A stretch of 64,000 nucleotides of DNA from Burkholderiales bacterium PBB1 (lineage in GTDB: Bacteria; Pseudomonadota; Gammaproteobacteria; Burkholderiales; Burkholderiaceae_C): the NCBI GenBank assembly GCA_002255905.1, contig NKIN01000004.1, positions 62,001 through 126,000 on the forward strand. The letters are read 5' to 3'. Positions 1 to 64,000 of the stretch are shown here, in pieces. A program made the position numbers and the translations under genes. Positions within the stretch are counted from its first letter, which is position 1, and the number at the start of each line of letters is the position of its first letter. The notes beneath the pieces were generated by a model. It was given only the letters and a program-made list of their open reading frames with translations, ran no database searches and was not told where the DNA came from.

Positions 1-587
1 AGCATGAACAGCTCGAGCGCCAGCGCCAGCACCATGATCTGGAACAACGAGCGTTTCAGACCACTGACCCCGCCGAGCAGCTGCCGCACCGTCACCGACT
101 GCCGCTCGACACGCGGCCGAAACTCGGGCGTGGGCGTCAGCTCCAGCACCACGCCGGTGTAGTGGTCCGACAACTCGGCCATCGTCAGCCGCCGGATACC
201 ACGCGCTGGATCATGCAGCACGGCCTTGCCGCCACGCAAGGCCACCAGCACGACGAAATGGTTCAGGTCCCAGTGCAGCACGCAGGGCAGCTGCAGCTGC
301 GGCAGGTGCTCGAGATCGGCGCGCAGCGCACGCGGCATCAGCTGCATCTGGCCGGCCATGCGGGTCAGGTCCATCATCGTGGCACCCTTGAGCGACAGCG
401 AGAAGCGCTTGCGCAGCGTCGGCAGGTCGGTCTTCAGCCCGTGGTGCGTGGCCACCATGGCCAGGCAGGCGAGACCGCATTCGGCCTCCTCGGTCTGCAA
501 CAGCATCGGCACCCGCGATTTGCCCCATCCGAGGCGCAGCGCCGACAGCGCGGCTGCCGCCCATCCAGGCCCGTTCGCCTCCTTCAC
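1..587 (-). CDS. Peptidase-domain ABC exporter (C39 type), 5' part only
   Basis: Bacteriocin-type exporter that cleaves double-glycine leaders and moves the product across the inner membrane. The frame stays open to the window edge, so only about 195 N-terminal residues are visible. They form a C39 cysteine peptidase domain: the Gln and catalytic Cys in QTEEAECGLACLAM, the His in LHWDLNHFVVL and the Asp in HDPARG. A hydrophobic stretch (LFQIMVLALALELFML) then opens the membrane domain; the ATPase part lies outside. The GTG start at 587 overlaps the stop of the adaptor gene by four bases (GTGA), implying translational coupling. An ATG about 25 codons in is an alternative start but would sit close to the active-site motif. 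Family is secure; the cargo is inferred to be the small peptide encoded upstream. Confidence 0.86.
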   Translation of the reverse strand, partial: MKEANGPGWAAAALSALRLGWGKSRVPMLLQTEEAECGLACLAMVATHHGLKTDLPTLRKRFSLSLKGATMMDLTRMAGQMQLMPRALRADLEHLPQLQLPCVLHWDLNHFVVLVALRGGKAVLHDPARGIRRLTMAELSDHYTGVVLELTPTPEFRPRVERQSVTVRQLLGGVSGLKRSLFQIMVLALALELFM

Positions 588-1870
588 AGCCGACCCGTGA
601 CGCTCAACAGCGGCTCGAAGATCCACTCGATCAGCCGGCGGCGATCAAGCAAGACGTCGGCCTCGAGCTGCATCCCGGCGACCAGGGGCTGCGCGACACC
701 ATAGGCCTGCACGGACTGCTGATCGAGCGAGACGGTGATTCGGTACAACGGCTCGGCCGTCGCCAACGCACCCTCCGCATTCACGCCAGACACCGCACCG
801 ATCGACAACGGCAGGCTCGCCAGCTCCGCGGCCTGCAAGGGGGTGCGCGAGACTTGCAGCACCTGCCCGGGGTGATGGCCAAACTTTTGGTACGGAAAGG
901 CCTGGTACCGCAGCTGCACCGTCTGCTCGGGTCGCAGGAAGCCAACCGCACTCGAGGGCGCGAACAGCTGCGCCTGCATCTTCGCGCCTTCCGGCAGCAG
1001 GCTGGCCAGCGCGGCTGTGGGGGTGACGCTGTCGCCGGGTGCCGCCAGCACGGCGGTGACCACGCCGGCTCGCGGGGCCCGCACGACGATGCGCTGCAGC
1101 GCGCCGCTCTCGACCGAGGCCTGTGTCAGTTCGGCGAGGCTGCGCTCGATGCCACCGCGTTGCGACTGCGCCTCGAGCTTGCGTTCCTGGCGCTGGGCCT
1201 CGAGCACCCCGATCTCGCGCTGCTGGGCGAGACGCTGGCGTTCGAGCGCCTGGGCCTGCGCGCGCAAACCCAGGATCTCCTCGGCCTTGGTCTGCACATG
1301 GGCGCTCGAGACGAAGTTGTCGGCCTGCAGCGACTGCAGCTGGGCCATGGCTTTCTGCGCCAACGCCAGCCGCTCCTGCTGGAGCGCCGCTTCGGCATCC
1401 ATCTGCTTCAGTTCGCGACGCATGTCCGCGATCTGCTGCGTCAAGGCGGCCACCCGCTCGCTTTCGAGGCGCTGACTCTGTTGGCTGGCTTCTTTCAGGC
1501 TGCGCGCCCGCGCCTCGATGCTGTCCTGCACGGCCGCCTGGGCATCGCCAGAAGCGGTGGACCGGTCGACAGAGATCACGAACAGGATGTCGCCCGAACG
1601 GACCGAGTCGCCCTCGGCCACCCGCCGCTCTACGACGGTACCCGCCTGGGGCGATGGCAGCCGCAGCACACCCTGGTCAGGCACCAGAACGCCGACGACG
1701 TGGGCCTTGCGGGTGTACTCGCCGTGAAACAGGAACCATCCGGTCGCCAGGGCCGTGACGGCGACCAGTCCCGTCAAGACCGAAAACGAAACTGGCCGGA
1801 CCAGTTGGATCCGGCCCAGCCAGGTGTTGCTGCGGTGTTCCAGCGCCTCAAGGCGAAACAGGTCGCTCAT
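584..1870 (-). CDS. HlyD/CvaA-family periplasmic adaptor of peptide export
   Basis: Membrane-fusion protein that would link the C39 exporter to an outer-membrane channel. It has a short cytoplasmic N-terminus, one membrane segment at about residues 28-48, a lipoyl/beta-barrel half, a long Gln/Glu/Ala-rich coiled coil at about 95-240, and a second beta-barrel half with the motif IVVRAPRAGVV. About 428 residues is normal for CvaA-like accessory proteins. The ATG giving MSDLFRLEALEHR is chosen because family members start this way; a GTG five codons upstream (1885) is possible. It lies between the GG-peptide gene (62 bp upstream) and the exporter (4-bp overlap), so the three genes look like one operon. 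No outer-membrane TolC partner is visible in the window. Confidence 0.87.
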   Translation of the reverse strand: MSDLFRLEALEHRSNTWLGRIQLVRPVSFSVLTGLVAVTALATGWFLFHGEYTRKAHVVGVLVPDQGVLRLPSPQAGTVVERRVAEGDSVRSGDILFVISVDRSTASGDAQAAVQDSIEARARSLKEASQQSQRLESERVAALTQQIADMRRELKQMDAEAALQQERLALAQKAMAQLQSLQADNFVSSAHVQTKAEEILGLRAQAQALERQRLAQQREIGVLEAQRQERKLEAQSQRGGIERSLAELTQASVESGALQRIVVRAPRAGVVTAVLAAPGDSVTPTAALASLLPEGAKMQAQLFAPSSAVGFLRPEQTVQLRYQAFPYQKFGHHPGQVLQVSRTPLQAAELASLPLSIGAVSGVNAEGALATAEPLYRITVSLDQQSVQAYGVAQPLVAGMQLEADVLLDRRRLIEWIFEPLLSVTGRL

Positions 1871-1932
1871 GGCTGCAAGTGTCACCGCCCGAGAGGCGGC
1901 GTCTCACGTTCACCGCCGAGAAAAAACCGGAA

Positions 1933-2097
1933 TCACCAGCGGCGGCCGGGTGCACCACCGCTGACTTCGCGCAGCTCTTCGGCTTTCAACTCGCGGGGGC
2001 CATTCACGGGCTCACGGCGCTGCTTGGCAGGGGTGTCCGTCGTCTTGGCGACAGGGGCTTGGCGAAACACTGGCGCGGTGAAGGGCAATTTACGCAT
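1933..2097 (-). CDS. Short double-glycine precursor peptide (54 aa)
   Basis: A small gene starting MRKLPFTAPVF and ending with the leader-type motif LKAEELREVSGG followed by only APGRRW. The ELxxVSGG pattern is the classic recognition site of C39 peptidases, and a C39 exporter and adaptor lie directly downstream. The GG pair is at residues 47-48, so cleavage would free a six-residue tail, far shorter than a bacteriocin. The start is set by a GAGGAG ribosome site six bases before the ATG; a longer frame from 2130 lacks one. Basic residues are frequent and there are no cysteines. It could be a signal peptide precursor, a substrate remnant, or a peptide whose N-terminal part is the active one. 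Coding status is supported by the ribosome site, motif and context; function is inference. Confidence 0.62.
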   Translation of the reverse strand: MRKLPFTAPVFRQAPVAKTTDTPAKQRREPVNGPRELKAEELREVSGGAPGRRW

Positions 2098-2124
2098 GTG
2101 AAACTCCTCAGAGGGGTGGACGGG

Positions 2125-2147
2125 ATGCACTCCGTGTGCATGGAGTG
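2125..2147. promoter_or_regulatory. Nested inverted repeats upstream of the GG-peptide gene
   Basis: Two overlapping perfect inverted repeats lie 28-50 bases upstream of the peptide start: ATGCAC/GTGCAT with a 5-base spacer (2125-2141) and CACTCC/GGAGTG with an 8-base spacer (2128-2147). They sit in the 138-bp gap between the LuxR-type gene and the peptide gene, where an operator or an mRNA hairpin near the leader would be expected. The sequence is not a canonical lux box. Binding by the neighbouring regulator is a guess from position. Confidence 0.4.
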
Positions 2148-2235
2148 ATTCCAGCAGCTCCCCTGCCGTTTCATAACTGTCAACTCTTACAGCTTGCGCT
2201 CAGCCCCGCGGGCGACTACCCGTTCACACCAACGC

Positions 2236-2949
2236 TCAAAAAATCAGCTTCAGCCGGAGCGCCTTGAGCACGGCCTGATGCTTGTTCACGCAATCGAGCT
2301 TGTGCGTCGCGTTGGTGAGGTGCAGCACTGCGGTGCGTTCACTGATCCCGAGGATGTTGCCCACCTCCCAGGCCGTCTTGCCTTCCATCGTCCAGCGCAG
2401 GCTCTCCAGCTCGCGGGGCGTCAGAGACACCGCACGGGCGTCCGGCACGGTCGGCAGCAGCACCCGTGAAGCGGCATCCTGGGCGAGGACGGCAAACAGC
2501 TGGAGATCGGCGACCATGCGGGTGAGCTCCTGCGACGCATGGGGCAGCGGGCGGTCTCGGTCGACGCCAAGCACGAAGTGCCGGCCTTCAGGCAGGTGCA
2601 GTGCCAGGCAGATGCCCGTGCGATATCCGTAACGTGCCTGCGCTTCCCACATCTCCGACTGACCGGCCGAGATGTAGGTCGTCTGGTCCCAGATGATGGG
2701 CACGCTCTTGCGCTTGCAATGCTGCATCACGGGGTCGTTCGCGCACTTGGCTCCTTCCTCGAGCGTCGCACTGAACGCCGGCGGCGCGTTGTCGATGGCG
2801 ATGAATTCGGTGTCGCCCAGGAAGTGGTCGATGACGGTGATGGCCGACACGGTGTCGAACCCCAGGCCACGGGCAAAGCCAACGATCTCCGATTGCAGAT
2901 CGTCACGGCTTTGCGCCTCGAACACCGATGAAAAGCCACCCTGAAGCAT
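2236..2949 (-). CDS. LuxR-family regulator with autoinducer-binding domain (LuxR solo)
   Basis: Transcription factor of 237 residues: an N-terminal autoinducer-binding domain (about 15-155) and a C-terminal LuxR helix-turn-helix (about 175-235, starting LTPRELESLRW). Relative to TraR, the Asp-Pro pair (ANDPVMQH), the Trp of PIIWDQ and a Gly in YGYRTG are kept. The positions matching Trp57 and Tyr61 are Phe and Leu, judged by counting back from the Asp-Pro. Such changes are typical of LuxR solos that bind something other than an acyl-homoserine lactone. No luxI-like synthase is in the window. The gene reads in the same direction as the GG-peptide/exporter genes, 138 bp upstream, so a sensing role for this locus is plausible but unproven. 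Confidence 0.9.
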   Translation of the reverse strand: MLQGGFSSVFEAQSRDDLQSEIVGFARGLGFDTVSAITVIDHFLGDTEFIAIDNAPPAFSATLEEGAKCANDPVMQHCKRKSVPIIWDQTTYISAGQSEMWEAQARYGYRTGICLALHLPEGRHFVLGVDRDRPLPHASQELTRMVADLQLFAVLAQDAASRVLLPTVPDARAVSLTPRELESLRWTMEGKTAWEVGNILGISERTAVLHLTNATHKLDCVNKHQAVLKALRLKLIF

Positions 2950-3154
2950 CAGAAACCGATCACTCCCGAACGCCCGACATTCGCTGTCTCCTCACCACAC
3001 ACCTGCAAACTTTGACAGGTGGCAAGCTCGACAAACCCGCCGACACTGCTGCAAAAGGCGGCCCGGTGACCGCTCTGGCGAAAGGCGGTACTCCATGACT
3101 CCCCCGTGGACAGTGCGTGCATGGCCCCCTCTATTGTGGCAGGCGGACTCTACG

Positions 3155-3469
3155 ATGGATTTGTGCCTGACACACATGCACACCCGCGTCGTGCATTCCG
3201 GCTTGCCGGACTCACCCTGCTGCGGGCAGACCCTGTGGGCCCGCACCAGCGACGACACCACCGCGGGCGTGGCCTGGGATTGGGTACAGCTGCACCAGGG
3301 TGTGGTCGCCATGGCCGATCCGATGGGCCTGGTGACCAACCTGATGCTGCTGGATGCCCACGGCGAGCCGATCCCCTCGTTGCAGGCAACACTGCATCTG
3401 AACGAGATCGTGCACGCCTTGCCCTGGCAGACCGAGGTCGAACGCGCCCTGGCTCGGATGGCTGCCTGA
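3155..3469 (+). CDS. Conserved-looking hypothetical protein (104 aa)
   Basis: Small soluble protein without a recognised domain. It has a Cys pair near the N-terminus (SPCCGQTLW) and a stretch containing ADPMGLVTNLMLL. The start giving MDLCLTHMHTR is chosen as the first plausible Met after a region that looks like promoter; an ATG at 3176 and one at 3095 are alternatives. It is divergent from the LuxR-type gene and convergent with the GNAT gene. Amino-acid composition looks like a real protein rather than a shadow, and no competing frame on either strand is better. No function is proposed. Confidence 0.55.
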   Translation: MDLCLTHMHTRVVHSGLPDSPCCGQTLWARTSDDTTAGVAWDWVQLHQGVVAMADPMGLVTNLMLLDAHGEPIPSLQATLHLNEIVHALPWQTEVERALARMAA

Positions 3470-3509
3470 GCTCTGCCGAGTTGGCAGCGCCGCCCTGGGG
3501 TGTGCAGCG

Positions 3510-3995
3510 TCAACCCGGACGGCACATCTCGATGTGCGGGATGCCCACATCGAGATAGACCTCCCCCTCGGCCTGAAACCCCTCGGCGCGGTAGAAGTCC
3601 TGCAGGTGACTCTGCGCGGACAGGCGAATTCCAAGTCCGGGGTACTCGGCCTCCGCCAGCGCAACCGCTTGTCGCACCAGTGCCCGGCCGAGCCCGACAC
3701 CACGGCCCGCGCCGAATGTCAGCACGCGGCCGATGGCTGGTTCCCGGTACTTGACCCCAGGCGCCAGGATCCGCGCGTACGCCAGCGGCATGACTTGCTC
3801 GGCGGACCACGCGGCCAGGTGCCACGCCGCCTCGTCCCAACCGTCCACATCGAGATAGGCACACTGCTGCTCGACGCAGAACACCTGCTGCCGCGCCATG
3901 TAGATGTATTGCAGTTCGCGCACGCCGAGCTCATCGAAGCGGCAGCAGCGCCACGGGGCGCAGAGAGGGGTCGCGGTCAACATGGGTCGGATCAT
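3510..3995 (-). CDS. GNAT acetyltransferase, ElaA type
   Basis: Predicted N-acetyltransferase of the small ElaA family (about 162 residues; family members are about 150). The N-terminal signature RFDELGVRELQYIYMARQQV with VFCVEQQCAYLDVDG is typical. The acetyl-CoA loop reads GAGRGVGLGRALV, and the C-terminal part has LSAQSHLQDFYRAEGF, the usual last strand and helix. The substrate is unknown for the family. The start is uncertain: ATGs at 4025, 3995 and 3983 are in frame and none has a strong ribosome site. The gene follows the ABC permease gene on the same strand and may be its last operon member. Confidence 0.85.
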   Translation of the reverse strand: MIRPMLTATPLCAPWRCCRFDELGVRELQYIYMARQQVFCVEQQCAYLDVDGWDEAAWHLAAWSAEQVMPLAYARILAPGVKYREPAIGRVLTFGAGRGVGLGRALVRQAVALAEAEYPGLGIRLSAQSHLQDFYRAEGFQAEGEVYLDVGIPHIEMCRPG

Positions 3996-4031
3996 GCCGT
4001 GTCGAAGGGTGGGGGCGGGCAGCAACGCCGT

Positions 4032-5204
4032 TCAGCGGACGGCCGCGTCGTTCAAGCGCCGCGCCACCCACCTCAGGCACAGCCAGGTCAGGCCCACGCA
4101 CACCGCGAGGGGGGCTGCCAGGTCGTCCGCACCCATCGCCTCACCTTTCAGCACGCGCGCCATCAGCGTCGATTGAGCCAGGGCAGGCAGCCACAGGTGC
4201 CAGGGCGACTCGCCGCTCTGGTCGAACACCGTCACCAGAGGGAGCAGCGACACCGCCGCCAGCACCACGGTGCTGCTGGCCTGCGCCTCCTTGAAACTCT
4301 TGCAGCGGATCGCGATCGCCATCAGCAGCGCCGACATCGCTGCGGCAAACGGCACCAGCAGCGCAATGAACGCCAGAGCCTCCGGAACGCCGTACTGAAA
4401 CATCGCCTGCAGGGTGTCGCTGCGCAGCAGCCATTGCGCCGGGATGAAGCTGAAGCAGCTCAGCGCGGCGATCAGCACGGCCACGCTGGCCACCGCGCCC
4501 CACTTGCCCAGCACGATGGCGCTGCGCCGCGCCGGATTCATCAACAGTGGTTCCAGCGATCCGCGCTCGCGCTCGCCCGCGGTGGTGTCCAACGCGGCGT
4601 TCAGCGCGCCATACAGCACGGCCATGATCACGAAGAACGGCAGCATCCCGGTGATCTGGGCGGCACGGGTGCGCGCGCTGGCCAGATCGCGCTCCTGAAC
4701 CTCGAACGGCTCGAGCAGTTCGGTGGCCACGCCCCTCAGCGCCAGCGTCAGCACGGTGCGCTCCTGCGCGTAGGCGGCCAGCAGCCGCTGCACCCGAGCC
4801 GCACCGGCTTGCGCCTGCGCATTGCCACTGTCGCTGACCACCTCGATCGTCGGCGCCTCGCCGCGCGTCACCGCGGTGTCGAACCCCGCCGGGACCACCA
4901 CCACCGGATCCGACCACTTTCTTGCGCGCAGCTGCGCTTCGTAGTCGGCCGGCGGCGCCTTGACGATGCGGGTTTGCCGCTGCAGGAAGTTGACCAGGCC
5001 GGGCGCGTTCTGCGCTCCATCGACATAGACGAAGCGGCCCTCCGCACTGGCCTCGAAGCTGGCCAGCAGCGCCGACAGCGCCACCAGCAGCAACGGGCCC
5101 ATCAGCACGCTGCTGAACAACACGACCATCAGCGTGCGCCGATCGCGCAGGGCATCGACCACTTCCTTCCTGTACACGGCCCAGGCGGCGCGGGTGGTGC
5201 TCAT
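4032..5204 (-). CDS. natB: ABC-2 type exporter permease, NatB-like
   Basis: Integral membrane half of an ABC-2 exporter (390 residues). After an N-terminal segment (TLMVVLFSSVLMGPLLLVAL) comes a large extracytoplasmic region of about 150 residues, then five or more membrane helices in the C-terminal half. The loop ERERGSLEPLLMNPARRSAIV is the typical coupling motif of the NatB/YhaP group, which exports sodium in Bacillus; the substrate here is unknown. The ATG overlaps the stop of the ATPase gene (ATGA at 5201-5204), so the two are translationally coupled. Family confident, substrate not. Confidence 0.85.
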   Translation of the reverse strand: MSTTRAAWAVYRKEVVDALRDRRTLMVVLFSSVLMGPLLLVALSALLASFEASAEGRFVYVDGAQNAPGLVNFLQRQTRIVKAPPADYEAQLRARKWSDPVVVVPAGFDTAVTRGEAPTIEVVSDSGNAQAQAGAARVQRLLAAYAQERTVLTLALRGVATELLEPFEVQERDLASARTRAAQITGMLPFFVIMAVLYGALNAALDTTAGERERGSLEPLLMNPARRSAIVLGKWGAVASVAVLIAALSCFSFIPAQWLLRSDTLQAMFQYGVPEALAFIALLVPFAAAMSALLMAIAIRCKSFKEAQASSTVVLAAVSLLPLVTVFDQSGESPWHLWLPALAQSTLMARVLKGEAMGADDLAAPLAVCVGLTWLCLRWVARRLNDAAVR

Positions 5205-6016
5205 GCGCCAGCCTCTCCGAATGCTGCGGGCGCCGGCGCGGGCCCGAAGGCCAGGCGCACGAAGGCCTCCTCGAAGTCGCGCTGCCCGGTCTGGGCCAGC
5301 AACTCGTGCACTGACCCTGCGGCCACGCTGCGGCCACCCGACACCACCACCACGTGGTCGCAGAGCCGTTCGACCTCCTGCATGATGTGCGTCGAGAACA
5401 CGATGCATTTGCCGCCGCCCTCGGCGGTGCGCAGAAAGCGCAGCGACTCCCGCAGGCCGCGAGTGGCGGTCACGTCGAGCCCGTTGGTCGGCTCGTCCAG
5501 CACGATGTTCGCCGGGTCATGCACCAGCGCACGGGCCAGTGCCACCTTCATTCGTTCACCCTGGCTGAAGCCCTCGGTGCGGCGATCGAGCAGCGGCTTG
5601 AACGCCAGCATGTCGGCCAGCACGGCGGCCCGTGCCTCGGCCTGGTCGCGATCCAGCCCCTGCAGTGCCCCGTAGTAGGCGATGTTTTCGCGCGCCGTGA
5701 GCCGCGGGTACAGCCCGCGCGCATCGCTGAGGACGCCCATGCGCGCCAGTGCTCCGCGCGGATGGGTGGCCACGTCGATGCCGTCCACCGTCATCTGGCC
5801 GGCGTCCGGCGCGATCAAGCCGGCCAGCATCCGCAAGCTGGTCGTCTTGCCGGCGCCGTTGGGGCCCAGCAGACCGGTGATGCGTCCGTCGGCCGCAACG
5901 AAGCCGACGTCCTGGACCGCGGCGACACCGATCGGGGCCGGTCGGCGCATCAGGGCGTCGCGCAGGCTGCGTGCCGGGGGTGCAAAGCGCTTGGCCAGGC
6001 CCTCGACGACGATCAC
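5201..6016 (-). CDS. natA: ABC exporter ATPase, NatA-like
   Basis: Nucleotide-binding subunit (271 residues) partnering the permease downstream. Walker A is GPNGAGKT at about residues 51-58, the signature is FSQGERMKVALARAL, Walker B is NIVLDEPTNGLD, and the switch His is in FSTHIMQEVE. The start is a GTG with a good GAGGAGGA ribosome site; it overlaps the stop of the hydrolase gene (GTGA). A longer in-frame ATG start lies inside the hydrolase gene and is rejected. The chain hydrolase-natA-natB with two 4-bp overlaps shows a single transcription unit. Confidence 0.88.
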   Translation of the reverse strand: MIVVEGLAKRFAPPARSLRDALMRRPAPIGVAAVQDVGFVAADGRITGLLGPNGAGKTTSLRMLAGLIAPDAGQMTVDGIDVATHPRGALARMGVLSDARGLYPRLTARENIAYYGALQGLDRDQAEARAAVLADMLAFKPLLDRRTEGFSQGERMKVALARALVHDPANIVLDEPTNGLDVTATRGLRESLRFLRTAEGGGKCIVFSTHIMQEVERLCDHVVVVSGGRSVAAGSVHELLAQTGQRDFEEAFVRLAFGPAPAPAAFGEAGA

Positions 6017-7563
6017 CGGGCGTCCTCCTCGGCCCGGGAGGCTGACGGTTTCGGCAGGGCCGGCGGCAGGCCCTTCATGGGCTCGAACGCAGGTGGTCGC
6101 GGCACCTGTGCAACGCAGGTCGCATCGATGCCCAGGGCATGGGCATCGTCTGCGGCGTCGATGAAGCGGAACATGAGGTCGCGCACGCAACCGATGCCCA
6201 TCAAGCCATGTCCGGCGTTGGCCACGGTCACCTGCCTTGCCTGCGCGCCGAGGGCACGTGCCACCCGGTCGGCATGGCGTGGCGGGGTGGCCGGATCGAG
6301 CCCGCCGCTCAGCAGCAGTGTGGCCGACGCGGCTGGCGGCACGACGTAGAACGCCTCGGGCACGCTGCCGCGTGGCCAGAACGCACAGGCACGCCGGTAG
6401 AGTTGCCCGGCCAGATCGATGAAGGGCGCGGGGGTCGATGCACCGCCCGCACCCGACGACCCGGTCGGCAGGTCGCGCTCCAGTCGGGGGCCATCCTCCG
6501 CGCACAGCACGCTGAGATGCATGCCCATCGCCACCGTGCCGCCACGCCGACTGGCCAGCGCCTCGGCCAGGCCCAGCAGCGGCTCGTAGCGCCCACGCGC
6601 CGCCTCGCCTATGGCCTGCGGCAGGCCGGCCGCCAACGATGGCGCATACAACGGCCCGCGCACGGCGGCAAGCACCCGCTCGGCATCGAGGGTGAAGTGC
6701 TCGCGCTGGCCGGTCAATGGATGGAGGGCACTCACGGGCTTGGGCAGGCTGGCCAACAGCGACTGCCAATCGGCACGCAGCATCGGGTGCGAACGCTGAC
6801 AGACCGGGCTGCGTTCGCAATCCACCAGCATCGCGTCGAGCGCGGCCTGGGTATCGATGCCACCACTGACCGGCAGCACCATGTCGGGCGGCGCCACACC
6901 GTCGAGCACGCTGCGGCGCAAGCGCTGCGGGAACAGCCGCGCGTACTCCAGCGCCGCGCGCGTGCCGTACGAGGCACCGACCAGATTGATGCGCTCGGCG
7001 CCGAGCCGGGCACGCACCGCGTCGAGATCCTGCATCGCGATCGTGGTGGTGAAAAAGCGCAGGTCATCGGCAGCGCGCAGCGGCGCCGTGGCGGCCAGAC
7101 GGGTCAGGCAAGCCCGCAGCTGAGCCACTTGCGCGTCGATGCCAGCGGGCTCGGACAGCGACGCATGCCGGCGGTCGTCGCATTCCAGTGGCGTCGAGCG
7201 GCCGGTGCCGCGCTGGTCGACGAAGACGATGTCGCGCCGGTTGTTCAGCCGGGCGAACAGTGGCAGCACGGCCGGCGCCAACGCGATGGCGCTCTGCCCC
7301 GGGCCGCCGGCCAACAGAAACACCGGATCGGGCAGCCGCCGGCGTGCCACGGCAGGCACCACCACGAAGTGGATATCGATCGCCGGTCCACCCGGCTGGG
7401 CCGGATCGAGCGGGCGATGCACCACCCCGCAGCGCACCTCGTGGGCCACGCCCGGCACGCGGCACGGTGCGGTCGCCTCGGCGGATTGCGCCCACGATGC
7501 CGGTATCCAGAGCGCCGCCACCACGGCGAACGCCACGGCTCGGCACGCCCCGAATTGTTTCAA
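6013..7563 (-). CDS. Secreted alpha/beta-hydrolase, tripeptidyl-aminopeptidase type
   Basis: Exported serine hydrolase of about 516 residues. A TTG start overlapping the upstream stop (TTGA) gives a signal peptide ending near WAQSAEA. Then come the oxyanion region LLAGGPGQSA, the strand FVDQRGTGRS, the nucleophile elbow GASYGTR, the Asp in SGGLDPATPPRH and the His in NAGHGLMG. The C-terminal TAP-like part fits the proline-iminopeptidase/tripeptidyl-aminopeptidase group. The longer reading frame up to 7701 overlaps the glutaredoxin-like gene and is unlikely. It sits in an operon with an ABC exporter and a glutaredoxin-like gene, a linkage with no obvious common pathway. Confidence 0.85.
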   Translation of the reverse strand: MKQFGACRAVAFAVVAALWIPASWAQSAEATAPCRVPGVAHEVRCGVVHRPLDPAQPGGPAIDIHFVVVPAVARRRLPDPVFLLAGGPGQSAIALAPAVLPLFARLNNRRDIVFVDQRGTGRSTPLECDDRRHASLSEPAGIDAQVAQLRACLTRLAATAPLRAADDLRFFTTTIAMQDLDAVRARLGAERINLVGASYGTRAALEYARLFPQRLRRSVLDGVAPPDMVLPVSGGIDTQAALDAMLVDCERSPVCQRSHPMLRADWQSLLASLPKPVSALHPLTGQREHFTLDAERVLAAVRGPLYAPSLAAGLPQAIGEAARGRYEPLLGLAEALASRRGGTVAMGMHLSVLCAEDGPRLERDLPTGSSGAGGASTPAPFIDLAGQLYRRACAFWPRGSVPEAFYVVPPAASATLLLSGGLDPATPPRHADRVARALGAQARQVTVANAGHGLMGIGCVRDLMFRFIDAADDAHALGIDATCVAQVPRPPAFEPMKGLPPALPKPSASRAEEDAR

Positions 7564-7925
7564 GCGAGCAGCCGCTTCAGCTCGCCGGTTGCGATCAACT
7601 TCGTCAGGTCGTCGGCACCGCCGATCAGCACGCCCTTGACGAAAACCAAGGGGAACGTCGGCCAGCCCGACCACATCTTCAGCGCCAGCCGCTCGCGCCA
7701 CCGGCTGAGGTAGCTGCCGTATTCCAGGTAGTGGTAAGACACCGCCGCCGCGTCGAGCGCCTTGCGCGCCCGCTTGCAGAACGGATTGCCGGCCATGCCC
7801 ACCACCAGCACCGCATTCGACATCGAGGCGGCCTGCACGTTGTGCACCACTTCGATGTGCAGGTGTTCGACGGTGTCCCGTATGGCGGGATGCAAACGGG
7901 TGTCTTCGAGCACGGCGCGGGGCAT
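7560..7925 (-). CDS. Glutaredoxin-like protein with an altered active site
   Basis: Thioredoxin-fold protein of 121 residues. After about 35 extra N-terminal residues the fold begins with NAVLVVGMAGNPFCKRARKAL, where a glutaredoxin has CPYC or CGFS. The first Cys is Asn, leaving one Cys. The cis-Pro loop is GWPTFPLVFVKG and the glutathione-side motif is GGADDL, both well kept. ATG at 7925 is preferred because AAGGAG lies six bases upstream; a TTG two codons earlier is less likely. A monothiol or redox-inactive role is inferred. Its stop overlaps the start of the hydrolase gene by four bases. Confidence 0.82.
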   Translation of the reverse strand: MPRAVLEDTRLHPAIRDTVEHLHIEVVHNVQAASMSNAVLVVGMAGNPFCKRARKALDAAAVSYHYLEYGSYLSRWRERLALKMWSGWPTFPLVFVKGVLIGGADDLTKLIATGELKRLLA

Positions 7926-8137
7926 CAGCAACTCCTTGGGCTGTCAGGTCGGGTCGATACGCAACCTCCCGAAGCGTAGCCGAGTGTGCCGGTCATCGAA
8001 ACCACAGGCCGATTCGTTACCGCGGTTCTCGTACAGAATTCCGGCGCCGCGACGGCGGCTCGGATCATGCTATGGGGCTCTCGCGCCCGCCACCGCCATC
8101 CTCGATGGCACCCTGACACGACAAGGATCACATCGCC

Positions 8138-9265
8138 ATGCGCAGTCCATTCGTTACCCATCGCTTCCGCGCGCTCAGCCTCGTCCTGGCCGGCCTGTGC
8201 GGCCTGCCCGGCCTCACCAGCACGCATGCGGCCGAGCCCAAGGTGCTCAACATCTACAACTGGTCGGACTACATCGCCGACGACACGATCAAGAACTTCG
8301 AGAAAGAGACCGGCATCAAGGTCAACTACGACAACTACGACAACAACGAGGTGCTGCACGCGAAGCTGGTCGCGGGCAAGACGGGCTACGACATCGTCGT
8401 GCCTGGCGCGCACTTCGCGAAGATGCAGATCGAAGGCGGCCTGCTGCAAAAGCTCGACCGCAGCAAGCTCACCAACTGGGGCAACCTCGACAAGGGCCTG
8501 CTGGAACAGCTGGCCAAGGTCGACCCGGGCAACGAGCACCTGGTCGACTGGCTGTGGGGCTACATCGCGGTGGGCATCAACACCACCAAGGTCAAGGCTG
8601 CCTTGGGCGACCTGCCGATGCCCGACAACGCCTGGAGCCTGCTGTTCGACCCGAAGTACGCCAGCAAGCTCAAGGGCTGCGGCGTCAGCTTCCTCGACTC
8701 GGCCTCGGAGGTGCTGCCGATTGCCATGCTCTACGCCGGCAAGCCACCCTTCAGCCGCGAGGCCGCCGACTACGACGCCGCCGCCGCCGTGCTGAGGGCC
8801 GCGCGACCGTACGTGACGCGCTTTTCGTCGTCGGGCTACATCAACGACCTGGCCTCGGGTTCAGTGTGTGCCGTGATGGGCTACTCGGGCGACATCAACA
8901 TCGCCCGCGCCCGCGCAATCGAGGCCAAGTCGAAGTTCGAGGTCCTGGCCCTGGTGCCCAAGGGCGGCTCGACCCTGTTCTTCGACACGATGGCGATCCC
9001 CAAGGATGCGAAGAACGTCGAGAACGCGCACCTGTTCATCAACTACATCCTGCGCCCCGAGGTCCACGCCTCGCTGACGAACAAGGTGTTCTATGCGAAC
9101 CCGAATGCCGCGTCGCTGAAGTTCGTCAAGAAGGACGTGGCCGAGAACACGACCATCTTCCTGAGCGACGCCGACAAGAAGATCATGACGGCGCCCGACA
9201 GCGTGCCGCAACCGATCCGTCGTGTGCAGACACGGGTGTTCACGGCGTTCAAGGCCGGCAAGTAG
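8138..9265 (+). CDS. Polyamine-type extracytoplasmic binding protein (PotF/PotD-like)
   Basis: Periplasmic substrate-binding protein of 375 residues with a signal peptide ending about STHAAEPKVL. The mature start LNIYNWSDYIADDTIKNFEK is characteristic of spermidine/putrescine binding proteins. The segments YDIVVPGAHFAKMQ, DWLWGYIAVGINTTKV and AVMGYSGDINIARA follow the PotF pattern, and the protein is full length. A typical permease pair and ATPase (PotGHI) are not next to it, so it either serves a transporter elsewhere or acts as a sensor component. The flanking gene is divergent and the downstream side is a repeat element, so it is probably transcribed alone. Confidence 0.92.
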   Translation: MRSPFVTHRFRALSLVLAGLCGLPGLTSTHAAEPKVLNIYNWSDYIADDTIKNFEKETGIKVNYDNYDNNEVLHAKLVAGKTGYDIVVPGAHFAKMQIEGGLLQKLDRSKLTNWGNLDKGLLEQLAKVDPGNEHLVDWLWGYIAVGINTTKVKAALGDLPMPDNAWSLLFDPKYASKLKGCGVSFLDSASEVLPIAMLYAGKPPFSREAADYDAAAAVLRAARPYVTRFSSSGYINDLASGSVCAVMGYSGDINIARARAIEAKSKFEVLALVPKGGSTLFFDTMAIPKDAKNVENAHLFINYILRPEVHASLTNKVFYANPNAASLKFVKKDVAENTTIFLSDADKKIMTAPDSVPQPIRRVQTRVFTAFKAGK

Positions 9266-9340
9266 TCGCGTGCGGGCTCGCCTGCCGGGGTTCGCCTCGG
9301 CGGGTGAGAATTGCCTTGCGATGCACCGCGCCGGGAATTC

Positions 9341-9680
9341 GCCCCGGCGGGCGAGTCACTTTTTCTGCGGGGCCAGAAAAAGTAACCCAAAAGAGGCCCT
9401 GAACACCAGCCATTTGGTGACCACGCTCCGGCTACAGGTTGACGTCAAAGGCTGTGGCACGAGAACCCATACCGAGGACCCGAAGGGTCGAGGCGTAGCG
9501 AGACCGCATGTTTGAGCCTGAGCGAGGAAACCGCGGAAGTAGTTCGGCGAGTGTTCTCGAGCCAGAGACTCAGAAGTAGGCGGCTAGCCGACGCGAGCAG
9601 GCCAGATGGCTGGTGTTCGGGCACTCTTCTTTGGTGACTTTCTTCTGTGCCAGCAGAAGAAAGTTACTCGGGTGCCGGGC
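9341..9680. repeat. Interspersed repeat element with long imperfect inverted arms
   Basis: About 340 bases bounded by two imperfect inverted arms of roughly 75 bases. The left arm (9341-9417) ends with GAACACCAGCCAT at 9401-9413; the right arm (9602-9680) carries its exact complement at 9606-9618. Each arm has its own hairpin with an AAGTAAC/GTCAC core next to an interrupted T/A-rich stretch. The core holds the small hairpin GACCCGAAGGGTC and the motif CGAGGCGTAGCGAGAC. This matches my memory of a family repeated many times in Burkholderiales and Xanthomonadales genomes. No convincing gene is inside. Flanks 9266-9340 and 9681-9761 hold nothing else I recognise. Confidence 0.7.
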
Positions 9681-9761
9681 CGAGACCCGGCGGGCTACGA
9701 CGCAAGGGCACATACCTCGGGCGCGGTCTCACCGAAGAGAAGCCGACGGCAAGTCAAACAG

Positions 9762-11357
9762 TCAGTACAACGTACGTTCAGCCATCGGCGGCGGCGACCA
9801 GTGGTACAGCCAGGTCTCCGTCAGTGGCTGCCCGTCGCAGCGGAGGTACAGCCGCAGCTCGATCGGATCGGTCGACGCGGTGGGCACCACATCGAACAGG
9901 GCCCGGTAACCCTGCACCGCGTGCAGCGGCCGCGCCGAGACGGTTTCGATGCGGGCGCCCGATGAAGCGGTGACCTCGGCGGTCACCTTCGCGTTGGGCC
10001 CGATCAGGGCGAAATCACCACCCGCGAAGTCGACCGCGAAGCGCCACGAGAAGTACGTGCGCTTCTTGCCGACCACGCCACCCAGGCCCGTGCGCGTGGC
10101 GACGCACCGCGCCAACGGGGGTCGGGCCGGTGGCTGCGCGCCCCAGTAGAGGCGATAGCCCAGCAGCAGCTCGTCGCCGGCCTGGGGTTGGCGCGCCGGG
10201 TTCCAGAAGGCCACGATGTTGTCGAAGGTCTCGTCCACCGTGGGGATCTCGACCAGTTGCACCGAGCCCGCACCCCACCCCGATTTCGGTTCCACCCACA
10301 GACAGGGGCGCTTTTCGTAGAACACGCCGTCGTCCTGGTAGTGATCGAAATCGCGGTCGCGCTGCAGCAGGCCGAAGCCGCGCGGGTCGTTGTCTTGAAA
10401 CGCGTTGAAAGCGAGCTGGCGCGGGTTGGTCAGCGGGCGCCAGATCCACTCGCCGCTGCCGGTCCACATCGCGAGGCCATCGCTGTCGTGGATCTCGCCG
10501 CGCCAGTCGTAGCCCATGCGCCGGTCGTTCTCGCCGGTCTGGAACATGCTGGTGCACGGTGCGATGCCCAGACGCTCGATCGAGGTTCTCGGGTACAGCG
10601 CCGCATCGATGTCCATCACCTGCGTGTCGCCCGGCGTGATGACGAAGCGGTAGGCGCCCGCCACGCTGGGCGAGTCGAGCAGCGCGTACACCGTGACGCT
10701 GCTCGAGCCCACGGCCGGGCGCTCGAGCCAGAACCCCGTGAAGTTAGGAAACTCCTCCGGCTTGGGCGCCCCGGTGTCGATGGCCAGACCGCGGGCGGAC
10801 AGGCCGTACTGCCACTCGCCCCCCACGGCGCGGAAATAGCTCGCACCCAGAAATGCAGTGATGTCACGCTGCAGGTCGGTGTGAAAGTTCAGCCGGAAGC
10901 CGGCGAAGCCAAGGTCGCGCGGCAGCTTCGCGTGGTCGAGCCCGCTCTTGCCGTGGTCAAACATTTCCGGCACATAGGCCAGTTCCTGGGCCTGGCCGTC
11001 GGCCAGTTCGTACAAGCGCACCGGCGACTTGAAATACAGCCCGAGGTGAAAGAACTGCGCCTGGAAGCGCAGCTTGTCGTCGCGCCACAGCGCATGGTCC
11101 GGCCGAAAGCGGATCGCCTGGTAGGCATCCCAGTCCAGGGCCTCGATCTCCTTGGGCAAGACGGCACGCGGCTTCTCATAGGGCTTGCGCGACAGGGCCT
11201 GCGCCTGGCCTTTCAAGGCGGCGTAGTCGAAGCGCTGCGGCGTGCCGATCGCCTGCAGCTTCTCGGCCCAGGCGGGGACAGCGGCACTGCCGGCGAGCGC
11301 CGCCAGGCTGGTGATGAACTGCCGGCGCGAGGGGGGCGCGGATGTGGGCGAGGTCAC
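9762..11357 (-). CDS. opgD: Glucan biosynthesis protein D (OpgD), Tat-exported
   Basis: Periplasmic protein of osmoregulated glucan synthesis (531 residues, close to the OpgD norm). The N-terminus has a twin-arginine motif (SRRQFIT) and a hydrophobic stretch ending VPAWAEKL. The body is diagnostic: RFRPDHALWRDDKLRFQAQF, a segment with YEKRPCLWVEPKSGWG, and QLVEIPTVDETFDNIVAFW. The GTG start at 11357 overlaps the stop of the DUF427 gene (GTGA); an ATG at 11498 would lie within that gene. OpgH and OpgG are not visible nearby, so the rest of the pathway is elsewhere. The adjoining repeat lies just after its 3' end. Confidence 0.94.
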   Translation of the reverse strand: MTSPTSAPPSRRQFITSLAALAGSAAVPAWAEKLQAIGTPQRFDYAALKGQAQALSRKPYEKPRAVLPKEIEALDWDAYQAIRFRPDHALWRDDKLRFQAQFFHLGLYFKSPVRLYELADGQAQELAYVPEMFDHGKSGLDHAKLPRDLGFAGFRLNFHTDLQRDITAFLGASYFRAVGGEWQYGLSARGLAIDTGAPKPEEFPNFTGFWLERPAVGSSSVTVYALLDSPSVAGAYRFVITPGDTQVMDIDAALYPRTSIERLGIAPCTSMFQTGENDRRMGYDWRGEIHDSDGLAMWTGSGEWIWRPLTNPRQLAFNAFQDNDPRGFGLLQRDRDFDHYQDDGVFYEKRPCLWVEPKSGWGAGSVQLVEIPTVDETFDNIVAFWNPARQPQAGDELLLGYRLYWGAQPPARPPLARCVATRTGLGGVVGKKRTYFSWRFAVDFAGGDFALIGPNAKVTAEVTASSGARIETVSARPLHAVQGYRALFDVVPTASTDPIELRLYLRCDGQPLTETWLYHWSPPPMAERTLY

Positions 11358-11632
11358 TCGACTTTCACACCCTTCCAGAACGCGACGCGTCCCTTGATGT
11401 GCGCGGCGGCCTCGGTCGGCTCGGGGTAGTACCAGACCGCGTTCTCGTTCATGTCGCCATTGACCATCAGGCTGTAGTAATGCGCCTGGCCCTTCCACGC
11501 ACAGCCGCTGCGGTGGTTGCTGAAGGTCACGTAATCACGGTTCAGGCTCTCGGCGGGGAAATAGTGGTTGCCCTCGACGACGACGGTGTCGTCGCTCTCG
11601 GCCAGGGTCACGCCGTTCCAGGTGGCTTTCAT
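11354..11632 (-). CDS. DUF427 family protein
   Basis: Small protein of 92 residues of the DUF427 family. Typical features are MKATWNGVTLAESDDTVVVE at the start, the central NHYFPAESLNRDYV, and SGCAWKGQAHYYSL with its Cys and Trp. The family forms a small beta-rich fold; its biochemical role is not established. The ATG has a clear AAGGAAG ribosome site. It overlaps opgD by four bases, so the two are co-translated here; I infer a shared transcript rather than a shared function. Confidence 0.9.
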   Translation of the reverse strand: MKATWNGVTLAESDDTVVVEGNHYFPAESLNRDYVTFSNHRSGCAWKGQAHYYSLMVNGDMNENAVWYYPEPTEAAAHIKGRVAFWKGVKVE

Positions 11633-11694
11633 CTCGCTTCCTTTCAGTGGGGGGCGCCGCGGTGGGACCTCCCGCCGCCGCAACCGCTCGTTGT

Positions 11695-12696
11695 TCAAGC
11701 GTACAACGCCGCGGCCTGGTTCAGCCGCTGGGCCACTGCGGCCGCCAGCGCCTTGTCGCCCACCACGCGCACGCTGTCGCCGTGGCGCAGGATATCCATC
11801 ATCAGCTCGGTCGGCTCGACGTAGGGCACCTTCAGTTCGTAGCGGCCTGCACCTTCGGTCGTGCCGAGCCAGCGCGAGGTTTGCTGCGGGTGCCATTCCT
11901 CATTGGCCACCCACTGCGCCGCGTCGGGCTCGAACACCAGCGTGGCCCATTTCACCTTCGCGCCAGCGCCACCATAGATGCCGTAGCCCGCATCGAGTTC
12001 CACCTCCAGGTCTTTCAGCGCGACCGGCTTGGCGCGGGTGTCCAGCGCCCGGGCCTCCCGGACCGCGTCGAGCGCAAAGCGGCGCAGCCCTTCGCTGGCG
12101 TGGCACCACGCGTCGAGATACCAGGTGTTGCGGTAGTTCACCAGCCGCTGCGGGGAAACCTCGCGCTCGCTGGTCGTGCGATCACTGCGCTTGAAGTAGC
12201 GCAGCCAGACCCGCTTGCGCTGCACCAGCGCGCTGCCCAGCAGCTCGAAATGCTGGCTCGGCACGCGGCGCCGCGCCGTGCCGATCAGCTTGACGCGGCG
12301 CACCAGCTCGCGGGCCTCGGTCTCGTCGGCGCCCAGCAAGCCCTGCAGCCGGTCCATCATCGGCTGCAGGTGGCGCGCCAGCACGCCGTCGTCGTCGAGG
12401 CCGGCCATCAGCTGGTGCATCGTCAGCAGCGCATGCAGCTCGCGTTCGCTGAACCACATGCCCGGCAGCTCGTGGGAAACAGCCCGAGCGGTGCCGGTGG
12501 CCGGCGCCTCGAAGCGATAGCCGTTGTCAGCGCGGTCGTAGGCGATGGGCGCACCCATGCGGTCCCGCAGGTATTGCAGATCACGCTTGAGCGTCGCGGG
12601 CGACACCGACAGCTCGGCCTGCAGCGCGTCGAAGCTGACGCAGCCGCGGCTGCGCAACAGCCGCTCGATCTTGTAGAAGCGTTCGGTGCGGTCCAT
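11695..12696 (-). CDS. WYL-domain transcriptional regulator (YafY family)
   Basis: Repressor-type regulator of 333 residues. An N-terminal winged helix (DRTERFYKIERLLRSRGCVS, then LSVSPATLKRDLQYLRD) precedes the WYL domain, whose hallmark is NTWYLDAWCHASEGLRRFAL at about 205-225. A WCX extension ends the protein. WYL regulators bind nucleic-acid-like or other small ligands and often control stress or defence genes. It is divergent from the gene at 12871, and the shared 174-bp promoter holds two palindromes with the core TGGCTCA/TGAGCCA. Control of itself and of the divergent gene is therefore likely. Confidence 0.92.
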   Translation of the reverse strand: MDRTERFYKIERLLRSRGCVSFDALQAELSVSPATLKRDLQYLRDRMGAPIAYDRADNGYRFEAPATGTARAVSHELPGMWFSERELHALLTMHQLMAGLDDDGVLARHLQPMMDRLQGLLGADETEARELVRRVKLIGTARRRVPSQHFELLGSALVQRKRVWLRYFKRSDRTTSEREVSPQRLVNYRNTWYLDAWCHASEGLRRFALDAVREARALDTRAKPVALKDLEVELDAGYGIYGGAGAKVKWATLVFEPDAAQWVANEEWHPQQTSRWLGTTEGAGRYELKVPYVEPTELMMDILRHGDSVRVVGDKALAAAVAQRLNQAAALYA

Positions 12697-12730
12697 GTTC
12701 GGCTCTCCGGCAGCTGTCGATAGCGCAGTA

Positions 12731-12751
12731 CTGGCTCACCAGGTGAGCCAG
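12731..12751. promoter_or_regulatory. Perfect palindrome, probable WYL-regulator operator 1
   Basis: Ten-base arms CTGGCTCACC and GGTGAGCCAG around a single central A. It lies 35 bases upstream of the WYL regulator start, where autorepression would act. A second site with the same core follows 42 bases later. The spacing between palindrome centres is 64 bases, close to six helical turns, so two bound dimers would be on the same DNA face. Confidence 0.6.
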
Positions 12752-12793
12752 TAGTTGAAATCAAGTCCGATAAATTATGACTCAGGCGAAATC

Positions 12794-12816
12794 AGTGGCT
12801 CATCTGTTGAGCCACT
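12794..12816. promoter_or_regulatory. Inverted repeat, probable WYL-regulator operator 2
   Basis: Nine-base perfect arms AGTGGCTCA and TGAGCCACT with a five-base spacer. It shares TGGCTCA/TGAGCCA with the palindrome at 12731-12751 and lies 54 bases upstream of the divergent gene at 12871, a suitable place to block its promoter. The different spacer length (five bases against three within the shared core frame) makes this the weaker site. Confidence 0.55.
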
Positions 12817-12870
12817 GGGCGGACACACTGACTTCATCGTGGCATGTTGCCGCGCCACCAGGAGTCCAGC

Positions 12871-14046
12871 ATGAACACCGACCTGAGCACCCGCGATCTG
12901 TTTTCCGTCGACCTGGCCGCCATCGCCCATCCCTGCGCCAGCCGTCCGGCGCCACGCGCGCCGCTGACCAACCACGAGCACATCGGCTTCGAGCTCGGCT
13001 GGGACCACGCACACCACGGTCTCACACCGCCCGCACCGTATGCGCAGGAGCCCTCACCGGTTCGCGACGGCTGGCTGGCCGGCACAGCCACTTACGGCGA
13101 GCGCACGCTGGCACCCACCGCACCAGTGCGTCTGTGGCTGCAACTGCGCTTGCACGCCTGGCTGCGTGGTCGCAGCGTCGAGCTGTTCGAGGTCACCCCG
13201 CAGTACCTGCGCCAGTTGACCGTCACCCACTGCCCGATCACCCGCGACGCATTCGGCAACGCTGCTGACGACACCAACCACCCCACCATCCACCGGTTGC
13301 GGCACGACGCGGGCTATGCGGCAGGCCATCTGGTGATGATCAGCACGCGCGCCCACCTGGCCAAGGCAGCCCACGGCTTCGAGTCGGCCGTGGGCATCGC
13401 TCGCCGGCTGGAGGCCGACGCCTCGCGTGGACCCACTGCAGCGCCGCTGCACGAAGGTCTGAACGCTGCGCAATGGGGTCGCCTTGCCGTGTTGTGCAGC
13501 TACGTTGAAGCGCTGCCGCACGCACGAGCCTGCGAGCTGCCGCTGCTGGTGCTGCCACCGAATCGGCTGCGCCTGTTCAACCCGGTGCAGGCACTGCAGG
13601 CATTCGTCAGCCAGCAACTGCTGAGCCCGGGCTGGAGCCAGCGCATCAACCGCCTCGAGGCGCTGCTGCCCGGTGCGGCGGTTCGGCGGGCCTTCCGCTC
13701 GTTTTTCCAGACGCTGCTGCCGCGGGTGCTCGCCGCCGGTCGGCCCACCGACCCGCAGCGTGCGCGCTGGGCCGTCGAAGACGCCTGGGGCCATGCCCTG
13801 GTGATGCAACGATGGGTGCGCTTCGCGATGCTGCTGAGCGCGGGTCAATGCGAGTCGGTGCTGGCACGCGCCGTGGCTGAGCAGCTGCTGCCGAAGGGCC
13901 TGCACATCGAAGCGCTGGCCGACGCGACCGCAACCGATGGCTGGTGCCTGCCGACCCGCGGCTACGTGCCGCACGGCATGGTGTCAGCGTCGCGACGCGA
14001 GGGCCGGTCCGCCGTTCAGGCACCGATCGGGCGGACACTGCACTGA
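12871..14046 (+). CDS. Uncharacterised protein with a possible HNH-like motif (391 aa)
   Basis: Soluble protein of 391 residues with no domain I can name confidently. The middle part (about 110-165) reads THCPITRDAF, a gap, NHPTIHRLRHDAGYAAGH, then LVMISTRAHLAKAA. This resembles the CPxxG ... SPSLDRI ... GYxxGN ... SxRAN pattern of some small HNH/His-Me-finger proteins. The zinc Cys pair is incomplete, and an Asn expected near GN is His. The C-terminal half is helical and leucine-rich. The start has an AGGAG ribosome site 8 bases upstream. It is divergent from a WYL regulator with two operators between them, so it is probably the regulated target. I believe similar genes occur in other Burkholderiales, always without assigned function. 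Confidence 0.8.
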   Translation: MNTDLSTRDLFSVDLAAIAHPCASRPAPRAPLTNHEHIGFELGWDHAHHGLTPPAPYAQEPSPVRDGWLAGTATYGERTLAPTAPVRLWLQLRLHAWLRGRSVELFEVTPQYLRQLTVTHCPITRDAFGNAADDTNHPTIHRLRHDAGYAAGHLVMISTRAHLAKAAHGFESAVGIARRLEADASRGPTAAPLHEGLNAAQWGRLAVLCSYVEALPHARACELPLLVLPPNRLRLFNPVQALQAFVSQQLLSPGWSQRINRLEALLPGAAVRRAFRSFFQTLLPRVLAAGRPTDPQRARWAVEDAWGHALVMQRWVRFAMLLSAGQCESVLARAVAEQLLPKGLHIEALADATATDGWCLPTRGYVPHGMVSASRREGRSAVQAPIGRTLH

Positions 14047-14051
14047 CGAAA

Positions 14052-14074
14052 CAACGGCCCGGCAAGGGCCGTTG
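14052..14074. terminator. Hairpin between convergent genes
   Basis: Nine-base perfect stem CAACGGCCC/GGGCCGTTG with loop GGCAA, placed in the 41-bp gap between the stops of two convergent genes. There is no T-run on either side, so it would be a weak or factor-assisted bidirectional terminator. Confidence 0.5.
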
Positions 14075-14087
14075 CACTGCGGTGGCG

Positions 14088-14525
14088 TCAGCGGTCGCAG
14101 CTGGCCATGCTGCTGTCGTCCCACAGCGGGGAAAAGTCGCTGGCGCCAGGGCGGGAAGGTCGAAGCAGGCGCAAGCGAATCAGCTCCTGAGACACCTCGG
14201 GCGGGAAACCCGCCCGGTGGCGGCGCTTGTCGATCACCAGGTCGTCCAGCACCCGCGAGGCCAGTGCCGGGTCGTCCCAGCACAGCGCCAACCGGTTGGC
14301 CAAGCGAGGAAACAACGCGCACAGCTGGGTCGGCCGATGCTGTGCTGGCAGCGCGTCGCGCCAGGTGGCGGCCAGTGGCGACAAGCTCTGGTCGCAAGGC
14401 CGTGGCTGCGTGCGCAGGCGCTGCCAGCCTGACTCGGTGGTCGGTTCCGCCGCCGGTCGGCGCACGGGGGAAGACTTGGCGGCCGCGCTGCGTGAACCGC
14501 GCGCGCCCCATCCAAAAAAGCTCAT
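14088..14525 (-). CDS. Hypothetical protein (145 aa)
   Basis: Unassigned soluble protein. The C-terminal half is coherent: LCALFPRLANRLALCWDD, then VLDDLVIDKRRHRAGFPPEV and ELIRLRLLRPS. The N-terminal 50 residues are Ser/Ala/Arg-rich and probably disordered. The ATG giving MSFFGWGARG is preferred; an upstream Met seven codons earlier is possible. It is convergent with the gene at 12871 and divergent from the PAP2 gene. The 271-bp gap to PAP2 contains the palindrome CTGTGTACACAG (14537-14548) but nothing else I recognise. Confidence 0.62.
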   Translation of the reverse strand: MSFFGWGARGSRSAAAKSSPVRRPAAEPTTESGWQRLRTQPRPCDQSLSPLAATWRDALPAQHRPTQLCALFPRLANRLALCWDDPALASRVLDDLVIDKRRHRAGFPPEVSQELIRLRLLRPSRPGASDFSPLWDDSSMASCDR

Positions 14526-14796
14526 GGTGTCTGTGCCTGTGTACACAGCGGCTGAGGCGGCGCGATGCCCGCTTCAAGACCACCGACACGTTGGTAACAA
14601 CTGGTTTCGATGTGAAGAGTGTGGTGCCGACACCGCTCGAAATCCAGTCTCTTTCCGGGCGTTCACCCGACTTGAGGGTGTGCATCTTTCACACTGTCCT
14701 GGGGCCTGTGATCGCCATCGCGCCGCGGTACGTCGGACAGGCCCTTGGCAACGGCGGCGTGACAGCGGCCAGAAGCTCAACCCTTACCATCTGCCG

Positions 14797-15468
14797 ATGT
14801 CTTTGATGCTGTCGATCGCCCTGTGGAATCTGGTGACACGACTCGGCGAAGCGCAGATCCTGCTGCCTGCTGCCTTGCTCACGGCCTCGTGGTTCGTCTG
14901 GCGCGATCGATCACCTCGGCTGGCGGTCGTCTGGATGGGCGGCATTGCTGCCGCCACCTTGGTCACGACCGCGTCGAAGATCGCCTTCATGGGTTACGGG
15001 CTGGGCTGGGCGGCGCTGGACTTCACCGGGGTGTCGGGGCATTCGATGTTCGCCGCCGCGATCTACCCCTTGACGGGCGTCGCCATCGCCAGCGCGGTGG
15101 CCGGCATGCAGGCGCCGCGTTGGTGGCGGCTGGGTCTCGCCATCGGGATGCTGCTGGCCTTGCTGGTGGGGCTGTCACGGGTGGCGGTCGAGGCGCACTC
15201 CTGGTCGGAGGTGGTGGCCGGCCTGCTGGTCGGTGGTGCCGTGCCGTGGTGGGCGGCACGGGCCGAGCGCGCACCTCCGGCGCGACACTCGCTGTGGTTG
15301 CCGGTGGTGGTGTGCGTCTGGCTGGGCAGTGCCTTGCCCAACGCACCGCCGTCACCCACCCACGGCTGGGTGACGCAGCTGGCGCTCGCGATCTCGGGGC
15401 GAGATCAACCGTACACCCGCGCTGATCTGCTCGCGCCGCGCGCCGCGCCGACAGACGGCGCGCACTGA
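14797..15468 (+). CDS. Membrane phosphatase of the PAP2 family
   Basis: Integral membrane protein of 223 residues with about five helices. The PAP2 centre is readable: GVSGHSMFAAAIYPL (motif 2) and LSRVAVEAHSWSEVVAGLLVGG (motif 3 with its Arg and His). The first motif is only partly kept (a Lys at SKIAFMGYG). Members hydrolyse lipid phosphates such as undecaprenyl pyrophosphate or phosphatidic acid; which substrate applies cannot be told. The start is the ATG giving MSLMLSIALW. It is convergent with the LON-domain gene. Confidence 0.86.
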   Translation: MSLMLSIALWNLVTRLGEAQILLPAALLTASWFVWRDRSPRLAVVWMGGIAAATLVTTASKIAFMGYGLGWAALDFTGVSGHSMFAAAIYPLTGVAIASAVAGMQAPRWWRLGLAIGMLLALLVGLSRVAVEAHSWSEVVAGLLVGGAVPWWAARAERAPPARHSLWLPVVVCVWLGSALPNAPPSPTHGWVTQLALAISGRDQPYTRADLLAPRAAPTDGAH

Positions 15469-15481
15469 AACAGGCCTGCCG

Positions 15482-16174
15482 TCAGCTGCGGCCCGACAAC
15501 GACCGGGCCAGCCCCGTCTGATCGAGCACGTCGGCCACCAGCTCCAGCCGCAGCAAGGGGTTCTCCAGGGCCATCAGACGTTGCTTCTGCTCGGCGCCCA
15601 GCGGGAGCAATTCGCACCAGCGGTTGGCGACCCAGCCGCAGTCGTCCCAGCGGTAGGGCGACTGGAATGGCATGTCCTGCGGGCTGCCGGCGCGCTCGAG
15701 CATGCCCTTGACGACCTCGCGCAAGGTGGAAGCCACCGTCTCCAGATCGGCCGGCACCGCGACGGCGACATCGTCGTCCAGCAACTCGACGTCGGCGACC
15801 CACAGGCCGTGTTTGAGCTGCTCGCGCGAGCGGATCCGGAAGCGCTGGGTGCCTGTGCAGCTGATCGTCATCAGGCCGGGATTGGGCCGCTCGAGCTGGG
15901 TGATGCGGGCCAGTGTGCCGATCTCGTGAAACGCCTCTTGCGGGTAACCATCACCGCGCGGTTGTGCCGCCGCGCCGCGCGACGGTGCGCTGCGCACCTC
16001 GCGGCCGGCGGTCAGGCACACCACACCGAACGGCGTGCCGGCCTTGTGCGCCCGCCCGATCATGTCGAGGTAGCGGACCTCGAAGATGCGCAGCGGCAGG
16101 TAGCCGTCCGGGAACAGCACACATTGCAGCGGAAAGAGCGGCAACCTGGCGAGGTCGGTCGGCTGCGTGTCCAT
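15482..16174 (-). CDS. LON peptidase substrate-binding-domain protein
   Basis: Stand-alone LON N-terminal-type domain of 230 residues, without ATPase or protease part. It opens LARLPLFPLQCVLFPDGYLPLRIFE, the strong family signature, followed by RYLDMIGRAHKAGTPFGVVCL. These single-domain proteins are common in proteobacteria; their role is not settled. The start giving MDTQPTDLAR is the first Met in front of the domain; the longer open frame lies inside the neighbouring methyltransferase gene. The 53-bp gap to that gene has an imperfect hairpin (GACAGGG/CCCTTGTC, 16211-16229). Confidence 0.9.
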   Translation of the reverse strand: MDTQPTDLARLPLFPLQCVLFPDGYLPLRIFEVRYLDMIGRAHKAGTPFGVVCLTAGREVRSAPSRGAAAQPRGDGYPQEAFHEIGTLARITQLERPNPGLMTISCTGTQRFRIRSREQLKHGLWVADVELLDDDVAVAVPADLETVASTLREVVKGMLERAGSPQDMPFQSPYRWDDCGWVANRWCELLPLGAEQKQRLMALENPLLRLELVADVLDQTGLARSLSGRS

Positions 16175-16227
16175 CGGGCAGATTGTGGTGCGGCATCGCA
16201 CCCTCTGCACGACAGGGATTGCCCTTG

Positions 16228-17541
16228 TCAGGATTGCGCGCTCGGCGTCGCAACCGGTGCGCGACCTTCGGCACGCAGCAGCGCTTCCAGGCACTGGTCG
16301 CGGATGCCGTAGAACGCCTTGATGTCGTCGATCTGCGCCCACACCGCATCGGATGCCCGTGGCGGGGTGCGCTTCACGGCCAGGATCATCTTGTTCTTCT
16401 GCGTGTGCTCGAGTGCGACGAACTCGAACACCTGCGTGTCGTAACCACAGGCATCGAGCAACATCGCCCGCAGGCCGTCGGTCAGCATCTCGGCCTGCTG
16501 CCCCAGGTGCACGCCGTGCTGCAGGATCGGTCGCATCGGGTGCGGGCTCAGCAGCTGGGGCCTCAGCTCCTTGTGGCAGCAGGGCGAGCACAGGATGATG
16601 GCCGCGCCGCCGCGCAGGCCCAGGTGGATCGCGTGGTCGGTCGCGGTGTCACAGGCGTGCAGCGCGATCATCACATCGATCGGCTGCACCGCTCGGCTGC
16701 GCACATCGCCGGCCTCGAAGCGCAGCCCGGTCAGGCCCAGCCGCGAGACCACCGCGTTGCCCAGCTGAACCATGTCGGGTCGCAGCTCGACACCCGTGAC
16801 CTGCGCCTCGACGCCCGGCTGCTGCTGCAGATGGTCGTGCACCGCAAACGTCAGGTAGCCCTTGCCGGCACCAAAATCGACCACCCGCACCGGGCGCCGG
16901 CCCGAAGGCTCCACGGTCGCAGTCTCCAGCAGCTGCGATGTCCGCAAGGCCGCAGCAAACACCTCGACGAACTTGTTGATCTGCTTCCATTTGCGCGACA
17001 TCGCCGGCACCACCGTGTGCTGCGCGGTGGTGACGCCCAGCGCCGTCAGGAAGGGCCGGCGGATGTCCACGAACCGCTGCTTGTCGCGGTCGTGCGCGTG
17101 CTCGGCGCGCGGCAGTTCGTCCGGCGGGCCGAGGGCCTCTGCGGGTGCGGGCGCCGAGGCTGGCGCAGCGGGCCGCCGGCGCAGGGTGCACACGCCACGC
17201 CGGCTGAGCATCAGCTCGACGACCTCGTCTCGCGCATGCAGATGCGCATGGCGGAACACCGTGCCCAGCAGCTCGCGCACCCGCTCCAGCCCTGCGGTCA
17301 GCGGCAGGTTCTTGGTCTCGTCGCGGGTGGTGTGTCGGTACACGAACGACAGGCACGGCGCGCCGCGCAGCACCACAGGCCGCACGCTGACGCGCTGGAG
17401 GTCGACTTCCGGCCCGCAGTGCTTGGACAACAGCAGCGTCTCGAAGCCACCGCTGTCGAGGTGCGCGGCGCACAGCGCGACAAAGTCGGCTGGCGTGGTT
17501 GTGCCTGGGGCAACTTTCGGCAGCGTCGTCGGTGAGGTCAT
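16228..17541 (-). CDS. SAM-dependent methyltransferase (Methyltransf_32/GSTCD-like)
   Basis: Predicted methyltransferase of about 437 residues. The SAM site is VRVVDFGAGKGYLTFAVHDH at about 225-245 with an acidic follow-up VTGVELRPDMV. The segments ALHACDTATDHAIHLGL and ILCSPCCHKELRPQL give the His/Cys-rich pattern of this group, often annotated as an RNA methyltransferase; the target is unknown. An N-terminal region of about 140 residues precedes it. The ATG giving MTSPTTLPK is chosen; the only earlier start is a TTG at 17556. The 161-bp gap to the divergent FNR-like gene contains the palindrome GATCGATC. Confidence 0.85.
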   Translation of the reverse strand: MTSPTTLPKVAPGTTTPADFVALCAAHLDSGGFETLLLSKHCGPEVDLQRVSVRPVVLRGAPCLSFVYRHTTRDETKNLPLTAGLERVRELLGTVFRHAHLHARDEVVELMLSRRGVCTLRRRPAAPASAPAPAEALGPPDELPRAEHAHDRDKQRFVDIRRPFLTALGVTTAQHTVVPAMSRKWKQINKFVEVFAAALRTSQLLETATVEPSGRRPVRVVDFGAGKGYLTFAVHDHLQQQPGVEAQVTGVELRPDMVQLGNAVVSRLGLTGLRFEAGDVRSRAVQPIDVMIALHACDTATDHAIHLGLRGGAAIILCSPCCHKELRPQLLSPHPMRPILQHGVHLGQQAEMLTDGLRAMLLDACGYDTQVFEFVALEHTQKNKMILAVKRTPPRASDAVWAQIDDIKAFYGIRDQCLEALLRAEGRAPVATPSAQS

Positions 17542-17702
17542 GGGGAATGCGCCCAATCGGCCGGGTGATCGATCTCCGGCGAGGCACCTGTCTGTTTACC
17601 AGCGGTTTACCGGACCTTACCAAACTGCGCCGGGTGTTCGTGAACGGTTGCATGCGGCTGCCTAAGCTGACTCCAGTCCCAGCCACTCCTCAGGAAATCA
17701 CC

Positions 17703-18464
17703 GTGCAAACCGTCACCACGCCCCTCACGAGTCGCACGCCTGCCGCGGTCTGCCGCACCCCCGTCACGTCGGCGACCACAGCCCCGGGCCAGCGCATTGC
17801 GCGGCTGCTCGCCCTGATCGACAGCGAGCTGCCCGTCGTGCGGCGCGTACTGCACGCCGGAGAACCGGTGTACCGCGCGGGGGATGACTTCGAATCCCTG
17901 TACATCGTGCACGCCGGCCTGTTCAAGACGGTCAGCGTGTCGGCCGATGGCCGCGAGCAGGTGGTCGGCCTGCACTTCAAGGGCGACTGGCTCGGCTTTG
18001 ACGGCATCGCCGAGGGCGCCTTCGGCTGCGATGCGATCGCGATGGACACCGGCGAGGTGTGGGTCATACGCTACCAGGCGCTGCTCGAGCGGTGCAGCCG
18101 CACGCCGGAGCTGATGATCGCGGTGCACAGCGCCATGAGCCGCGCGATGGCGCGCGACCGCGACTCGATGTTGGCGGTGTGCACCTTGCCTGCCGACGCC
18201 CGGGTCGCCGACTTCCTGCGCAACTGGGCCGCCGGACTGGAACAGCGGGGCCTGCGCACCGACTGCATCACGCTGCGCATGACCCGCGCCGAGATCGGCA
18301 ACTTCCTGGGCATGACGCTCGAGACGGTCAGCCGGGCGCTGTCTCGGCTGGCACGCGACAAGGTCATCGGCTTCTCGCAGAAGGGCCGTCGCGACATCGA
18401 GATCCCGGACGTGGCCGCGCTCAGCGCGTTCGTCGACAGCAGCCTGGCCGCGACACTGCACTGA
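17703..18464 (+). CDS. CRP/FNR-family regulator lacking the N-terminal iron-sulfur cysteines
   Basis: Transcription factor of about 253 residues: cyclic-nucleotide-type beta barrel (EPVYRAGDDFESLYIVHAGL, then DGREQVVGLHFKGDWLGFDG), dimer helix and winged helix. The recognition helix GNFLGMTLETVSRALSRL has the Glu-x-x-Ser-Arg arrangement that reads TTGAT half sites, as in FNR. Unlike FNR the N-terminus has one Cys (AVCRTP) instead of the three-Cys cluster; the internal Cys (FGCDAI) remains. Start: GTG with AGGAA seven bases upstream; earlier in-frame ATGs lack a ribosome site. It is convergent with the hybrid kinase gene and near three FNR-type boxes, so it may act on the oxidase genes. Confidence 0.88.
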   Translation: MQTVTTPLTSRTPAAVCRTPVTSATTAPGQRIARLLALIDSELPVVRRVLHAGEPVYRAGDDFESLYIVHAGLFKTVSVSADGREQVVGLHFKGDWLGFDGIAEGAFGCDAIAMDTGEVWVIRYQALLERCSRTPELMIAVHSAMSRAMARDRDSMLAVCTLPADARVADFLRNWAAGLEQRGLRTDCITLRMTRAEIGNFLGMTLETVSRALSRLARDKVIGFSQKGRRDIEIPDVAALSAFVDSSLAATLH

Positions 18465-18486
18465 ACTGCGGCGGGCCTTACCGGCG

Positions 18487-20583
18487 TCACTGCCGGCTGG
18501 GGACCTGCGGCCGGGCCTTCAGCGCACGCGCCATGGCGCGCGCCAGATCACTTCGTTCATACGGCTTGCGCAGCAGCTCCCACGTGGAGGGGCTGTCCTC
18601 AGGAGCCTGCAACAGCTCGGTCGAGTACCCGGACATCAGCAGTACCGCAACGCCCGGCCAGCGCGCGTGCACCTGCCGGGCCAGCTCCGTGCCGCGCATG
18701 CCCGCGCCGAGTGCGATGTCGGTCAGCAACAGGGCACAACTCGCTCCGGACGCCAAGTGTTCCAGCGCGGGCTCCGCCGCGTCGAACTCAGTGACCTGAC
18801 AGCCCAGTGACAAGAGAAACTGGCAAACGACCGTGCGAACATCTGCATCGTCTTCGACCAGCAGCGCCTCGAGCCCGAGGGGCAGGCCTTCGGTGGCTTG
18901 TGCCGCCAGCTCCTCCTGCTCCGCTGCGCCGCGCAGCCGCGGCAGGTACAGCGTGACCTGGGTGCCCGCACCCGGTGCGGTGGTCAGGCGGATCGAGCCT
19001 TTCGATTGCTTGACGAAACCATAGACCGTGCTCATGCCCAGCCCGGTGCCGCGGCCGAGCTCCTTGGTGGTGAAGAAGGGCTCGAACACCCGGTCGCGCA
19101 CGCTGTCGGTCATGCCCAGGCCGGTGTCGGTGATGACGACCTCGATGAACGACTGTCCCCGCGCCAGATCTCCCAGGTCAGCCGCCACATCGGCCGGCAG
19201 CGCCGCGCAGATGCCGCACGAGAACGACAGCGTGCCGCCCGTAGGCATCGCGTCGCGTGAATTGATCGCGATGTTGAGCAACGCCGACTCGAGCTGGCCC
19301 GCATCGGCCAGGCAGCGCAACCCACGCGCGCCAGCGGCCACCTCGATGCGGATGCGCTGGTCCAGCGTGCGGCGCAGCATGTCGGCCAGCGATTCGATCA
19401 GCTCCGGAACATCGACCTCGGTCGGACTGAGTTGCTGGCGGCGCGAGAACGCGAGCAGCTTGCCGGTGAGCTCGGCACCCCGCCGGCTCGCCCGCGCGGC
19501 CGCGGCGACCATCTGCTGCGCACCGGCATCCAGTGCCAGCGCCGGGTGGTCTTCCAGCACCTGCAGATTGCCCTGGATCACCGTCAGCAGGTTGTTGAAG
19601 TCGTGCGCGATGCCCCCGGTGAGCTGACCCACGCTTTCCATGCGCTGCGCGTGGTTCAGCGCCTCCTCGCTTTGCGAGCGCTGCAAGCTGGCCGCGAGCA
19701 GGTTCGACAGCGATTCCAGGAAGTGCGTCTCGTCGGCACCAAAGCGCTCGCCATGCCGCGCGCGCGCGGCCAGCACGCCGATGATCTGTCCGCGGTCCAC
19801 CAGGGGAACTGCGAGCGCACTGACCAGCCCGTGCGCGAGGTAGTCCGGCGGCACCGTGTAGCGCTGCTCGGCGGCAAAGTCGGCCACCGTCACCACACGG
19901 CCCTGGGCCAGCACGAATCCCGGTGGCGTGTCGGGCCGGTTCGGACAGCGGCTGCCCAGGCTCTCGCAGGCCAGCAGACCGACACCGCCGGCCACGTGGA
20001 ATTCGAGCCGCGTCGCGTCGAGCAGGAACACCACCGCCGAGTCGATCTGCAGCGCGTCGACGGCGGCCGCCGGCACCTGCTGCAGCAGCAGCTGCGGATC
20101 GCGCGTGTCCACCGCCAGCCGGCCCATCTGGGCGACGAATTCGCTGTAGCGCGCCCGCTGCAGCGCCTGCCGAACACGCGGGTAGGCCTCGATGCCACGC
20201 ACCGCAGCCACCACGAAGGGTTCGCCCTCGATCTGCAGCGGGCTCAGCGCAATCTCCACCATCACCTCGCGGCCATCGCGCCGTCGAGCCACCAGCTCCA
20301 TCTGCGTGCCCATCGGGCGCGCCTTCGGTCGGTGGCTGTAGGCCTCGCGGTAGGCCGCATGGCGCGGACGGATCGCATCAGGCACCAGCGCGTCCACCTT
20401 CAGGCCCGACAGCTCGCCGGCGGCATACCCCAGCAGGCGTTCGGCCTCGGGATTGGCCAGCACGATGCGGCCTGCCGCATCCACCAACAGCAGCGCGTCC
20501 GGGTAGGCGCTGAACATCGACCGGTAAATCGAATCCTCGGCCGGCTTGGGGGTCATGGCCGGAGGCGTCTGCGGCTCGCTCAT
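18487..20583 (-). CDS. Hybrid sensor histidine kinase (PAS-GAF-HisKA-HATPase-REC)
   Basis: Cytoplasmic kinase of 698 residues, no membrane segment seen. PAS at about 17-135 (SMFSAYPDALLLVDAAGRIV, then VPDAIRPRHAAYREAY), GAF at about 150-305, phospho-acceptor box GGIAHDFNNLLTVI at about 325, N box NIAINSRDAM, and G boxes ITDTGLGM and GRGTGLGMSTVYGF. The C-terminal receiver has LLTDIALGAGMRG as phosphorylation site. The His of RPRH aligns with the haem ligand region of FixL-type PAS domains, but the FixL Arg is not evident, so oxygen sensing is only a possibility. The gene is 16 bp downstream of the response regulator gene. Confidence 0.92.
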   Translation of the reverse strand: MSEPQTPPAMTPKPAEDSIYRSMFSAYPDALLLVDAAGRIVLANPEAERLLGYAAGELSGLKVDALVPDAIRPRHAAYREAYSHRPKARPMGTQMELVARRRDGREVMVEIALSPLQIEGEPFVVAAVRGIEAYPRVRQALQRARYSEFVAQMGRLAVDTRDPQLLLQQVPAAAVDALQIDSAVVFLLDATRLEFHVAGGVGLLACESLGSRCPNRPDTPPGFVLAQGRVVTVADFAAEQRYTVPPDYLAHGLVSALAVPLVDRGQIIGVLAARARHGERFGADETHFLESLSNLLAASLQRSQSEEALNHAQRMESVGQLTGGIAHDFNNLLTVIQGNLQVLEDHPALALDAGAQQMVAAAARASRRGAELTGKLLAFSRRQQLSPTEVDVPELIESLADMLRRTLDQRIRIEVAAGARGLRCLADAGQLESALLNIAINSRDAMPTGGTLSFSCGICAALPADVAADLGDLARGQSFIEVVITDTGLGMTDSVRDRVFEPFFTTKELGRGTGLGMSTVYGFVKQSKGSIRLTTAPGAGTQVTLYLPRLRGAAEQEELAAQATEGLPLGLEALLVEDDADVRTVVCQFLLSLGCQVTEFDAAEPALEHLASGASCALLLTDIALGAGMRGTELARQVHARWPGVAVLLMSGYSTELLQAPEDSPSTWELLRKPYERSDLARAMARALKARPQVPSRQ

Positions 20584-20599
20584 GCGCGGGCTCCCTCGC

Positions 20600-21325
20600 T
20601 CAGCGCAGCGTCACCGCCGGCACCAGCACATAGCCGGCGCCGCGCACGGCCTTGATCAGCCGCGGCTCGTCCGGATCGTCGTCGAGCTTGCGGCGCAGGC
20701 GACCGATCTGCACGTCGATCGTGCGGTCGAACGGCGCGGCATCGCGACCACGCGTCTGCTCCAGCAGAAAGTCTCGCGAGAGCACGCGGCCTGCATGACG
20801 TGCGAGCACGCACAGCAGGTCGAACTCACCGGCGGTCAGCGCAACCTGGCGGCCATCGGTGCTGCCGAGTTGACGGGCGGGCACGTCGATCTCCCATTGG
20901 TCGAAGCACAGGCGCTCGCGCGCTGCGACCGGCACCTCCGACACCGCGCCCGCCGGGGCCAGCCGCCGCAGCACCGCCTTGATGCGCGCCAGCAGCTCGC
21001 GCAGGTCGAAGGGCTTGGTCACGTAGTCGTCGGCGCCGATTTCCAGCCCCACCACCTTGTCGACCGCATCGCCACGGCCGGTCAGGATGATCAGCCCGCA
21101 ATGCCAGTGCTCTCGGAGGTTGCGAGCGATCGCGAAGCCGTCTTCGCCAGGCAGGCCGAGGTCCAGCAGGACCAGGTCGGGCGGATCGGTGGGCATCAGC
21201 GCGGTGAGCGCGCGGCCCGAGGCCAGCTCGCTGACGCGGAATCCCTGGCGCGACAGGTAGCCTGCCAGCAACTGGGTGATGTCGGGTTCGTCGTCGACGA
21301 TGGCGATGTGGGCGGCTTCTGTCAC
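20600..21325 (-). CDS. OmpR-family response regulator
   Basis: Two-domain regulator of 241 residues. The receiver has the acid pocket IVDDEPD, the phospho-Asp in LVLLDLGLPGEDG, the Thr in ILTGRGD and the Lys in YVTKPFD. The winged helix of the OmpR type begins around residue 135 and ends with FDRTIDVQIGRLRRKLDDD and VRGAGYVLVPA. It precedes the hybrid kinase on the same strand and is its likely partner, through the kinase's own core or an intermediate. It is the upstream gene of this two-gene unit and follows the cbb3-associated genes. Confidence 0.94.
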   Translation of the reverse strand: MTEAAHIAIVDDEPDITQLLAGYLSRQGFRVSELASGRALTALMPTDPPDLVLLDLGLPGEDGFAIARNLREHWHCGLIILTGRGDAVDKVVGLEIGADDYVTKPFDLRELLARIKAVLRRLAPAGAVSEVPVAARERLCFDQWEIDVPARQLGSTDGRQVALTAGEFDLLCVLARHAGRVLSRDFLLEQTRGRDAAPFDRTIDVQIGRLRRKLDDDPDEPRLIKAVRGAGYVLVPAVTLR

Positions 21326-21352
21326 CCCGCCATTCTGCGGCAGCGCCGACGC

Positions 21353-22042
21353 TCAGACCGACTGGCACCACGCGGCCACGCGTTGCCACAGGTCATGCGA
21401 CAGCGCCCAGGCCGAAGCCACGGCGAGTGCGGCACCGGACAGCCGCAGCATCAGCACGTTCACCGACGGCCCACCCGATGCGCGCAGGCCAAGGGCGCCC
21501 GGCAGCCACAGACCCAGCGACGACACCGCCGCAAAGCTGGCCATCGCGAACGCACCTTGCAGCGGCGTGCTGGCCAGCGCCGCGATCAGCAGGGCCGACT
21601 GCAGCAGGCCGCAAGGCAAGGCCAGCAGCAACCCGCCGGCGGCCGTCGCGCGCAACGGTGCCGACATGCGCTGCCAGCCTGGCGCAGGCGTCGCCAGCAC
21701 GGGCGCGGACCCGAGCTGCGACCACCACGCCGGCTGGCGGCCGGTGAGCAGCAGCCACAGCCCGAGGCCCAGCACCGCGAGGTGCAACAGTGTCCACAGC
21801 GGGCGCAGCACCGGCGCCGCGCTGCTGAGCAGCGTGACCGCCCCGACGCTCGCCGCCACCACGGCGCCGCCGGCGGCATAGCTCAGCAGGCGGCCCGCCG
21901 TGAAGCCTGCCATCAGCGTCTGGCGCTGCGCGCTGGCGCAACGGCGTGTCACCGCCGCGCACGGTGCGCCGCACATTGCCGCGCAGTGCGGCGCACCGGC
22001 CAGGCCCATCAGGCCAGCGGCGGCAATCAGCGGGAGGTCCAT
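21353..22042 (-). CDS. SafE/TauE-like membrane protein of the cbb3 locus
   Basis: Polytopic protein of 229 residues with about six helices. The first loop GLAGAPHCAAMCGAPCAAV has the GxxHCxxMCG motif of the small SafE-like group found in cytochrome cbb3 gene clusters. The His and Cys residues look like metal ligands. In several bacteria such proteins are linked to copper handling for the oxidase; that role is inferred from context. It lies 33 bp downstream of hemN on the same strand. Start: ATG at 22042. Confidence 0.84.
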   Translation of the reverse strand: MDLPLIAAAGLMGLAGAPHCAAMCGAPCAAVTRRCASAQRQTLMAGFTAGRLLSYAAGGAVVAASVGAVTLLSSAAPVLRPLWTLLHLAVLGLGLWLLLTGRQPAWWSQLGSAPVLATPAPGWQRMSAPLRATAAGGLLLALPCGLLQSALLIAALASTPLQGAFAMASFAAVSSLGLWLPGALGLRASGGPSVNVLMLRLSGAALAVASAWALSHDLWQRVAAWCQSV

Positions 22043-22075
22043 GTCAGCGTGCCCGCTCAGCGTTGATGCGCCGGC

Positions 22076-23491
22076 TCAGACCACACGGGAGTAGCCTGGC
22101 AAGGCGGGATCGCGCCGGGCTTCGGATGCCAGATGGCGATCGAACACCATCGCGATCGCACGCACGAAATACCAGCCCAGCGGCGTGACCTCGATCGCCG
22201 TCGGCTCCAGGGCCACCAGGCCCTGTGCCTGCAGCGGACGCAGGCGCTCCAGCTCTGCAGCGAAGTACTCGCGCACCCGCACCGGATGTGCCCGCTCGAC
22301 CGCGTCGAAGTCGAGCCGGCCCTGACACATCAGCGCCATGATGACTTCGCGGCACAGCAGGTCGTCGTCGCTCAGTTCGAGGCCGCGCACGCTGGCAAAG
22401 CGCGATTGGCCGATGGCGTCGTAGTACGCGCTCAGCGTCTTGTCGTTCTGGCTGTAACAGCGGCCGATCTTGCCGATCGCAGACACGCCCAGGCCGATCA
22501 GATCGCAGTCGGCCTGCGTGCTGTAACCCTGGAAATTGCGATGCAGCCGGCCTTCGCGCCTGGCCACGGCCAGCGGGTCGCCGGGCAGCGCGAAATGGTC
22601 CATGCCGATGTGGGTGTAGCCCAGCCCCTGGAACCCGCTGATGGCCGCCCGCAGCATGTGCACGCGCTCGCCGGCGGCCGGCAGTTCATGGGCGTGGATG
22701 CGCCGCTGCGGCTTGAAGCGCGCCGGCAGGTGTGCATACGCGTAGAGGGCAATGCGGTCCGGCCGCAAGGCCGCCATCTGGGCAATCGTGTTCGAGAACG
22801 TCGCCGGCGTCTGCCGGGGCAGGCCGTAGATCAGGTCGGCGTTGATCGACTCGAAGCCGATCTCCCTGGCCACCCGCATCAGCGCTTCGACCGCTTCGTA
22901 GGGCTGTTCGCGGTGCACCGCCTTCTGAACTTCGGGGTCGAAATCCTGCACGCCGAAGCTGAGCCGGTTGAAGCCGAGCGCGGCCAGGTGCCGCAAGCGC
23001 GCCTCGTCGACCGTGCGCGGGTCGACCTCGATCGACACCTCGGCCTGCGGCACGATCCGGAACGCCGCGCGCAACACCGCCATCAGCTGCTCGAGCTCCT
23101 GGTCATCCAGGAAGGTGGGCGATCCCCCACCGAAATGCAGCTGCGACAACGGCTGGCCCTGGCCGAGCACGGCCACATGAAGCTCGATCTCGTGCCGCAG
23201 CGCCTGCAGGTAGTCGCCCGCACGCTCGTGCTGACGCGTCACCACCTTGTTGCACGCGCAGTAGTAGCAGATCGACTCGCAGAACGGGATGTGCACGTAC
23301 ACCGACAGCGGCGCCGCGCCGCCTGCGGCGGTCTCGCTGGCGCGCTGCTGCAGGGCGCGCCGATAGTTCGCCGCATCGAAGGTCTCGACGAAGCGATCGG
23401 CGGTGGGGTACGAGGTATAGCGCGGTCCTGGCACGTCCAGCCGGGACAGCAGCTGACTCACCCGGTCGGCGGTGAGGGGGTCGATCGTCAT
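22076..23491 (-). CDS. hemN: Oxygen-independent coproporphyrinogen III oxidase
   Basis: Radical SAM enzyme that converts coproporphyrinogen III to protoporphyrinogen IX without oxygen, in haem synthesis. Of 471 residues, the N-terminal PGPRYTSYPTADRF is the HemN signature. The cluster motif is PFCESICYYCACNK (Cys-x3-Cys-x2-Cys, with the following Cys typical of HemN), and SAM contacts include HFGGGSPTF and SFGVQDFDPEVQ. An FNR-type box (23525-23538) lies 34 bp before the start codon, fitting induction at low oxygen. It is the same strand and region as the cbb3 oxidase genes, whose haems it helps supply. Confidence 0.97.
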   Translation of the reverse strand: MTIDPLTADRVSQLLSRLDVPGPRYTSYPTADRFVETFDAANYRRALQQRASETAAGGAAPLSVYVHIPFCESICYYCACNKVVTRQHERAGDYLQALRHEIELHVAVLGQGQPLSQLHFGGGSPTFLDDQELEQLMAVLRAAFRIVPQAEVSIEVDPRTVDEARLRHLAALGFNRLSFGVQDFDPEVQKAVHREQPYEAVEALMRVAREIGFESINADLIYGLPRQTPATFSNTIAQMAALRPDRIALYAYAHLPARFKPQRRIHAHELPAAGERVHMLRAAISGFQGLGYTHIGMDHFALPGDPLAVARREGRLHRNFQGYSTQADCDLIGLGVSAIGKIGRCYSQNDKTLSAYYDAIGQSRFASVRGLELSDDDLLCREVIMALMCQGRLDFDAVERAHPVRVREYFAAELERLRPLQAQGLVALEPTAIEVTPLGWYFVRAIAMVFDRHLASEARRDPALPGYSRVV

Positions 23492-23524
23492 GCCGCTACT
23501 CTGCCCAGCCGGACGCCGCGCGGC

Positions 23525-23538
23525 TTGACACGGATCAA
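23525..23538. promoter_or_regulatory. FNR-type box in front of hemN
   Basis: TTGACACGGATCAA matches the anaerobox consensus TTGAT-N4-ATCAA in nine of ten fixed positions. Its centre is about 40 bp upstream of the hemN start codon and it overlaps the last codons of the small membrane protein gene. The adjacent FNR-like regulator has the matching recognition residues. Confidence 0.7.
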
Positions 23539-23777
23539 ACCGAGGGCTCTTCGACCACCAGCAGCACGGTGATGGCCCCAGCCACCGCGAACAATCCCCA
23601 GAAGATCAGGAAGCTCACGGTGTAGGTCGCCGAGCGCGACCAATCGAATATCTCGCCGCCGAACCAGCGCAGCTCGCCCGGATCGACCACGGCAAACACC
23701 AGCATCTCCGTCAAGCCGGCCATCACGAAGGCCGGCCACAGGATCTGCAGGCTGCGCCTGATGAACGCGGCGCGCAT
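23535..23777 (-). CDS. Small two-helix membrane protein of the cbb3 locus
   Basis: 80-residue protein with two predicted membrane segments (about 13-31 and 50-72) separated by a loop with DPGELRWFGGEIFDWSR. No domain name comes to mind. I recognise it as a recurrent neighbour of cbb3 genes in Burkholderiales, which suggests an oxidase-related or envelope role, but nothing more can be said. It follows the FixH-like gene with a 2-bp gap and its stop lies within the hemN FNR-type box. Confidence 0.7.
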   Translation of the reverse strand: MRAAFIRRSLQILWPAFVMAGLTEMLVFAVVDPGELRWFGGEIFDWSRSATYTVSFLIFWGLFAVAGAITVLLVVEEPSV

Positions 23778-23779
23778 GT

Positions 23780-24019
23780 TCAGTGCGGTGTGGCCGCGTG
23801 GTTGCGGGCCGTCAATGCGGGCGCCAGCGCCGGGTTCGACGGTGGCGCGCTGACTGCCGGCGCGTCCAGCACCAGCGGGTCGGCGCCACGCCAGGCGACG
23901 ATGCCGGTGGCAATCGCCGCCACCACCACGGTGGCCGGGCCGCCGATCACCAGCCAGACCATCGGCTCACGCCACCACGGCCGGCGCACGGGGGCAGGCT
24001 TGTCGGTTGGTTTCATCAT
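23780..24019 (-). CDS. Short FixH/CcoH-like membrane protein
   Basis: 79-residue protein with one membrane helix (MVWLVIGGPATVVVAAIATG) after a basic N-terminus containing RRPWWREP. The helix and the following RGADPLVLD correspond to the N-terminus of Burkholderiales FixH/CcoH proteins, which are usually about twice as long. The C-terminal periplasmic domain is missing here and replaced by a Pro/Ala tail. The ATG at 24019 has GAGGAG five bases upstream; a GTG at 24025 is less likely. Position next to ccoG supports a role in cbb3 assembly. Confidence 0.75.
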   Translation of the reverse strand: MMKPTDKPAPVRRPWWREPMVWLVIGGPATVVVAAIATGIVAWRGADPLVLDAPAVSAPPSNPALAPALTARNHAATPH

Positions 24020-24041
24020 GCTCACTCCTCAACGGTGGGTC

Positions 24042-25490
24042 TCAACGCGGGACCACGAAGGTCGATTTCTCTTTGACCTCGGACTTGTCGCCCTGCGCAT
24101 CGATGGTCTCGACCTCGAACTTCAGCGGGTGGACACCGGCGCCCAGTCGGCGGGCGGCGTCCGGGCCGATCTGCACGCTCACCGGCAGCCAGCGCGCTTC
24201 GGCCGGGCCGACCTCGAAGTCAGGCTGGCTGGCGATGGTCGCGCTGTCGAGCCCCTCGACCTTCACCCGAAAACGCTGGGCGACTTCGGTGGCGTTCATC
24301 ACCTGCAGCCGATAGACGTTCTCGATGTGGCCCTCGCCCACCATGCGCGCCAGCACGCCACGGTCGCGCACCACATCGACCCGGAACGGGCTGCGCAGCG
24401 CCAGGCTGGTGACGAAGGCCCCGCAGATCAGCAACAGCACGGCGCTGTAAATCAGCACGCGGGGCCGGAACACCCGCCGCCAGGTCTGCTTGGGCGTCAG
24501 GCGCTGCGCCAGGCCGTTCTGCGTGGCGAACCGGATCAACCCTCGCGGGTACTTCATCTTGTCCATCACGTCGTTGCAGACGTCCACGCAGGCCGCACAG
24601 CCGATGCAGGCGTACTGCAGACCCTGGCGGATGTCGATGCCGGTGGGGCACACCTGCACACACAGCGTGCAGTCGATGCAGTCGCCCTTGCCGAGGGCGC
24701 GCGGATCGGCGCTGCGCGGCCGCGATCCACGAGGCTCGCCGCGCTGAGGGTCGTAGCTGACGATCATCGTGTCGTGGTCGAACATCGCGCTCTGGAACCG
24801 CGCATACGGGCACATGTACAGGCACACCTGCTCGCGCAGCCAGCCGGCGTTGCCGTAGGTCGCGAAACCGTAGAAGAGCACCCAGAACCACTCCCACGGC
24901 CCGAAGGCCATCGTGAAGCTCTCGGCCCACAGGGTTCGGATGGGTGTGAAGTAGCCGACGAAGGTGAAGCCGGTGTAGATACCGATCGCCAGCCACGCCG
25001 CATGCTTGGCGGCCTTGCGCCACAGCAGGTCGAAGCTGCGCGGCCCGGCATCGCGCTTCATCCGCGCCATGCGATCGCCTTCGATGCGGCGCTCGACCCA
25101 CAGGAAGATCTCGGTGTAGACCGTCTGCGGGCAGGTGAAGCCGCACCACAACCTGCCGGCCACCGCGGTGAACAGGAACAGCGCGTACGCGCAGATCACG
25201 AGCAGCACCGTCAGGTAGATGAAGTCCTGCGGGTGCAGCACGAGGTTGAAGATGTAGAAGCGCCGCGAAGCCAGGTCGAACAGCACCGCCGGGCGGTCGT
25301 TCCAGCTCAGCCAAGGCAGGCCGTAGAACACCAGCTGCGTGAGCCACACCATCACCCAGCGCCAGCTGGCGAACCAGCCGTGCACGGCACGCGGGTAGAT
25401 CTGGCGCCGCTTCTCGTAGAGCCAGACGGTCTCGGTGTCGCCGGGGGCTTCGGCAGGCACCGGAACGATCGGAATGATGGGATGGCTCAC
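24042..25490 (-). CDS. ccoG: cbb3 oxidase assembly ferredoxin-type protein CcoG
   Basis: Membrane iron-sulfur protein of 482 residues needed for copper delivery to CcoN. It begins with several membrane helices; GRLWCGFTCPQTVYTEIFLW and LREQVCLYMCPYARFQSAMF are the conserved Cys motifs. Two ferredoxin-type clusters follow (CIDCTLCVQVCPTGIDIRQG and CIGCAACVDVCNDVMDKM). The C-terminal part is a periplasmic Ig-like domain. Known family role: reduction of copper(II) during oxidase assembly. It is 33 bp downstream of ccoP, so part of the same operon. Confidence 0.96.
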   Translation of the reverse strand: MSHPIIPIVPVPAEAPGDTETVWLYEKRRQIYPRAVHGWFASWRWVMVWLTQLVFYGLPWLSWNDRPAVLFDLASRRFYIFNLVLHPQDFIYLTVLLVICAYALFLFTAVAGRLWCGFTCPQTVYTEIFLWVERRIEGDRMARMKRDAGPRSFDLLWRKAAKHAAWLAIGIYTGFTFVGYFTPIRTLWAESFTMAFGPWEWFWVLFYGFATYGNAGWLREQVCLYMCPYARFQSAMFDHDTMIVSYDPQRGEPRGSRPRSADPRALGKGDCIDCTLCVQVCPTGIDIRQGLQYACIGCAACVDVCNDVMDKMKYPRGLIRFATQNGLAQRLTPKQTWRRVFRPRVLIYSAVLLLICGAFVTSLALRSPFRVDVVRDRGVLARMVGEGHIENVYRLQVMNATEVAQRFRVKVEGLDSATIASQPDFEVGPAEARWLPVSVQIGPDAARRLGAGVHPLKFEVETIDAQGDKSEVKEKSTFVVPR

Positions 25491-25523
25491 GGTCGGCCAA
25501 GGCGCTCGATCATCAGGAAGGCG

Positions 25524-26438
25524 TCAGGGCGTCGTTTGGGGCGACTTCCGCGACAGACTCATCACATAAGCACCGAGCACGTGGATCTGTTCAGGCGTGA
25601 GCCGCAGCGCTTGCGCCGGCATCACGTTGGTCTTGCCGTTCACCACCATCGCCACGATCGCTTCCTCGCCGAAGCCGTGCAACCAGATCTTGTCGGTGAG
25701 GTTGGCAGAACCGATCGCCTGGATGCCCTTGCCGTCGGCGCCGTGGCAACCGGCGCACACCACGAACTTGGCCTGGCCTGCCGCCGCAGCCGCGGGGTCG
25801 GTGGCGTTGCCCGACAGGCTCAGCACGTACTGCGCCACGTTGTGCAGGTCATTCACATCGCCGACCACGGCGGCCAGCGGCGGCATCATGCCCACGCGAC
25901 CCTCGGTGATCGTCTTGACGATGCTGGCGTGGTCACCGCCGTGCAGCCAGTCGTCGTCGGTCAGGTTCGGGAAGCCCTTGCTGCCACGCGCGTCCGAGCC
26001 GTGGCAGGCAGTGCAGTTGTTGACGAAGAGCCGCTCGCCGATGGCCATCGCCGCCGGGTCCTTCATCAGCGTATCGGCATCGGCCGAGGCATAGCGCGCG
26101 TAGACCGGTGCCATCGCGTCGCGGGCCCGTTGCTGCTCGTCCCGGTGCTGCGCGGTGCTGCTCCAGCCCAGTCGGCCGGCATAGCTGCCGGCGCCCGGGT
26201 ACAGCACCAGGTAAGCAAAGCCGAACAGCACCGTGAGGATGAACAGCCACATCCACCAGCGTGGCAGCGGGTTGTTCAGCTCGGTGAGGTCGCCGTCCCA
26301 GACGTGGCCGGTGGTGTTGTCGTTGGCCATCACCCGACGGCGCGCCGCAATCATCAGCAGCACCAAGCAGGCGACCATCGACACCACCGACACCACCGCG
26401 ACGAACATCGACCAGCCGCTGGCGTCAAAGTCGCTCAT
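25524..26438 (-). CDS. ccoP: cbb3 cytochrome oxidase subunit III (dihaem cytochrome)
   Basis: Subunit of 304 residues that receives electrons and passes them to CcoO/CcoN. Two N-terminal membrane helices, the conserved WDGDLTELNNPLPRWW loop, then two class I haem-c sites (CTACH and CAGCH), each with a distal Met region (GRVGMMPP and GKTNVMPAQ). The start ATG overlaps the ccoQ stop (ATGA), showing translational coupling. Length and motif order are typical. Confidence 0.97.
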   Translation of the reverse strand: MSDFDASGWSMFVAVVSVVSMVACLVLLMIAARRRVMANDNTTGHVWDGDLTELNNPLPRWWMWLFILTVLFGFAYLVLYPGAGSYAGRLGWSSTAQHRDEQQRARDAMAPVYARYASADADTLMKDPAAMAIGERLFVNNCTACHGSDARGSKGFPNLTDDDWLHGGDHASIVKTITEGRVGMMPPLAAVVGDVNDLHNVAQYVLSLSGNATDPAAAAAGQAKFVVCAGCHGADGKGIQAIGSANLTDKIWLHGFGEEAIVAMVVNGKTNVMPAQALRLTPEQIHVLGAYVMSLSRKSPQTTP

Positions 26439-26599
26439 CGCGGGCCCCCTTCGTCGTCAAGCAGCGGCAGTTGCGCCGCTTCGGCAAATCCCGCCGCGTT
26501 CTTGCGCGACCAGGCCCAGCAGACGATGCCTATAAAGGCAAGGAACGACAGCACCGTCACGGCGGCGCGCAGGGTGTTCACATCCATGTTCAGGTCCAC
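26435..26599 (-). CDS. ccoQ: cbb3 oxidase subunit CcoQ (54 aa)
   Basis: Small single-helix subunit that stabilises the oxidase. Read from the DNA, it begins VDLNMDVNTLRAAVTVLSFL, continues AFIGIVCWAWSRKNAAGF and ends LLDDEGGPR. The membrane helix is at about residues 14-30. A GTG start is chosen because GAGGAG lies six bases upstream; an in-frame ATG four codons on has a poorer spacing. Its stop overlaps the ccoP start by four bases and it lies 10 bp after ccoO, the normal ccoNOQP order. It is shorter than most gene-finder cut-offs and easily missed. Confidence 0.93.
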   Translation of the reverse strand: MDLNMDVNTLRAAVTVLSFLAFIGIVCWAWSRKNAAGFAEAAQLPLLDDEGGPR

Positions 26600-26609
26600 G
26601 AGTGGCTCC

Positions 26610-27242
26610 TCACTTGACCGCGGTGCCGAGCACCTGCAGGTAGGCGATCAGGGCTTCGAGCTCGGTCTTGTCCTTGACGGCCTCGCCCGCCTGGGCGATG
26701 TCGTCGTCGCTGTAGGGCACGCCCACGGTGCGCAACGCGCGCAGGTGCCGCGGCATCGCGCCGGCATCGACCAGCTGGGTGGCGAGCCACGGGTACGCCG
26801 GCATGTTCGACTCGGGCACCAGGTCACGCGGGTTGTTCAGGTGCACCCGGTGCCATTCGTCGCTGTACTTGCCGCCGACGCGCTGCAGGTCCGGGCCGGT
26901 GCGCTTGCTGCCCCACTGGAACGGGTGGTCCCAGACGAACTCGCCTGCCATCGAGTAGTGGCCGTAGCGCAGCGTCTCGGCGTACAGCGGACGGATCATC
27001 TGCGAGTGGCAGTTGTAGCAACCCTCGCGGGTGTAGATGTCGCGGCCCGCCTGCTGCAGCGCGGTGTAGGGCTTCAGGCCCTCGACCGGCTGCGTGGTGG
27101 AGCGCTGGAAGAACAGCGGCACGATCTCGACGATGCCGCCGACCGCCACCACCAGCAGGATCAGCACGATCATCAGCAGGTTGTTGGTCTCGATGCGCTC
27201 GTGACCGGTCGCAGCGGCATGGTGGTGTGTGGGGGTGGTCAT
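26610..27242 (-). CDS. ccoO: cbb3 oxidase subunit II (monohaem cytochrome)
   Basis: Membrane-anchored c-type cytochrome of 210 residues. One N-terminal helix ([20 protein letters not shown]), the haem site [19 protein letters not shown], and [20 protein letters not shown] with the conserved [16 protein letters not shown]. The axial Met is in [12 protein letters not shown]. It passes electrons from CcoP to CcoN. The N-terminus is His-rich ([10 protein letters not shown]). It is 13 bp downstream of ccoN. Confidence 0.98.
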
Positions 27243-27255
27243 GGCAGGTTCTCGC

Positions 27256-28695
27256 TCAGGCGTGGGCAGGCAGGGCAGGCACGGGCGTCGCCACGGGCCG
27301 GCCGTTCAGCGCGGTCATCACCACGTTCCAGGCCATGATCAACATGCCCCCGAGGTAAAGCACCCCGCCGAGCAGGCGCACCACGTAGAACGGGAAGGTG
27401 GCCTTGACGCTCTCGACGAAGCTGTAGACCAGCGTCCCGTCGAGGTTGACCGCGCGCCACATCAGGCCTTGCATCACCCCGGCGATCCACATCGCGGCGA
27501 TGTACAGCACGATGCCGATGGTCGCGATCCAGAAGTGCAGCTCGATGGCGCGCACGCTGTGCATCCTGGTCTGGCCGAACATGCGCGGGATCAGGTAGTA
27601 CAGCGATCCCATCGACACGAAGCCGACCCAGCCCAGCGCACCGCTGTGCACGTGGCCGATGGTCCAGTCGGTGTAGTGGCTCAAGCTGTTGACCGTCTTG
27701 ATGGACATCATCGGTCCCTCGAAGGTGCTCATGCCGTAGAACGACAGGGCCACGATCAGGAACTTCAGGATCGGGTCGTCGCGCAGCTTGTGCCACGCCC
27801 CGCTGAGCGTCATCACGCCGTTGATCATCCCGCCCCAGCTGGGTGCCAGCAGGATCAGCGAGAACAGCATGCCGATCGACTGCGCCCAGTCCGGCAGCGC
27901 GGTGTAGTGCAGGTGGTGGGGGCCCGCCCACATGTAGGTGAAGATCAGTGCCCAGAAGTGCACGATGGAGAGCCGGTAGCTGTACACCGGCCGCTCGGCC
28001 TGCTTCGGGATGTAGTAATACATCATCCCCAGGAAGCCCGCGGTCAGGAAGAAGCCCACCGCGTTGTGGCCGTACCACCACTGCACCATCGCGTCCTGCA
28101 CGCCGGCGTAGGCCGAATAGCTCTTCATCGCCCCGGCCGGGATGGCTGCGCTGTTGACGATGTGCAGCAGCGCCACCGCCAGGATGAAGGCGCCGAAGAA
28201 CCAGTTGGCCACGTAGATGTGGCGCACCTTGCGGATGCCGATCGTGCCGAAGAAGACGATCGCGTAGGCCACCCAGACCACGGCGATCAGCAGATCGATC
28301 GGCCACTCCAGCTCGGCGTACTCCTTGCCCTGGGTGTAGCCCAGCGGCAGGGAGATCGCCGCCGCGACGATCACCGCCTGCCAGCCCCAGAACACGAAGC
28401 GCGCCAGCGCCGGCGCGAACAGCGGCACCTGGCAGGTGCGCTGGGCCACGTGGAGCGAGGTCGCCATCAAGGCGCAGCCACCGAAAGCGAAGATCACCGC
28501 GTTGGTGTGCAGCGGACGCAGCCGGCCGAAGCTGAACCAGGGGATGCCGAAGTTCAGTTCGGGCCAGGTCAGCTGGGCCGCGATGATGACGCCGACCAGC
28601 ATGCCGACCACGCCCCACAGCACGGCGGCGAGGGCAAACCAGCGCACCGGTGCGTCGTCGTAGACCGCGGTGCTCGGTGCTTGAGCGAGGCTCAT
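27256..28695 (-). CDS. ccoN: cbb3 oxidase catalytic subunit I
   Basis: Haem b/haem b3-CuB subunit of 479 residues with about twelve helices; reduces oxygen to water at low oxygen tension and pumps protons. Conserved His sites include [36 protein letters not shown], the CuB region [14 protein letters not shown] and [16 protein letters not shown]. The start has AGGAG and overlaps the ccoS stop (ATGA). An FNR-type box 66 bp upstream lies inside ccoS (28761-28774). Heads the ccoNOQP-ccoG unit. Confidence 0.98.
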
Positions 28696-28931
28696 GAAGA
28701 ACTCCTGTGACGATGTCGTGAGGTACAGGAGGATTCTTCGGCGGCATCGGCTGCGAGGCCTTGACCGGGATCAACCGAAGGCCCCGGCACGGCATCGCTG
28801 GCCGCCAGGATTTGTTCGCCCACCACATCGATCTCGTCGAACTGCCCGGCGCGCAGCGCCCAGGCGAACACCCCAAGGATCGCGAGCATCGCGAACACCG
28901 ACATCGGCACCAGCAGGTAGAGGATGTCCAT
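28692..28931 (-). CDS. ccoS: cbb3 oxidase maturation protein CcoS
   Basis: Small membrane protein of 79 residues needed for cofactor insertion into cbb3 oxidase. The N-terminus [20 protein letters not shown] is the family helix, followed by [21 protein letters not shown] (the usual GQFDD-like acidic part). Its C-terminal 30 residues are a longer tail than usual and contain, at DNA level, the FNR-type box for ccoN. Its stop overlaps ccoN by four bases; it starts five bases after ccoI. The ribosome site for ccoN lies in its last codons. Confidence 0.88.
28761..28774. promoter_or_regulatory. FNR-type box for ccoNOQP, inside ccoS
   Basis: TTGACCGGGATCAA matches TTGAT-N4-ATCAA in nine of ten fixed positions. 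The last base is 79 and the first 66 bases from the ccoN start, the usual distance for activation. The box lies in the ccoS coding sequence, so ccoN can be driven both from ccoI/ccoS read-through and from its own promoter. Confidence 0.72.
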
Positions 28932-28936
28932 GGGGA

Positions 28937-31255
28937 TCAGTCCAGCCGGCGCAGCCGCAATGCATTGCCGACGACGAACAGCGAGCTGGTGGCCATGCCC
29001 AGCCCGGCTGCCCACGGCGGCAACAGCCCGGCCAGCGCCAGCGGCACGCACACCGCGTTGTAGGCCGCGGCCCAGCCGATGTTCTGGCGGATCACGCGCA
29101 GGCAGCGGCGGGACAGCCGGCGCAGCAGCAGCACGTCGTCGATGCGGTCGGCCATCAGCACCGCGTCGGCCTGGCCGCGCGCCAGCAATGCACCGGCCCC
29201 CATCGCCAGCGACACGTCGGCCTGCGCCAGCACCGGCGCATCGTTGAGGCCGTCGCCGAGCATCGCCACCGTCTCGCCCGCCGCCTGCGCGGCGCGCAGG
29301 GCCGCCAGCTTGTCTGCGGGGCTCGCGCCGCCGATCGCAGCATCCAGACCCAGCGCCGCGGCCATCCGCTGCACGCGGTGTGGCGCGTCGCCCGACAGCA
29401 GGGTGATGCGCAGGCCGTCGGCCTGCAGGGCCGCCAGCGCGGCGGCCACCCCCGGGCGCAGCGCCTCGTCGAAGCGCAAGGCGAGCTGCGGGTGACCGAT
29501 CGGTCCGAACCAGGTGCACAGGCCTGGATCACCCTTTTCAGCTACCGAGGCGCTCGCCTCGGGCGCATCGGCCACCCAGGACGCTCGGCCCAGCCGCCAT
29601 CGGCGGCCCTGGGCGTCCTGCCCTTCGATGCCGGCACCGGGCTCGTCGCGCAGCGCCTGCCAGGTGTATGCCGCAGCAGCTGCCGGCCGCGCGGCAGACA
29701 GCGCCTGCGCCAGCGGGTGGCGCGACCAGCCGGCGAGCGACGCGGCCTGCAGCAACAAGGCCTGCACGTCGACCGCAACGCCGAGTTCACCCGACACGGG
29801 TTCACACCCCGCGTAGCGGGGCCGGTCTTCGGTCAGGGTGCCGGTCTTGTCGACGAACAGCCGCGTGCAACTGGCCATGCCTTCGAGCGCCTCCAGGCGA
29901 CGCATCAGCACCCCTCGTCGCGCCAGCGCGTTCGCCGCCGTCAGCAGCGCCGAGGGGGTGGCCAGCGACAAGGCGCAAGGGCAGGTGACGATCAGCACCG
30001 ACACCGCCACCCACAACGCACGCGACGGATCGATCACGCTCCATGCGGCTGCCGCAGCACCGGCCAGCAGCAGCACCGTCCACAGGAAGGGCGCGGCCCA
30101 GCGGTCGGCCCAGCGCGCGCTGGCAGGCCGCTGCGTCTGCGCCTCGCGCATCAGCGCCACGATGGCCTCGTGGCGGGTGTCGGCACCGGTGCGCAGCACC
30201 TGCACCAGCACCGGCGCTTCGAGGTTCACGCTGCCGGCCACCACCTCGTCGCCCAGGGCCTTGCCTTGCGGTGACGACTCGCCCGTCAGCAGTGCCTCGT
30301 TGGCCGCGGTGCGGCCCTCGAGCACGTGGCCGTCGGCCGGAAAGGCCTCGCCCACCGCCACCCGCACCCGATCACCCACGCACAGTCGGGCCACGCCCAC
30401 GCATTCGGCGCGGCCATCGGGCAACACCCGGGTGGCCGTTTCAGGCAGCGCCCCCAGGGCCTCTTCGAGCGCCTCGGCGGCGCGGTGGCGGGCGCGCAAC
30501 TCGAGTGCGCGACCGGTCAGCAGCAGCATGACGAACATCGTCAGCGAGTCGAAGTAGACGGCGCTGCCGAAGGGCCCCTGCGGATCGAAGGCGGCGCCCG
30601 TGCTGGCCACAAAAGCCACCGCGATGCCGATCGCCACCGGCACGTCCATGCCGATGCGCCGCGCACGCAGCGCTTTCCACGCCCCGGCGAAGAAGGGACG
30701 CGCCGAAAAGGCCATCACCGGCAGCGTCATCACCCAGCCGCCCCAGTTCAGCAGATGCTGCAGATCGGGCTGGATCTCACCCGGCCTGGCCACGTAGGCC
30801 GGGGTCGCGAGCATCATCACCTGCATCGCGCAGAAGGCCGCCACGAACAGCTGCCACAGTGCCTGGCGCGACTGCACCCGGCGGCTCTCGCGCGCGGCAG
30901 CCGCCGTGTCGGGCAGCGCGTCGTAACCCGCGCCGCGGATCGCCGCCACCAGCGCCGAGGGGCGCGTGCGCGCCGCGTCCCAACGCACCGACACCCGCAT
31001 CGCTGCGGCATTGACGTTCGCCTCGAGCACCCCGTCGACCGCGCACAACGCCTGCTCGATGGGCGCGGCACAGGCGGCGCAGGTGATGCCCGTCACCTGC
31101 AGCGACGACACCCCGATGCGCGGCCCGTCGGTGTCGCTCGGGAGTGCCAACCAGCGGGTGAACCGCGCCGTCTGCTCAGGCTCGTCCAGCACCGACGCCG
31201 CCGGCGCGCTGGGCGGCGCCGGGAACGGTTGCTGGGGAAAGGTGGTCGTGCTCAT
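28937..31255 (-). CDS. ccoI: Copper P-type ATPase for cbb3 oxidase (CcoI)
   Basis: P1B-type ATPase of about 772 residues that exports copper for oxidase assembly. Heavy-metal domain GITCAACAAP (Cys-x2-Cys) at about 55; eight helices with the ion motif VTCPCALSLATP; phosphorylation site DKTGTLTEDRP; hinge GDGLNDAPVLAQADVSLAMG. The single N-terminal metal domain and location next to ccoS identify it as CcoI rather than a copper-efflux CopA. ATG at 31255 is preferred; a TTG at 31270 is possible. A perfect FNR-type palindrome (31313-31336) lies upstream. Confidence 0.94.
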   Translation of the reverse strand: MSTTTFPQQPFPAPPSAPAASVLDEPEQTARFTRWLALPSDTDGPRIGVSSLQVTGITCAACAAPIEQALCAVDGVLEANVNAAAMRVSVRWDAARTRPSALVAAIRGAGYDALPDTAAAARESRRVQSRQALWQLFVAAFCAMQVMMLATPAYVARPGEIQPDLQHLLNWGGWVMTLPVMAFSARPFFAGAWKALRARRIGMDVPVAIGIAVAFVASTGAAFDPQGPFGSAVYFDSLTMFVMLLLTGRALELRARHRAAEALEEALGALPETATRVLPDGRAECVGVARLCVGDRVRVAVGEAFPADGHVLEGRTAANEALLTGESSPQGKALGDEVVAGSVNLEAPVLVQVLRTGADTRHEAIVALMREAQTQRPASARWADRWAAPFLWTVLLLAGAAAAAWSVIDPSRALWVAVSVLIVTCPCALSLATPSALLTAANALARRGVLMRRLEALEGMASCTRLFVDKTGTLTEDRPRYAGCEPVSGELGVAVDVQALLLQAASLAGWSRHPLAQALSAARPAAAAAYTWQALRDEPGAGIEGQDAQGRRWRLGRASWVADAPEASASVAEKGDPGLCTWFGPIGHPQLALRFDEALRPGVAAALAALQADGLRITLLSGDAPHRVQRMAAALGLDAAIGGASPADKLAALRAAQAAGETVAMLGDGLNDAPVLAQADVSLAMGAGALLARGQADAVLMADRIDDVLLLRRLSRRCLRVIRQNIGWAAAYNAVCVPLALAGLLPPWAAGLGMATSSLFVVGNALRLRRLD

Positions 31256-31312
31256 CGGCGACGGCTGCAAAGGCAGCCAGGGTCCGATGAGTCTGGTTGG
31301 TGCGAGGGCTGC

Positions 31313-31336
31313 GGGGCTTGATCGAGATCAAGCCCC
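31313..31336. promoter_or_regulatory. Perfect FNR-type palindrome upstream of ccoI
   Basis: TTGATCGAGATCAA (31318-31331) matches the consensus TTGAT-N4-ATCAA exactly and is embedded in a longer palindrome with 11-base arms GGGGCTTGATC/GATCAAGCCCC. It is 63-76 bases upstream of the ccoI ATG. This is the strongest of the three boxes in the locus, and implies oxygen control of ccoI and ccoS as well as ccoN. Confidence 0.78.
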
Positions 31337-31378
31337 GGTCACCTCGCCTGCGGCGGTGTGCCGCCGCCTCGCCTCAGC

Positions 31379-31771
31379 TCACGGGCGGGCGTGCTCGCGG
31401 CTGTGGCGATCGACGCAATTGGCACGCTCGGTGGTGTCGACCAGCGCAGAACAGCGGGCGGCGGTGTCATCGATGGTGGCCGGTGCGGTGCGCGGGGCTG
31501 ACGACTCCTTGCGTCGCTCGAGCTTCAGCGGGGTCGTCGGCTTCGGGCCCAGCGGGATGTTGATCTGCGGCGTGACGGTGCCCTCGGGCCGTGCGTTGTC
31601 GGCGGGCGATGCGTTCTCGCGCCTTTCCTCTGGGGTCAGCAAGCGTGGCCCGGGCTTGGCGACCGGGGCCGACGCACTCACGGCCGGCGGTGTCAGGACG
31701 GGCTGGGCCTGGGCGACGGCACCAGACCACAGCGACCAGGAAATCATCAGCGGCAGATATCGATTTGTCAT
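31379..31771 (-). CDS. Small secreted hypothetical protein (130 aa)
   Basis: Exported protein with a signal peptide (YLPLMISWSLWSGAVAQAQ) and a low-complexity Pro/Ala/Ser-rich body. The only recognisable segments are LLTPEERRENASPADN and VTPQINIPLGPK, which I have met in unassigned Burkholderiales proteins. There are two Cys near the C-terminus (AARCSALVD and RANCVDRHS). The ATG at 31771 is preferred, with AGAGGA upstream; a GTG one codon earlier exists. It lies upstream of the ccoI promoter on the same strand. No function proposed. Confidence 0.68.
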   Translation of the reverse strand: MTNRYLPLMISWSLWSGAVAQAQPVLTPPAVSASAPVAKPGPRLLTPEERRENASPADNARPEGTVTPQINIPLGPKPTTPLKLERRKESSAPRTAPATIDDTAARCSALVDTTERANCVDRHSREHARP

Positions 31772-31855
31772 CACCTATCCTCTTCGGGCTGGCAAGCGCC
31801 TCGCGAGGCTCCGGTGTAGCACGTTCGGCCGATTCGGTCGCCAGAAGATGTCCCC

Positions 31856-32087
31856 ATGCCCACCACCGATCCCACCGACGCCGACACGGCGCTCCACGAA
31901 CCCCGGCTGTGGCGCGACCACGGCTGGGTCGCCCGCATCATCAAGAACGAGGACGACGAAGGCTGGGCGGTCGAGATGCTGAAAGACGGCGAAGCCGAGC
32001 CCGCCTTGGTCGGCCCGTGGACGATGGGGCGTGACAAGAAGAACCCGAAGCCGCTGGATCGACGACGCCTTTCGCCGGCCGGACTGA
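31856..32087 (+). pseudogene. Decayed gene: N-terminal remnant with displaced C-terminus
   Basis: About 65 codons read well: MPTTDPTDADTALHEPRLWR, then DHGWVARIIKNEDDEGWAVE, then GPWTMGRDKKNPKPLD. I know this start from longer Burkholderiales proteins of roughly 150-170 residues. Here the frame then runs through the whole antisense strand of the next genes to 32830, with no natural end. In another frame at 32055 appears WIDDAFRRPD then a stop at 32087, resembling the usual C-terminus. The middle seems deleted. The comparison relies on memory of the family, so the pseudogene label is inferred. Confidence 0.5.
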
Positions 32088-32110
32088 CCGCGCGGGTTCG
32101 GCCGGCCGGC

Positions 32111-32614
32111 TCAGTCGGCCACCGGCGCGGCCAGCTCACGCGCCGTCAGCCACAGCCTCGCGTCGAACTCCAGCTGGTGGTAGTCCGGCGCCATGTGCAT
32201 GCACAGCGCATAGAACGGCTTGTCGTGGTCGCGCTCCTTCAGGTGCGCCAGCTCGTGCACCACGATCATCTTCAGGAAGGGTTCCGGGGCCTCCTTGAAC
32301 AGGCTGGCAATGCGGATCTCGCGCTTGGACTTGAGCCGACCCCCCTGCACCCGCGACACCGTCGAATGCGTGCCCAGCGCGTTGCGCAGCACCTGCAGCC
32401 TCGGGTCGTAGGCGACCTTCGCGATCGGCGGCGCACTGCGCATATGACGGGTCTTCAGCGCCATCACGTAGTCGTACAGCGCCGGGTCGCTGCGCACCGT
32501 GTGCAGCTCTGGGTAGCGCTGCCGAAGGTGCTCTTCCAGGCGGCCCTGGGCCATCAGATCGCTCACACGCGACAGCACATCGGGCGCATAGCCCGCGAGG
32601 TACTTCAGGCTCAT
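32111..32614 (-). CDS. YgjP/SprT-like metallopeptidase (DUF45, M48-type motif)
   Basis: Predicted zinc peptidase of 167 residues. The zinc site is IVVHELAHLKERDHD with a following Cys/His region KPFYALCMHMAPDYHQLEFD; a His near the end probably completes the site. Small proteins of the YgjP/SprT-like group have this arrangement, including the preceding RIASLFKEAPEPF. The cellular substrate is unknown. It overlaps the DUF938 methyltransferase start by four bases (ATGA), so the two are a unit. A GC-rich imperfect inverted repeat (32077-32087 with 32111-32120) lies at its 3' end. Confidence 0.88.
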   Translation of the reverse strand: MSLKYLAGYAPDVLSRVSDLMAQGRLEEHLRQRYPELHTVRSDPALYDYVMALKTRHMRSAPPIAKVAYDPRLQVLRNALGTHSTVSRVQGGRLKSKREIRIASLFKEAPEPFLKMIVVHELAHLKERDHDKPFYALCMHMAPDYHQLEFDARLWLTARELAAPVAD

Positions 32615-33234
32615 GCGTCAGACGACGGCACCGTGCGCTCCAGCACCAGCAGCAGGTTGTTGGCCGGCATGGCGACCCGTTCGCGCAGGCGCAGTCCGAC
32701 CGCATGCGCCTGCGCCAGCACGTCTGCCCGCCGACGCAGGCCCCAGGCCGGGTTGCGCTCACGCAGGTCGGCGTCGAACGCCAGGTTTCCCGGCGCGGTC
32801 GGCACCTCCTCTTCCAGGTACGGGCCATAAAGAACCAGCCGACCCTCGGGCGACAGGCCATGGGCAGCCAGCTGCATCAGTGCCAGACAGGTGCTCCACG
32901 GCGCGATATGCAGCATGTTGGCGCAAAACACCGCGTCCACCGGCGCGGGCAGGCTCACAGAGGGCGCGGCCAGCACATCCAGGTGCACTGCCGGCAGCAC
33001 GTTGGCAAGTCCGTCGCACCACGCATCGATCGACGCCAAGGCGAGCGGCTCGGCATCGGTCGGCTGCCAGAGCCAGCCGGGCAGCCCTGCGGCGAAATGC
33101 GCCGCGTGCTGGCCAGTGCCACTCGCAATCTCGAGCGCGATGCCCGTGGGCGGCAGCACACGCTGCAGCTGCGCCAGGATCGGCACGCGGTTGCGCTCGG
33201 CGGACGGGCTGTGCTGTCGTGGATCGGGGGTCAT
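32611..33234 (-). CDS. DUF938 family methyltransferase-like protein
   Basis: SAM-binding protein of 207 residues. The family-specific N-terminus PSAERNRVPILAQLQRVLP leads to the SAM motif ALEIASGTGQHAAHFAAGLP and then WQPTDAEPLALASIDAW. A later segment is VFCANMLHIAPWSTCLALM. The substrate of DUF938 proteins is unknown. The ATG giving MTPDPRQHSP is preferred; longer frames run into the promoter of the divergent gene. Translationally coupled to the YgjP-like gene. Confidence 0.9.
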   Translation of the reverse strand: MTPDPRQHSPSAERNRVPILAQLQRVLPPTGIALEIASGTGQHAAHFAAGLPGWLWQPTDAEPLALASIDAWCDGLANVLPAVHLDVLAAPSVSLPAPVDAVFCANMLHIAPWSTCLALMQLAAHGLSPEGRLVLYGPYLEEEVPTAPGNLAFDADLRERNPAWGLRRRADVLAQAHAVGLRLRERVAMPANNLLLVLERTVPSSDA

Positions 33235-33354
33235 GCGTTCGCTTTCCAGGGAGTGATGGTGCCCGAAGTCGGTGCTGCCGCCGTGTGCCGCGTCCATGGG
33301 TTCGGGCGCGGGTCTTGCGTACCGAGGGATCACTCAGGCCCTCAGGAGTTGTCC

Positions 33355-33693
33355 ATGTCCTCGCCCAGCGTTGAGTCCATTCGCGAGTCGGTGCAGACCA
33401 CCTTCTGGCTCGCCCATCTGCTCGAGTACATGGAGCAGCGCGGTGGCGCGGTCGATGCGCAGGGCTACCGGGATGTCGTGACCCGGCTCCAGGAGCGTCT
33501 GCTGGGGCCGCTGCCCGACGCTGCGCTGGCGGCGGTGCTGCGCACCTACCCATCGGCTGTCGAGGTCTTCGAAAACCTGCACTATGCGCATGCGGGTCTG
33601 TCGTGTGCATCGCTGGAATGCACGGTGTTGTCCGAGGTGCTGGCCGCGCGGCTGATCGGCCGCGTTTCAGAACGCCGCCCGCATCGTCACTGA
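33355..33693 (+). CDS. Small hypothetical protein (112 aa)
   Basis: Soluble helical protein without a recognised domain. An acidic/aromatic N-terminal part reads VQTTFWLAHLLEYMEQRGG and a later segment VEVFENLHYAHAGLSCASLE. The ribosome site AGGAG lies about eight bases before the ATG. It is divergent from the DUF938 gene and convergent with the propeptide-like gene. Coding is supported by the ribosome site and its protein-like composition. No function proposed. Confidence 0.68.
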   Translation: MSSPSVESIRESVQTTFWLAHLLEYMEQRGGAVDAQGYRDVVTRLQERLLGPLPDAALAAVLRTYPSAVEVFENLHYAHAGLSCASLECTVLSEVLAARLIGRVSERRPHRH

Positions 33694-33746
33694 ACCCAAG
33701 CTCGAATGACGGCGGTGGCAGGTCTGCGCCAGGTGCAGCGGGCTTG

Positions 33747-34184
33747 CTACTCTGGCGATGCTGGCAGCGCTGAAGGCGCCATGGGCTGCATCAGCTGATC
33801 GGCCTCGACCGCCTTGACGCGTTTCGAGCGCCTGATGCGTTCGAGCGTGGGCGCATCGATCTCGAGCACGATCGAGGGCGCCCAGGCAAAGCGGTTCAGC
33901 ACCTTGCTGGCCGAGCCCTTCACCACCTCGTTGACGAACGCCTCTTGCGCGGCGGCGATGGCTTGGCGCTGCTGCGCCGCCGCGGCCGCGCTCAGCGTGC
34001 CCTCGGGCACGAACGGCAGGTCGAGCTGCACGATCACGCGTGCGGTGCCGCTGCTGGCGATCTGCGCGGCGATGGGGTCTGGGCTCATCGCGCCTGCTTT
34101 CACGCCCTGAGCACAAGCCACGGTGCCCAGCGACATCGCCAGCACCATGGCGGCACATCGGATCACGGGGGCCGTCGGGCTCAT
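33747..34184 (-). CDS. Stand-alone subtilase propeptide / I9 inhibitor-like protein
   Basis: Exported protein of 145 residues: a signal peptide ending near VACAQGVKAG, then a domain that resembles the N-terminal prodomain of S8 subtilisins. Key stretches are RVIVQLDLPFVPEG, a helix with AQQRQAIAAAQEAFVNEV and VLEIDAPTLERIRRSKRVKA, ending VEADQLMQPM. In subtilisins the catalytic domain would follow here, but the frame stops after about ten more residues and the next 50 bases show no protease start. It may be a free inhibitor/chaperone of a protease encoded elsewhere or a truncated gene. The signal could also be a lipoprotein type, but the lipobox is poor. Confidence 0.75.
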   Translation of the reverse strand: MSPTAPVIRCAAMVLAMSLGTVACAQGVKAGAMSPDPIAAQIASSGTARVIVQLDLPFVPEGTLSAAAAAQQRQAIAAAQEAFVNEVVKGSASKVLNRFAWAPSIVLEIDAPTLERIRRSKRVKAVEADQLMQPMAPSALPASPE

Positions 34185-34262
34185 GGGCGGTGAAGGGCGT
34201 CTGCCGGGTTGCTGGATGAGCACAAAGTTACCACGCGCAACTCAACGGCATCGGCTTGCACG

Positions 34263-35048
34263 TCAGGGCATCACGGACAACTCACGCAAGCGCTGGTGCG
34301 CCGCGTCGTCCCACGCGATGGGCAACTGGTTCCTGGCCTGCAGATAGTGGTGGGTGAACACCGCCAGATAAGCCTCCAGCGTCTGCTCGGCCCGGTGGTC
34401 GCCCGCCAGATTCAGGCACAGCGCCGCGACCTCGCTGGTGCAGAAGTGGTCGTTGCGGCGCGAGCGTCGCAGCCGGTATTGCGACTCCTGATCGGGCTGC
34501 AGGCTGAGCACCGGCAGGTGGTCGAGGTAGGGGCTCTTGCGAAACATCTTGCGGGCCTCGGCCCAGGTGGCGTCGAGCAGGATGAACAACGGGCGCTTTG
34601 CGGGCACGCCCTCCGCCGCATCGGGCAGCTGAACGCGCTGCACCACCCGGTCTGGCGCCGCATAGTCCGCCGGAAACACCACATACGGTTGCCACTGAGG
34701 GTCGCCCAGCAGCTGCAGCAAGGCGGGGTCGGTTTCGGTGCGCGCCCAGCCGAAGGCAAAGGTGTCGGCCACCACATCGGCGATCAGCCACCCGGTGTTG
34801 CTGGGCTTGAGCGGCTCGATGTCGGCCATCAACAGGCACACCCCCGAGCGCGTGGGCACCGTCGGGCGCAAGGCACACATGCAGTGGCTGGGCAACAACC
34901 GGCAACCCGCGCACCGCTCGCGCTTGAAGCCGCCGCGGGCGAGAAAGGGCTTGGCGCTGCGCGCCAGACGGGCGGCTCGCAACAAGGAGACGGCATGGGC
35001 CGTGGCGTGAGGCAATTCGGTGACTTCGAGGTTTCGCTCGATGTTCAC
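34263..35048 (-). CDS. tapT: DTW-domain tRNA aminocarboxypropyltransferase
   Basis: Enzyme that adds a 3-amino-3-carboxypropyl group to a tRNA uridine, using SAM. About 261 residues. The zinc-type motif RCAGCRLLPSHCMCALRP (Cys-x2-Cys-x6-Cys-x-Cys) is followed by CLLMADIEPLKPSNTGWLIA and the DTW-like motif FILLDATWAEARKMFRKSPY. A third signature is QYRLRRSRRNDHFCTSE. The GTG at 35048 giving VNIERN is preferred because homologues begin near there; a GTG at 35096 is possible. Family members are single genes, as here. Confidence 0.9.
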   Translation of the reverse strand: MNIERNLEVTELPHATAHAVSLLRAARLARSAKPFLARGGFKRERCAGCRLLPSHCMCALRPTVPTRSGVCLLMADIEPLKPSNTGWLIADVVADTFAFGWARTETDPALLQLLGDPQWQPYVVFPADYAAPDRVVQRVQLPDAAEGVPAKRPLFILLDATWAEARKMFRKSPYLDHLPVLSLQPDQESQYRLRRSRRNDHFCTSEVAALCLNLAGDHRAEQTLEAYLAVFTHHYLQARNQLPIAWDDAAHQRLRELSVMP

Positions 35049-35229
35049 ACACCCGGTGGGGGTCGGCCGCTTTGTTTCGTTCGTAACACAGCCCACCGGT
35101 TTTCACGTGTCAACGCGTCAGCGCCGGCCGACAAAGGCGCGTTGTGACTGCATGACCAGCACATGCTGGCTTGCTCAAGATGCTCGGAGCCAATGCGAGC
35201 GTCGCTAGACATCAAGGAAAGACCGAATC

Positions 35230-35418
35230 ATGAAGAAGAACCTGCTCATCGCCGCCGTGCTCACCACCTTCGCTGCCGTGTCGTTTGCCGCGACCCCCAC
35301 CCCGCCGGCAGCCGCCTCGGCAGCCACTCCGGCCGCCAAGCCCGCGCACAAGGTGAAGCACGCTCACACCGCGAAGAAGCCCGCGGCGCCTGCAGCCGCT
35401 GCGCCGGTGGCCAAGTAA
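35230..35418 (+). CDS. Small secreted Ala/Pro/Lys-rich protein
   Basis: 62-residue exported peptide: signal peptide MKKNLLIAAVLTTFAAVSFA, then a low-complexity basic tail with PAHKVKHAHTAKKP. It resembles the small acid-shock/histone-like basic proteins of proteobacteria in composition only. The ribosome site AAGGAAAG lies about ten bases before the ATG, and a strong terminator follows 22 bp after the stop, so it is a compact monocistronic gene. The 181-bp region upstream holds no other gene. Confidence 0.75.
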   Translation: MKKNLLIAAVLTTFAAVSFAATPTPPAAASAATPAAKPAHKVKHAHTAKKPAAPAAAAPVAK

Positions 35419-35440
35419 GCGCACCGCGCCTGTCGCGCAA

Positions 35441-35468
35441 GGGCCTGGGGAATCCCAGGCCCTTTTTT
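35441..35468 (+). terminator. Rho-independent terminator
   Basis: Nine-base stem GGGCCTGGG/CCCAGGCCC with loop GAAT followed by six T residues. It ends the small secreted-protein gene. The fds operon converges on the same place from the other side, but only the plus-strand side has a T-run. Confidence 0.9.
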
Positions 35469-35479
35469 GTTCCGGCGGG

Positions 35480-35704
35480 TCAGCCCAGCTCGCTGCGGTG
35501 GGCGGCCAGGGCCTCGGCCACGATCGGGCTGAGCGCGCCGCTGCCGTGCGTATCGACGTGGGCCAGCAGCTCGCGCCGCATGCGCGGCTCCCAGAACTTG
35601 CGCAGGTGGTCGGCGATGCCGTCGACCGCTTCGGCGTGATCGGGCATCGCCTCGAAGAAGGCGCCGATCTGATTGGCCATCTTGACCAGGGTCTCAATCT
35701 GCAT
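35480..35704 (-). CDS. fdsD: Formate dehydrogenase delta subunit
   Basis: Small protein of 74 residues, the last gene of the fds operon, needed for full formate dehydrogenase activity. MQIETLVKMANQIGAFFEAM is typical, followed by a part with HAEAVDGIADHLRKFWEPRM. The ATG at 35704 is preferred; a Met six codons earlier is within fdhD. It overlaps the fdhD end by about 11 bases, so it is translated from the same message. Exact biochemical role unclear. Confidence 0.9.
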   Translation of the reverse strand: MQIETLVKMANQIGAFFEAMPDHAEAVDGIADHLRKFWEPRMRRELLAHVDTHGSGALSPIVAEALAAHRSELG

Positions 35705-36518
35705 GGGCTTCAGCGCGCGCAACGCTCAGGTCGATGCGGCCAGGGTGGGTGTAGATCACCGCGCCGTGCTGGCGCACGAACCCGGCCAGGGTGAGGCCAG
35801 CCCGCTCGGCGGTGGCCACCGCCAGCGTCGTCGGTGCCGACACGGCGGCCAGCAAGCCGACGCCGGCGGCGGCGGCCTTCTGCACCATCTCGAAGCTCGC
35901 GCGGCTGGTGACGGCGATGAACCCCGCCGACGCGTCGATGCCCGCCGTGGCCAGCGCGCCGATCAGCTTGTCGAGGGCGTTGTGCCGGCCGATGTCTTCG
36001 CGCAGGTGCACCACCGTGCCGTCGGCCGTGCACCAGGCCGCGGCGTGAACGGCGCCGGTGAGCTGCTGCAGCGGCTGGCGCGCCGCCATGCCGACCATGG
36101 CGCGCTCGATGGCGGCTGGCGTGCAGCGCAGGGCACCGGTGTACGCCGGCAGCGCTCGCGCCACCGCCGTCAGGCTCTCGGCACCGCACAGTCCGCAGCC
36201 GGTGCGCCCTGCCATCACTCGGCGATGCGCCTTCAGCCGCGCAAAGGCCGCGGCCGAGACCTGCAGCTGCAGCGTGATGCCGAGCTCACCGGCCGACGCC
36301 TCCACGCCATACAGCTCGTGCGGCCCGTCGAGGAGTCCCTCGCTGAGCGAAAAGCCCAGCGCGAAGTCGGCCAGATCGAGCGGGGTGGCCAGCATCACCG
36401 CGTGCGAGATGCCGTTGTATTCCAGCGCCACCGGCACCTCCTCGGCCACCCAGTCGGTGGCCGACGTGATCTCACCGCCCCCCAGGCGGTGCACCGGCCT
36501 CGCTGTGGTGCCGTCCAT
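35694..36518 (-). CDS. fdhD: Formate dehydrogenase sulfurtransferase FdhD
   Basis: Accessory protein of 274 residues that transfers sulfur from IscS to the molybdenum cofactor of formate dehydrogenase. The Cys pair is in GRTGCGLCGAESL, the known functional motif. Other conserved parts are ALGFSLSEGLLDG, VHLREDIGRHNALDKLIGAL and GFIAVTSRASFEMVQKAA. It starts four bases after fdsA ends. Its location within the operon is normal for soluble NAD-dependent enzymes. Confidence 0.96.
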   Translation of the reverse strand: MDGTTARPVHRLGGGEITSATDWVAEEVPVALEYNGISHAVMLATPLDLADFALGFSLSEGLLDGPHELYGVEASAGELGITLQLQVSAAAFARLKAHRRVMAGRTGCGLCGAESLTAVARALPAYTGALRCTPAAIERAMVGMAARQPLQQLTGAVHAAAWCTADGTVVHLREDIGRHNALDKLIGALATAGIDASAGFIAVTSRASFEMVQKAAAAGVGLLAAVSAPTTLAVATAERAGLTLAGFVRQHGAVIYTHPGRIDLSVARAEAHAD

Positions 36519-36522
36519 GGGG

Positions 36523-39405
36523 CTATGGGGCGGGTGAGGCCGCCACCGTGGCGCCCGCCGCGTCCAGCAGCGCGTGCTGCAGGCGGTCGTTGCGGACGTG
36601 CTCCTGCTGCCAGGCCGAGGGCTGCATCACCGGCATCACCTGCACCACCGTCACCTTGTACTCAGGGCAGTTGGTGGCCCAGTCGGAGTTGTCGGTGGTG
36701 ATCACGTTGGCACCCGATTCAGGGAAGTGGAAGGTCGTGTACACCACGCCCGGCTGCACGCGGTCGGTGACGGTGGCGCGCAGCACCGTCTCGCCCGCCC
36801 GGCTCTGGATGCCCACCCAGGCGTCCTGCACGATGCCGCGCTCCTCGGCGTCGTGGGGGTGGATCTCGAGCCGGTCTTCGCTGTGCCAGCGGTTGTTCTC
36901 GGTGCGCCGCGTCTGCGCGCCCACGTTGTATTGCGACAGGATGCGGCCCGTGGTCAGCAGCAGCGGAAAGCGGCGCGTCACCTTCTCGTCGGAGGCCACG
37001 TACTGCGTGATGATGAAACGGCCCTTGCCGCGCACGAAGTGGTCCACGTGCAGCGTCGGCGTGCCCGCGGGCGCCTCGGCGTTGCAGGGCCACTGGATGC
37101 TGCCGAGTTCGTCGAGCCTGGCGTAGCTGACACCGGCGAAGGTGGGCGTCAGCGCCGCGATCTCGGCCATGATCTGCTCGGGGTGGGTGTAGTGCATCGG
37201 GTAGCCCAGCGCGTTGGCGAGCTTCACCGTCACCTCCCAGTCGGCGAGGCCCGCCCGCGGCGGCATCACCTTGCGCACGCGCGAGATGCGGCGTTCGGCG
37301 TTCGTGAAGGTGCCGTCCCTCTCGAGGAACGACGAGCCGGGCAGGAAGACGTGGGCGTACTTCGCGGTCTCGTTGAGGAACAGGTCCTGCACCACCACGC
37401 ACTCCATCGCCTGCAGCGCTGCGGCCACGTGCTGGGTGTCCGGGTCCGACTGCACGATGTCCTCGCCCTGGCAGTACAGCCCCTTGAAAGCCCCGCTCGT
37501 GGCCGCGTCGAGCATGTTCGGGATGCGCAGGCCCGGCTCGGGGTTGATCGCCACGCCCCAGGCCGCTTCGAACGTGGCCCGCACGGTGCTGTCGGACACA
37601 TGTCGGTAGCCCGGAAGCTCGTGCGGGAACGAGCCCATGTCGCAGGCCCCCTGCACATTGTTCTGGCCTCGCAGCGGGTTCACGCCCACGCCTTCGCGGC
37701 CCATGTTGCCGGTGGCCATGGCCAGGTTGGCAATCGCCATCACCGCGGTCGATCCCTGGCTGTGCTCGGTCACACCCAGGCCGTAGTAAATGGCACCGTT
37801 GCCCGCGGTGGCGTACAGCCGCGCGGCAGCGCGCACCTCGGCCGCCGGCACGCCGGTGACGGCCTCCATCGCTTCGGGTGAATTCGCCGCGCGGGCGACG
37901 AACTCGCGCCACGCACCGAACGATCGGGCCTCGCAGCGGTCGGCCACGAAGTCTTCTTTCACCAGCCCTTCGGTCACCACCACGTGCGCCAGCGCGGTGA
38001 GCAGCGCCACGTTGGTGCCCGGCTTGAGCTGCAGGTGATGATCGGCATGCACATGCGGGGTGCGCACGAGGTCGATGCGCCGCGGGTCGACCACGATCAG
38101 CTTGGCGCCCGGCGTGTACCCATTGCCGCGCAGGCGCCGTTTCAGGCGCGAAGCGAACACCGGGTGGCCATCGGTCGGGTTGGCACCGATCACCACGATC
38201 ACATCGGCCTGCTCGACCGACTTGAACGGCTGCGTGCCCGCCGATTCGCCCAGCGTCTGCTTCAGGCCATAGCCGGTGGGCGAATGGCACACCCGCGCGC
38301 AGGTGTCGACGTTGTTGTTGCCGAAGGCCGCGCGCACCAGTTTCTGCACCAGATACGTTTCCTCGTTGGTACAGCGCGACGAGGTGATGCCGCCGATGCT
38401 GTCGGTGCCGTGTTGGGCCTGGATGCGCCGGAACTCGCGGGCCGCATGGTCGAGGGCGACCTCCCAGCTCACTTCCTGCCAGGGGTCGGTGATCGCAGCG
38501 CGGATCATCGGCGTGGTGATGCGGTCCGGGTGCGTGGCGTAGCCCCAGGCGAAGCGGCCCTTCACACACGAGTGGCCCTCGTTGGCCTGGCCGTCCTTCC
38601 ACGGCACCATGCGCACCACCTCGTTGCCCTTCATCTCGGCCTTGAAGCCGCAGCCCACGCCGCAGTAGGCGCAGGTGGTGGTGACGCTGTGCTCGCCCTG
38701 GCCCAGCCAGATCACGCTCTTTTCCTGCAGCGTGGCGGTGGGGCAGGCCTCGACGCAGGCGCCGCAGCTCACGCATTCGCTTTGCATGAAGGGCTCGTCC
38801 TGCCCCGGCGACACGCGCGACTCGAACCCACGGCCGCTGATGGTCAAAGCGAAGGTGCCTTGCGTTTCCTCGCAGGCGCGCACGCAGCGGTTGCACACGA
38901 TGCACTTGCTCGGGTCGTAGGTGAAATACGGGTTCGACTCGTCCTTCGCGTCGGCCAGGTGGTTGGCGCCCTGGTAGCCGTAGCGCACCTCGCGCAGGCC
39001 GGTGACGCCGGCCATGTCCTGCAGTTCACAGTTGCCGTTGGCCGGGCAGGTGAGGCAGTCGAGCGGGTGGTCGGAGATGTAGAGCTCCATCACGCCCTTG
39101 CGCAGCTGCTGCAGCTTGGGGGTTTGCGTGCGCACGGTCATGCCCGCCTCGGCTGGGGTGGTGCATGACGCGGGGTACCCCTTGCGCCCGTCAACCTCCA
39201 CCAGGCACAGACGGCACGAGCCGAACGGCTCGAGGCTGTCGGTGGCGCACAGCTTGGGCACCTGGATGCCGGCTTCGGCCGCCGCGCGCAGCAGCGAGGT
39301 GCCCTGCGGCACCGTGACCGTCTGGCCATCGATGTCGAGCGTGACTTCGGCCGCGGCCTCGCGCTTGGGCGTGCCCAGATCGGACTGCATCAGGTGCTTC
39401 AGCAT
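36523..39405 (-). CDS. fdsA: NAD-dependent formate dehydrogenase alpha subunit
   Basis: Catalytic molybdopterin subunit, 960 residues: N-terminal 2Fe-2S ferredoxin (LCATDSLEPFGSCRLCLVEV and the Cys of ASCTTP), a His-Cys 4Fe-4S region (HPLDCLTCPANGNCELQ), two 4Fe-4S clusters (CIVCNRCVRAC and CVSCGACVEAC), and a fourth cluster (CAYCGVGCGF) before the bis-MGD part. The active-site Cys is in ARVCHSPTGYG. It oxidises formate to CO2 and sends electrons to FdsB. GGAGG lies eight bases before the ATG, overlapping the fdsB end. Confidence 0.97.
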   Translation of the reverse strand: MLKHLMQSDLGTPKREAAAEVTLDIDGQTVTVPQGTSLLRAAAEAGIQVPKLCATDSLEPFGSCRLCLVEVDGRKGYPASCTTPAEAGMTVRTQTPKLQQLRKGVMELYISDHPLDCLTCPANGNCELQDMAGVTGLREVRYGYQGANHLADAKDESNPYFTYDPSKCIVCNRCVRACEETQGTFALTISGRGFESRVSPGQDEPFMQSECVSCGACVEACPTATLQEKSVIWLGQGEHSVTTTCAYCGVGCGFKAEMKGNEVVRMVPWKDGQANEGHSCVKGRFAWGYATHPDRITTPMIRAAITDPWQEVSWEVALDHAAREFRRIQAQHGTDSIGGITSSRCTNEETYLVQKLVRAAFGNNNVDTCARVCHSPTGYGLKQTLGESAGTQPFKSVEQADVIVVIGANPTDGHPVFASRLKRRLRGNGYTPGAKLIVVDPRRIDLVRTPHVHADHHLQLKPGTNVALLTALAHVVVTEGLVKEDFVADRCEARSFGAWREFVARAANSPEAMEAVTGVPAAEVRAAARLYATAGNGAIYYGLGVTEHSQGSTAVMAIANLAMATGNMGREGVGVNPLRGQNNVQGACDMGSFPHELPGYRHVSDSTVRATFEAAWGVAINPEPGLRIPNMLDAATSGAFKGLYCQGEDIVQSDPDTQHVAAALQAMECVVVQDLFLNETAKYAHVFLPGSSFLERDGTFTNAERRISRVRKVMPPRAGLADWEVTVKLANALGYPMHYTHPEQIMAEIAALTPTFAGVSYARLDELGSIQWPCNAEAPAGTPTLHVDHFVRGKGRFIITQYVASDEKVTRRFPLLLTTGRILSQYNVGAQTRRTENNRWHSEDRLEIHPHDAEERGIVQDAWVGIQSRAGETVLRATVTDRVQPGVVYTTFHFPESGANVITTDNSDWATNCPEYKVTVVQVMPVMQPSAWQQEHVRNDRLQHALLDAAGATVAASPAP

Positions 39406-40976
39406 GGCGGACCTCCGTGGGGGGTGTGGTTCACCCCGAAGTCTTCAGGGTAGTGGTTCAGGGCCGAGAGCACCGGGTACGGCGTCATGCCCCCCATCGC
39501 GCACAGGGAGCCGTGGAGCATGGTGTCGCACAGATCGCGCAGCAGTTGCACCGGTTGCTCGCGCTGCGGCCCGGCGATGATCTTGTCGATGACTTCCACC
39601 CCGCGCGTCGAGCCGATCCGGCACGGCGTGCACTTGCCGCAGCTCTCGAGCGCGCAGAAGGCCATCGCGTAGCGGGCGAGCCGGGCCAGATCGGCCGTGT
39701 CGTCGTGCACCACGATGCCGCCGTGACCCAGCACCGCACCCACCGCGGCATAGGCCTCGTAGTCGAGCGGGATGTCCCACTGCGATGGCGGCACATACGC
39801 ACCCAGTGGCCCGCCCACCTGCACCGCCTTCACCGGCCTGCCGCTGGCGGTGCCGCCGCCGTAGTCGAACAGCAGCTCTCGCAGCGTCACGCCAAAGGCC
39901 ACCTCGATCAGCCCGCCGTGGCGGATGTTGCCCGCCAGCTGCACCAGCAGCGTGCCGCGCGAGCGGCCCATGCCGACGTCGCGGTAATGCGCCGCGCCCC
40001 GCGCCAGGATCAGTGGCACGCTGGCCAGCGTGATCACGTTGTTGATGACCGTGGGCTGGCCGAACAGCCCCTCGATGGCAGGCAGCGGCGGCTTGGCACG
40101 CACGATGCCGCGCTTGCCTTCCAGGCTTTCGAGCATCGCGGTTTCTTCGCCGCACACATAAGAGCCCGCCGCCTTGCGGATGTGCAGGTGAAACGCCTGC
40201 CCGCTGCCCAGCACATTGGCACCCACGTAGCCGGCCGCTTCGGCCCGGTGCACCGCCTCGCGCATCGTCGCCACCGCGTGCGGGTACTCCGAGCGGATGT
40301 AGACATAGCCCTGCGTGGCGCCCACCGCGAGTGCAGCGATCGTCATGCCTTCGATCAGCATGTACGGGTCACCCTCCATCGCCATGCGATCGGCATAGGT
40401 GCCAGAGTCGCCCTCGTCGGCGTTGCACACCACGTACTTCTGTGCCGCCGGGGTGCTGCGCACCGTCTTCCACTTGATCCCGGTCGGAAAGGCGGCACCA
40501 CCGCGCCCGCGCAGGCCCGACTGCAGCACTTCTTCCACCACCTGGTCGCCCGCCATGCCCAGCGCGCGACGCAGCCCTGCGTAGCCGCCGTGGGCTTCGT
40601 AATCGGCGATCGACAGCGGGTCGGTGAGGCCCATGCGGGCGAAGGTCAGCCGCTGCTGGCGGGCGAGGTAAGGGATCTGCTCGGTCAGCCCCAGGCGCAG
40701 CGGGTGCGCCCCGCCTTGCAACGCGCCGGCATCGAGCAGGCCGGCCACGTCGTCCACCGTGACCGGGCCGTAGGCCACGCGGCCGGCGGGCGTGGCCACT
40801 TCAAGCAAAGGCTCCAGCCAGAACAGCCCGCGCGAGCTGTTGCGCACCAGCGTGATGGGCAGGCCGCGCACCGCGGCTTCGTCGGCCAGGCGGCGGGCCA
40901 CGCGGTCGGCCCCCACGGCCAGCGCAGCCGAGTCGCACGGCAGGTAGACGGTGGCGTGCTCCGCGGGCCCGTTCAT
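39399..40976 (-). CDS. fdsB: NAD-dependent formate dehydrogenase beta subunit
   Basis: FMN- and NAD-binding subunit of 525 residues, similar to NuoF with an N-terminal thioredoxin-like extension. The FMN/NAD site reads LRGRGGAAFPTGIKWK and CNADEGDSGTYADR; the 4Fe-4S site is ESCGKCTPCRIGSTRG with a distal Cys in LCAMGGMTP. Electrons from FdsA leave here to NAD. Start: ATG at 40976, overlapping fdsG; the longer frame lies inside fdsG. Confidence 0.97.
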   Translation of the reverse strand: MNGPAEHATVYLPCDSAALAVGADRVARRLADEAAVRGLPITLVRNSSRGLFWLEPLLEVATPAGRVAYGPVTVDDVAGLLDAGALQGGAHPLRLGLTEQIPYLARQQRLTFARMGLTDPLSIADYEAHGGYAGLRRALGMAGDQVVEEVLQSGLRGRGGAAFPTGIKWKTVRSTPAAQKYVVCNADEGDSGTYADRMAMEGDPYMLIEGMTIAALAVGATQGYVYIRSEYPHAVATMREAVHRAEAAGYVGANVLGSGQAFHLHIRKAAGSYVCGEETAMLESLEGKRGIVRAKPPLPAIEGLFGQPTVINNVITLASVPLILARGAAHYRDVGMGRSRGTLLVQLAGNIRHGGLIEVAFGVTLRELLFDYGGGTASGRPVKAVQVGGPLGAYVPPSQWDIPLDYEAYAAVGAVLGHGGIVVHDDTADLARLARYAMAFCALESCGKCTPCRIGSTRGVEVIDKIIAGPQREQPVQLLRDLCDTMLHGSLCAMGGMTPYPVLSALNHYPEDFGVNHTPHGGPPC

Positions 40977-41482
40977 GCCGTGGGCACCGGGTGGGCCACC
41001 AGCGCATCGAAACGCTGCGGCGTGACCCGCGCGTGGAGCGCATCGCCCACCATCACCGCCGGCGACGAGGCGCACAGCCCCAGGCAGTACACCGGCTCGA
41101 GCGACCACGCCCCATCGGCCGAGGTGGCATGCACTGCGCAGCCCAGGCGCTGCTGCACGTGCGCCAGCAACGCCTCGGCGCCCATCGCCTGACACGCTTC
41201 GGCACGGCACACCTGCACCACGCAGCGGCCGGGCGGCTGGCTGCGAAAGTGGTGGTAGTAGGTGACGACGCCGTGCACCTCGGCACGCGTCAGGTTCAGC
41301 GCGTGGGCGATCTCGGGCACCGCCGCGGCCGGCACATGGCCCAGCGCGTCCTGCACCGCGTGCAGGATGGGCAGCAGCGCCCCAGGCTCACCGGCGAGGC
41401 GCGTCACGATGTCGCGCACGACCACTGCCACGTCCTTGCTGGCGTTACGCATGTTGCTGATGTCGCCCACGTCACTTTCCAC
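40973..41482 (-). CDS. fdsG: NAD-dependent formate dehydrogenase gamma subunit
   Basis: 2Fe-2S subunit of 169 residues related to NuoE. Four Cys ligands: VVQVCRAEACQAMG and PVYCLGLCASSPAVMV. The N-terminal helix bundle is VPEIAHALNLTRAEVHGVVT with YYHHFRSQPPG. It heads the fdsGBA-fdhD-fdsD operon. The GTG at 41482 is used here; an ATG ten codons downstream (41452) is the alternative and neither has a strong ribosome site. The upstream gap of about 100 bp to the divergent FrnE-like gene has to hold the promoter. Confidence 0.95.
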   Translation of the reverse strand: MESDVGDISNMRNASKDVAVVVRDIVTRLAGEPGALLPILHAVQDALGHVPAAAVPEIAHALNLTRAEVHGVVTYYHHFRSQPPGRCVVQVCRAEACQAMGAEALLAHVQQRLGCAVHATSADGAWSLEPVYCLGLCASSPAVMVGDALHARVTPQRFDALVAHPVPTA

Positions 41483-41583
41483 GTTCAGCCCCCTTGGCCC
41501 GGATCGAACTCGGTGGCAAAAGTCGGGCCAGCCCGAAGATCATGTCACGGCCCCATCAACCCTGAAAGCCGACAATCGTGCGC

Positions 41584-42231
41584 ATGAAGATCGATTTTGT
41601 CTCGGACGTGTCTTGCCCCTGGTGCGTCATCGGCCTGCTGGCGCTGGAGCAGGCGCTGGCCGAAGTGGCCGCCGAGGGCATCCGGCCCACGGTGCATTTC
41701 CAGCCCTTCGAGCTGAACCCGCAGATGATCCCCGAGGGGCAGGAGATCGTCGAGCACCTGATGCAGAAGTACGGCATCGACGCGGCACAGGTGGCCGCCA
41801 ACACCGAAGCGATCCGCCAGCGCGGCGCCGAACTGGGCTTCACCTTCAGCGCGGGAACCGCCCGCCGCATCTACAACACCTTCGACACGCACCGGCTGCT
41901 GCACTGGGCCGGGCTGCAATCGGCAGAGGCGCAGCGCGCGCTCAAGTACCGCCTGTTCGAGGCCTACTTCACCGACGGGCAGAACCCCGGCGACACCGCG
42001 CTGCTGCAGCGCCTGGCCACCGAGGTGGGGCTGGATGCGACTGAAGCCGCCGCCGTGCTGGCCAGCGACCGCTACGCCACCGAAGTGCGCCAGGCCGAGA
42101 GCCGCGTGCACCGCAGCGGCATCCATTCGGTGCCGGCCGTGATCATCGACGACCAGTACCTGGTGTCGGGCGGCCAACCCGCTGAGGTGTTTGCGCAGGC
42201 GCTGAGGCAGGTGGCGGCGCGGCAGGGGTGA
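41584..42231 (+). CDS. DsbA-family oxidoreductase (FrnE-like)
   Basis: Cytoplasmic thioredoxin-fold protein of about 215 residues. The active site is SDVSCPWCVIGLLALEQAL (CPWC), followed by VHFQPFELNPQMIPEGQEI, the FrnE-type insertion, and a C-terminal cis-Pro loop IHSVPAVIIDDQYLVSGGQP. It probably isomerises or reduces disulfides; the target is unknown. The second Met of the frame (41584) is chosen; a GTG two codons earlier is possible. It is convergent with the Fic gene. Confidence 0.92.
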   Translation: MKIDFVSDVSCPWCVIGLLALEQALAEVAAEGIRPTVHFQPFELNPQMIPEGQEIVEHLMQKYGIDAAQVAANTEAIRQRGAELGFTFSAGTARRIYNTFDTHRLLHWAGLQSAEAQRALKYRLFEAYFTDGQNPGDTALLQRLATEVGLDATEAAAVLASDRYATEVRQAESRVHRSGIHSVPAVIIDDQYLVSGGQPAEVFAQALRQVAARQG

Positions 42232-42243
42232 GGCGGGGCCGTG

Positions 42244-43404
42244 CTATCGAGGGGTGTTCATCGTGTCTGCAATGAACCCCTCGCTGGCCAAGGCCCGGAT
42301 GACGCCCCGCATCAGAAAACTGTTGGCGAAGCCCACCGTGTATTGCCGCGCACCTGGGCGTACAGGCGCGAGCATGCCGCGCTCCACCAGCTTGCCGATT
42401 TGGTAGGTGCGCTGGCGTTCGCTCAACCCCGGCATGGCGTCGGCCAGGTCGCTGGCCTTGGCGATCCCTGATCGCGCCGCACCCAGCAACACGCGCTCTT
42501 CCATGGGCGTCACCAATTCGCGCTCTCGGGCGTGGCGCAGGGCCGGGATCAGGATGCGTTCGATCAGGAACGCCGAATCGGTGAGTTGGTCCACCTTGCT
42601 CAGTTCGTTCAGCATGCCGCTGAGCACATACACGCACCACGCCTCGCGGCCCTCGGGCGTACCAGCATCCGCCTTGCCCAGCATGTCGTAGTACTGATCC
42701 CGGTCGTTGCAGAAGACCGCCGTGGGGTTGAGCACCCGGCCACCGGCCTTCACGTTGAACCCGTACTTGATCAGCAAGGCATAGGTCAGCAGGCGCACCA
42801 CCCGGCCATTGCCATTGCCGAAAGGGTGGATCCAGGCGAAGCGATGGTGGGCCAGGGCCACCTTGATGAGGTCGTACTTCGCCGGGTCTGCCTGGTTGAT
42901 GAACTGCACCAGCCCGGCCATGTACTGCGGCACGCTCACAGCTTCGGGCGGCAGATGTTCGGATTGCGCGATCTGCACCGCCTTTTGCCGATACGCCCCG
43001 GGCGTGTCATCGCCTTCGCGCTCCAGGCCTTGCACGGTGATGGCGTGCAGTTCGCGGACGAGGTGCTCGGTGACCTCGTGACCGGGGTGCACGTGTTGTT
43101 CGATGAAGGCCATCGCATCTTCGATATTGGCCATCTCGCGCAGCTGGTCGCTGAGCGTTGCAGGCTGCGGCGCCAGCCGGCTTTCGACGTAGTCGGCCAG
43201 CGTGGTGTGGTTGCCCTCGATGCGAGCCGAGCCCAGGCTCTCCAACATGTGGAAGATCTGCTTGAGCTGATGGAACACGGGCTCGGGTGTGCTGCCGCCC
43301 AGGCGCAAGCGCCGCAGGTGCTCGAGTTCGGTCACCACGTCGACCAGTGGTGAATCGAATGCCGGGTTCAGCAGACCGAGGTCATGGTGATGGAAGGTGG
43401 GCAT
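42244..43404 (-). CDS. Fic-domain protein with N-terminal inhibitory helix
   Basis: Nucleotidyl transferase of the Fic family (about 386 residues), normally AMPylating a protein. The active-site motif is complete: [19 protein letters not shown]. The N-terminal inhibitory motif SARIEGN near residue 60 (S/TxxxEG/N type) suggests an autoinhibited enzyme with its own regulator, not needing a separate antitoxin. The C-terminal 90 residues form a winged helix ([20 protein letters not shown]), a common Fic-HTH arrangement. The ATG at 43404 is chosen over one at 43431. The target is unknown. Confidence 0.93.
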
Positions 43405-43687
43405 CGGTGAAACTTTCGGCAAGAACGCCACCAGGCACCATGATTATCTGCAAATGATGGGTCTATCATCTCAAAAATACATTGATTAAACCATTAAAAA
43501 CAACAAGTTATGTGCTCGGATCGGCCAGATCAACCCAACTTCTTCGGAAAGTTATCTACAAAATTAGGCGGGGAGAAGTAGAGTGTGGAGGATGTACGGA
43601 GTGGCTGAACTTTCACGGCAATCCGCGTGACAGGCCAGGGAGGCTCAGGCAGCATACGTCGCTGAACAGGGACCCCAGCGAGGGCAG
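43405..43687. other. AT-rich intergenic stretch between Fic and NERD-helicase genes
   Basis: This 283-bp gap is far richer in A/T than the surrounding chromosome, with runs such as AAAAATACATTGATTAAACC and an ATCTGCAAATGAT-like segment around 43440-43500. Both flanking genes are divergent, so two promoters should lie here. No gene, tRNA or clear inverted repeat was seen. The composition suggests relatively recent arrival of the segment. Confidence 0.6.
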
Positions 43688-45496
43688 ATGGCAACCGTTA
43701 TTCCAGCCTTGACCACCTGCCTCTCTCGCATGACGCAGGGCGAACGCCGGACCGCAGAGCGTCTCGAGCAGAAGCTCGACGACGACTACTTGGTGTGGTA
43801 CGACGTCCCGGTCGGCCCCAAGTACGCACACCCCGACTTTGTCGTCCTTCATCCTCGGCGCGGCCTTCTCATTCTGGAAGTCAAGGATTGGCGCCTGGAA
43901 ACCATTCGCACGGCAACCAAGCAGACGTGGGAAATCCTGGCGCAGGGCATTCCCAAGAGCGCTCCCAACCCGATCGAACAGGCGCGCCACTACGCGCACC
44001 AGGTGGTTGACGCCCTTTCTAAAGACCCTCGACTCACCAACCCGGACGGGAAGCTCGGTTTTCCGTGGAGCTACGGTGTCGTATTGACCCACATCACACG
44101 ACGGCAATTCGAAAGCGCAGAACTCAACCACGCCATCGAATCGCATCGCGTCATCTGCAGCGACGAGATGACTGCATCAACGGCGCCAGAGGATTTCCAG
44201 GCCGCTTTGTGGGCGATGTTCCCGACCATGATGCGAGGCGTTCTGTCGCTCCCGCAGATTGACCGCGTGCGCTGGATCCTCTTCCCTGAGGTCCGGGTCA
44301 ACTCGCAGATCGGCTTGTTCTCCGAGGAGTCGGAGAACGGCGAGACCTTGCCGGACATCATGCGCGTCATGGATCTGCAGCAAGAGCAACTTGCGCGCAG
44401 TTTGGGAGACGGCCACCGTGTGATCCATGGCGTGGCAGGCTCAGGCAAAACAATGATCCTGAGTTACCGCGCCGAGTACTTGGCCAAGGCCTGCGTCGGC
44501 AGCAAGCCGATTCTTGTGCTTTGCTACAACCAGCCGCTGGCCGTGAAGCTCGACGCGATGATGGCCGCCAAGGGCCTGGCCGACAAGGTCCACGCGCGCA
44601 ATTTCCACAAGTGGTGCCGACAGCAGCTGGTGGCGTTTGGCCAGACGCTTCCACCGCAGGGCCCTGACATGTTCGACCAGATGGTCGACAGAGTCATCCG
44701 GGGTGTGGACCGAGGATTGATCCCTTCTGGCCAGTACCAAGCCGTGCTCATCGATGAGGGCCACGACTTCAACACAGCATGGTTAAAGCTGGCCGCTCAG
44801 ATGGTGGATCCACAAACCAACAGCTTGCTGCTGCTTTACGACGATGCGCAAAGCATCTATCAGCGCCGTCGCGCGCAGCAGTTCAGCTTCAAGAGCGTTG
44901 GTATACAGGCGCAAGGCCGCACGACGATCCTCAAGATCAATTACCGCAACACGCGGCAGATCCTGCAGGTGGCAAGCATGGTGGCGGCCGACCTGTTGAA
45001 GTCAGAAGACAGTGCGGACGACGGGGTTCCACTCGTGCACCCGATCAGCTCTGGACGTGAAGGACATCCGCCGGTCGTGATTCGGCTGCCGAGTTTGCGT
45101 GACGAAGCCATCAAGATTGCGGAACTGCTGAGCGCGGCCCATCAAGAAGGCTACGCATGGGGCGACATGGCCATCATCTGCCGCCACTACGCTGCGATGG
45201 AACGGTGTGCCGCTGTACTGAAGCATCGGCAATTGCCCCATGAGATTCGCAAGGGGCCTGGCACGTTCAATCCGCTTGTCGACTCCATCAAGCTACTGAC
45301 GATGCACGTCAGCAAGGGGCTTGAGTTTCCAGTGGTCGCCATTGCGGGGACGGGACAAATGCCCGAAGCCGGGCACGATGAGGCGGCGGAAGCACGCCTC
45401 TTTTACGTTGCCGCAACGCGAGCAACTCAAAGACTATTCATCCCGCTGAGCGGTGATGGGCGTTTCGCAACGCGACTGCTTGGCGGCGTCGCCTAG
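43688..45496 (+). CDS. NERD-domain superfamily 1 helicase (UvrD-like)
   Basis: Fusion protein of 602 residues: an N-terminal NERD nuclease-like domain (GERRTAERLEQKL, then YAHPDFVVLHPRRGLLILEV followed by KDW, with the Asp and Glu-x-Lys of a PD-(D/E)xK site) and a C-terminal helicase. Motif I is HGVAGSGKTMIL, motif II VLIDEGHDF, motif III-like LLLYDDAQSIYQRRR, and the last motif VAATRATQRLFIPLSG. NERD helicases are found in many bacteria, often near mobile genes; the role is thought to be in DNA handling or defence. It is convergent with the DUF2075-type gene. Confidence 0.92.
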   Translation: MATVIPALTTCLSRMTQGERRTAERLEQKLDDDYLVWYDVPVGPKYAHPDFVVLHPRRGLLILEVKDWRLETIRTATKQTWEILAQGIPKSAPNPIEQARHYAHQVVDALSKDPRLTNPDGKLGFPWSYGVVLTHITRRQFESAELNHAIESHRVICSDEMTASTAPEDFQAALWAMFPTMMRGVLSLPQIDRVRWILFPEVRVNSQIGLFSEESENGETLPDIMRVMDLQQEQLARSLGDGHRVIHGVAGSGKTMILSYRAEYLAKACVGSKPILVLCYNQPLAVKLDAMMAAKGLADKVHARNFHKWCRQQLVAFGQTLPPQGPDMFDQMVDRVIRGVDRGLIPSGQYQAVLIDEGHDFNTAWLKLAAQMVDPQTNSLLLLYDDAQSIYQRRRAQQFSFKSVGIQAQGRTTILKINYRNTRQILQVASMVAADLLKSEDSADDGVPLVHPISSGREGHPPVVIRLPSLRDEAIKIAELLSAAHQEGYAWGDMAIICRHYAAMERCAAVLKHRQLPHEIRKGPGTFNPLVDSIKLLTMHVSKGLEFPVVAIAGTGQMPEAGHDEAAEARLFYVAATRATQRLFIPLSGDGRFATRLLGGVA

Positions 45497-45551
45497 CGTC
45501 CTGGCTTCGCGGTCAATCCGACCGGTAAGTGTTGAACGATCCTGGCTTGGC

Positions 45552-47558
45552 TCAAAGCACGGGCAGTCCGAGTGCTTGGAGATACCCGAATGTGCCGTCG
45601 TAGTACTCGGCTCGGCGCGTCTCGTCGTCCGCTGCGCCTTCGGGGACCACAATGACCATGCCCTGACGGGCGCGCGTTAGCAATACTCGATATGCATTCT
45701 TCAGGTAGCGCTGGCGATCGGGCTTATGGATGCGTTGCCAGCGGTTGCCGAAGAACTCATGGTGCTGCCAGCCCTGCGGTCCGCGCCGCAAGTCAGCATC
45801 CCAGACCACGCAAGCCCAGTCCAGCTCCAGGCCCTGGACATGGAACTCGGTGGCCACGTCCTCCAAGTAATACGAGGAGCGCACATCGTCGCGATCGTTG
45901 AGGAACCAATTCACTGGGTCCACAGGCGAGCGCACGTCGATGGCATGTGGCTTTAGGCGTTGCGCCTGAGAGGACACGACGATGCCGTAACGCTCGGTGC
46001 CTCGGGCCTGTTTTCGCAGCCACCGCCGAGCCTTGTTGACGTCACGCGTCAACACCACGGGATAGCGATCGGCGAGTTCGGCATAGAGCTGTCTTGCAGC
46101 GTCCGCCTCCAGGTCGAGCACCTGCTTCACGAACCCGGAGAGATGCTCGGCACGGAACGAACGCATCGACGTGGCCAGATGGAGGTCGGCATCGAAGGTC
46201 CGATGCGAGCACTGATCCAGCAATCGCAAAGCGTCAGCCGCGGCGTACTCACTGTCCTGCAGATGCGGCGATAGATACACATGCCACTGCGGAAACTGCA
46301 ATTGGAGCGCGTTGATCCATTCTGAGATGCCAGCCTCGCCGGTGTTGATCTCCTGGCCGCCCCCGATCAGGCACACGACCACGGCCCAATCCTGGTGTCG
46401 GTCGAGACAGGAGATCAGGAATGCCGGTTCGGACTGGTCGAAGTCGGGCCTGCCTTTCTTGCGCCGCATGAAGTCCGATGTCTTCTCTCGCGTCCAGGCC
46501 CGCTGTGCTTCATCGAAGATCGTGACGTGCTCAATTGGCGGTTTAGGGTCGTTCAGACACTCATCGCGGAAGTGATGGATGGGCTGGATGAAACCCTTAA
46601 CGGCTTGGCGCGCGCTGCCTTTGGTCCGCGCCTTGCCTTGCGCCTTGGCTCTCGCAACATCGTCACGCGCCAAGGCCTCGCGCAGGATTGACACGAGCGG
46701 GCCGTTGCCGGAGAGATAAACGCTGTGCAATTCCCTGTCTGCATCGAGGTATCGCGTCGCAATGTCGAGGCCCACCAACGTCTTTCCTGCCCCAGGAACA
46801 CCCGTCACTAGGCAGATCGACTTGATGCCCTCACGCCGCGATCGTTCGATCACCTGCGCTACCGCTCCTGAAGTGCGCGCCAGGTTCACGGCGCCGGCAT
46901 CACTGCGCGCGATTTCGGCCACGGAGTGTCTGCGATACAGGGCGGCGGCTGCTTCGACGATGGTGGGCGTGGGTTTGTAGCGCCCCTGGTCCCAAAGGTG
47001 CGCCACGATGGGCTCGCTAGCAACCGAACCCAATGCCTCGTGCAGCATCTCGGCCAGCCTGTCGCCACTGACAGCCACTGGCGAAACCACACCATCCCGA
47101 TGCGTGGCGTAGCCCGCGTCCTCTTTCTTGCCGCGAGCACCCGTGACGACCAATACTGGCAGCAGCCGCTCGGCGTGGCTGGATTCGTGGAAGTTCTTCA
47201 GGTCTAGCGCGTAATCCCAAACCTGATCCAGGTCCTGGCGAAGGAACGCCTGGGCGCCGACCTTGAACTCGATGACAAAGATCGTGTGGTCTATCAACGC
47301 AACCGCATCGATGCGCTTGCCAAGTCGAGGCACGACGAATTCGAGATAGAGATGCCCCCGGCCCGCAAAGCCAGCCAAGGCTTCGCGCAACAACTCAATT
47401 TCATGGAGCCAAGCATCGCGCTGCGCGACTTCGACGGGGAACTCGCTTGCGGCAGCCAACCCGCCAAGTACCTGCGACAGAGGACAAGCGAGGAAGTCTG
47501 TGATGCTGGCCGCAAAGTACGCACGCCTCAGGGGCATTGGGACTGCAGCCGTCGACAC
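45552..47558 (-). CDS. DUF2075 / Schlafen group 3-type ATPase with nuclease-like N-terminus
   Basis: Protein of 668 residues. An N-terminal region has RLGKRIDAVALIDHTIFVIE followed by FKVG, the Asp and Glu-x-Lys of a PD-(D/E)xK site. A P-loop ATPase follows: VTGVPGAGKTLVGLDIATR, Walker B HVTIFDEAQRAW, and VVCLIGGGQEINTGEAG as the sensor-type motif. C-terminal helicase-type features are FHVQGLELDWACVVWDADLR and RVLLTRARQGMVIVVPEG. DUF2075 proteins occur in many defence loci; function is not established. It is convergent with the NERD-helicase and 20 bp before gyrB's stop on the same strand. Confidence 0.9.
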   Translation of the reverse strand: MSTAAVPMPLRRAYFAASITDFLACPLSQVLGGLAAASEFPVEVAQRDAWLHEIELLREALAGFAGRGHLYLEFVVPRLGKRIDAVALIDHTIFVIEFKVGAQAFLRQDLDQVWDYALDLKNFHESSHAERLLPVLVVTGARGKKEDAGYATHRDGVVSPVAVSGDRLAEMLHEALGSVASEPIVAHLWDQGRYKPTPTIVEAAAALYRRHSVAEIARSDAGAVNLARTSGAVAQVIERSRREGIKSICLVTGVPGAGKTLVGLDIATRYLDADRELHSVYLSGNGPLVSILREALARDDVARAKAQGKARTKGSARQAVKGFIQPIHHFRDECLNDPKPPIEHVTIFDEAQRAWTREKTSDFMRRKKGRPDFDQSEPAFLISCLDRHQDWAVVVCLIGGGQEINTGEAGISEWINALQLQFPQWHVYLSPHLQDSEYAAADALRLLDQCSHRTFDADLHLATSMRSFRAEHLSGFVKQVLDLEADAARQLYAELADRYPVVLTRDVNKARRWLRKQARGTERYGIVVSSQAQRLKPHAIDVRSPVDPVNWFLNDRDDVRSSYYLEDVATEFHVQGLELDWACVVWDADLRRGPQGWQHHEFFGNRWQRIHKPDRQRYLKNAYRVLLTRARQGMVIVVPEGAADDETRRAEYYDGTFGYLQALGLPVL

Positions 47559-47578
47559 GATGGGCCCTATTCGCTAGG

Positions 47579-50125
<2,547 letters not shown>

Positions 50126-50209
50126 TCAAACTCACGGTTTGGCCGACTGCAAATGCAGCGCGGCCCTTCAACAAAATCCGGGTGGATCTGGGCAGAAACG
50201 GGCGATCGA

Positions 50210-51328
50210 TCAAATCCGCATCGGCATCACAACGTACTTGAAGCCGGCCTGTTCGGGCACGGTGATCAACACGCTGGAATTGGTGTCTTGCAGCTCGAGC
50301 TTGATCATCTCGGCGCTCATGTTCGACAACGCATCCATCAGGTAAGTGACGTTGAAACCGATCTCGATGGTGTCGCCGCCGTAGTCGATCTCGATCTCTT
50401 CCTTGGCCTCTTCCTGTTCGGCATTGCTTGAAGCAATCCGCAAAGTGCCCGGCTCGATGTTGACCCGCACGCCCTTGAACTTCTCGCTGGTGAGGATGGC
50501 AGCGCGCTGCAGGCTGGAGAGCAACGGTGCACGGCCGAGGGTGATGTGGTTCTTGTGGTTCTTCGGGATCACCCGGTTGTAGTCGGGGAACTTGCCCTCG
50601 ACCAGCTTGGTGACGAATTCCATGCCGCTGAAGCTGAACTTGGCCTGGTTGCCGGCGAAGCGCAACTCGATGGTGCTGTCTTCGTTGGCCTTGTCGTCCT
50701 TGAGCAGACGCTGCAGTTCGAGCACCGTCTTGCGCGGCAGGATCACTTCCTGTTTCGGGATTTCCGTGTCCAGCGTGGCATGTGCCAGCGCGAGGCGGTG
50801 ACCATCGGTGGCCACCAGCGTCAGCGTCTTGCCTTCGGCCACGAACAGGATGCCGTTGAGGTAGTAGCGGATGTCGTGTACCGCCATCGCGAAGTGCACC
50901 TGGTTGATCAGGTTCTTCAGCGTGGCCTGCGGCACCTTGAAGGCGGGGCCGAAATCGGCGGCTTCCTGCACCAGTGGGAAATCATCGCTGGGCATGGTCT
51001 GCAGCGTGAAACGGCTCTTGCCGCCTTGCAGCGTCAGCTTGTTCTGATTCGCACTCAGCGTGACAACCTGATCGGCCGGCAGCGAACGCAGGATGTCGAT
51101 CAGCTTGCGCGCGCCGACCGTGGTCGAGAAGCTCGCGGCGTCGCCGTCGAACGTGTCACGGGTGCGCACCTGGATCTCGAGGTCAGACGTGGTGAACTCG
51201 ATGTCGTTTCCGTTCTTGCGCAGCAGCACGTTGGCGAGGATGGGCAAGGTGTGTCGGCGTTCGACGATGCCCGACACCGACTGAAGTGCACTCAGTAATT
51301 TTTCTTGCGCCGTCTTCAAGACAATCAT
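50210..51328 (-). CDS. dnaN: DNA polymerase III beta sliding clamp
   Basis: Processivity clamp of 372 residues, three-domain ring protein. It begins MIVLKTAQEKLLSALQSVSG and ends ITVPEQAGFKYVVMPMRI, both diagnostic. Between them are EFVTKLVEGKFPDYNRVIPK and LRIASSNAEQEEAKEEIEID. It lies downstream of dnaA with a 227-bp gap holding DnaA-box-like sequences, and upstream of gyrB. Confidence 0.98.
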   Translation of the reverse strand: MIVLKTAQEKLLSALQSVSGIVERRHTLPILANVLLRKNGNDIEFTTSDLEIQVRTRDTFDGDAASFSTTVGARKLIDILRSLPADQVVTLSANQNKLTLQGGKSRFTLQTMPSDDFPLVQEAADFGPAFKVPQATLKNLINQVHFAMAVHDIRYYLNGILFVAEGKTLTLVATDGHRLALAHATLDTEIPKQEVILPRKTVLELQRLLKDDKANEDSTIELRFAGNQAKFSFSGMEFVTKLVEGKFPDYNRVIPKNHKNHITLGRAPLLSSLQRAAILTSEKFKGVRVNIEPGTLRIASSNAEQEEAKEEIEIDYGGDTIEIGFNVTYLMDALSNMSAEMIKLELQDTNSSVLITVPEQAGFKYVVMPMRI

Positions 51329-51555
51329 GTGAGCCTCTCAAATTAGCCGTAGTAGTAGGGGACGCCACTTTCTGTGCACAACCCCATTTTCTGCCTTTAC
51401 ATCAACCATTTAGCGCTGGGCCAACCCTGTGCGTTGAAGCTGTTGACGACCGGGAGTCGGGCACAACAACTTTTCGATTCCGACGATCGCTGTGGACAAC
51501 CCGTTCTTGTTCCGAAGTTGTCCCCAGCGTTGTGCCTTGACAGAAGTTCAAACGA
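51329..51555. other. dnaA-dnaN intergenic region with DnaA-box-like sites
   Basis: The 227-bp gap contains three 9-mers close to the DnaA box TTATNCACA, read on one or other strand: TTGTGCACA (51373-51381), TTGTCCACA (51491-51499) and TTGTCCCCA (51518-51526). The middle one differs from consensus in one position. With the perfect box upstream of dnaA they suggest origin or autoregulatory DNA around dnaA. Which gap is the functional oriC cannot be told from the sequence alone. Confidence 0.55.
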
Positions 51556-52983
51556 TCAACCTTTCAGGGTCTGTTCCAGCACGTGCAACTGCTGGTTCAG
51601 CTCGGTGTTCTTCTGCCGCTCGGCCGAGATCTTTCGAACGGCGTGCAGCACTGTGGTGTGGTCGCGTCCACCGAACAGTTCGCCAATCTCGGGCAGGCTC
51701 TTCTGCGTCATTTCCTTGGCCAGGTACATCGCGATCTGGCGCGGCCTGGCGATGCTGGCAGGCCGCTTCTTCGAGTACATGTCGGCGATCTTGATCTTGT
51801 AGAAGTCGGCGACGGTCTTCTGGATGTTCTCGACGCCGATCTGCCGGTTCTGGATCGACAGCAGGTCTTTCAGCGCGTCGCGGGCGAGCGCGATGCTGAT
51901 CTCCTTCTGGCTGAAGCGCGAATAGGCGAGGATCTTGCGCAGCGCGCCTTCGAGTTCACGGACATTGGCACGCACGTTCTTGGCCACGAAGAAAGCGACG
52001 TCCTCAGGCATCGGTGTGCCTTCGGCTTCTGCCTTCTTCATCAGGATGGCCACCCGCATTTCCAGCTCGGGCGGCTCGATGGCCACCGTCAGCCCGGCGT
52101 CGAAGCGGGAGGTGAGGCGCTCGTCGATGTCCACCAGACCCTTCGGGTAGGTGTCGCTGGTCATGATGATGTGGGCCTTCTTGGCCAGCAGCGCTTCGAA
52201 GGCGTTGAAGAACTCCTCCTGCGTGCGCTCCTTGCCAGCGAAGAACTGCACATCGTCAATCAGCAGCAGGTCGAGCGAGTGGTACTTGGCCTTCAACTCA
52301 TCGAATGTCTTGCGCTGGTAGTTCTTGACGACGTCCGTGATGAACTGTTCGGCATGCAGATAAAGAACCCTGGCATCGGGCCGGTCGGCCAGCAAGGCGT
52401 TGCCCACCGCATTCATCAGATGAGTCTTGCCCAGGCCGACACCGCCGTAGATGAACAGCGGGTTGTACATCTGGCCCGGCGCACCGGCCACATGGAGTGC
52501 CGCTGTGCGGGCCATCTGGTTGGCCCGGCCAGGCACGAGGTTCGAGAAGGTCAGGCTCAGGTTGAGTCTGTGGCGCGAAACGGCGGACGTGGACTGACTC
52601 GCGCCATTGTTCGACGTCAGGGTGGGTTCTGGCGCGGTGACGCGAGGCTTCACTGAGATGGCCCCGTCATCTGCTGCAGCGGCATGACGGGTGGCGATGA
52701 CCGGAGGCGCTGCGCGCAATGCGCCATCGCGCGGCGCCAGATTGATCTCCAGCCGCACCGGCTTGCCGGCCAATTCGGACAGCACCGCCTCAATGCGGCC
52801 GCCGTACTGGTTGCGGATCCAGTCGAGCTTGAAGCGGTTGGGAACCATCAACGACGCGACCGTCCCGGAAGCGCTGTCGGACACGGCAGCGGCCTGCAGC
52901 GGGCGGATCCACGTGTTGAACTGTTGTTCAGGCAATTCGGCCGCGAGTCGCTCGCAGCCACGTTGCCAAAGGTCTTCGGTCAT
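51556..52983 (-). CDS. dnaA: Chromosomal replication initiator DnaA
   Basis: AAA+ initiator of 475 residues. Domain [22 protein letters not shown] linker of about 80 residues is Ala/Thr/Ser-rich. Domain III: Walker [17 protein letters not shown], Walker [21 protein letters not shown], arginine-finger region [19 protein letters not shown]. Domain [22 protein letters not shown] and [14 protein letters not shown], the box-binding signature. Starts at ATG 52983. Ending LEQTLKG. Confidence 0.98.
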
Positions 52984-53306
52984 GTTGTGAAGAACCGCGC
53001 TTCAAGGGCACCTCAGTCTATACGAAAGGGCGGTGCAAAAGGCAAGTTATCCACAGATTGAAAACTCGGTTGCATTCTTGAATCGGGCGCCACCGGAACC
53101 CGCGCGCACCCATCCGCTTTTGACGGGAGCACCGTTTCTTGGTTTAATCCCAGGTTGCCTTGCGAGCGAGCCGAGAAGAAGGAACCGTTCCTTCCGTGCG
53201 GCTCGTGCCCTGGATCACACGCTGTGCTGATCCCGCGCACCGCGCCGCCCCACCCCCGCCTTTGCGCCTCGGCGACCGGGCGACGATATTTTTCACTGGA
53301 TACACC
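52984..53306. other. dnaA-rpmH intergenic region with a perfect DnaA box (candidate oriC)
   Basis: This 323-bp divergent region holds one perfect DnaA box, TTATCCACA, at 53047-53055. A weaker A/T-rich patch (GAAAACTCGGTTGCATTC around 53058-53080, and GATATTTTTCACTGG near 53285) flanks it. It must also contain the dnaA and rpmH promoters. In Burkholderiales the origin lies close to dnaA; this gap and the dnaA-dnaN gap are the two candidates. Confidence 0.5.
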
Positions 53307-53441
53307 ATGAAACGCACTTACCAAGCTTCGAAGACCCGCCGTGCCCGTACCCACGGCTTCCTGGTCCGCATGAAAACACGCGGTGGCCGTGCTGTCATCA
53401 ACGCGCGGCGCGCGAAGGGCCGCAAGCGTCTGGCCGTCTGA
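53307..53441 (+). CDS. rpmH: 50S ribosomal protein L34
   Basis: 44-residue ribosomal protein, [20 protein letters not shown], then [20 protein letters not shown], all of it matching L34. Highly basic as expected. It starts at ATG 53307 and is first in the rpmH-rnpA-yidD-yidC order, divergent from dnaA. Confidence 0.99.
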
Positions 53442-53475
53442 GTCGAGGCGCTCGCCTGACCACAGGCAGACCACG

Positions 53476-53955
53476 GTGAACGCACAGCGAATCGCCGTGA
53501 CTCACGCGCTGACGCAAGCCAGCGACTTCACCCAGGTGCTCAACGCGCCGCCTCGCGCGCGCACGCCGCACTTTGTGTTGCACCACCTGCCGCGCCGGCC
53601 GACGACTGGCAAAGAGGTGAGGTCGACCCTCGGTGAGGCAGACTTGTCAACAGCCCCCACCCCCGAGCTTTCCCTCCCTGTGGATCAATCGCCGGTGACC
53701 GGCCTTTGGCTGGGATTGGTGGTGCCGAAACGGCATGCCAAGCGGGCAGTGACACGCACGCTGTTGAAGCGGCGAATCCGGGCCGCTGTGGCTGGCGCCG
53801 CGACCTCGCTGCCGGCAGGGCTCTGGGTGGTGAGGTTGCGCTCGCCGTTCGCGCGCACTGAATTCATCAGTGCGGCGTCTGAGCGACTGGGTCGCGCCGC
53901 CGCCGACGAGCTGTCCCTGCTGATGGCGACTGCGGTTGCGCGTTCCCCGCGATGA
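53476..53955 (+). CDS. rnpA: Ribonuclease P protein component
   Basis: Protein subunit of RNase P, about 159 residues. After a variable N-terminus the core is GLWLGLVVPKRHAKRAVTRT followed by LLKRRIRAAV, the RNA-binding RNR-type motif. Between them lies a 30-residue low-complexity insert common in Burkholderiales. The start is a GTG at 53476 with a weak ribosome site; no better start is visible before rpmH ends. Its stop overlaps yidD (ATGA). Confidence 0.93.
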   Translation: MNAQRIAVTHALTQASDFTQVLNAPPRARTPHFVLHHLPRRPTTGKEVRSTLGEADLSTAPTPELSLPVDQSPVTGLWLGLVVPKRHAKRAVTRTLLKRRIRAAVAGAATSLPAGLWVVRLRSPFARTEFISAASERLGRAAADELSLLMATAVARSPR

Positions 53956-54278
53956 AGCCCGTTGCCATGCGGCGTCAGTGTCGATCGCCCGGTCAGCGAC
54001 TGCTGATCGGCGTGGTGAAGTTCTACCGCCTGATGCTCAGCCCCTGGCTGGGCTCGTCGTGTCGCTTTGAGCCGACCTGTTCGGCCTATGCGCTGACCGC
54101 GCTTGAAACCCACGGTGCCATGGCGGGCGCTTACCTGAGCGCGCGCCGGCTGCTGCGTTGCCATCCATGGTGCGCCGGTGGGTGCGATCCGGTGCCCGCA
54201 CCTCGCTTTATCTCTCCCGTCCAGGCACCAGCGGCAGCGCCGCTGGCCGGGGACCTTCTCGAAAAGAAACCGTCATGA
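53952..54278 (+). CDS. yidD: Membrane protein insertion efficiency factor YidD
   Basis: 108-residue amphipathic protein helping YidC. The signature YRLMLSPWLGSSCRFEPTCS with YALTALETHGAMAG and LLRCHPWCAGGCDPVP contains the conserved Cys residues. It overlaps rnpA at its start (ATGA) and yidC by four bases at its end, so all three are coupled. The C-terminal 30 residues are a Pro/Ala tail. Confidence 0.96.
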   Translation: MKPVAMRRQCRSPGQRLLIGVVKFYRLMLSPWLGSSCRFEPTCSAYALTALETHGAMAGAYLSARRLLRCHPWCAGGCDPVPAPRFISPVQAPAAAPLAGDLLEKKPS

Positions 54279-55996
54279 CCGAAATGCGCCGCACCCTGCT
54301 CTGGGTGGTGTTCTCCATGTCGCTCGTCCTGCTGTGGGACGCCTGGAACAAGCACAACGGTCACCCGTCGATGTTCGGGCCACCCCCGGTCACCGCTCCG
54401 GCGAGCACCGGTCCGGTGCCTGCGAAGGCGTCAGGCAGCCAGGCCACCCCGTCGGGCGCGGTGCCTGCCGCCGGTGTGGCAGCGACCCCAGGGTCGGTGC
54501 CTGTCCATGCCTTGCCGGCGACCGATGCCGTGGCGCTGTCGCAGAAGATCGACATCACCACCGACGTGGTCAAGGCCACCGTCGACACCGCGGGCGGCTC
54601 GGTGGTGCGCCTTGAGCTGCTCAAGCAGGTCGACCATGTCGATCACGACAAGAACGTGGTGCTGTTCGACGAGTCCAGCAGCCGGCTGTACAAGGCCCAG
54701 ACCGGGCTGATCGCCGCGCAGGGCGGCGCGAGTCTGCCGAACCACCTTACCGTGTTCACGCTGCTGCCAGGCGATCGCACGCTGAAAGACGGCCAGGACA
54801 ACCTCGCTGTGACGCTTGAATCGCCGGAGATCGGCGGCGTCAAGCTGCGCAAGACCTACACCTTCCAACGCGGCAGCTACGTGGTGGCGGTGAAGCACGA
54901 GGTGGTCAACGAGTCCACGGCGCCGGTGACGCCGCAGGTCTACTTCCAGTTCCTGCGCGACGGCAATGCGCCGGCCGGCGAATCGAGCTTCTATTTCACC
55001 TTCACCGGCCCGGCGATCTACACCGACGCAGCCAAGTTCAAGAAGGTCGATTTCAAGACCATCGAAAAGCGCGGCCCGAACGACAAGCCCGACCACGACA
55101 CCGCCGCCGACAACGGCTGGATCGCGATGGTGCAGCACTACTTCGCCAGCGCCTGGCTGCTCGGCGTCACCACCGACGACAAGCGACCACGCGAGTTCTT
55201 CACCCGCAAGGTCGACACCAACCAGTACGCCGTCGGCATGATCGTGCCGCTGGGCGAACTGGCGCCCGGCGCCACGCAGACACTGGACGCGCGCCTGTTC
55301 GCCGGCCCGCAGGAAGAAGACAAGCTGAGCCAGCTCGCGCCGGGGCTGGAGCTGGTCAAGGACTACGGCTGGCTCACCATCCTGTCGAAGCCGCTGTTCT
55401 GGCTGCTGACCCAGCTGCACAAGCTGATCGGCAACTGGGGCTGGGCCATCGTCGGCCTGGTGGTGTTGCTGAAGATCGCGTTCTACTGGCTCAACGCCAC
55501 CGCCTACCGCTCGATGGCGAAGATGAAGGCCGTCGGCCCGCGGGTCGCCGAGATGCGCGAGCGGCTGAAGGACAAGCCACAGCAGATGCAGCAGGAGATG
55601 ATGCGCATCTACCGCGAAGAGAAGGTCAACCCGCTCGGCGGCTGCCTGCCGATCTTCGTGCAGATGCCGTTCTTCATCGCGCTGTACTGGGTGCTGCTGG
55701 CCAGCGTCGAAATGCGCAACGCGCCGTGGATCGGCTGGATCACTGACCTGTCTGCCAAGGACCCGTACTTCATCTTGCCGCTGTTGATGACCGCAACCAG
55801 CCTGCTGCAGACCTGGCTGAACCCGACGCCGGCCGACCCGATGCAGGCCAAGATGATGTGGATCATGCCGCTGCTGTTCTCGGTGATGTTCTTCGTCTTC
55901 CCGGCCGGTCTGGTGCTGTATTGGCTGACCAACAACATCCTGTCGATCGCGCAGCAATACGCCATCAACAAGCAGCTGGGCGTGCTCGGCAAGTAG
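54275..55996 (+). CDS. yidC: Membrane protein insertase YidC
   Basis: Inner-membrane insertase of 573 residues. N-terminal helix ([20 protein letters not shown]), a large periplasmic beta domain (about 100-340), then five helices with [40 protein letters not shown] and [13 protein letters not shown]-like helix. The last part ends [12 protein letters not shown]. It starts at ATG 54275 overlapping yidD. A low-complexity linker of about 60 residues lies after helix 1. Confidence 0.97.
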
Positions 55997-56042
55997 TCAC
56001 GCGCAGCCCTCGGCAGCAGGGGCGTCGCGGAGAATGCCCGGC

Positions 56043-57470
56043 ATGCTGCCGCGACACCACGATCCCATCGTTGCCATCGCCACCGCGCCCGGTCGGGCGG
56101 CGGTGGGCATCGTCCGCGTCTCGGGCCGCGATCTGCGCCCGCTGATCGCACAAATGTGTCCGCGACCGTTGGCGCCTCGCCAGGCGACCTACGGGCCGTT
56201 TCTCGACGCCGAGGGCGTGCCCATCGACCACGGCCTCGCCCTCCACTTTCCGGCGCCGCACTCCTACACCGGCGAGGACGTGCTCGAGCTCCAGGCCCAT
56301 GGCGGCCCCGTCGTGCTTCAGCTGCTGCTGGCGCGGTGCCTTGAAGTGGCCGCAGCGATCGATCCAGTCTCCGGGCACAGCACGCTGCCCGGTCTGCGCC
56401 TTGCGTTGCCGGGCGAGTTCACCGAGCGGGCCTACCTGAACGACAAGCTCGATCTGGCGCAGGCCGAAGCGGTCAGCGACCTGATCGATGCGAGCACCCA
56501 AGCCGCTGCCCGCTCGGCCACGCGCTCACTCAGCGGCGCTTTTTCCACCGAAATCCGCGCACTCGAAGAGCAGCTCATGCGGCTGCGCATGCTGGTGGAA
56601 GCTACGCTGGATTTCCCGGAAGAGGACATCGATTTTCTGCAGCAGGCCGATGCGCGCGGGCAACTCGCGGCGATCAGTGCACGGCTGGGGCGCATCGAGG
56701 ACACCACGCGCCAGGGTGCGCTGCTGCGCGACGGCATCACCGTGGTGATCGCAGGCCAGCCCAACGTCGGCAAGAGTTCACTGCTGAATGCCCTGGCGGG
56801 TGCCGAGCTGGCCATCGTGACACCGATCGCCGGCACCACGCGCGACAAGGTCAGCCAGACCCTGCAGATCGAGGGCGTGCCTGTGCATGTGGTCGACACC
56901 GCGGGCCTGCGCGATGCTGCGGATACAAACGACGCGATCGAGCGGATCGGCATCGAGCGCAGCTGGCGCGAGATCGAGGCTGCCGACGCGCTGCTGTTCC
57001 TGCACGACCTCACGCGGCTCGACGAGCCGCAGTACGCCGCCGCCGATGCGCTGATCCGAGAGCGTCTGCCGCGCGCACTCGTCGAGGCACAGCGCGTGCT
57101 CGATCTCTACAACAAGGCCGATCTGCAGCCCAACGGTGCGCCCACCGCGACGGCAGCCGGCAGCGTGTGCCTGTCGGCCCGCACCGGCGCCGGGCTCGAC
57201 ACGCTGCGCCAGCGCTTGCTGCAGATGGCCGGCTGGCACGAGCACCCCGAAGGGGTCTACACCGCGCGCGCGCGTCATGTGCATGCCCTCGCCCAGACGC
57301 GGCAGCACGTGGATCTCGCAACGGCCAAGCTCCAGGCAACCGTCCCCGCGCTCGATCTTCTCGCCGAAGAACTGCGCCTCGCGCAACGCGCACTGGGCGA
57401 GATCGTCGGGCACGCCACCCCCGACGATTTGCTGGGCGAAATCTTCAGCCGCTTTTGCATCGGCAAGTGA
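56043..57470 (+). CDS. mnmE: tRNA modification GTPase MnmE
   Basis: GTPase that with MnmG modifies the wobble uridine of some tRNAs. About 475 residues: N-terminal THF-binding part ([20 protein letters not shown] and [20 protein letters not shown]), central helical domain, G domain with [22 protein letters not shown] and [20 protein letters not shown], ending with FCIGK, the catalytic Cys. The second Met of the frame is chosen; one at 56034 is possible. It is the last gene of the rpmH block. Confidence 0.97.
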
Positions 57471-57531
57471 CCGAGGTTTGCTGCCCCGCTCCGGCCGAAG
57501 CACATCCAGAAACGCCGCGCCGCTTCAGAGC

Positions 57532-58275
57532 TCAGCCGTCGACGTCCTTGAACCGCAACATCGACAGCACCCGGCGTTCCTGTGCCGCACTGAACCCGCA
57601 GTCCACGTCGCGCAGCGAGTTTTCGTAGGTGCCGAACAGCATGTCCCACACCGGGATGCCGTAGTTGCTTCGGTGGCGGTCTTTCTCGTGGTGCACGCGG
57701 TGCATCTCGGGTCGCACCACCACATAGCCCAGCCAGCGTGGCGTGCGCAGGTTGGTGTGTTCCCACAGGTCGAACACGCCGACCCAGAACGCTGTCCAGG
57801 CCGCCGCATCCAGCCCGTAGCCCAGCAGCCCGTACGACACGCCGCTCACGATCAGCGCGTTGCCGATGAAATCGTTCGGATGGGCATAGAACGCCGTGGC
57901 GGCTTCCAGCCGGTGCGTGCTGTGGTGGATCTGGTGGAACAGACGCCACAGCAGGTCGCTGTGGTGGCGCCAGCGGTGCCACCAGTAGACGAAGAAGGTC
58001 ACACACACATAGCCCACGAAGCCCTGCAGCCAGTCGGGCAGAGCGGTGAGCGCGCTGTCGCGTTGCATCAGCCCGGGCGCACCCACCAGCCGGTCGAAGG
58101 CCGTGCCCAGCAGCAGCGTCAGGCCGATGCCCACGCAGCCGAGCGCCGCCACACGCAGCACCCATGCAGGCTCGGCGGCGTAAGACCGGTTCGGACGCAG
58201 TCGCTCCAGCGCCATCAGACTCAGGGCCACCCCCACGGTGAGCAGCAGCGTCAATGTCGAGGCGGGTAAATTCAT
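57532..58275 (-). CDS. Fatty acid hydroxylase / sterol desaturase family protein
   Basis: Membrane di-iron protein of 247 residues with about four helices. The His clusters are WWHRWRHHSDLLWRLFHQIH with HSTHRLEA, and RPEMHRVHHEKDRHRSNYG, the family pattern of eight His. It would hydroxylate a lipid; which one is unknown. The ATG giving MNLPASTLTL lies just before the first helix. Convergent with mnmE and divergent from the phosphoesterase gene. Confidence 0.9.
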   Translation of the reverse strand: MNLPASTLTLLLTVGVALSLMALERLRPNRSYAAEPAWVLRVAALGCVGIGLTLLLGTAFDRLVGAPGLMQRDSALTALPDWLQGFVGYVCVTFFVYWWHRWRHHSDLLWRLFHQIHHSTHRLEAATAFYAHPNDFIGNALIVSGVSYGLLGYGLDAAAWTAFWVGVFDLWEHTNLRTPRWLGYVVVRPEMHRVHHEKDRHRSNYGIPVWDMLFGTYENSLRDVDCGFSAAQERRVLSMLRFKDVDG

Positions 58276-58335
58276 GGCATTGCATTGTCGCCAGATCAGC
58301 TTCCCAAGCCGGGAGCGGTGCCTCCCGCACGTGCC

Positions 58336-59079
58336 ATGAAGATCGCCGTCATCACCGATGTGCATGCCAACCGCCAGGCGCTGGAAGCGGTGCTCGAGCA
58401 TGCGGCCAGCCAGGGGGTGGAGCACCACGTCTTTCTTGGGGACTTCGTCGGCTACGGCGCGGACCCGGCCTGGGTGGTGGATTGCATCCGATCGCACGTC
58501 GAGCGGGGCGCCAAGGCCGTGATGGGCAACCATGACGCCGCGGTCACGCACGGCCCGCGCCCCACGATGCGCGCCGAGGCGCGCGCTTCCATCGACTGGA
58601 CGCGCACGCAGCTCGATGCGGCGCAGCTCGCCTTTCTGGCGCAGCTGCCGCTGACGCATGAGCACGGCGAGCTGCTGTTCGTGCACGCGAATGCCTTCGA
58701 CCCCGCGAACTGGGCCTACATCGAAGGCCCGTCGGAGGCGGTGCGCAGCATGAACGCCACGCATGCGCGCGTCACCTTCTGCGGGCACATGCACGATCCG
58801 ATGCTGTATCACCTGTCGATGCTGGGCAAGTCCGGCTCGTTCGTGCCCGCGCCCGGGGTCATCATTTCGCTGCTCTCGAGCCGCCGCTGGCTCGTGGTTC
58901 CTGGGGCCACCGGGCAGCCACGCGATGGCAATCCGGCGGCCTGCTACGCGGTATTCGACGACGCGACGGCGGTGTTGACGTACTGGCGTGTGCCCTACGA
59001 CCACGCCGCGGCGATGGCGGCCATCCGGGCCACCGACCTCCCCGCTTCGTTCGCCGATCGCCTGGCCGATGGACGCTGA
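58336..59079 (+). CDS. Metallophosphoesterase
   Basis: Calcineurin-like phosphoesterase of 247 residues. Motifs: MKIAVITDVHANRQALEAVL (D-x-H), HHVFLGDFVGYGADP (G-D), AVMGNHDAAV (G-N-H-D), and VTFCGHMHDPMLYHL (G-H-x-H). It belongs to the YfcE-like/MPE_2 group of predicted phosphodiesterases. The ATG giving MKIAVIT is chosen; the earlier frame has no domain. It overlaps the kinase-UspA gene by 11 bases, so the two are co-translated. Confidence 0.93.
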   Translation: MKIAVITDVHANRQALEAVLEHAASQGVEHHVFLGDFVGYGADPAWVVDCIRSHVERGAKAVMGNHDAAVTHGPRPTMRAEARASIDWTRTQLDAAQLAFLAQLPLTHEHGELLFVHANAFDPANWAYIEGPSEAVRSMNATHARVTFCGHMHDPMLYHLSMLGKSGSFVPAPGVIISLLSSRRWLVVPGATGQPRDGNPAACYAVFDDATAVLTYWRVPYDHAAAMAAIRATDLPASFADRLADGR

Positions 59080-60532
59080 ACCTGCGATCCCGGAGCCGCT
59101 GGCACCCGGCCGCGTCATCGACGGCTGGCGACTCGAGGAGAAGCTCTACACCGGAGGCATGGCGCATCTGTGGCGGGTGTCGGCAGTGCCGTCGGCGGCA
59201 GGGCCTGTGGTTGCTGCCACGCAGGCCGACGGTGAGCCGCTGCCACTGATCATGAAGGTGCCGCGCATCAAGGGCGGTGAAGACCCGGCGTCCATCGTCG
59301 GCTTCGAGGTCGAGCAGCTGATCCTGCCGGCGCTGCACGGGCCGCACGTTCCGCGCTTCGTGGCACGCGGTGATTTCAGCCACCAGCCCTACATCGTGAT
59401 GGAGCGCATCGAGGGCCCGTCGCTGCGGCCGAGGCTCGACGAGGCGCCACTGCCCTTCGACGACATCACCGAGATCGGCCTGCGGGTGGCCACCGCGTTG
59501 CACGATCTGCATCGCCAGCACCTGGTGCACCTGGACGTGAAGCCCAGCAACATCGTCTTCAGGCCGGACGGCACCGCGGTGATGGTCGACTTCGGGTTGT
59601 CGCACCACGACCGATTGCCCGATCTGCTGGAGGAGGAATTCACCTTGCCGATGGGCACCGGGCCGTACATGTCGCCCGAGCAGGTCCAGTTCGTGCGCAA
59701 CGATCCGCGCTCCGACCTGTTCGCGCTGGGGGTGATCCTGTACCACCTCACCACCGGTCAGCGACCCTTCGGGGCGCCTGAATCGGTGCGTGGCCTGCGC
59801 CGCCGGCTGTATGTCGATCCGATTCCGCCACGTGTGCTGCGCGCCGACTGCCCGCCCTGGCTGCAGGAGGTGATCCTGAAATGCCTGGAGGTGAAGCCGG
59901 ATCGGCGCTGGCAGAGCGCTGCCCAGCTGGTACTGGCGCTGCAGGATCCCTTGCAGGTGCCGCTGACCGCCCGCGCACATCGACAACGCACCAGCGGGCC
60001 GCTGCAGCGATTGAAGCGGTGGTTCCTTGCGGCAGGCGCCGAGCCCGAGGTCGCGCCGATCGATGGAGTGACCCGACGGGTGGCGAAGAACCCGATCATC
60101 CTGGCGGCCATCGATGTCGAGCAGTCCTCCCCCGAGCTGCTCGAGCAGCTGCGCGAGACAGCCAGGCGCATCGTGGTGGCCGAGCCGGGCGCCCGACTCG
60201 CCTGCGTCAGCGTGATGAAGACGGCGCGCATCGGCATGGACCAACGGGTCGACGCAGCAGGGCAGAGTCGCCATGTGAAGCAGCTGGTCGGCCTCAAGCA
60301 CTGGGCTCGCCCCATCAACCTGCAGCTCGATCTGCAGGAAGGCCGCCTGACCTTCCACGTGCTCGAGGCGCCCGATGCTGCTGCGGCAATCATCGAGTTT
60401 GCCGCACGCAACCAGGCCGATCACATCATCATGGGCGCGCGGGCGAACTCCACGCTGCGGCGCTACCTCGGCAGCATCAGCTCACAGGTGGTGGCGCAGG
60501 CCGCCTGCACCGTCACCGTGGTGCGCGCCTGA
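59069..60532 (+). CDS. Ser/Thr protein kinase fused to a UspA domain
   Basis: Fusion of about 487 residues. N-terminal Hanks-type kinase (about 15-290): Gly loop YTGGMAHLWRV, the Lys in LIMKVPRIKGG, HLVHLDVKPSNIVFRPDG (HxDxKxxN), VMVDFGLSHHD (DFG), SPEQVQFVRNDPRSDLFALG. A C-terminal universal-stress domain (about 345-487): PIILAAIDVEQSSPELLEQL and DHIIMGARANSTLRRYLGS. The Gly pattern of the ATP-binding UspA type is degenerate. Overlaps the phosphoesterase gene by 11 bases. A phosphoesterase next to a kinase suggests a paired role, inferred. Confidence 0.92.
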   Translation: MDAEPAIPEPLAPGRVIDGWRLEEKLYTGGMAHLWRVSAVPSAAGPVVAATQADGEPLPLIMKVPRIKGGEDPASIVGFEVEQLILPALHGPHVPRFVARGDFSHQPYIVMERIEGPSLRPRLDEAPLPFDDITEIGLRVATALHDLHRQHLVHLDVKPSNIVFRPDGTAVMVDFGLSHHDRLPDLLEEEFTLPMGTGPYMSPEQVQFVRNDPRSDLFALGVILYHLTTGQRPFGAPESVRGLRRRLYVDPIPPRVLRADCPPWLQEVILKCLEVKPDRRWQSAAQLVLALQDPLQVPLTARAHRQRTSGPLQRLKRWFLAAGAEPEVAPIDGVTRRVAKNPIILAAIDVEQSSPELLEQLRETARRIVVAEPGARLACVSVMKTARIGMDQRVDAAGQSRHVKQLVGLKHWARPINLQLDLQEGRLTFHVLEAPDAAAAIIEFAARNQADHIIMGARANSTLRRYLGSISSQVVAQAACTVTVVRA

Positions 60533-60553
60533 ATGCGGCGCCCCGGCTGAGTC

Positions 60554-61621
60554 TCAGTAGAACGCCTCGACCCGCGTGGCGCCCATCAGCGGCTCGATCA
60601 GTCGCGCGAGCGGACCCAGGCCTTCGTAGCGGGTCGCCACCTTGTGCGCATAGGCAAAGAAACGAGGCAGGTCGGCGCTGTAGGCCGGTTTGCCATCGCG
60701 GTGCTTGAGGCGGCAAAAGATCCCGAGCACCTTCAGGTGGCGCTGCAGGCCCATCCATTCGAGGGGCCTCCAGAACTCGCCGAAATCAGACGGTACCGGC
60801 AGCCCGACGGTGCGCGCCTGCTGCCAGTAGCGGACCGAGAAATCAAGCTCCTGCTCCTCGTCCCAGCTGATGAAGGCGTCGCGCAGCATCGACGCCACGT
60901 CGTAGCTGATCGGCCCGCGCACGGCATCCTGGAAGTCGAGGATGCCGGGGCCGCCCTCGCAGACCATCAGGTTGCGCGGCATGTAGTCGCGGTGCACCGC
61001 CACCGTGGGCTGCGCCAGGGCGCTGGTCACCAGCAGGTCGCAAAGGCGGGCCCAGTCCGCGTGCTGCTCGGCGCTCCAGGTGACGCCGTACTCGCGCCGC
61101 ACGCACCACTCGGGAAACAGCGCCAGCTCGCGGCGCAGCAGCGCGTCGTCGTAGGCCGGCAGGCTGCTCGCGTCGACGCGCTGCTGCCATGTCACCAGCG
61201 TGGACATCGCCGCGCGCATCAGTCGATCGACGGTGGCCGTGTCCGCCGCCGCCACAGCCTGCTGCAGTTCGGCGAGGTAAAGCCTGGATCCGAGGTCGCT
61301 CAACAGCAAGAACCCATGGCCGGCGTCCTGCGCCAGCACCTGCGGGGCGTGCAGCCCGGCGGCAGCGATCAGGCCCGCGACGTGCACGAAGGGCCGCACA
61401 TCCTCATGCGCGGGCGGCGCGTCCATCACGATGCAGCTGGCGCTCGCACCGTCGATGCGCAGGTAGCGGCGAAAGCTGGCGTCGCTGGATGCGGGACGAA
61501 GGGTGCCTGGCTGCAGACCATGCGTGGCCGCGAGTGGTTCCAGCCAGCGTGCGAAAGCATCACGGCGGCTGTCATCTGCCCAGACCACGGCCTGGGAGGG
61601 TTTGTCGCTGGGGTGGTTCAT
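60554..61621 (-). CDS. amgK: AmgK-like aminoglycoside-phosphotransferase-fold sugar kinase
   Basis: Kinase of about 355 residues with the APH fold. The catalytic loop is TVAVHRDYMPRNLMV (H-x-D-x4-N) followed by GILDFQDAVRGPISYDV (DFQD). Members placed next to lptD in proteobacteria are AmgK, the anomeric kinase of the MurNAc recycling route; that name is a context-based choice. Usually murU follows; the next gene here is on the other strand, so murU must be elsewhere or absent. The ATG at 61621 is used; 61669 is possible. Divergent from lptD. Confidence 0.82.
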   Translation of the reverse strand: MNHPSDKPSQAVVWADDSRRDAFARWLEPLAATHGLQPGTLRPASSDASFRRYLRIDGASASCIVMDAPPAHEDVRPFVHVAGLIAAAGLHAPQVLAQDAGHGFLLLSDLGSRLYLAELQQAVAAADTATVDRLMRAAMSTLVTWQQRVDASSLPAYDDALLRRELALFPEWCVRREYGVTWSAEQHADWARLCDLLVTSALAQPTVAVHRDYMPRNLMVCEGGPGILDFQDAVRGPISYDVASMLRDAFISWDEEQELDFSVRYWQQARTVGLPVPSDFGEFWRPLEWMGLQRHLKVLGIFCRLKHRDGKPAYSADLPRFFAYAHKVATRYEGLGPLARLIEPLMGATRVEAFY

Positions 61622-61658
61622 CGTGTGGCGGTGCCTGCGGTCTCGGGTGGCCTGCGGG

Positions 61659-61686
61659 TTTGCGCGCACACACCCTCATGGATAAT
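61659..61686 (+). promoter_or_regulatory. Possible promoter of lptD
   Basis: The -10-like hexamer GATAAT (61681-61686) is preceded after 15-16 bases by TTGCGC, a weak -35. It lies about 65 bases upstream of the best lptD start codon and in the divergent gap to the AmgK-like gene. Promoter calls by eye are uncertain. Confidence 0.3.
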
Positions 61687-61751
61687 CGATTTTACAAACC
61701 GCTGCTCGCGCTCGTGGCGCACGCCACCCCTCCGTCTGCCCGTCTCTGTCT

Positions 61752-64000
61752 TTGTTGCTCCGCTCACCTGCCTGTTCATCGCGTTCCGGCGGCCCTGCTG
61801 TCGTCGAGGGTCGCCGTTTCGCGTGGCCCCACGCACTGTGGGCCACCGTTCTGATCACCGCGGTGGGCCAGGCCTGCGCTCAGTGGGGCCGCCCGATCGG
61901 CTCGGTACCCGCGCCCGAGCCGATGGGCGCATCCGGCCATGCACCGGGCAACACCGCAGCCGAGCCCGCCAGCAACGCCCCTGTGCCGCAGTGGGGCACC
62001 CCGCTGCGCGGCGCAACGCCAGCCGGCCGGCCGCTTGCGGGGGCTGTGCCCGCAGCGCCGGCGCCACTGGCACTGAGCGAGTCGGGCATCGCGCTCAAGA
62101 TATCTCGCAGCCTGCAGCCACCTCCCACCGGTGAGGCGGCGAAGCTGCTGCCCATTGCGGTGCAGGGGCAGTCGCTGCGAGGCCGTCCGGATCTCGACGC
62201 CGTGGTCGAGGGCGACGCCCGGCTGCGCCGCGGCAACCTGTCGATCACCACCGATAGGTTGACCTACGATCAGGCCGAAGACCTCGCCGTGGCTCGCGGC
62301 AACGTCAGCATCACGCAGGACAAGAACCGGTACAGCGGCGCCGAGTTGCAGCTGAAGACACAACGCTTCGAAGGCTACTTTCTCAACCCGACCTACTTCT
62401 TCGGTCGCACCCAGGCCGGGGGCACCGCGGACCGCATTGACTTCATCGGCCCGCAGCATTCGGTAGCCACCAACGCCACCTACAGCAGCTGCCCTGCCGA
62501 TGGCAGTGGCGACCCGGCATGGCTGCTGAGCAGTGAACAGATCGATACCGACTTCGACACCAACACCGGTGTCGCAAAGGGTGCGGTGCTGCGCTTTCTG
62601 GGCGTGCCGATCCTGTGGGCGCCGGAGCTCAGTTTCCCGCTCACCAACGAGCGCAAATCCGGCTGGCTGCCGCCCAGCGTGGCCATCGACAGCAATGCGG
62701 GTGTTCGCGTCGAGGCCCCGTGGTACTGGAACATCGCACCGAACCGCGACGCGACGCTGACGCCATCGGCCAGCCTGCGACGAGGTGTCGGCCTGGACAC
62801 CGAGTTCCGTTACCTCGAACCGACCTACAAAGGGCAGTTCAACTTCAACTTCCTGCCAGACGACAACGTGGCCAACCGCTCGCGCTACTCGCTGGGGGTT
62901 GTGCACGAGGCGGATTTCTCCGCGGCCACGCGCTTGTCGGTCAACATCAAGCGAGTGTCCGACGACGACTACTGGAAAGACTTCCAGCGTGAGCCCGGCA
63001 CGGTCACTCCGCGCCTGCTGCTGTCGGACATTCAGGCCTCGCATGAGATGGGCGACTGGACGACCTATGCCCGCGTGCAGCGCTGGCAGGTGCTGCAGGA
63101 CCCGGATGCACAGATCATCACGCCGTACCAACGTTTGCCGCAGATCGGCGTGCGCACACTGCAGACGCTCGGCAGTGGTCTGGACATCAGCTTCGAGGGC
63201 GAATACAACCGCTTCACCAATCCGGCGTCGACCATCGAGGCGCACCGGCTCGATGGCGACCGGGTGCACACGCTGACATCGATCAGCTACCCATGGGTCA
63301 CCACGCCGGGCTGGACACTGACGCCCAAGGTGGCGCTGAATGCGGCCGCCTATTCACTGAGCCGTGCGGTCGCGGTCAGCGGCAACAAGAAGACCTCGCG
63401 GGTCATCCCCACGGTCAGCCTGGACAGCGCCTGGGTGCTCGAACGCGAAACCAATTGGTTCGGCACCGATTTGCTGCAGACGCTGGAGCCGCGGGTGCTC
63501 TATGTGTACACGCCGTACCGCAAGCAGTCCGACTTCCCGATTTTCGATTCAGCCGCACGCGACCTGAACTTCGAGACGGCGTTCAGCGAAAACGCGTTCT
63601 CCGGCATCGACCGGGTCTCTGACTCCAACCAGGTAATTGCGGGTGCGAAAACCCGGCTGATCAACCCGGTGACCGGCGCGGAAGTCATGCGGCTGGGCGC
63701 GGTGCAGCGCTACCTGTTGAGCGACCAGCGCATCACGCCACTCGGGACCCCGCTGACACGACGGGTGTCCGACCTGCTTCTGCTGGGGTCGACCAGCGTG
63801 ATCCCGAACTGGACCCTGGGCACCACGCTGCAATACAACCCGCAGGTCAATGCCTTGATCACGTCCACCAGCGGCGTCACGTACTCGCCGTCGCCGTTCC
63901 GCACAGTGAGTCTGATCTACCGGCAGGTCCGTGGCGCCAGCCAGCAGATCGAGACTGGCTGGCAGTGGCCCATCTACGGCCGCACGCCAGACCTCAGCGG
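61752..64000 (+). CDS. lptD: LPS assembly outer-membrane protein LptD, 5' part
   Basis: Outer-membrane beta barrel that inserts LPS. The frame is open to the window end (about 750 residues visible). After a signal peptide ending ITAVGQACAQ the N-terminal jellyroll begins about LLPIAVQGQSLRG, with EGDARLRRGNLSITTDRLTY and ITQDKNRYSGAELQLKTQRF, typical for LptD. The barrel starts around FNFNFLPDDNVANRSRYSLG. The start is unclear: the frame has only TTG codons (61752, 61755) upstream of the signal peptide, and the frame from a plausible ATG at 61678 is another one, so a frameshift or a non-ATG start is possible. Confidence 0.87.
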   Translation, partial: MLLRSPACSSRSGGPAVVEGRRFAWPHALWATVLITAVGQACAQWGRPIGSVPAPEPMGASGHAPGNTAAEPASNAPVPQWGTPLRGATPAGRPLAGAVPAAPAPLALSESGIALKISRSLQPPPTGEAAKLLPIAVQGQSLRGRPDLDAVVEGDARLRRGNLSITTDRLTYDQAEDLAVARGNVSITQDKNRYSGAELQLKTQRFEGYFLNPTYFFGRTQAGGTADRIDFIGPQHSVATNATYSSCPADGSGDPAWLLSSEQIDTDFDTNTGVAKGAVLRFLGVPILWAPELSFPLTNERKSGWLPPSVAIDSNAGVRVEAPWYWNIAPNRDATLTPSASLRRGVGLDTEFRYLEPTYKGQFNFNFLPDDNVANRSRYSLGVVHEADFSAATRLSVNIKRVSDDDYWKDFQREPGTVTPRLLLSDIQASHEMGDWTTYARVQRWQVLQDPDAQIITPYQRLPQIGVRTLQTLGSGLDISFEGEYNRFTNPASTIEAHRLDGDRVHTLTSISYPWVTTPGWTLTPKVALNAAAYSLSRAVAVSGNKKTSRVIPTVSLDSAWVLERETNWFGTDLLQTLEPRVLYVYTPYRKQSDFPIFDSAARDLNFETAFSENAFSGIDRVSDSNQVIAGAKTRLINPVTGAEVMRLGAVQRYLLSDQRITPLGTPLTRRVSDLLLLGSTSVIPNWTLGTTLQYNPQVNALITSTSGVTYSPSPFRTVSLIYRQVRGASQQIETGWQWPIYGRTPDLS

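What the first reader, a model, noticed from the sequence alone, without database searches (positions are those of the whole stretch)
1..2949. LuxR solo + GG-precursor peptide + C39 exporter: a possible peptide-signalling system
Seen: a LuxR-type gene, a 54-residue precursor ending VSGGAPGRRW, a CvaA/HlyD-like adaptor and a C39 peptidase exporter, in one direction. Known: C39 peptidases cut after GG. Inference: cleavage would free only APGRRW, too short for a bacteriocin but suitable for a signal read by the LuxR solo. This would be a secreted hexapeptide circuit in a Gram-negative bacterium, distinct from AHL sensing.
Basis: partly seen in the sequence, partly recalled or inferred. Interest (0 to 1): 0.78.

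Follow-up and report, generated by a model that had tools for sequence, protein, structure and literature searches.

The report
Peptide signal for a LuxR receptor
A family of water and soil bacteria appears to use a tiny gene-encoded peptide ending in proline-x-x-x-tryptophan, in place of the usual acyl-homoserine-lactone molecule, as the ligand of a LuxR-type quorum-sensing receptor that switches on the peptide's own gene.

Summary
The operon is real: minus strand, luxR, a 54-aa double-glycine precursor ending SGG-APGRRW, HlyD adaptor, C39 exporter; the genome has no real LuxI. In 77 of 81 related loci a short ORF with a near-terminal P-x-x-x-W motif follows luxR. The conserved unit is P-x3-W (76 of 77), not a fixed hexapeptide. 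It is repeated 2-5 times in 31 of 77 precursors, whose copies differ at 113 codons synonymously and only 11 non-synonymously. In three LuxR clades the leader is missing, yet ORFs of 10-20 aa (or bare repeats) keep the unit. A lux box in class II promoter position precedes the peptide gene. Tail sequence covaries with the LuxR ligand-binding domain, not with exporter, adaptor or DNA-binding domain; an unbiased scan puts four LasR ligand-contact positions (69, 100, 114, 126) on top, two with clear size or charge logic. A weakly RsaM-like gene diverges from luxR in 80 of 80 loci. Best reading: an autoinducing circuit in which a ribosomal peptide replaces LuxI's product as ligand of an AHL-type LuxR. 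Binding, secretion and re-import are inferred, not shown. Ten searches of an open-access library found no such system described.

The parts
3095..3469 (+). Gene divergent from luxR, weakly DUF4902/RsaM-like; conserved at this place in 80 of 80 fetched loci
   Evidence: PF16245 E 9e-5, below the curated cut-off; PDB 4o2h (BCAM1869) E 0.0017; 13 of 23 members hit PF16245 at E<=0.01, but a profile search of the PDB found nothing at E<=0.01; 80 of 80 loci; in 8 of 8 luxR-bearing and 0 of 16 luxR-less genomes
3003..3018 (-). lux-box-like site CTGTCAAAGTTTGCAG upstream of luxR
   Evidence: such a box in 67 of 81 loci
2236..2949 (-). luxR solo, AHL-type ligand-binding domain plus HTH (237 aa)
2177..2192 (-). 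lux-box-like site CTGTAAGAGTTGACAG of the peptide promoter
   Evidence: CTG-N10-CAG within 160 nt after luxR in 77 of 81 loci, about 5% expected
2148..2153 (-). -10-like TGGAAT (family consensus TgcAAT), 23 nt after the box
   Evidence: consensus; sequence read
1933..2097 (-). 54-aa precursor, GG leader, tail APGRRW
1936..1953 (-). Codons of the presumed mature tail APGRRW (x-P-x-x-x-W unit)
584..1870 (-). HlyD-family periplasmic adaptor
1..626 (-). 5' part of the C39 peptidase ABC exporter (continues beyond the window; whole gene in L003 5419-7626)

Best explanation
A self-activating peptide-signalling circuit. The short gene makes a precursor whose C-terminal x-P-x-x-x-W unit is the signal. 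In most lineages a C39 exporter with a HlyD adaptor removes the leader after GG and exports the tail (inferred from the families). The peptide, taken up again or met inside the cell, binds the AHL-type pocket of the adjacent LuxR solo (inferred from covariation). Loaded LuxR binds the box at about -43 of the peptide promoter and the box before luxR and activates both (inferred from box position). The ribosomal peptide thus takes the place of LuxI's product; an RsaM-like protein may restrain the loop (speculative).
For: Linkage: HlyD and exporter follow in 65 of 77 loci with room. Peptide motif in 77 of 81 loci, P-x3-W in 76 of 77. Copies in 31 precursors: 113 synonymous against 11 non-synonymous codon differences, 24% synonymous expected; all copies identical in 26 of 31. 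Leaderless ORFs of 10-20 aa keep the unit; leaderless state in three LuxR clades. lux box in 77 of 81, placed near -43. No real LuxI in the own genome; LuxI-family hits in 6 of 50 genomes, over 60 bits in 4. Tail divergence follows the ligand-binding domain (Mantel 0.40; 0.35 after exporter, HlyD and DNA-binding domain). Homoplastic pairs with |phi|>=0.7: LBD 8 of 2805, DBD 0 of 396, exporter 0 of 9075, HlyD 0 of 7645. Top positions 126, 114, 100, 69 match LasR contacts A127, T115, F101, A70. Pagel p 8e-8 and 2e-6.
Against: No direct evidence of binding, activation, cleavage or secretion. D72, P73, W87 and G112 of the AHL pocket are kept, so AHL binding is not excluded. 9 of 77 precursors have residues after the last W and internal copies need a second processing step, enzyme unknown. 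Leaderless forms have no obvious way out. Three first-set loci lack W (L055, L066, L081). In the diverged second set tail A goes with LuxR114 C in only 1 of 5 and tail T with LuxR69 G in 1 of 3. LuxR paralogues in L185, L187 and L189 have no peptide beside them.
Confidence: 0.76

Rival explanations
1. The LuxR senses an AHL or another small molecule and merely controls a short secreted antimicrobial or effector peptide.
For: Seven of nine TraR invariants are kept, including the ligand-domain D, P, W and G. GG leaders with C39 exporters commonly serve bacteriocins (listing and abstracts). 4 of 50 genomes have a LuxI-family hit over 60 bits.
Against: Tail residues covary with the LuxR pocket, not with exporter or adaptor. 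Tails of 6-13 aa in single-copy precursors are short for a bacteriocin. The own genome has no real LuxI; 44 of 50 genomes have no LuxI-family hit. TraR W57 and Y61 are not kept.
Confidence: 0.13
2. The tail binds LuxR inside the producing cell before or instead of export: a private feedback or timer, the exporter serving as a drain, not cell-cell signalling.
For: Leaderless forms (L022, L028, L034, L058, L068, L070, L082, L184, L192, L196) keep luxR and tail without a local exporter, and 7 of 7 first-set genomes of this kind have no C39 domain at all. 68 of 77 precursors end exactly at W, so the unprocessed C-terminus already shows the tail.
Against: 65 of 77 loci with room keep a dedicated exporter; 70 of 77 precursors keep a leader; in 7 of 7 genomes whose leader-bearing locus lacks an exporter, C39 proteins exist elsewhere. 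The three second-set leaderless genomes each have a C39 hit elsewhere.
Confidence: 0.2
3. The covariation only reflects shared ancestry or linkage of luxR and peptide, not contact.
For: Loci are related and Mantel permutation ignores phylogeny; several strong pairs (second residue after P = R with LuxR 168, 90, 234, 10) are clade-level with 1-3 changes.
Against: The DNA-binding domain, encoded nearer the peptide gene, shows no strong pair, nor do exporter and HlyD, although HlyD reaches 0.70 after rounding. The key pairs changed 5 to 14 times and pass Pagel tests. The pairs have size and charge logic.
Confidence: 0.07

Closest known systems
LuxI/LuxR acyl-homoserine-lactone quorum sensing, and LuxR solos with non-AHL ligands (photopyrones; diketopiperazines) (PMC13220807 passages)
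   Same: Receptor family and fold, lux box, autoinduction layout, an RsaM-like neighbour
   Different: No synthase; the presumed ligand is a ribosomal P-x-x-x-W peptide encoded next door; TraR W57 and Y61 not kept
RRNPP peptide quorum sensing of Gram-positive bacteria (PMC13220807 passages; PMC10075063 abstract start)
   Same: Short linear peptide gene beside the gene of a cytosolic receptor-regulator
   Different: Receptor is LuxR-type, not of the RRNPP kind; GG leader and C39 exporter with HlyD adaptor; Gram-negative hosts; repeated units
Double-glycine leader peptides with C39 exporters (class II microcins and bacteriocins; listing)
   Same: Leader pattern L-12, L-7, V-4, GG; C39 exporter plus HlyD adaptor
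   Different: Tail of 6-13 aa in single-copy precursors; lux-box control; tail tied to a receptor pocket
RsaM topology type 6: rsaM divergent from a luxR solo, in Pelomonas, Thauera, Kinneretia, Albitalea, Xenophilus (PMC10710839 passages)
   Same: Very likely includes members of these loci (overlap by genus name only; not compared record by record)
   Different: That paper does not contain the word peptide (0 occurrences); no peptide gene or exporter described in the passages seen
Yeast alpha-factor precursor (recalled, no call)
   Same: Several copies of one short pheromone in one precursor
   Different: Bacterial; processing enzymes unknown; receptor intracellular

Membership tests
LuxR receptor-regulator family | Autoinducer-binding domain plus GerE-type HTH | tested here: met
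LuxR receptor-regulator family | Nine residues invariant in AHL receptors (TraR W57, Y61, D70, P71, W85, G113, E178, L182, G188) | tested here: not met
   Seven invariant in 50 sequences; W57 is Y/F in most and Y61 variable in 81; list from PMC4338825 passages. That paper lists known solos with changes at these residues, so this speaks on ligand, not on family
LuxI/LuxR AHL quorum sensing | Cognate LuxI synthase | tested here: not met
   Own genome: one hit, an exosortase acyltransferase; 6 of 50 other genomes have a hit
LuxI/LuxR AHL quorum sensing | Receptor binds an AHL | not testable with these tools
   Needs bench work
RRNPP peptide quorum sensing | Receptor of the RRNPP (Rap/Rgg/NprR/PlcR/PrgX) kind | tested here: not met
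   Receptor is Autoind_bind plus GerE; no other family over its cut-off
Double-glycine leader / C39 exporter systems | Leader ending GG and a C39 peptidase ABC exporter | tested here: met
   Leader L-12, L-7, V-4, G-2, G/A-1 in 70 of 77 precursors by pattern; Peptidase_C39 8.2e-34 in the window's exporter
Class II microcin/bacteriocin | Mature peptide of bacteriocin size (tens of residues; recalled) | tested here: not met
   6-13 residues after the leader in 40 single-copy precursors
Class II microcin/bacteriocin | Immunity gene | not tested
   No dedicated search was made
RsaM (DUF4902) | PF16245 domain | tested here: inconclusive
   22.8 bits against cut-off 25; 13 of 23 members at E<=0.01; PDB 4o2h E 0.0017 with one sequence, nothing with the profile
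Peptide quorum sensing (as a function) | Peptide is secreted, sensed, and activates its regulator | not testable with these tools
   Comparative evidence only

The most novel reading that the evidence does not exclude
A third class of quorum sensing, neither AHL-LuxR nor Gram-positive RRNPP/AIP: a ribosomal P-x-x-x-W peptide is the cognate ligand of an AHL-type LuxR, with a partly readable pocket code (LuxR69 and LuxR100 complement tail residues by size and charge), multi-copy precursors, tandem receptor arrays, and leaderless signal genes down to 10 codons.
Probability: 0.68. Interest if true: 0.93.

Novelty: new variant of a known kind. Interest (0 to 1): 0.88.

Why it matters
For many LuxR solos no ligand is known (recalled). 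This would give a clade found in 88 of 399 sampled genomes of one family its ligand, show that the AHL pocket can be rebuilt for peptides, put peptide quorum sensing with a cytosolic receptor into Gram-negative bacteria, and offer many genetically encoded signal-receptor pairs whose specificity may be read from sequence. Named isolates carry it (Roseateles, Rhizobacter, Mitsuaria, Piscinibacter), so it is directly testable.

Tried and rejected
Shared regulon: beyond the luxR-peptide site, extra lux-box matches in 50 genomes (20 stretches fetched) do not precede a common gene family as far as read by eye. In two genomes (G048, G049) one lies before a gene that looks like a lantibiotic dehydratase (by eye, no family search); both genomes have LuxI-family hits, so these boxes may belong to another LuxR. 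The own-genome palindrome before a second exporter had no counterpart in the near relatives G001 and G002 (one site each, at luxR-peptide); the second site of G003 lies among other ORFs. These relatives may be incomplete.

'No leader means no C39 in the genome': held in 7 of 7 leaderless genomes of the first set but failed in the second: G278, G194 and G347 each have one C39 hit elsewhere (33.6, 109.5, 54.8 bits). Leader-bearing loci without an exporter in the fetched stretch had C39 elsewhere in 7 of 7.

Second-set tests of the code: G before W never with LuxR69 G (7 of 7), K/R after P never with K/R at LuxR100 (5 of 5); but A before P with LuxR114 C in 1 of 5, T before W with LuxR69 G in 1 of 3, and LuxR126 F also occurs with T or A before P.

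The LasR pocket list used was partly recalled; the six pocket positions of the top ten were found again with the list of PMC9654057, where I read its repeated 'Leu38' as residues 39 and 40 (this affects position 37 only).

Literature: ten searches, seen as listings and abstract starts; passages of five papers. The library lacks preprints (as a rule) and most subscription journals.
Full report
OBSERVATION. The window is G000:C15:62001-126000 of a 3.25 Mb genome. Its one Autoind_synth hit is an exosortase acyltransferase, TIGR03694 3.7e-74, so the LuxR is a true solo. The precursor is 54 aa, with AGGAG before its ATG.

RELATIVES. A search with the LuxR kept the best 80 of 125 related loci, at 61-97% identity, among them Rhizobacter, Piscinibacter, Roseateles, Rubrivivax, Mitsuaria and many unnamed Burkholderiales. 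HlyD and C39 exporter follow in 65 of the 77 with more than 2.5 kb downstream. In genomes drawn from the window's family the LuxR (E<=1e-60) is in 88 of 399, in 34 of 141 genera; of 369 genomes drawn from the class only the window's own has it at E<=1e-35. So far as sampled, the system belongs to one family.

THE PEPTIDE. After luxR, 77 of 81 loci (window included) have an ORF ending in P-x2-4-W plus at most 6 residues; the reverse strand gives 10 of 81, shuffles a mean of 14.2 and maximum 19. The four without are L024 (contig ends) and L055, L066, L081, whose tails (GGLPRVGG..., GGLPRAGG......EPLPRVG) have no W. The spacing is P-x3-W in 76 and P-x4-W in one; 68 end exactly at W. An SD-like sequence precedes the chosen start in 75 of 77, against 15% at random positions; where several starts were possible one with an SD was preferred, which favours this count. 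By pattern 70 of 77 have a leader with L-12, L-7, V-4, G-2, G/A-1; 40 single-copy precursors with a leader have 6-13 residues after it.

REPEATS. 31 of 77 precursors carry 2-5 copies, for example four SPKGTW (L079, L080), four LPRGTW (L083), five GPNGGW (L040). In 26 of 31 all copies within a precursor are identical, while they differ between species. Between copies 113 codons differ synonymously and 11 non-synonymously, where random single changes would be 24% synonymous. The peptide unit itself is under selection.

LEADERLESS FORMS. L022, L028, L034, L058, L068 and L070 encode only 18-20 aa ending LP[RK]xGW; L082 has five repeats and no leader. The second set adds MQASRHATATIRRNPKGGW (L184), a triple-copy 31-mer (L192) and the 10-aa MQVLLPRNAW (L196). 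They fall in three LuxR clades. luxR, box and tail persist without leader and local exporter. Their genomes have no C39 domain in 7 of 7 of the first set but one each in the 3 of the second, so leader loss is not strictly tied to the loss of all C39 proteins.

SECOND SET. Of 20 further loci from the matches, chosen for receptor arrays or low identity, 17 have such a peptide: 14 by pattern and L186, L194 (GGLPRVGGW) and L196 by reading. L185, L187 and L189 have none. L179-L183 carry three to five neighbouring luxR paralogues and a single peptide gene.

CONTROL REGION. CTG-N10-CAG lies between luxR and peptide in 77 of 81, about 5% expected. Its consensus CTGTAAGAGtTGACAGTt is followed 23 nt after the box by TgcAAT, which puts the box near -43 as in class II lux promoters (the class II comparison is recalled). 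A second box precedes luxR in 67 of 81. CTGTAAGNNNTKACAG occurs in 46 of 50 genomes, in 34 of them exactly once, with 2 hits of the reversed control pattern in all 50. LuxI-family hits occur in 6 of 50, over 60 bits in 4 (50 of the 80 loci were given).

COVARIATION. Over 63 loci with exporter, HlyD and a P-x3-W tail, tail divergence tracks the ligand-binding domain (Mantel r 0.40) also after removing exporter, HlyD and DNA-binding domain (0.35, p 0.0005); given the ligand-binding domain these others add nothing. With equal numbers of variable columns the medians are LBD 0.32, DBD 0.215, HlyD 0.19, exporter 0.14. The DNA-binding domain is encoded nearer the peptide gene, so simple linkage predicts the opposite. 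Among residue pairs with at least four changes on both trees, |phi|>=0.7 occurs in 8 of 2805 LBD pairs and in 0 of 396, 0 of 9075 and 0 of 7645 for DBD, exporter and HlyD (top HlyD pair 0.70 rounded). On the exporter/HlyD tree the top positions are 126, 114, 100, 69; in the gap-free stretch of the alignment they match LasR Ala127, Thr115, Phe101, Ala70, all in a published contact list (PMC9654057 passage). Six of the top ten are pocket positions against 15 of 126 scanned, p 1.6e-4.

CHEMICAL LOGIC. Before W: T pairs with LuxR69 G in 22 of 22, and G never with LuxR69 G (0 of 23), going instead with M, W, Y and others: size complementarity. Pagel test, 14 and 13 changes, p 8e-8; A before P with LuxR114 C, 6 and 5 changes, p 2e-6. 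After P: K/R never with K/R at LuxR100 (0 of 36), N with K in 9 of 11: charge complementarity. Outside the 63: of 13 first-set loci 12 fit the position-69 rule (L021 does not); the K/R rule is broken in 0 of 15 over both sets; diverged loci mostly break the 114 rule (1 of 5 fit) and the T-G rule (1 of 3 fit).

RSAM. A gene divergent from luxR is present in 80 of 80 loci. It resembles DUF4902/RsaM only weakly (profile search of the PDB negative). Of 24 genomes searched it is in 8 of 8 with this luxR and 0 of 16 without. The RsaM review lists rsaM divergent from luxR solos as type 6, without a peptide, in the passages seen.

VERDICT. Shown: linkage, motif, repeats, box, covariation. Inferred: cleavage after GG, export, return, binding in the AHL-type pocket, activation. 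The circuit works like LuxI/LuxR with the synthase replaced by a ribosomal signal gene, and like RRNPP in pairing a peptide with a cytosolic receptor. Its parts are members of the LuxR and C39 families; as a system it is neither LuxI/LuxR quorum sensing nor RRNPP. No description was found in ten searches of an open-access library; work in other journals or preprints cannot be excluded.

Noticed in passing
L179, L180, L181, L182, L183: Three to five neighbouring luxR paralogues (about 49-69% identical to the window's) beside a single P-x-x-x-W peptide gene: possible receptor diversification.
   Followed up: partly
L004:4907-4922 (G000:C16:432906-432921): Perfect palindromic lux-box-like site CTGTAAGACCTTACAG just upstream of a second type I exporter whose C39-like domain seems to lack the catalytic Cys (by eye), followed by a HlyD gene; one of three places in the genome matching the pattern.
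   Followed up: partly
L130 and L135: lux-box-like sites before a gene that looks like a lantibiotic dehydratase (by eye) in the two genomes with four-copy SPKGTW precursors; both genomes also have LuxI-family hits.
   Followed up: no
L079 and L080, downstream of the peptide gene: An ORF resembling a diverged C39-like domain follows the peptide gene where no close exporter homologue was found (by eye).
   Followed up: no
L055, L066, L081: Relatives whose tails after GG (LPRVGG..., LPRAGG..., TSVPEPLPRVG) have lost or never had the W; compare GGLPRVGGW in L186 and L194.
   Followed up: no
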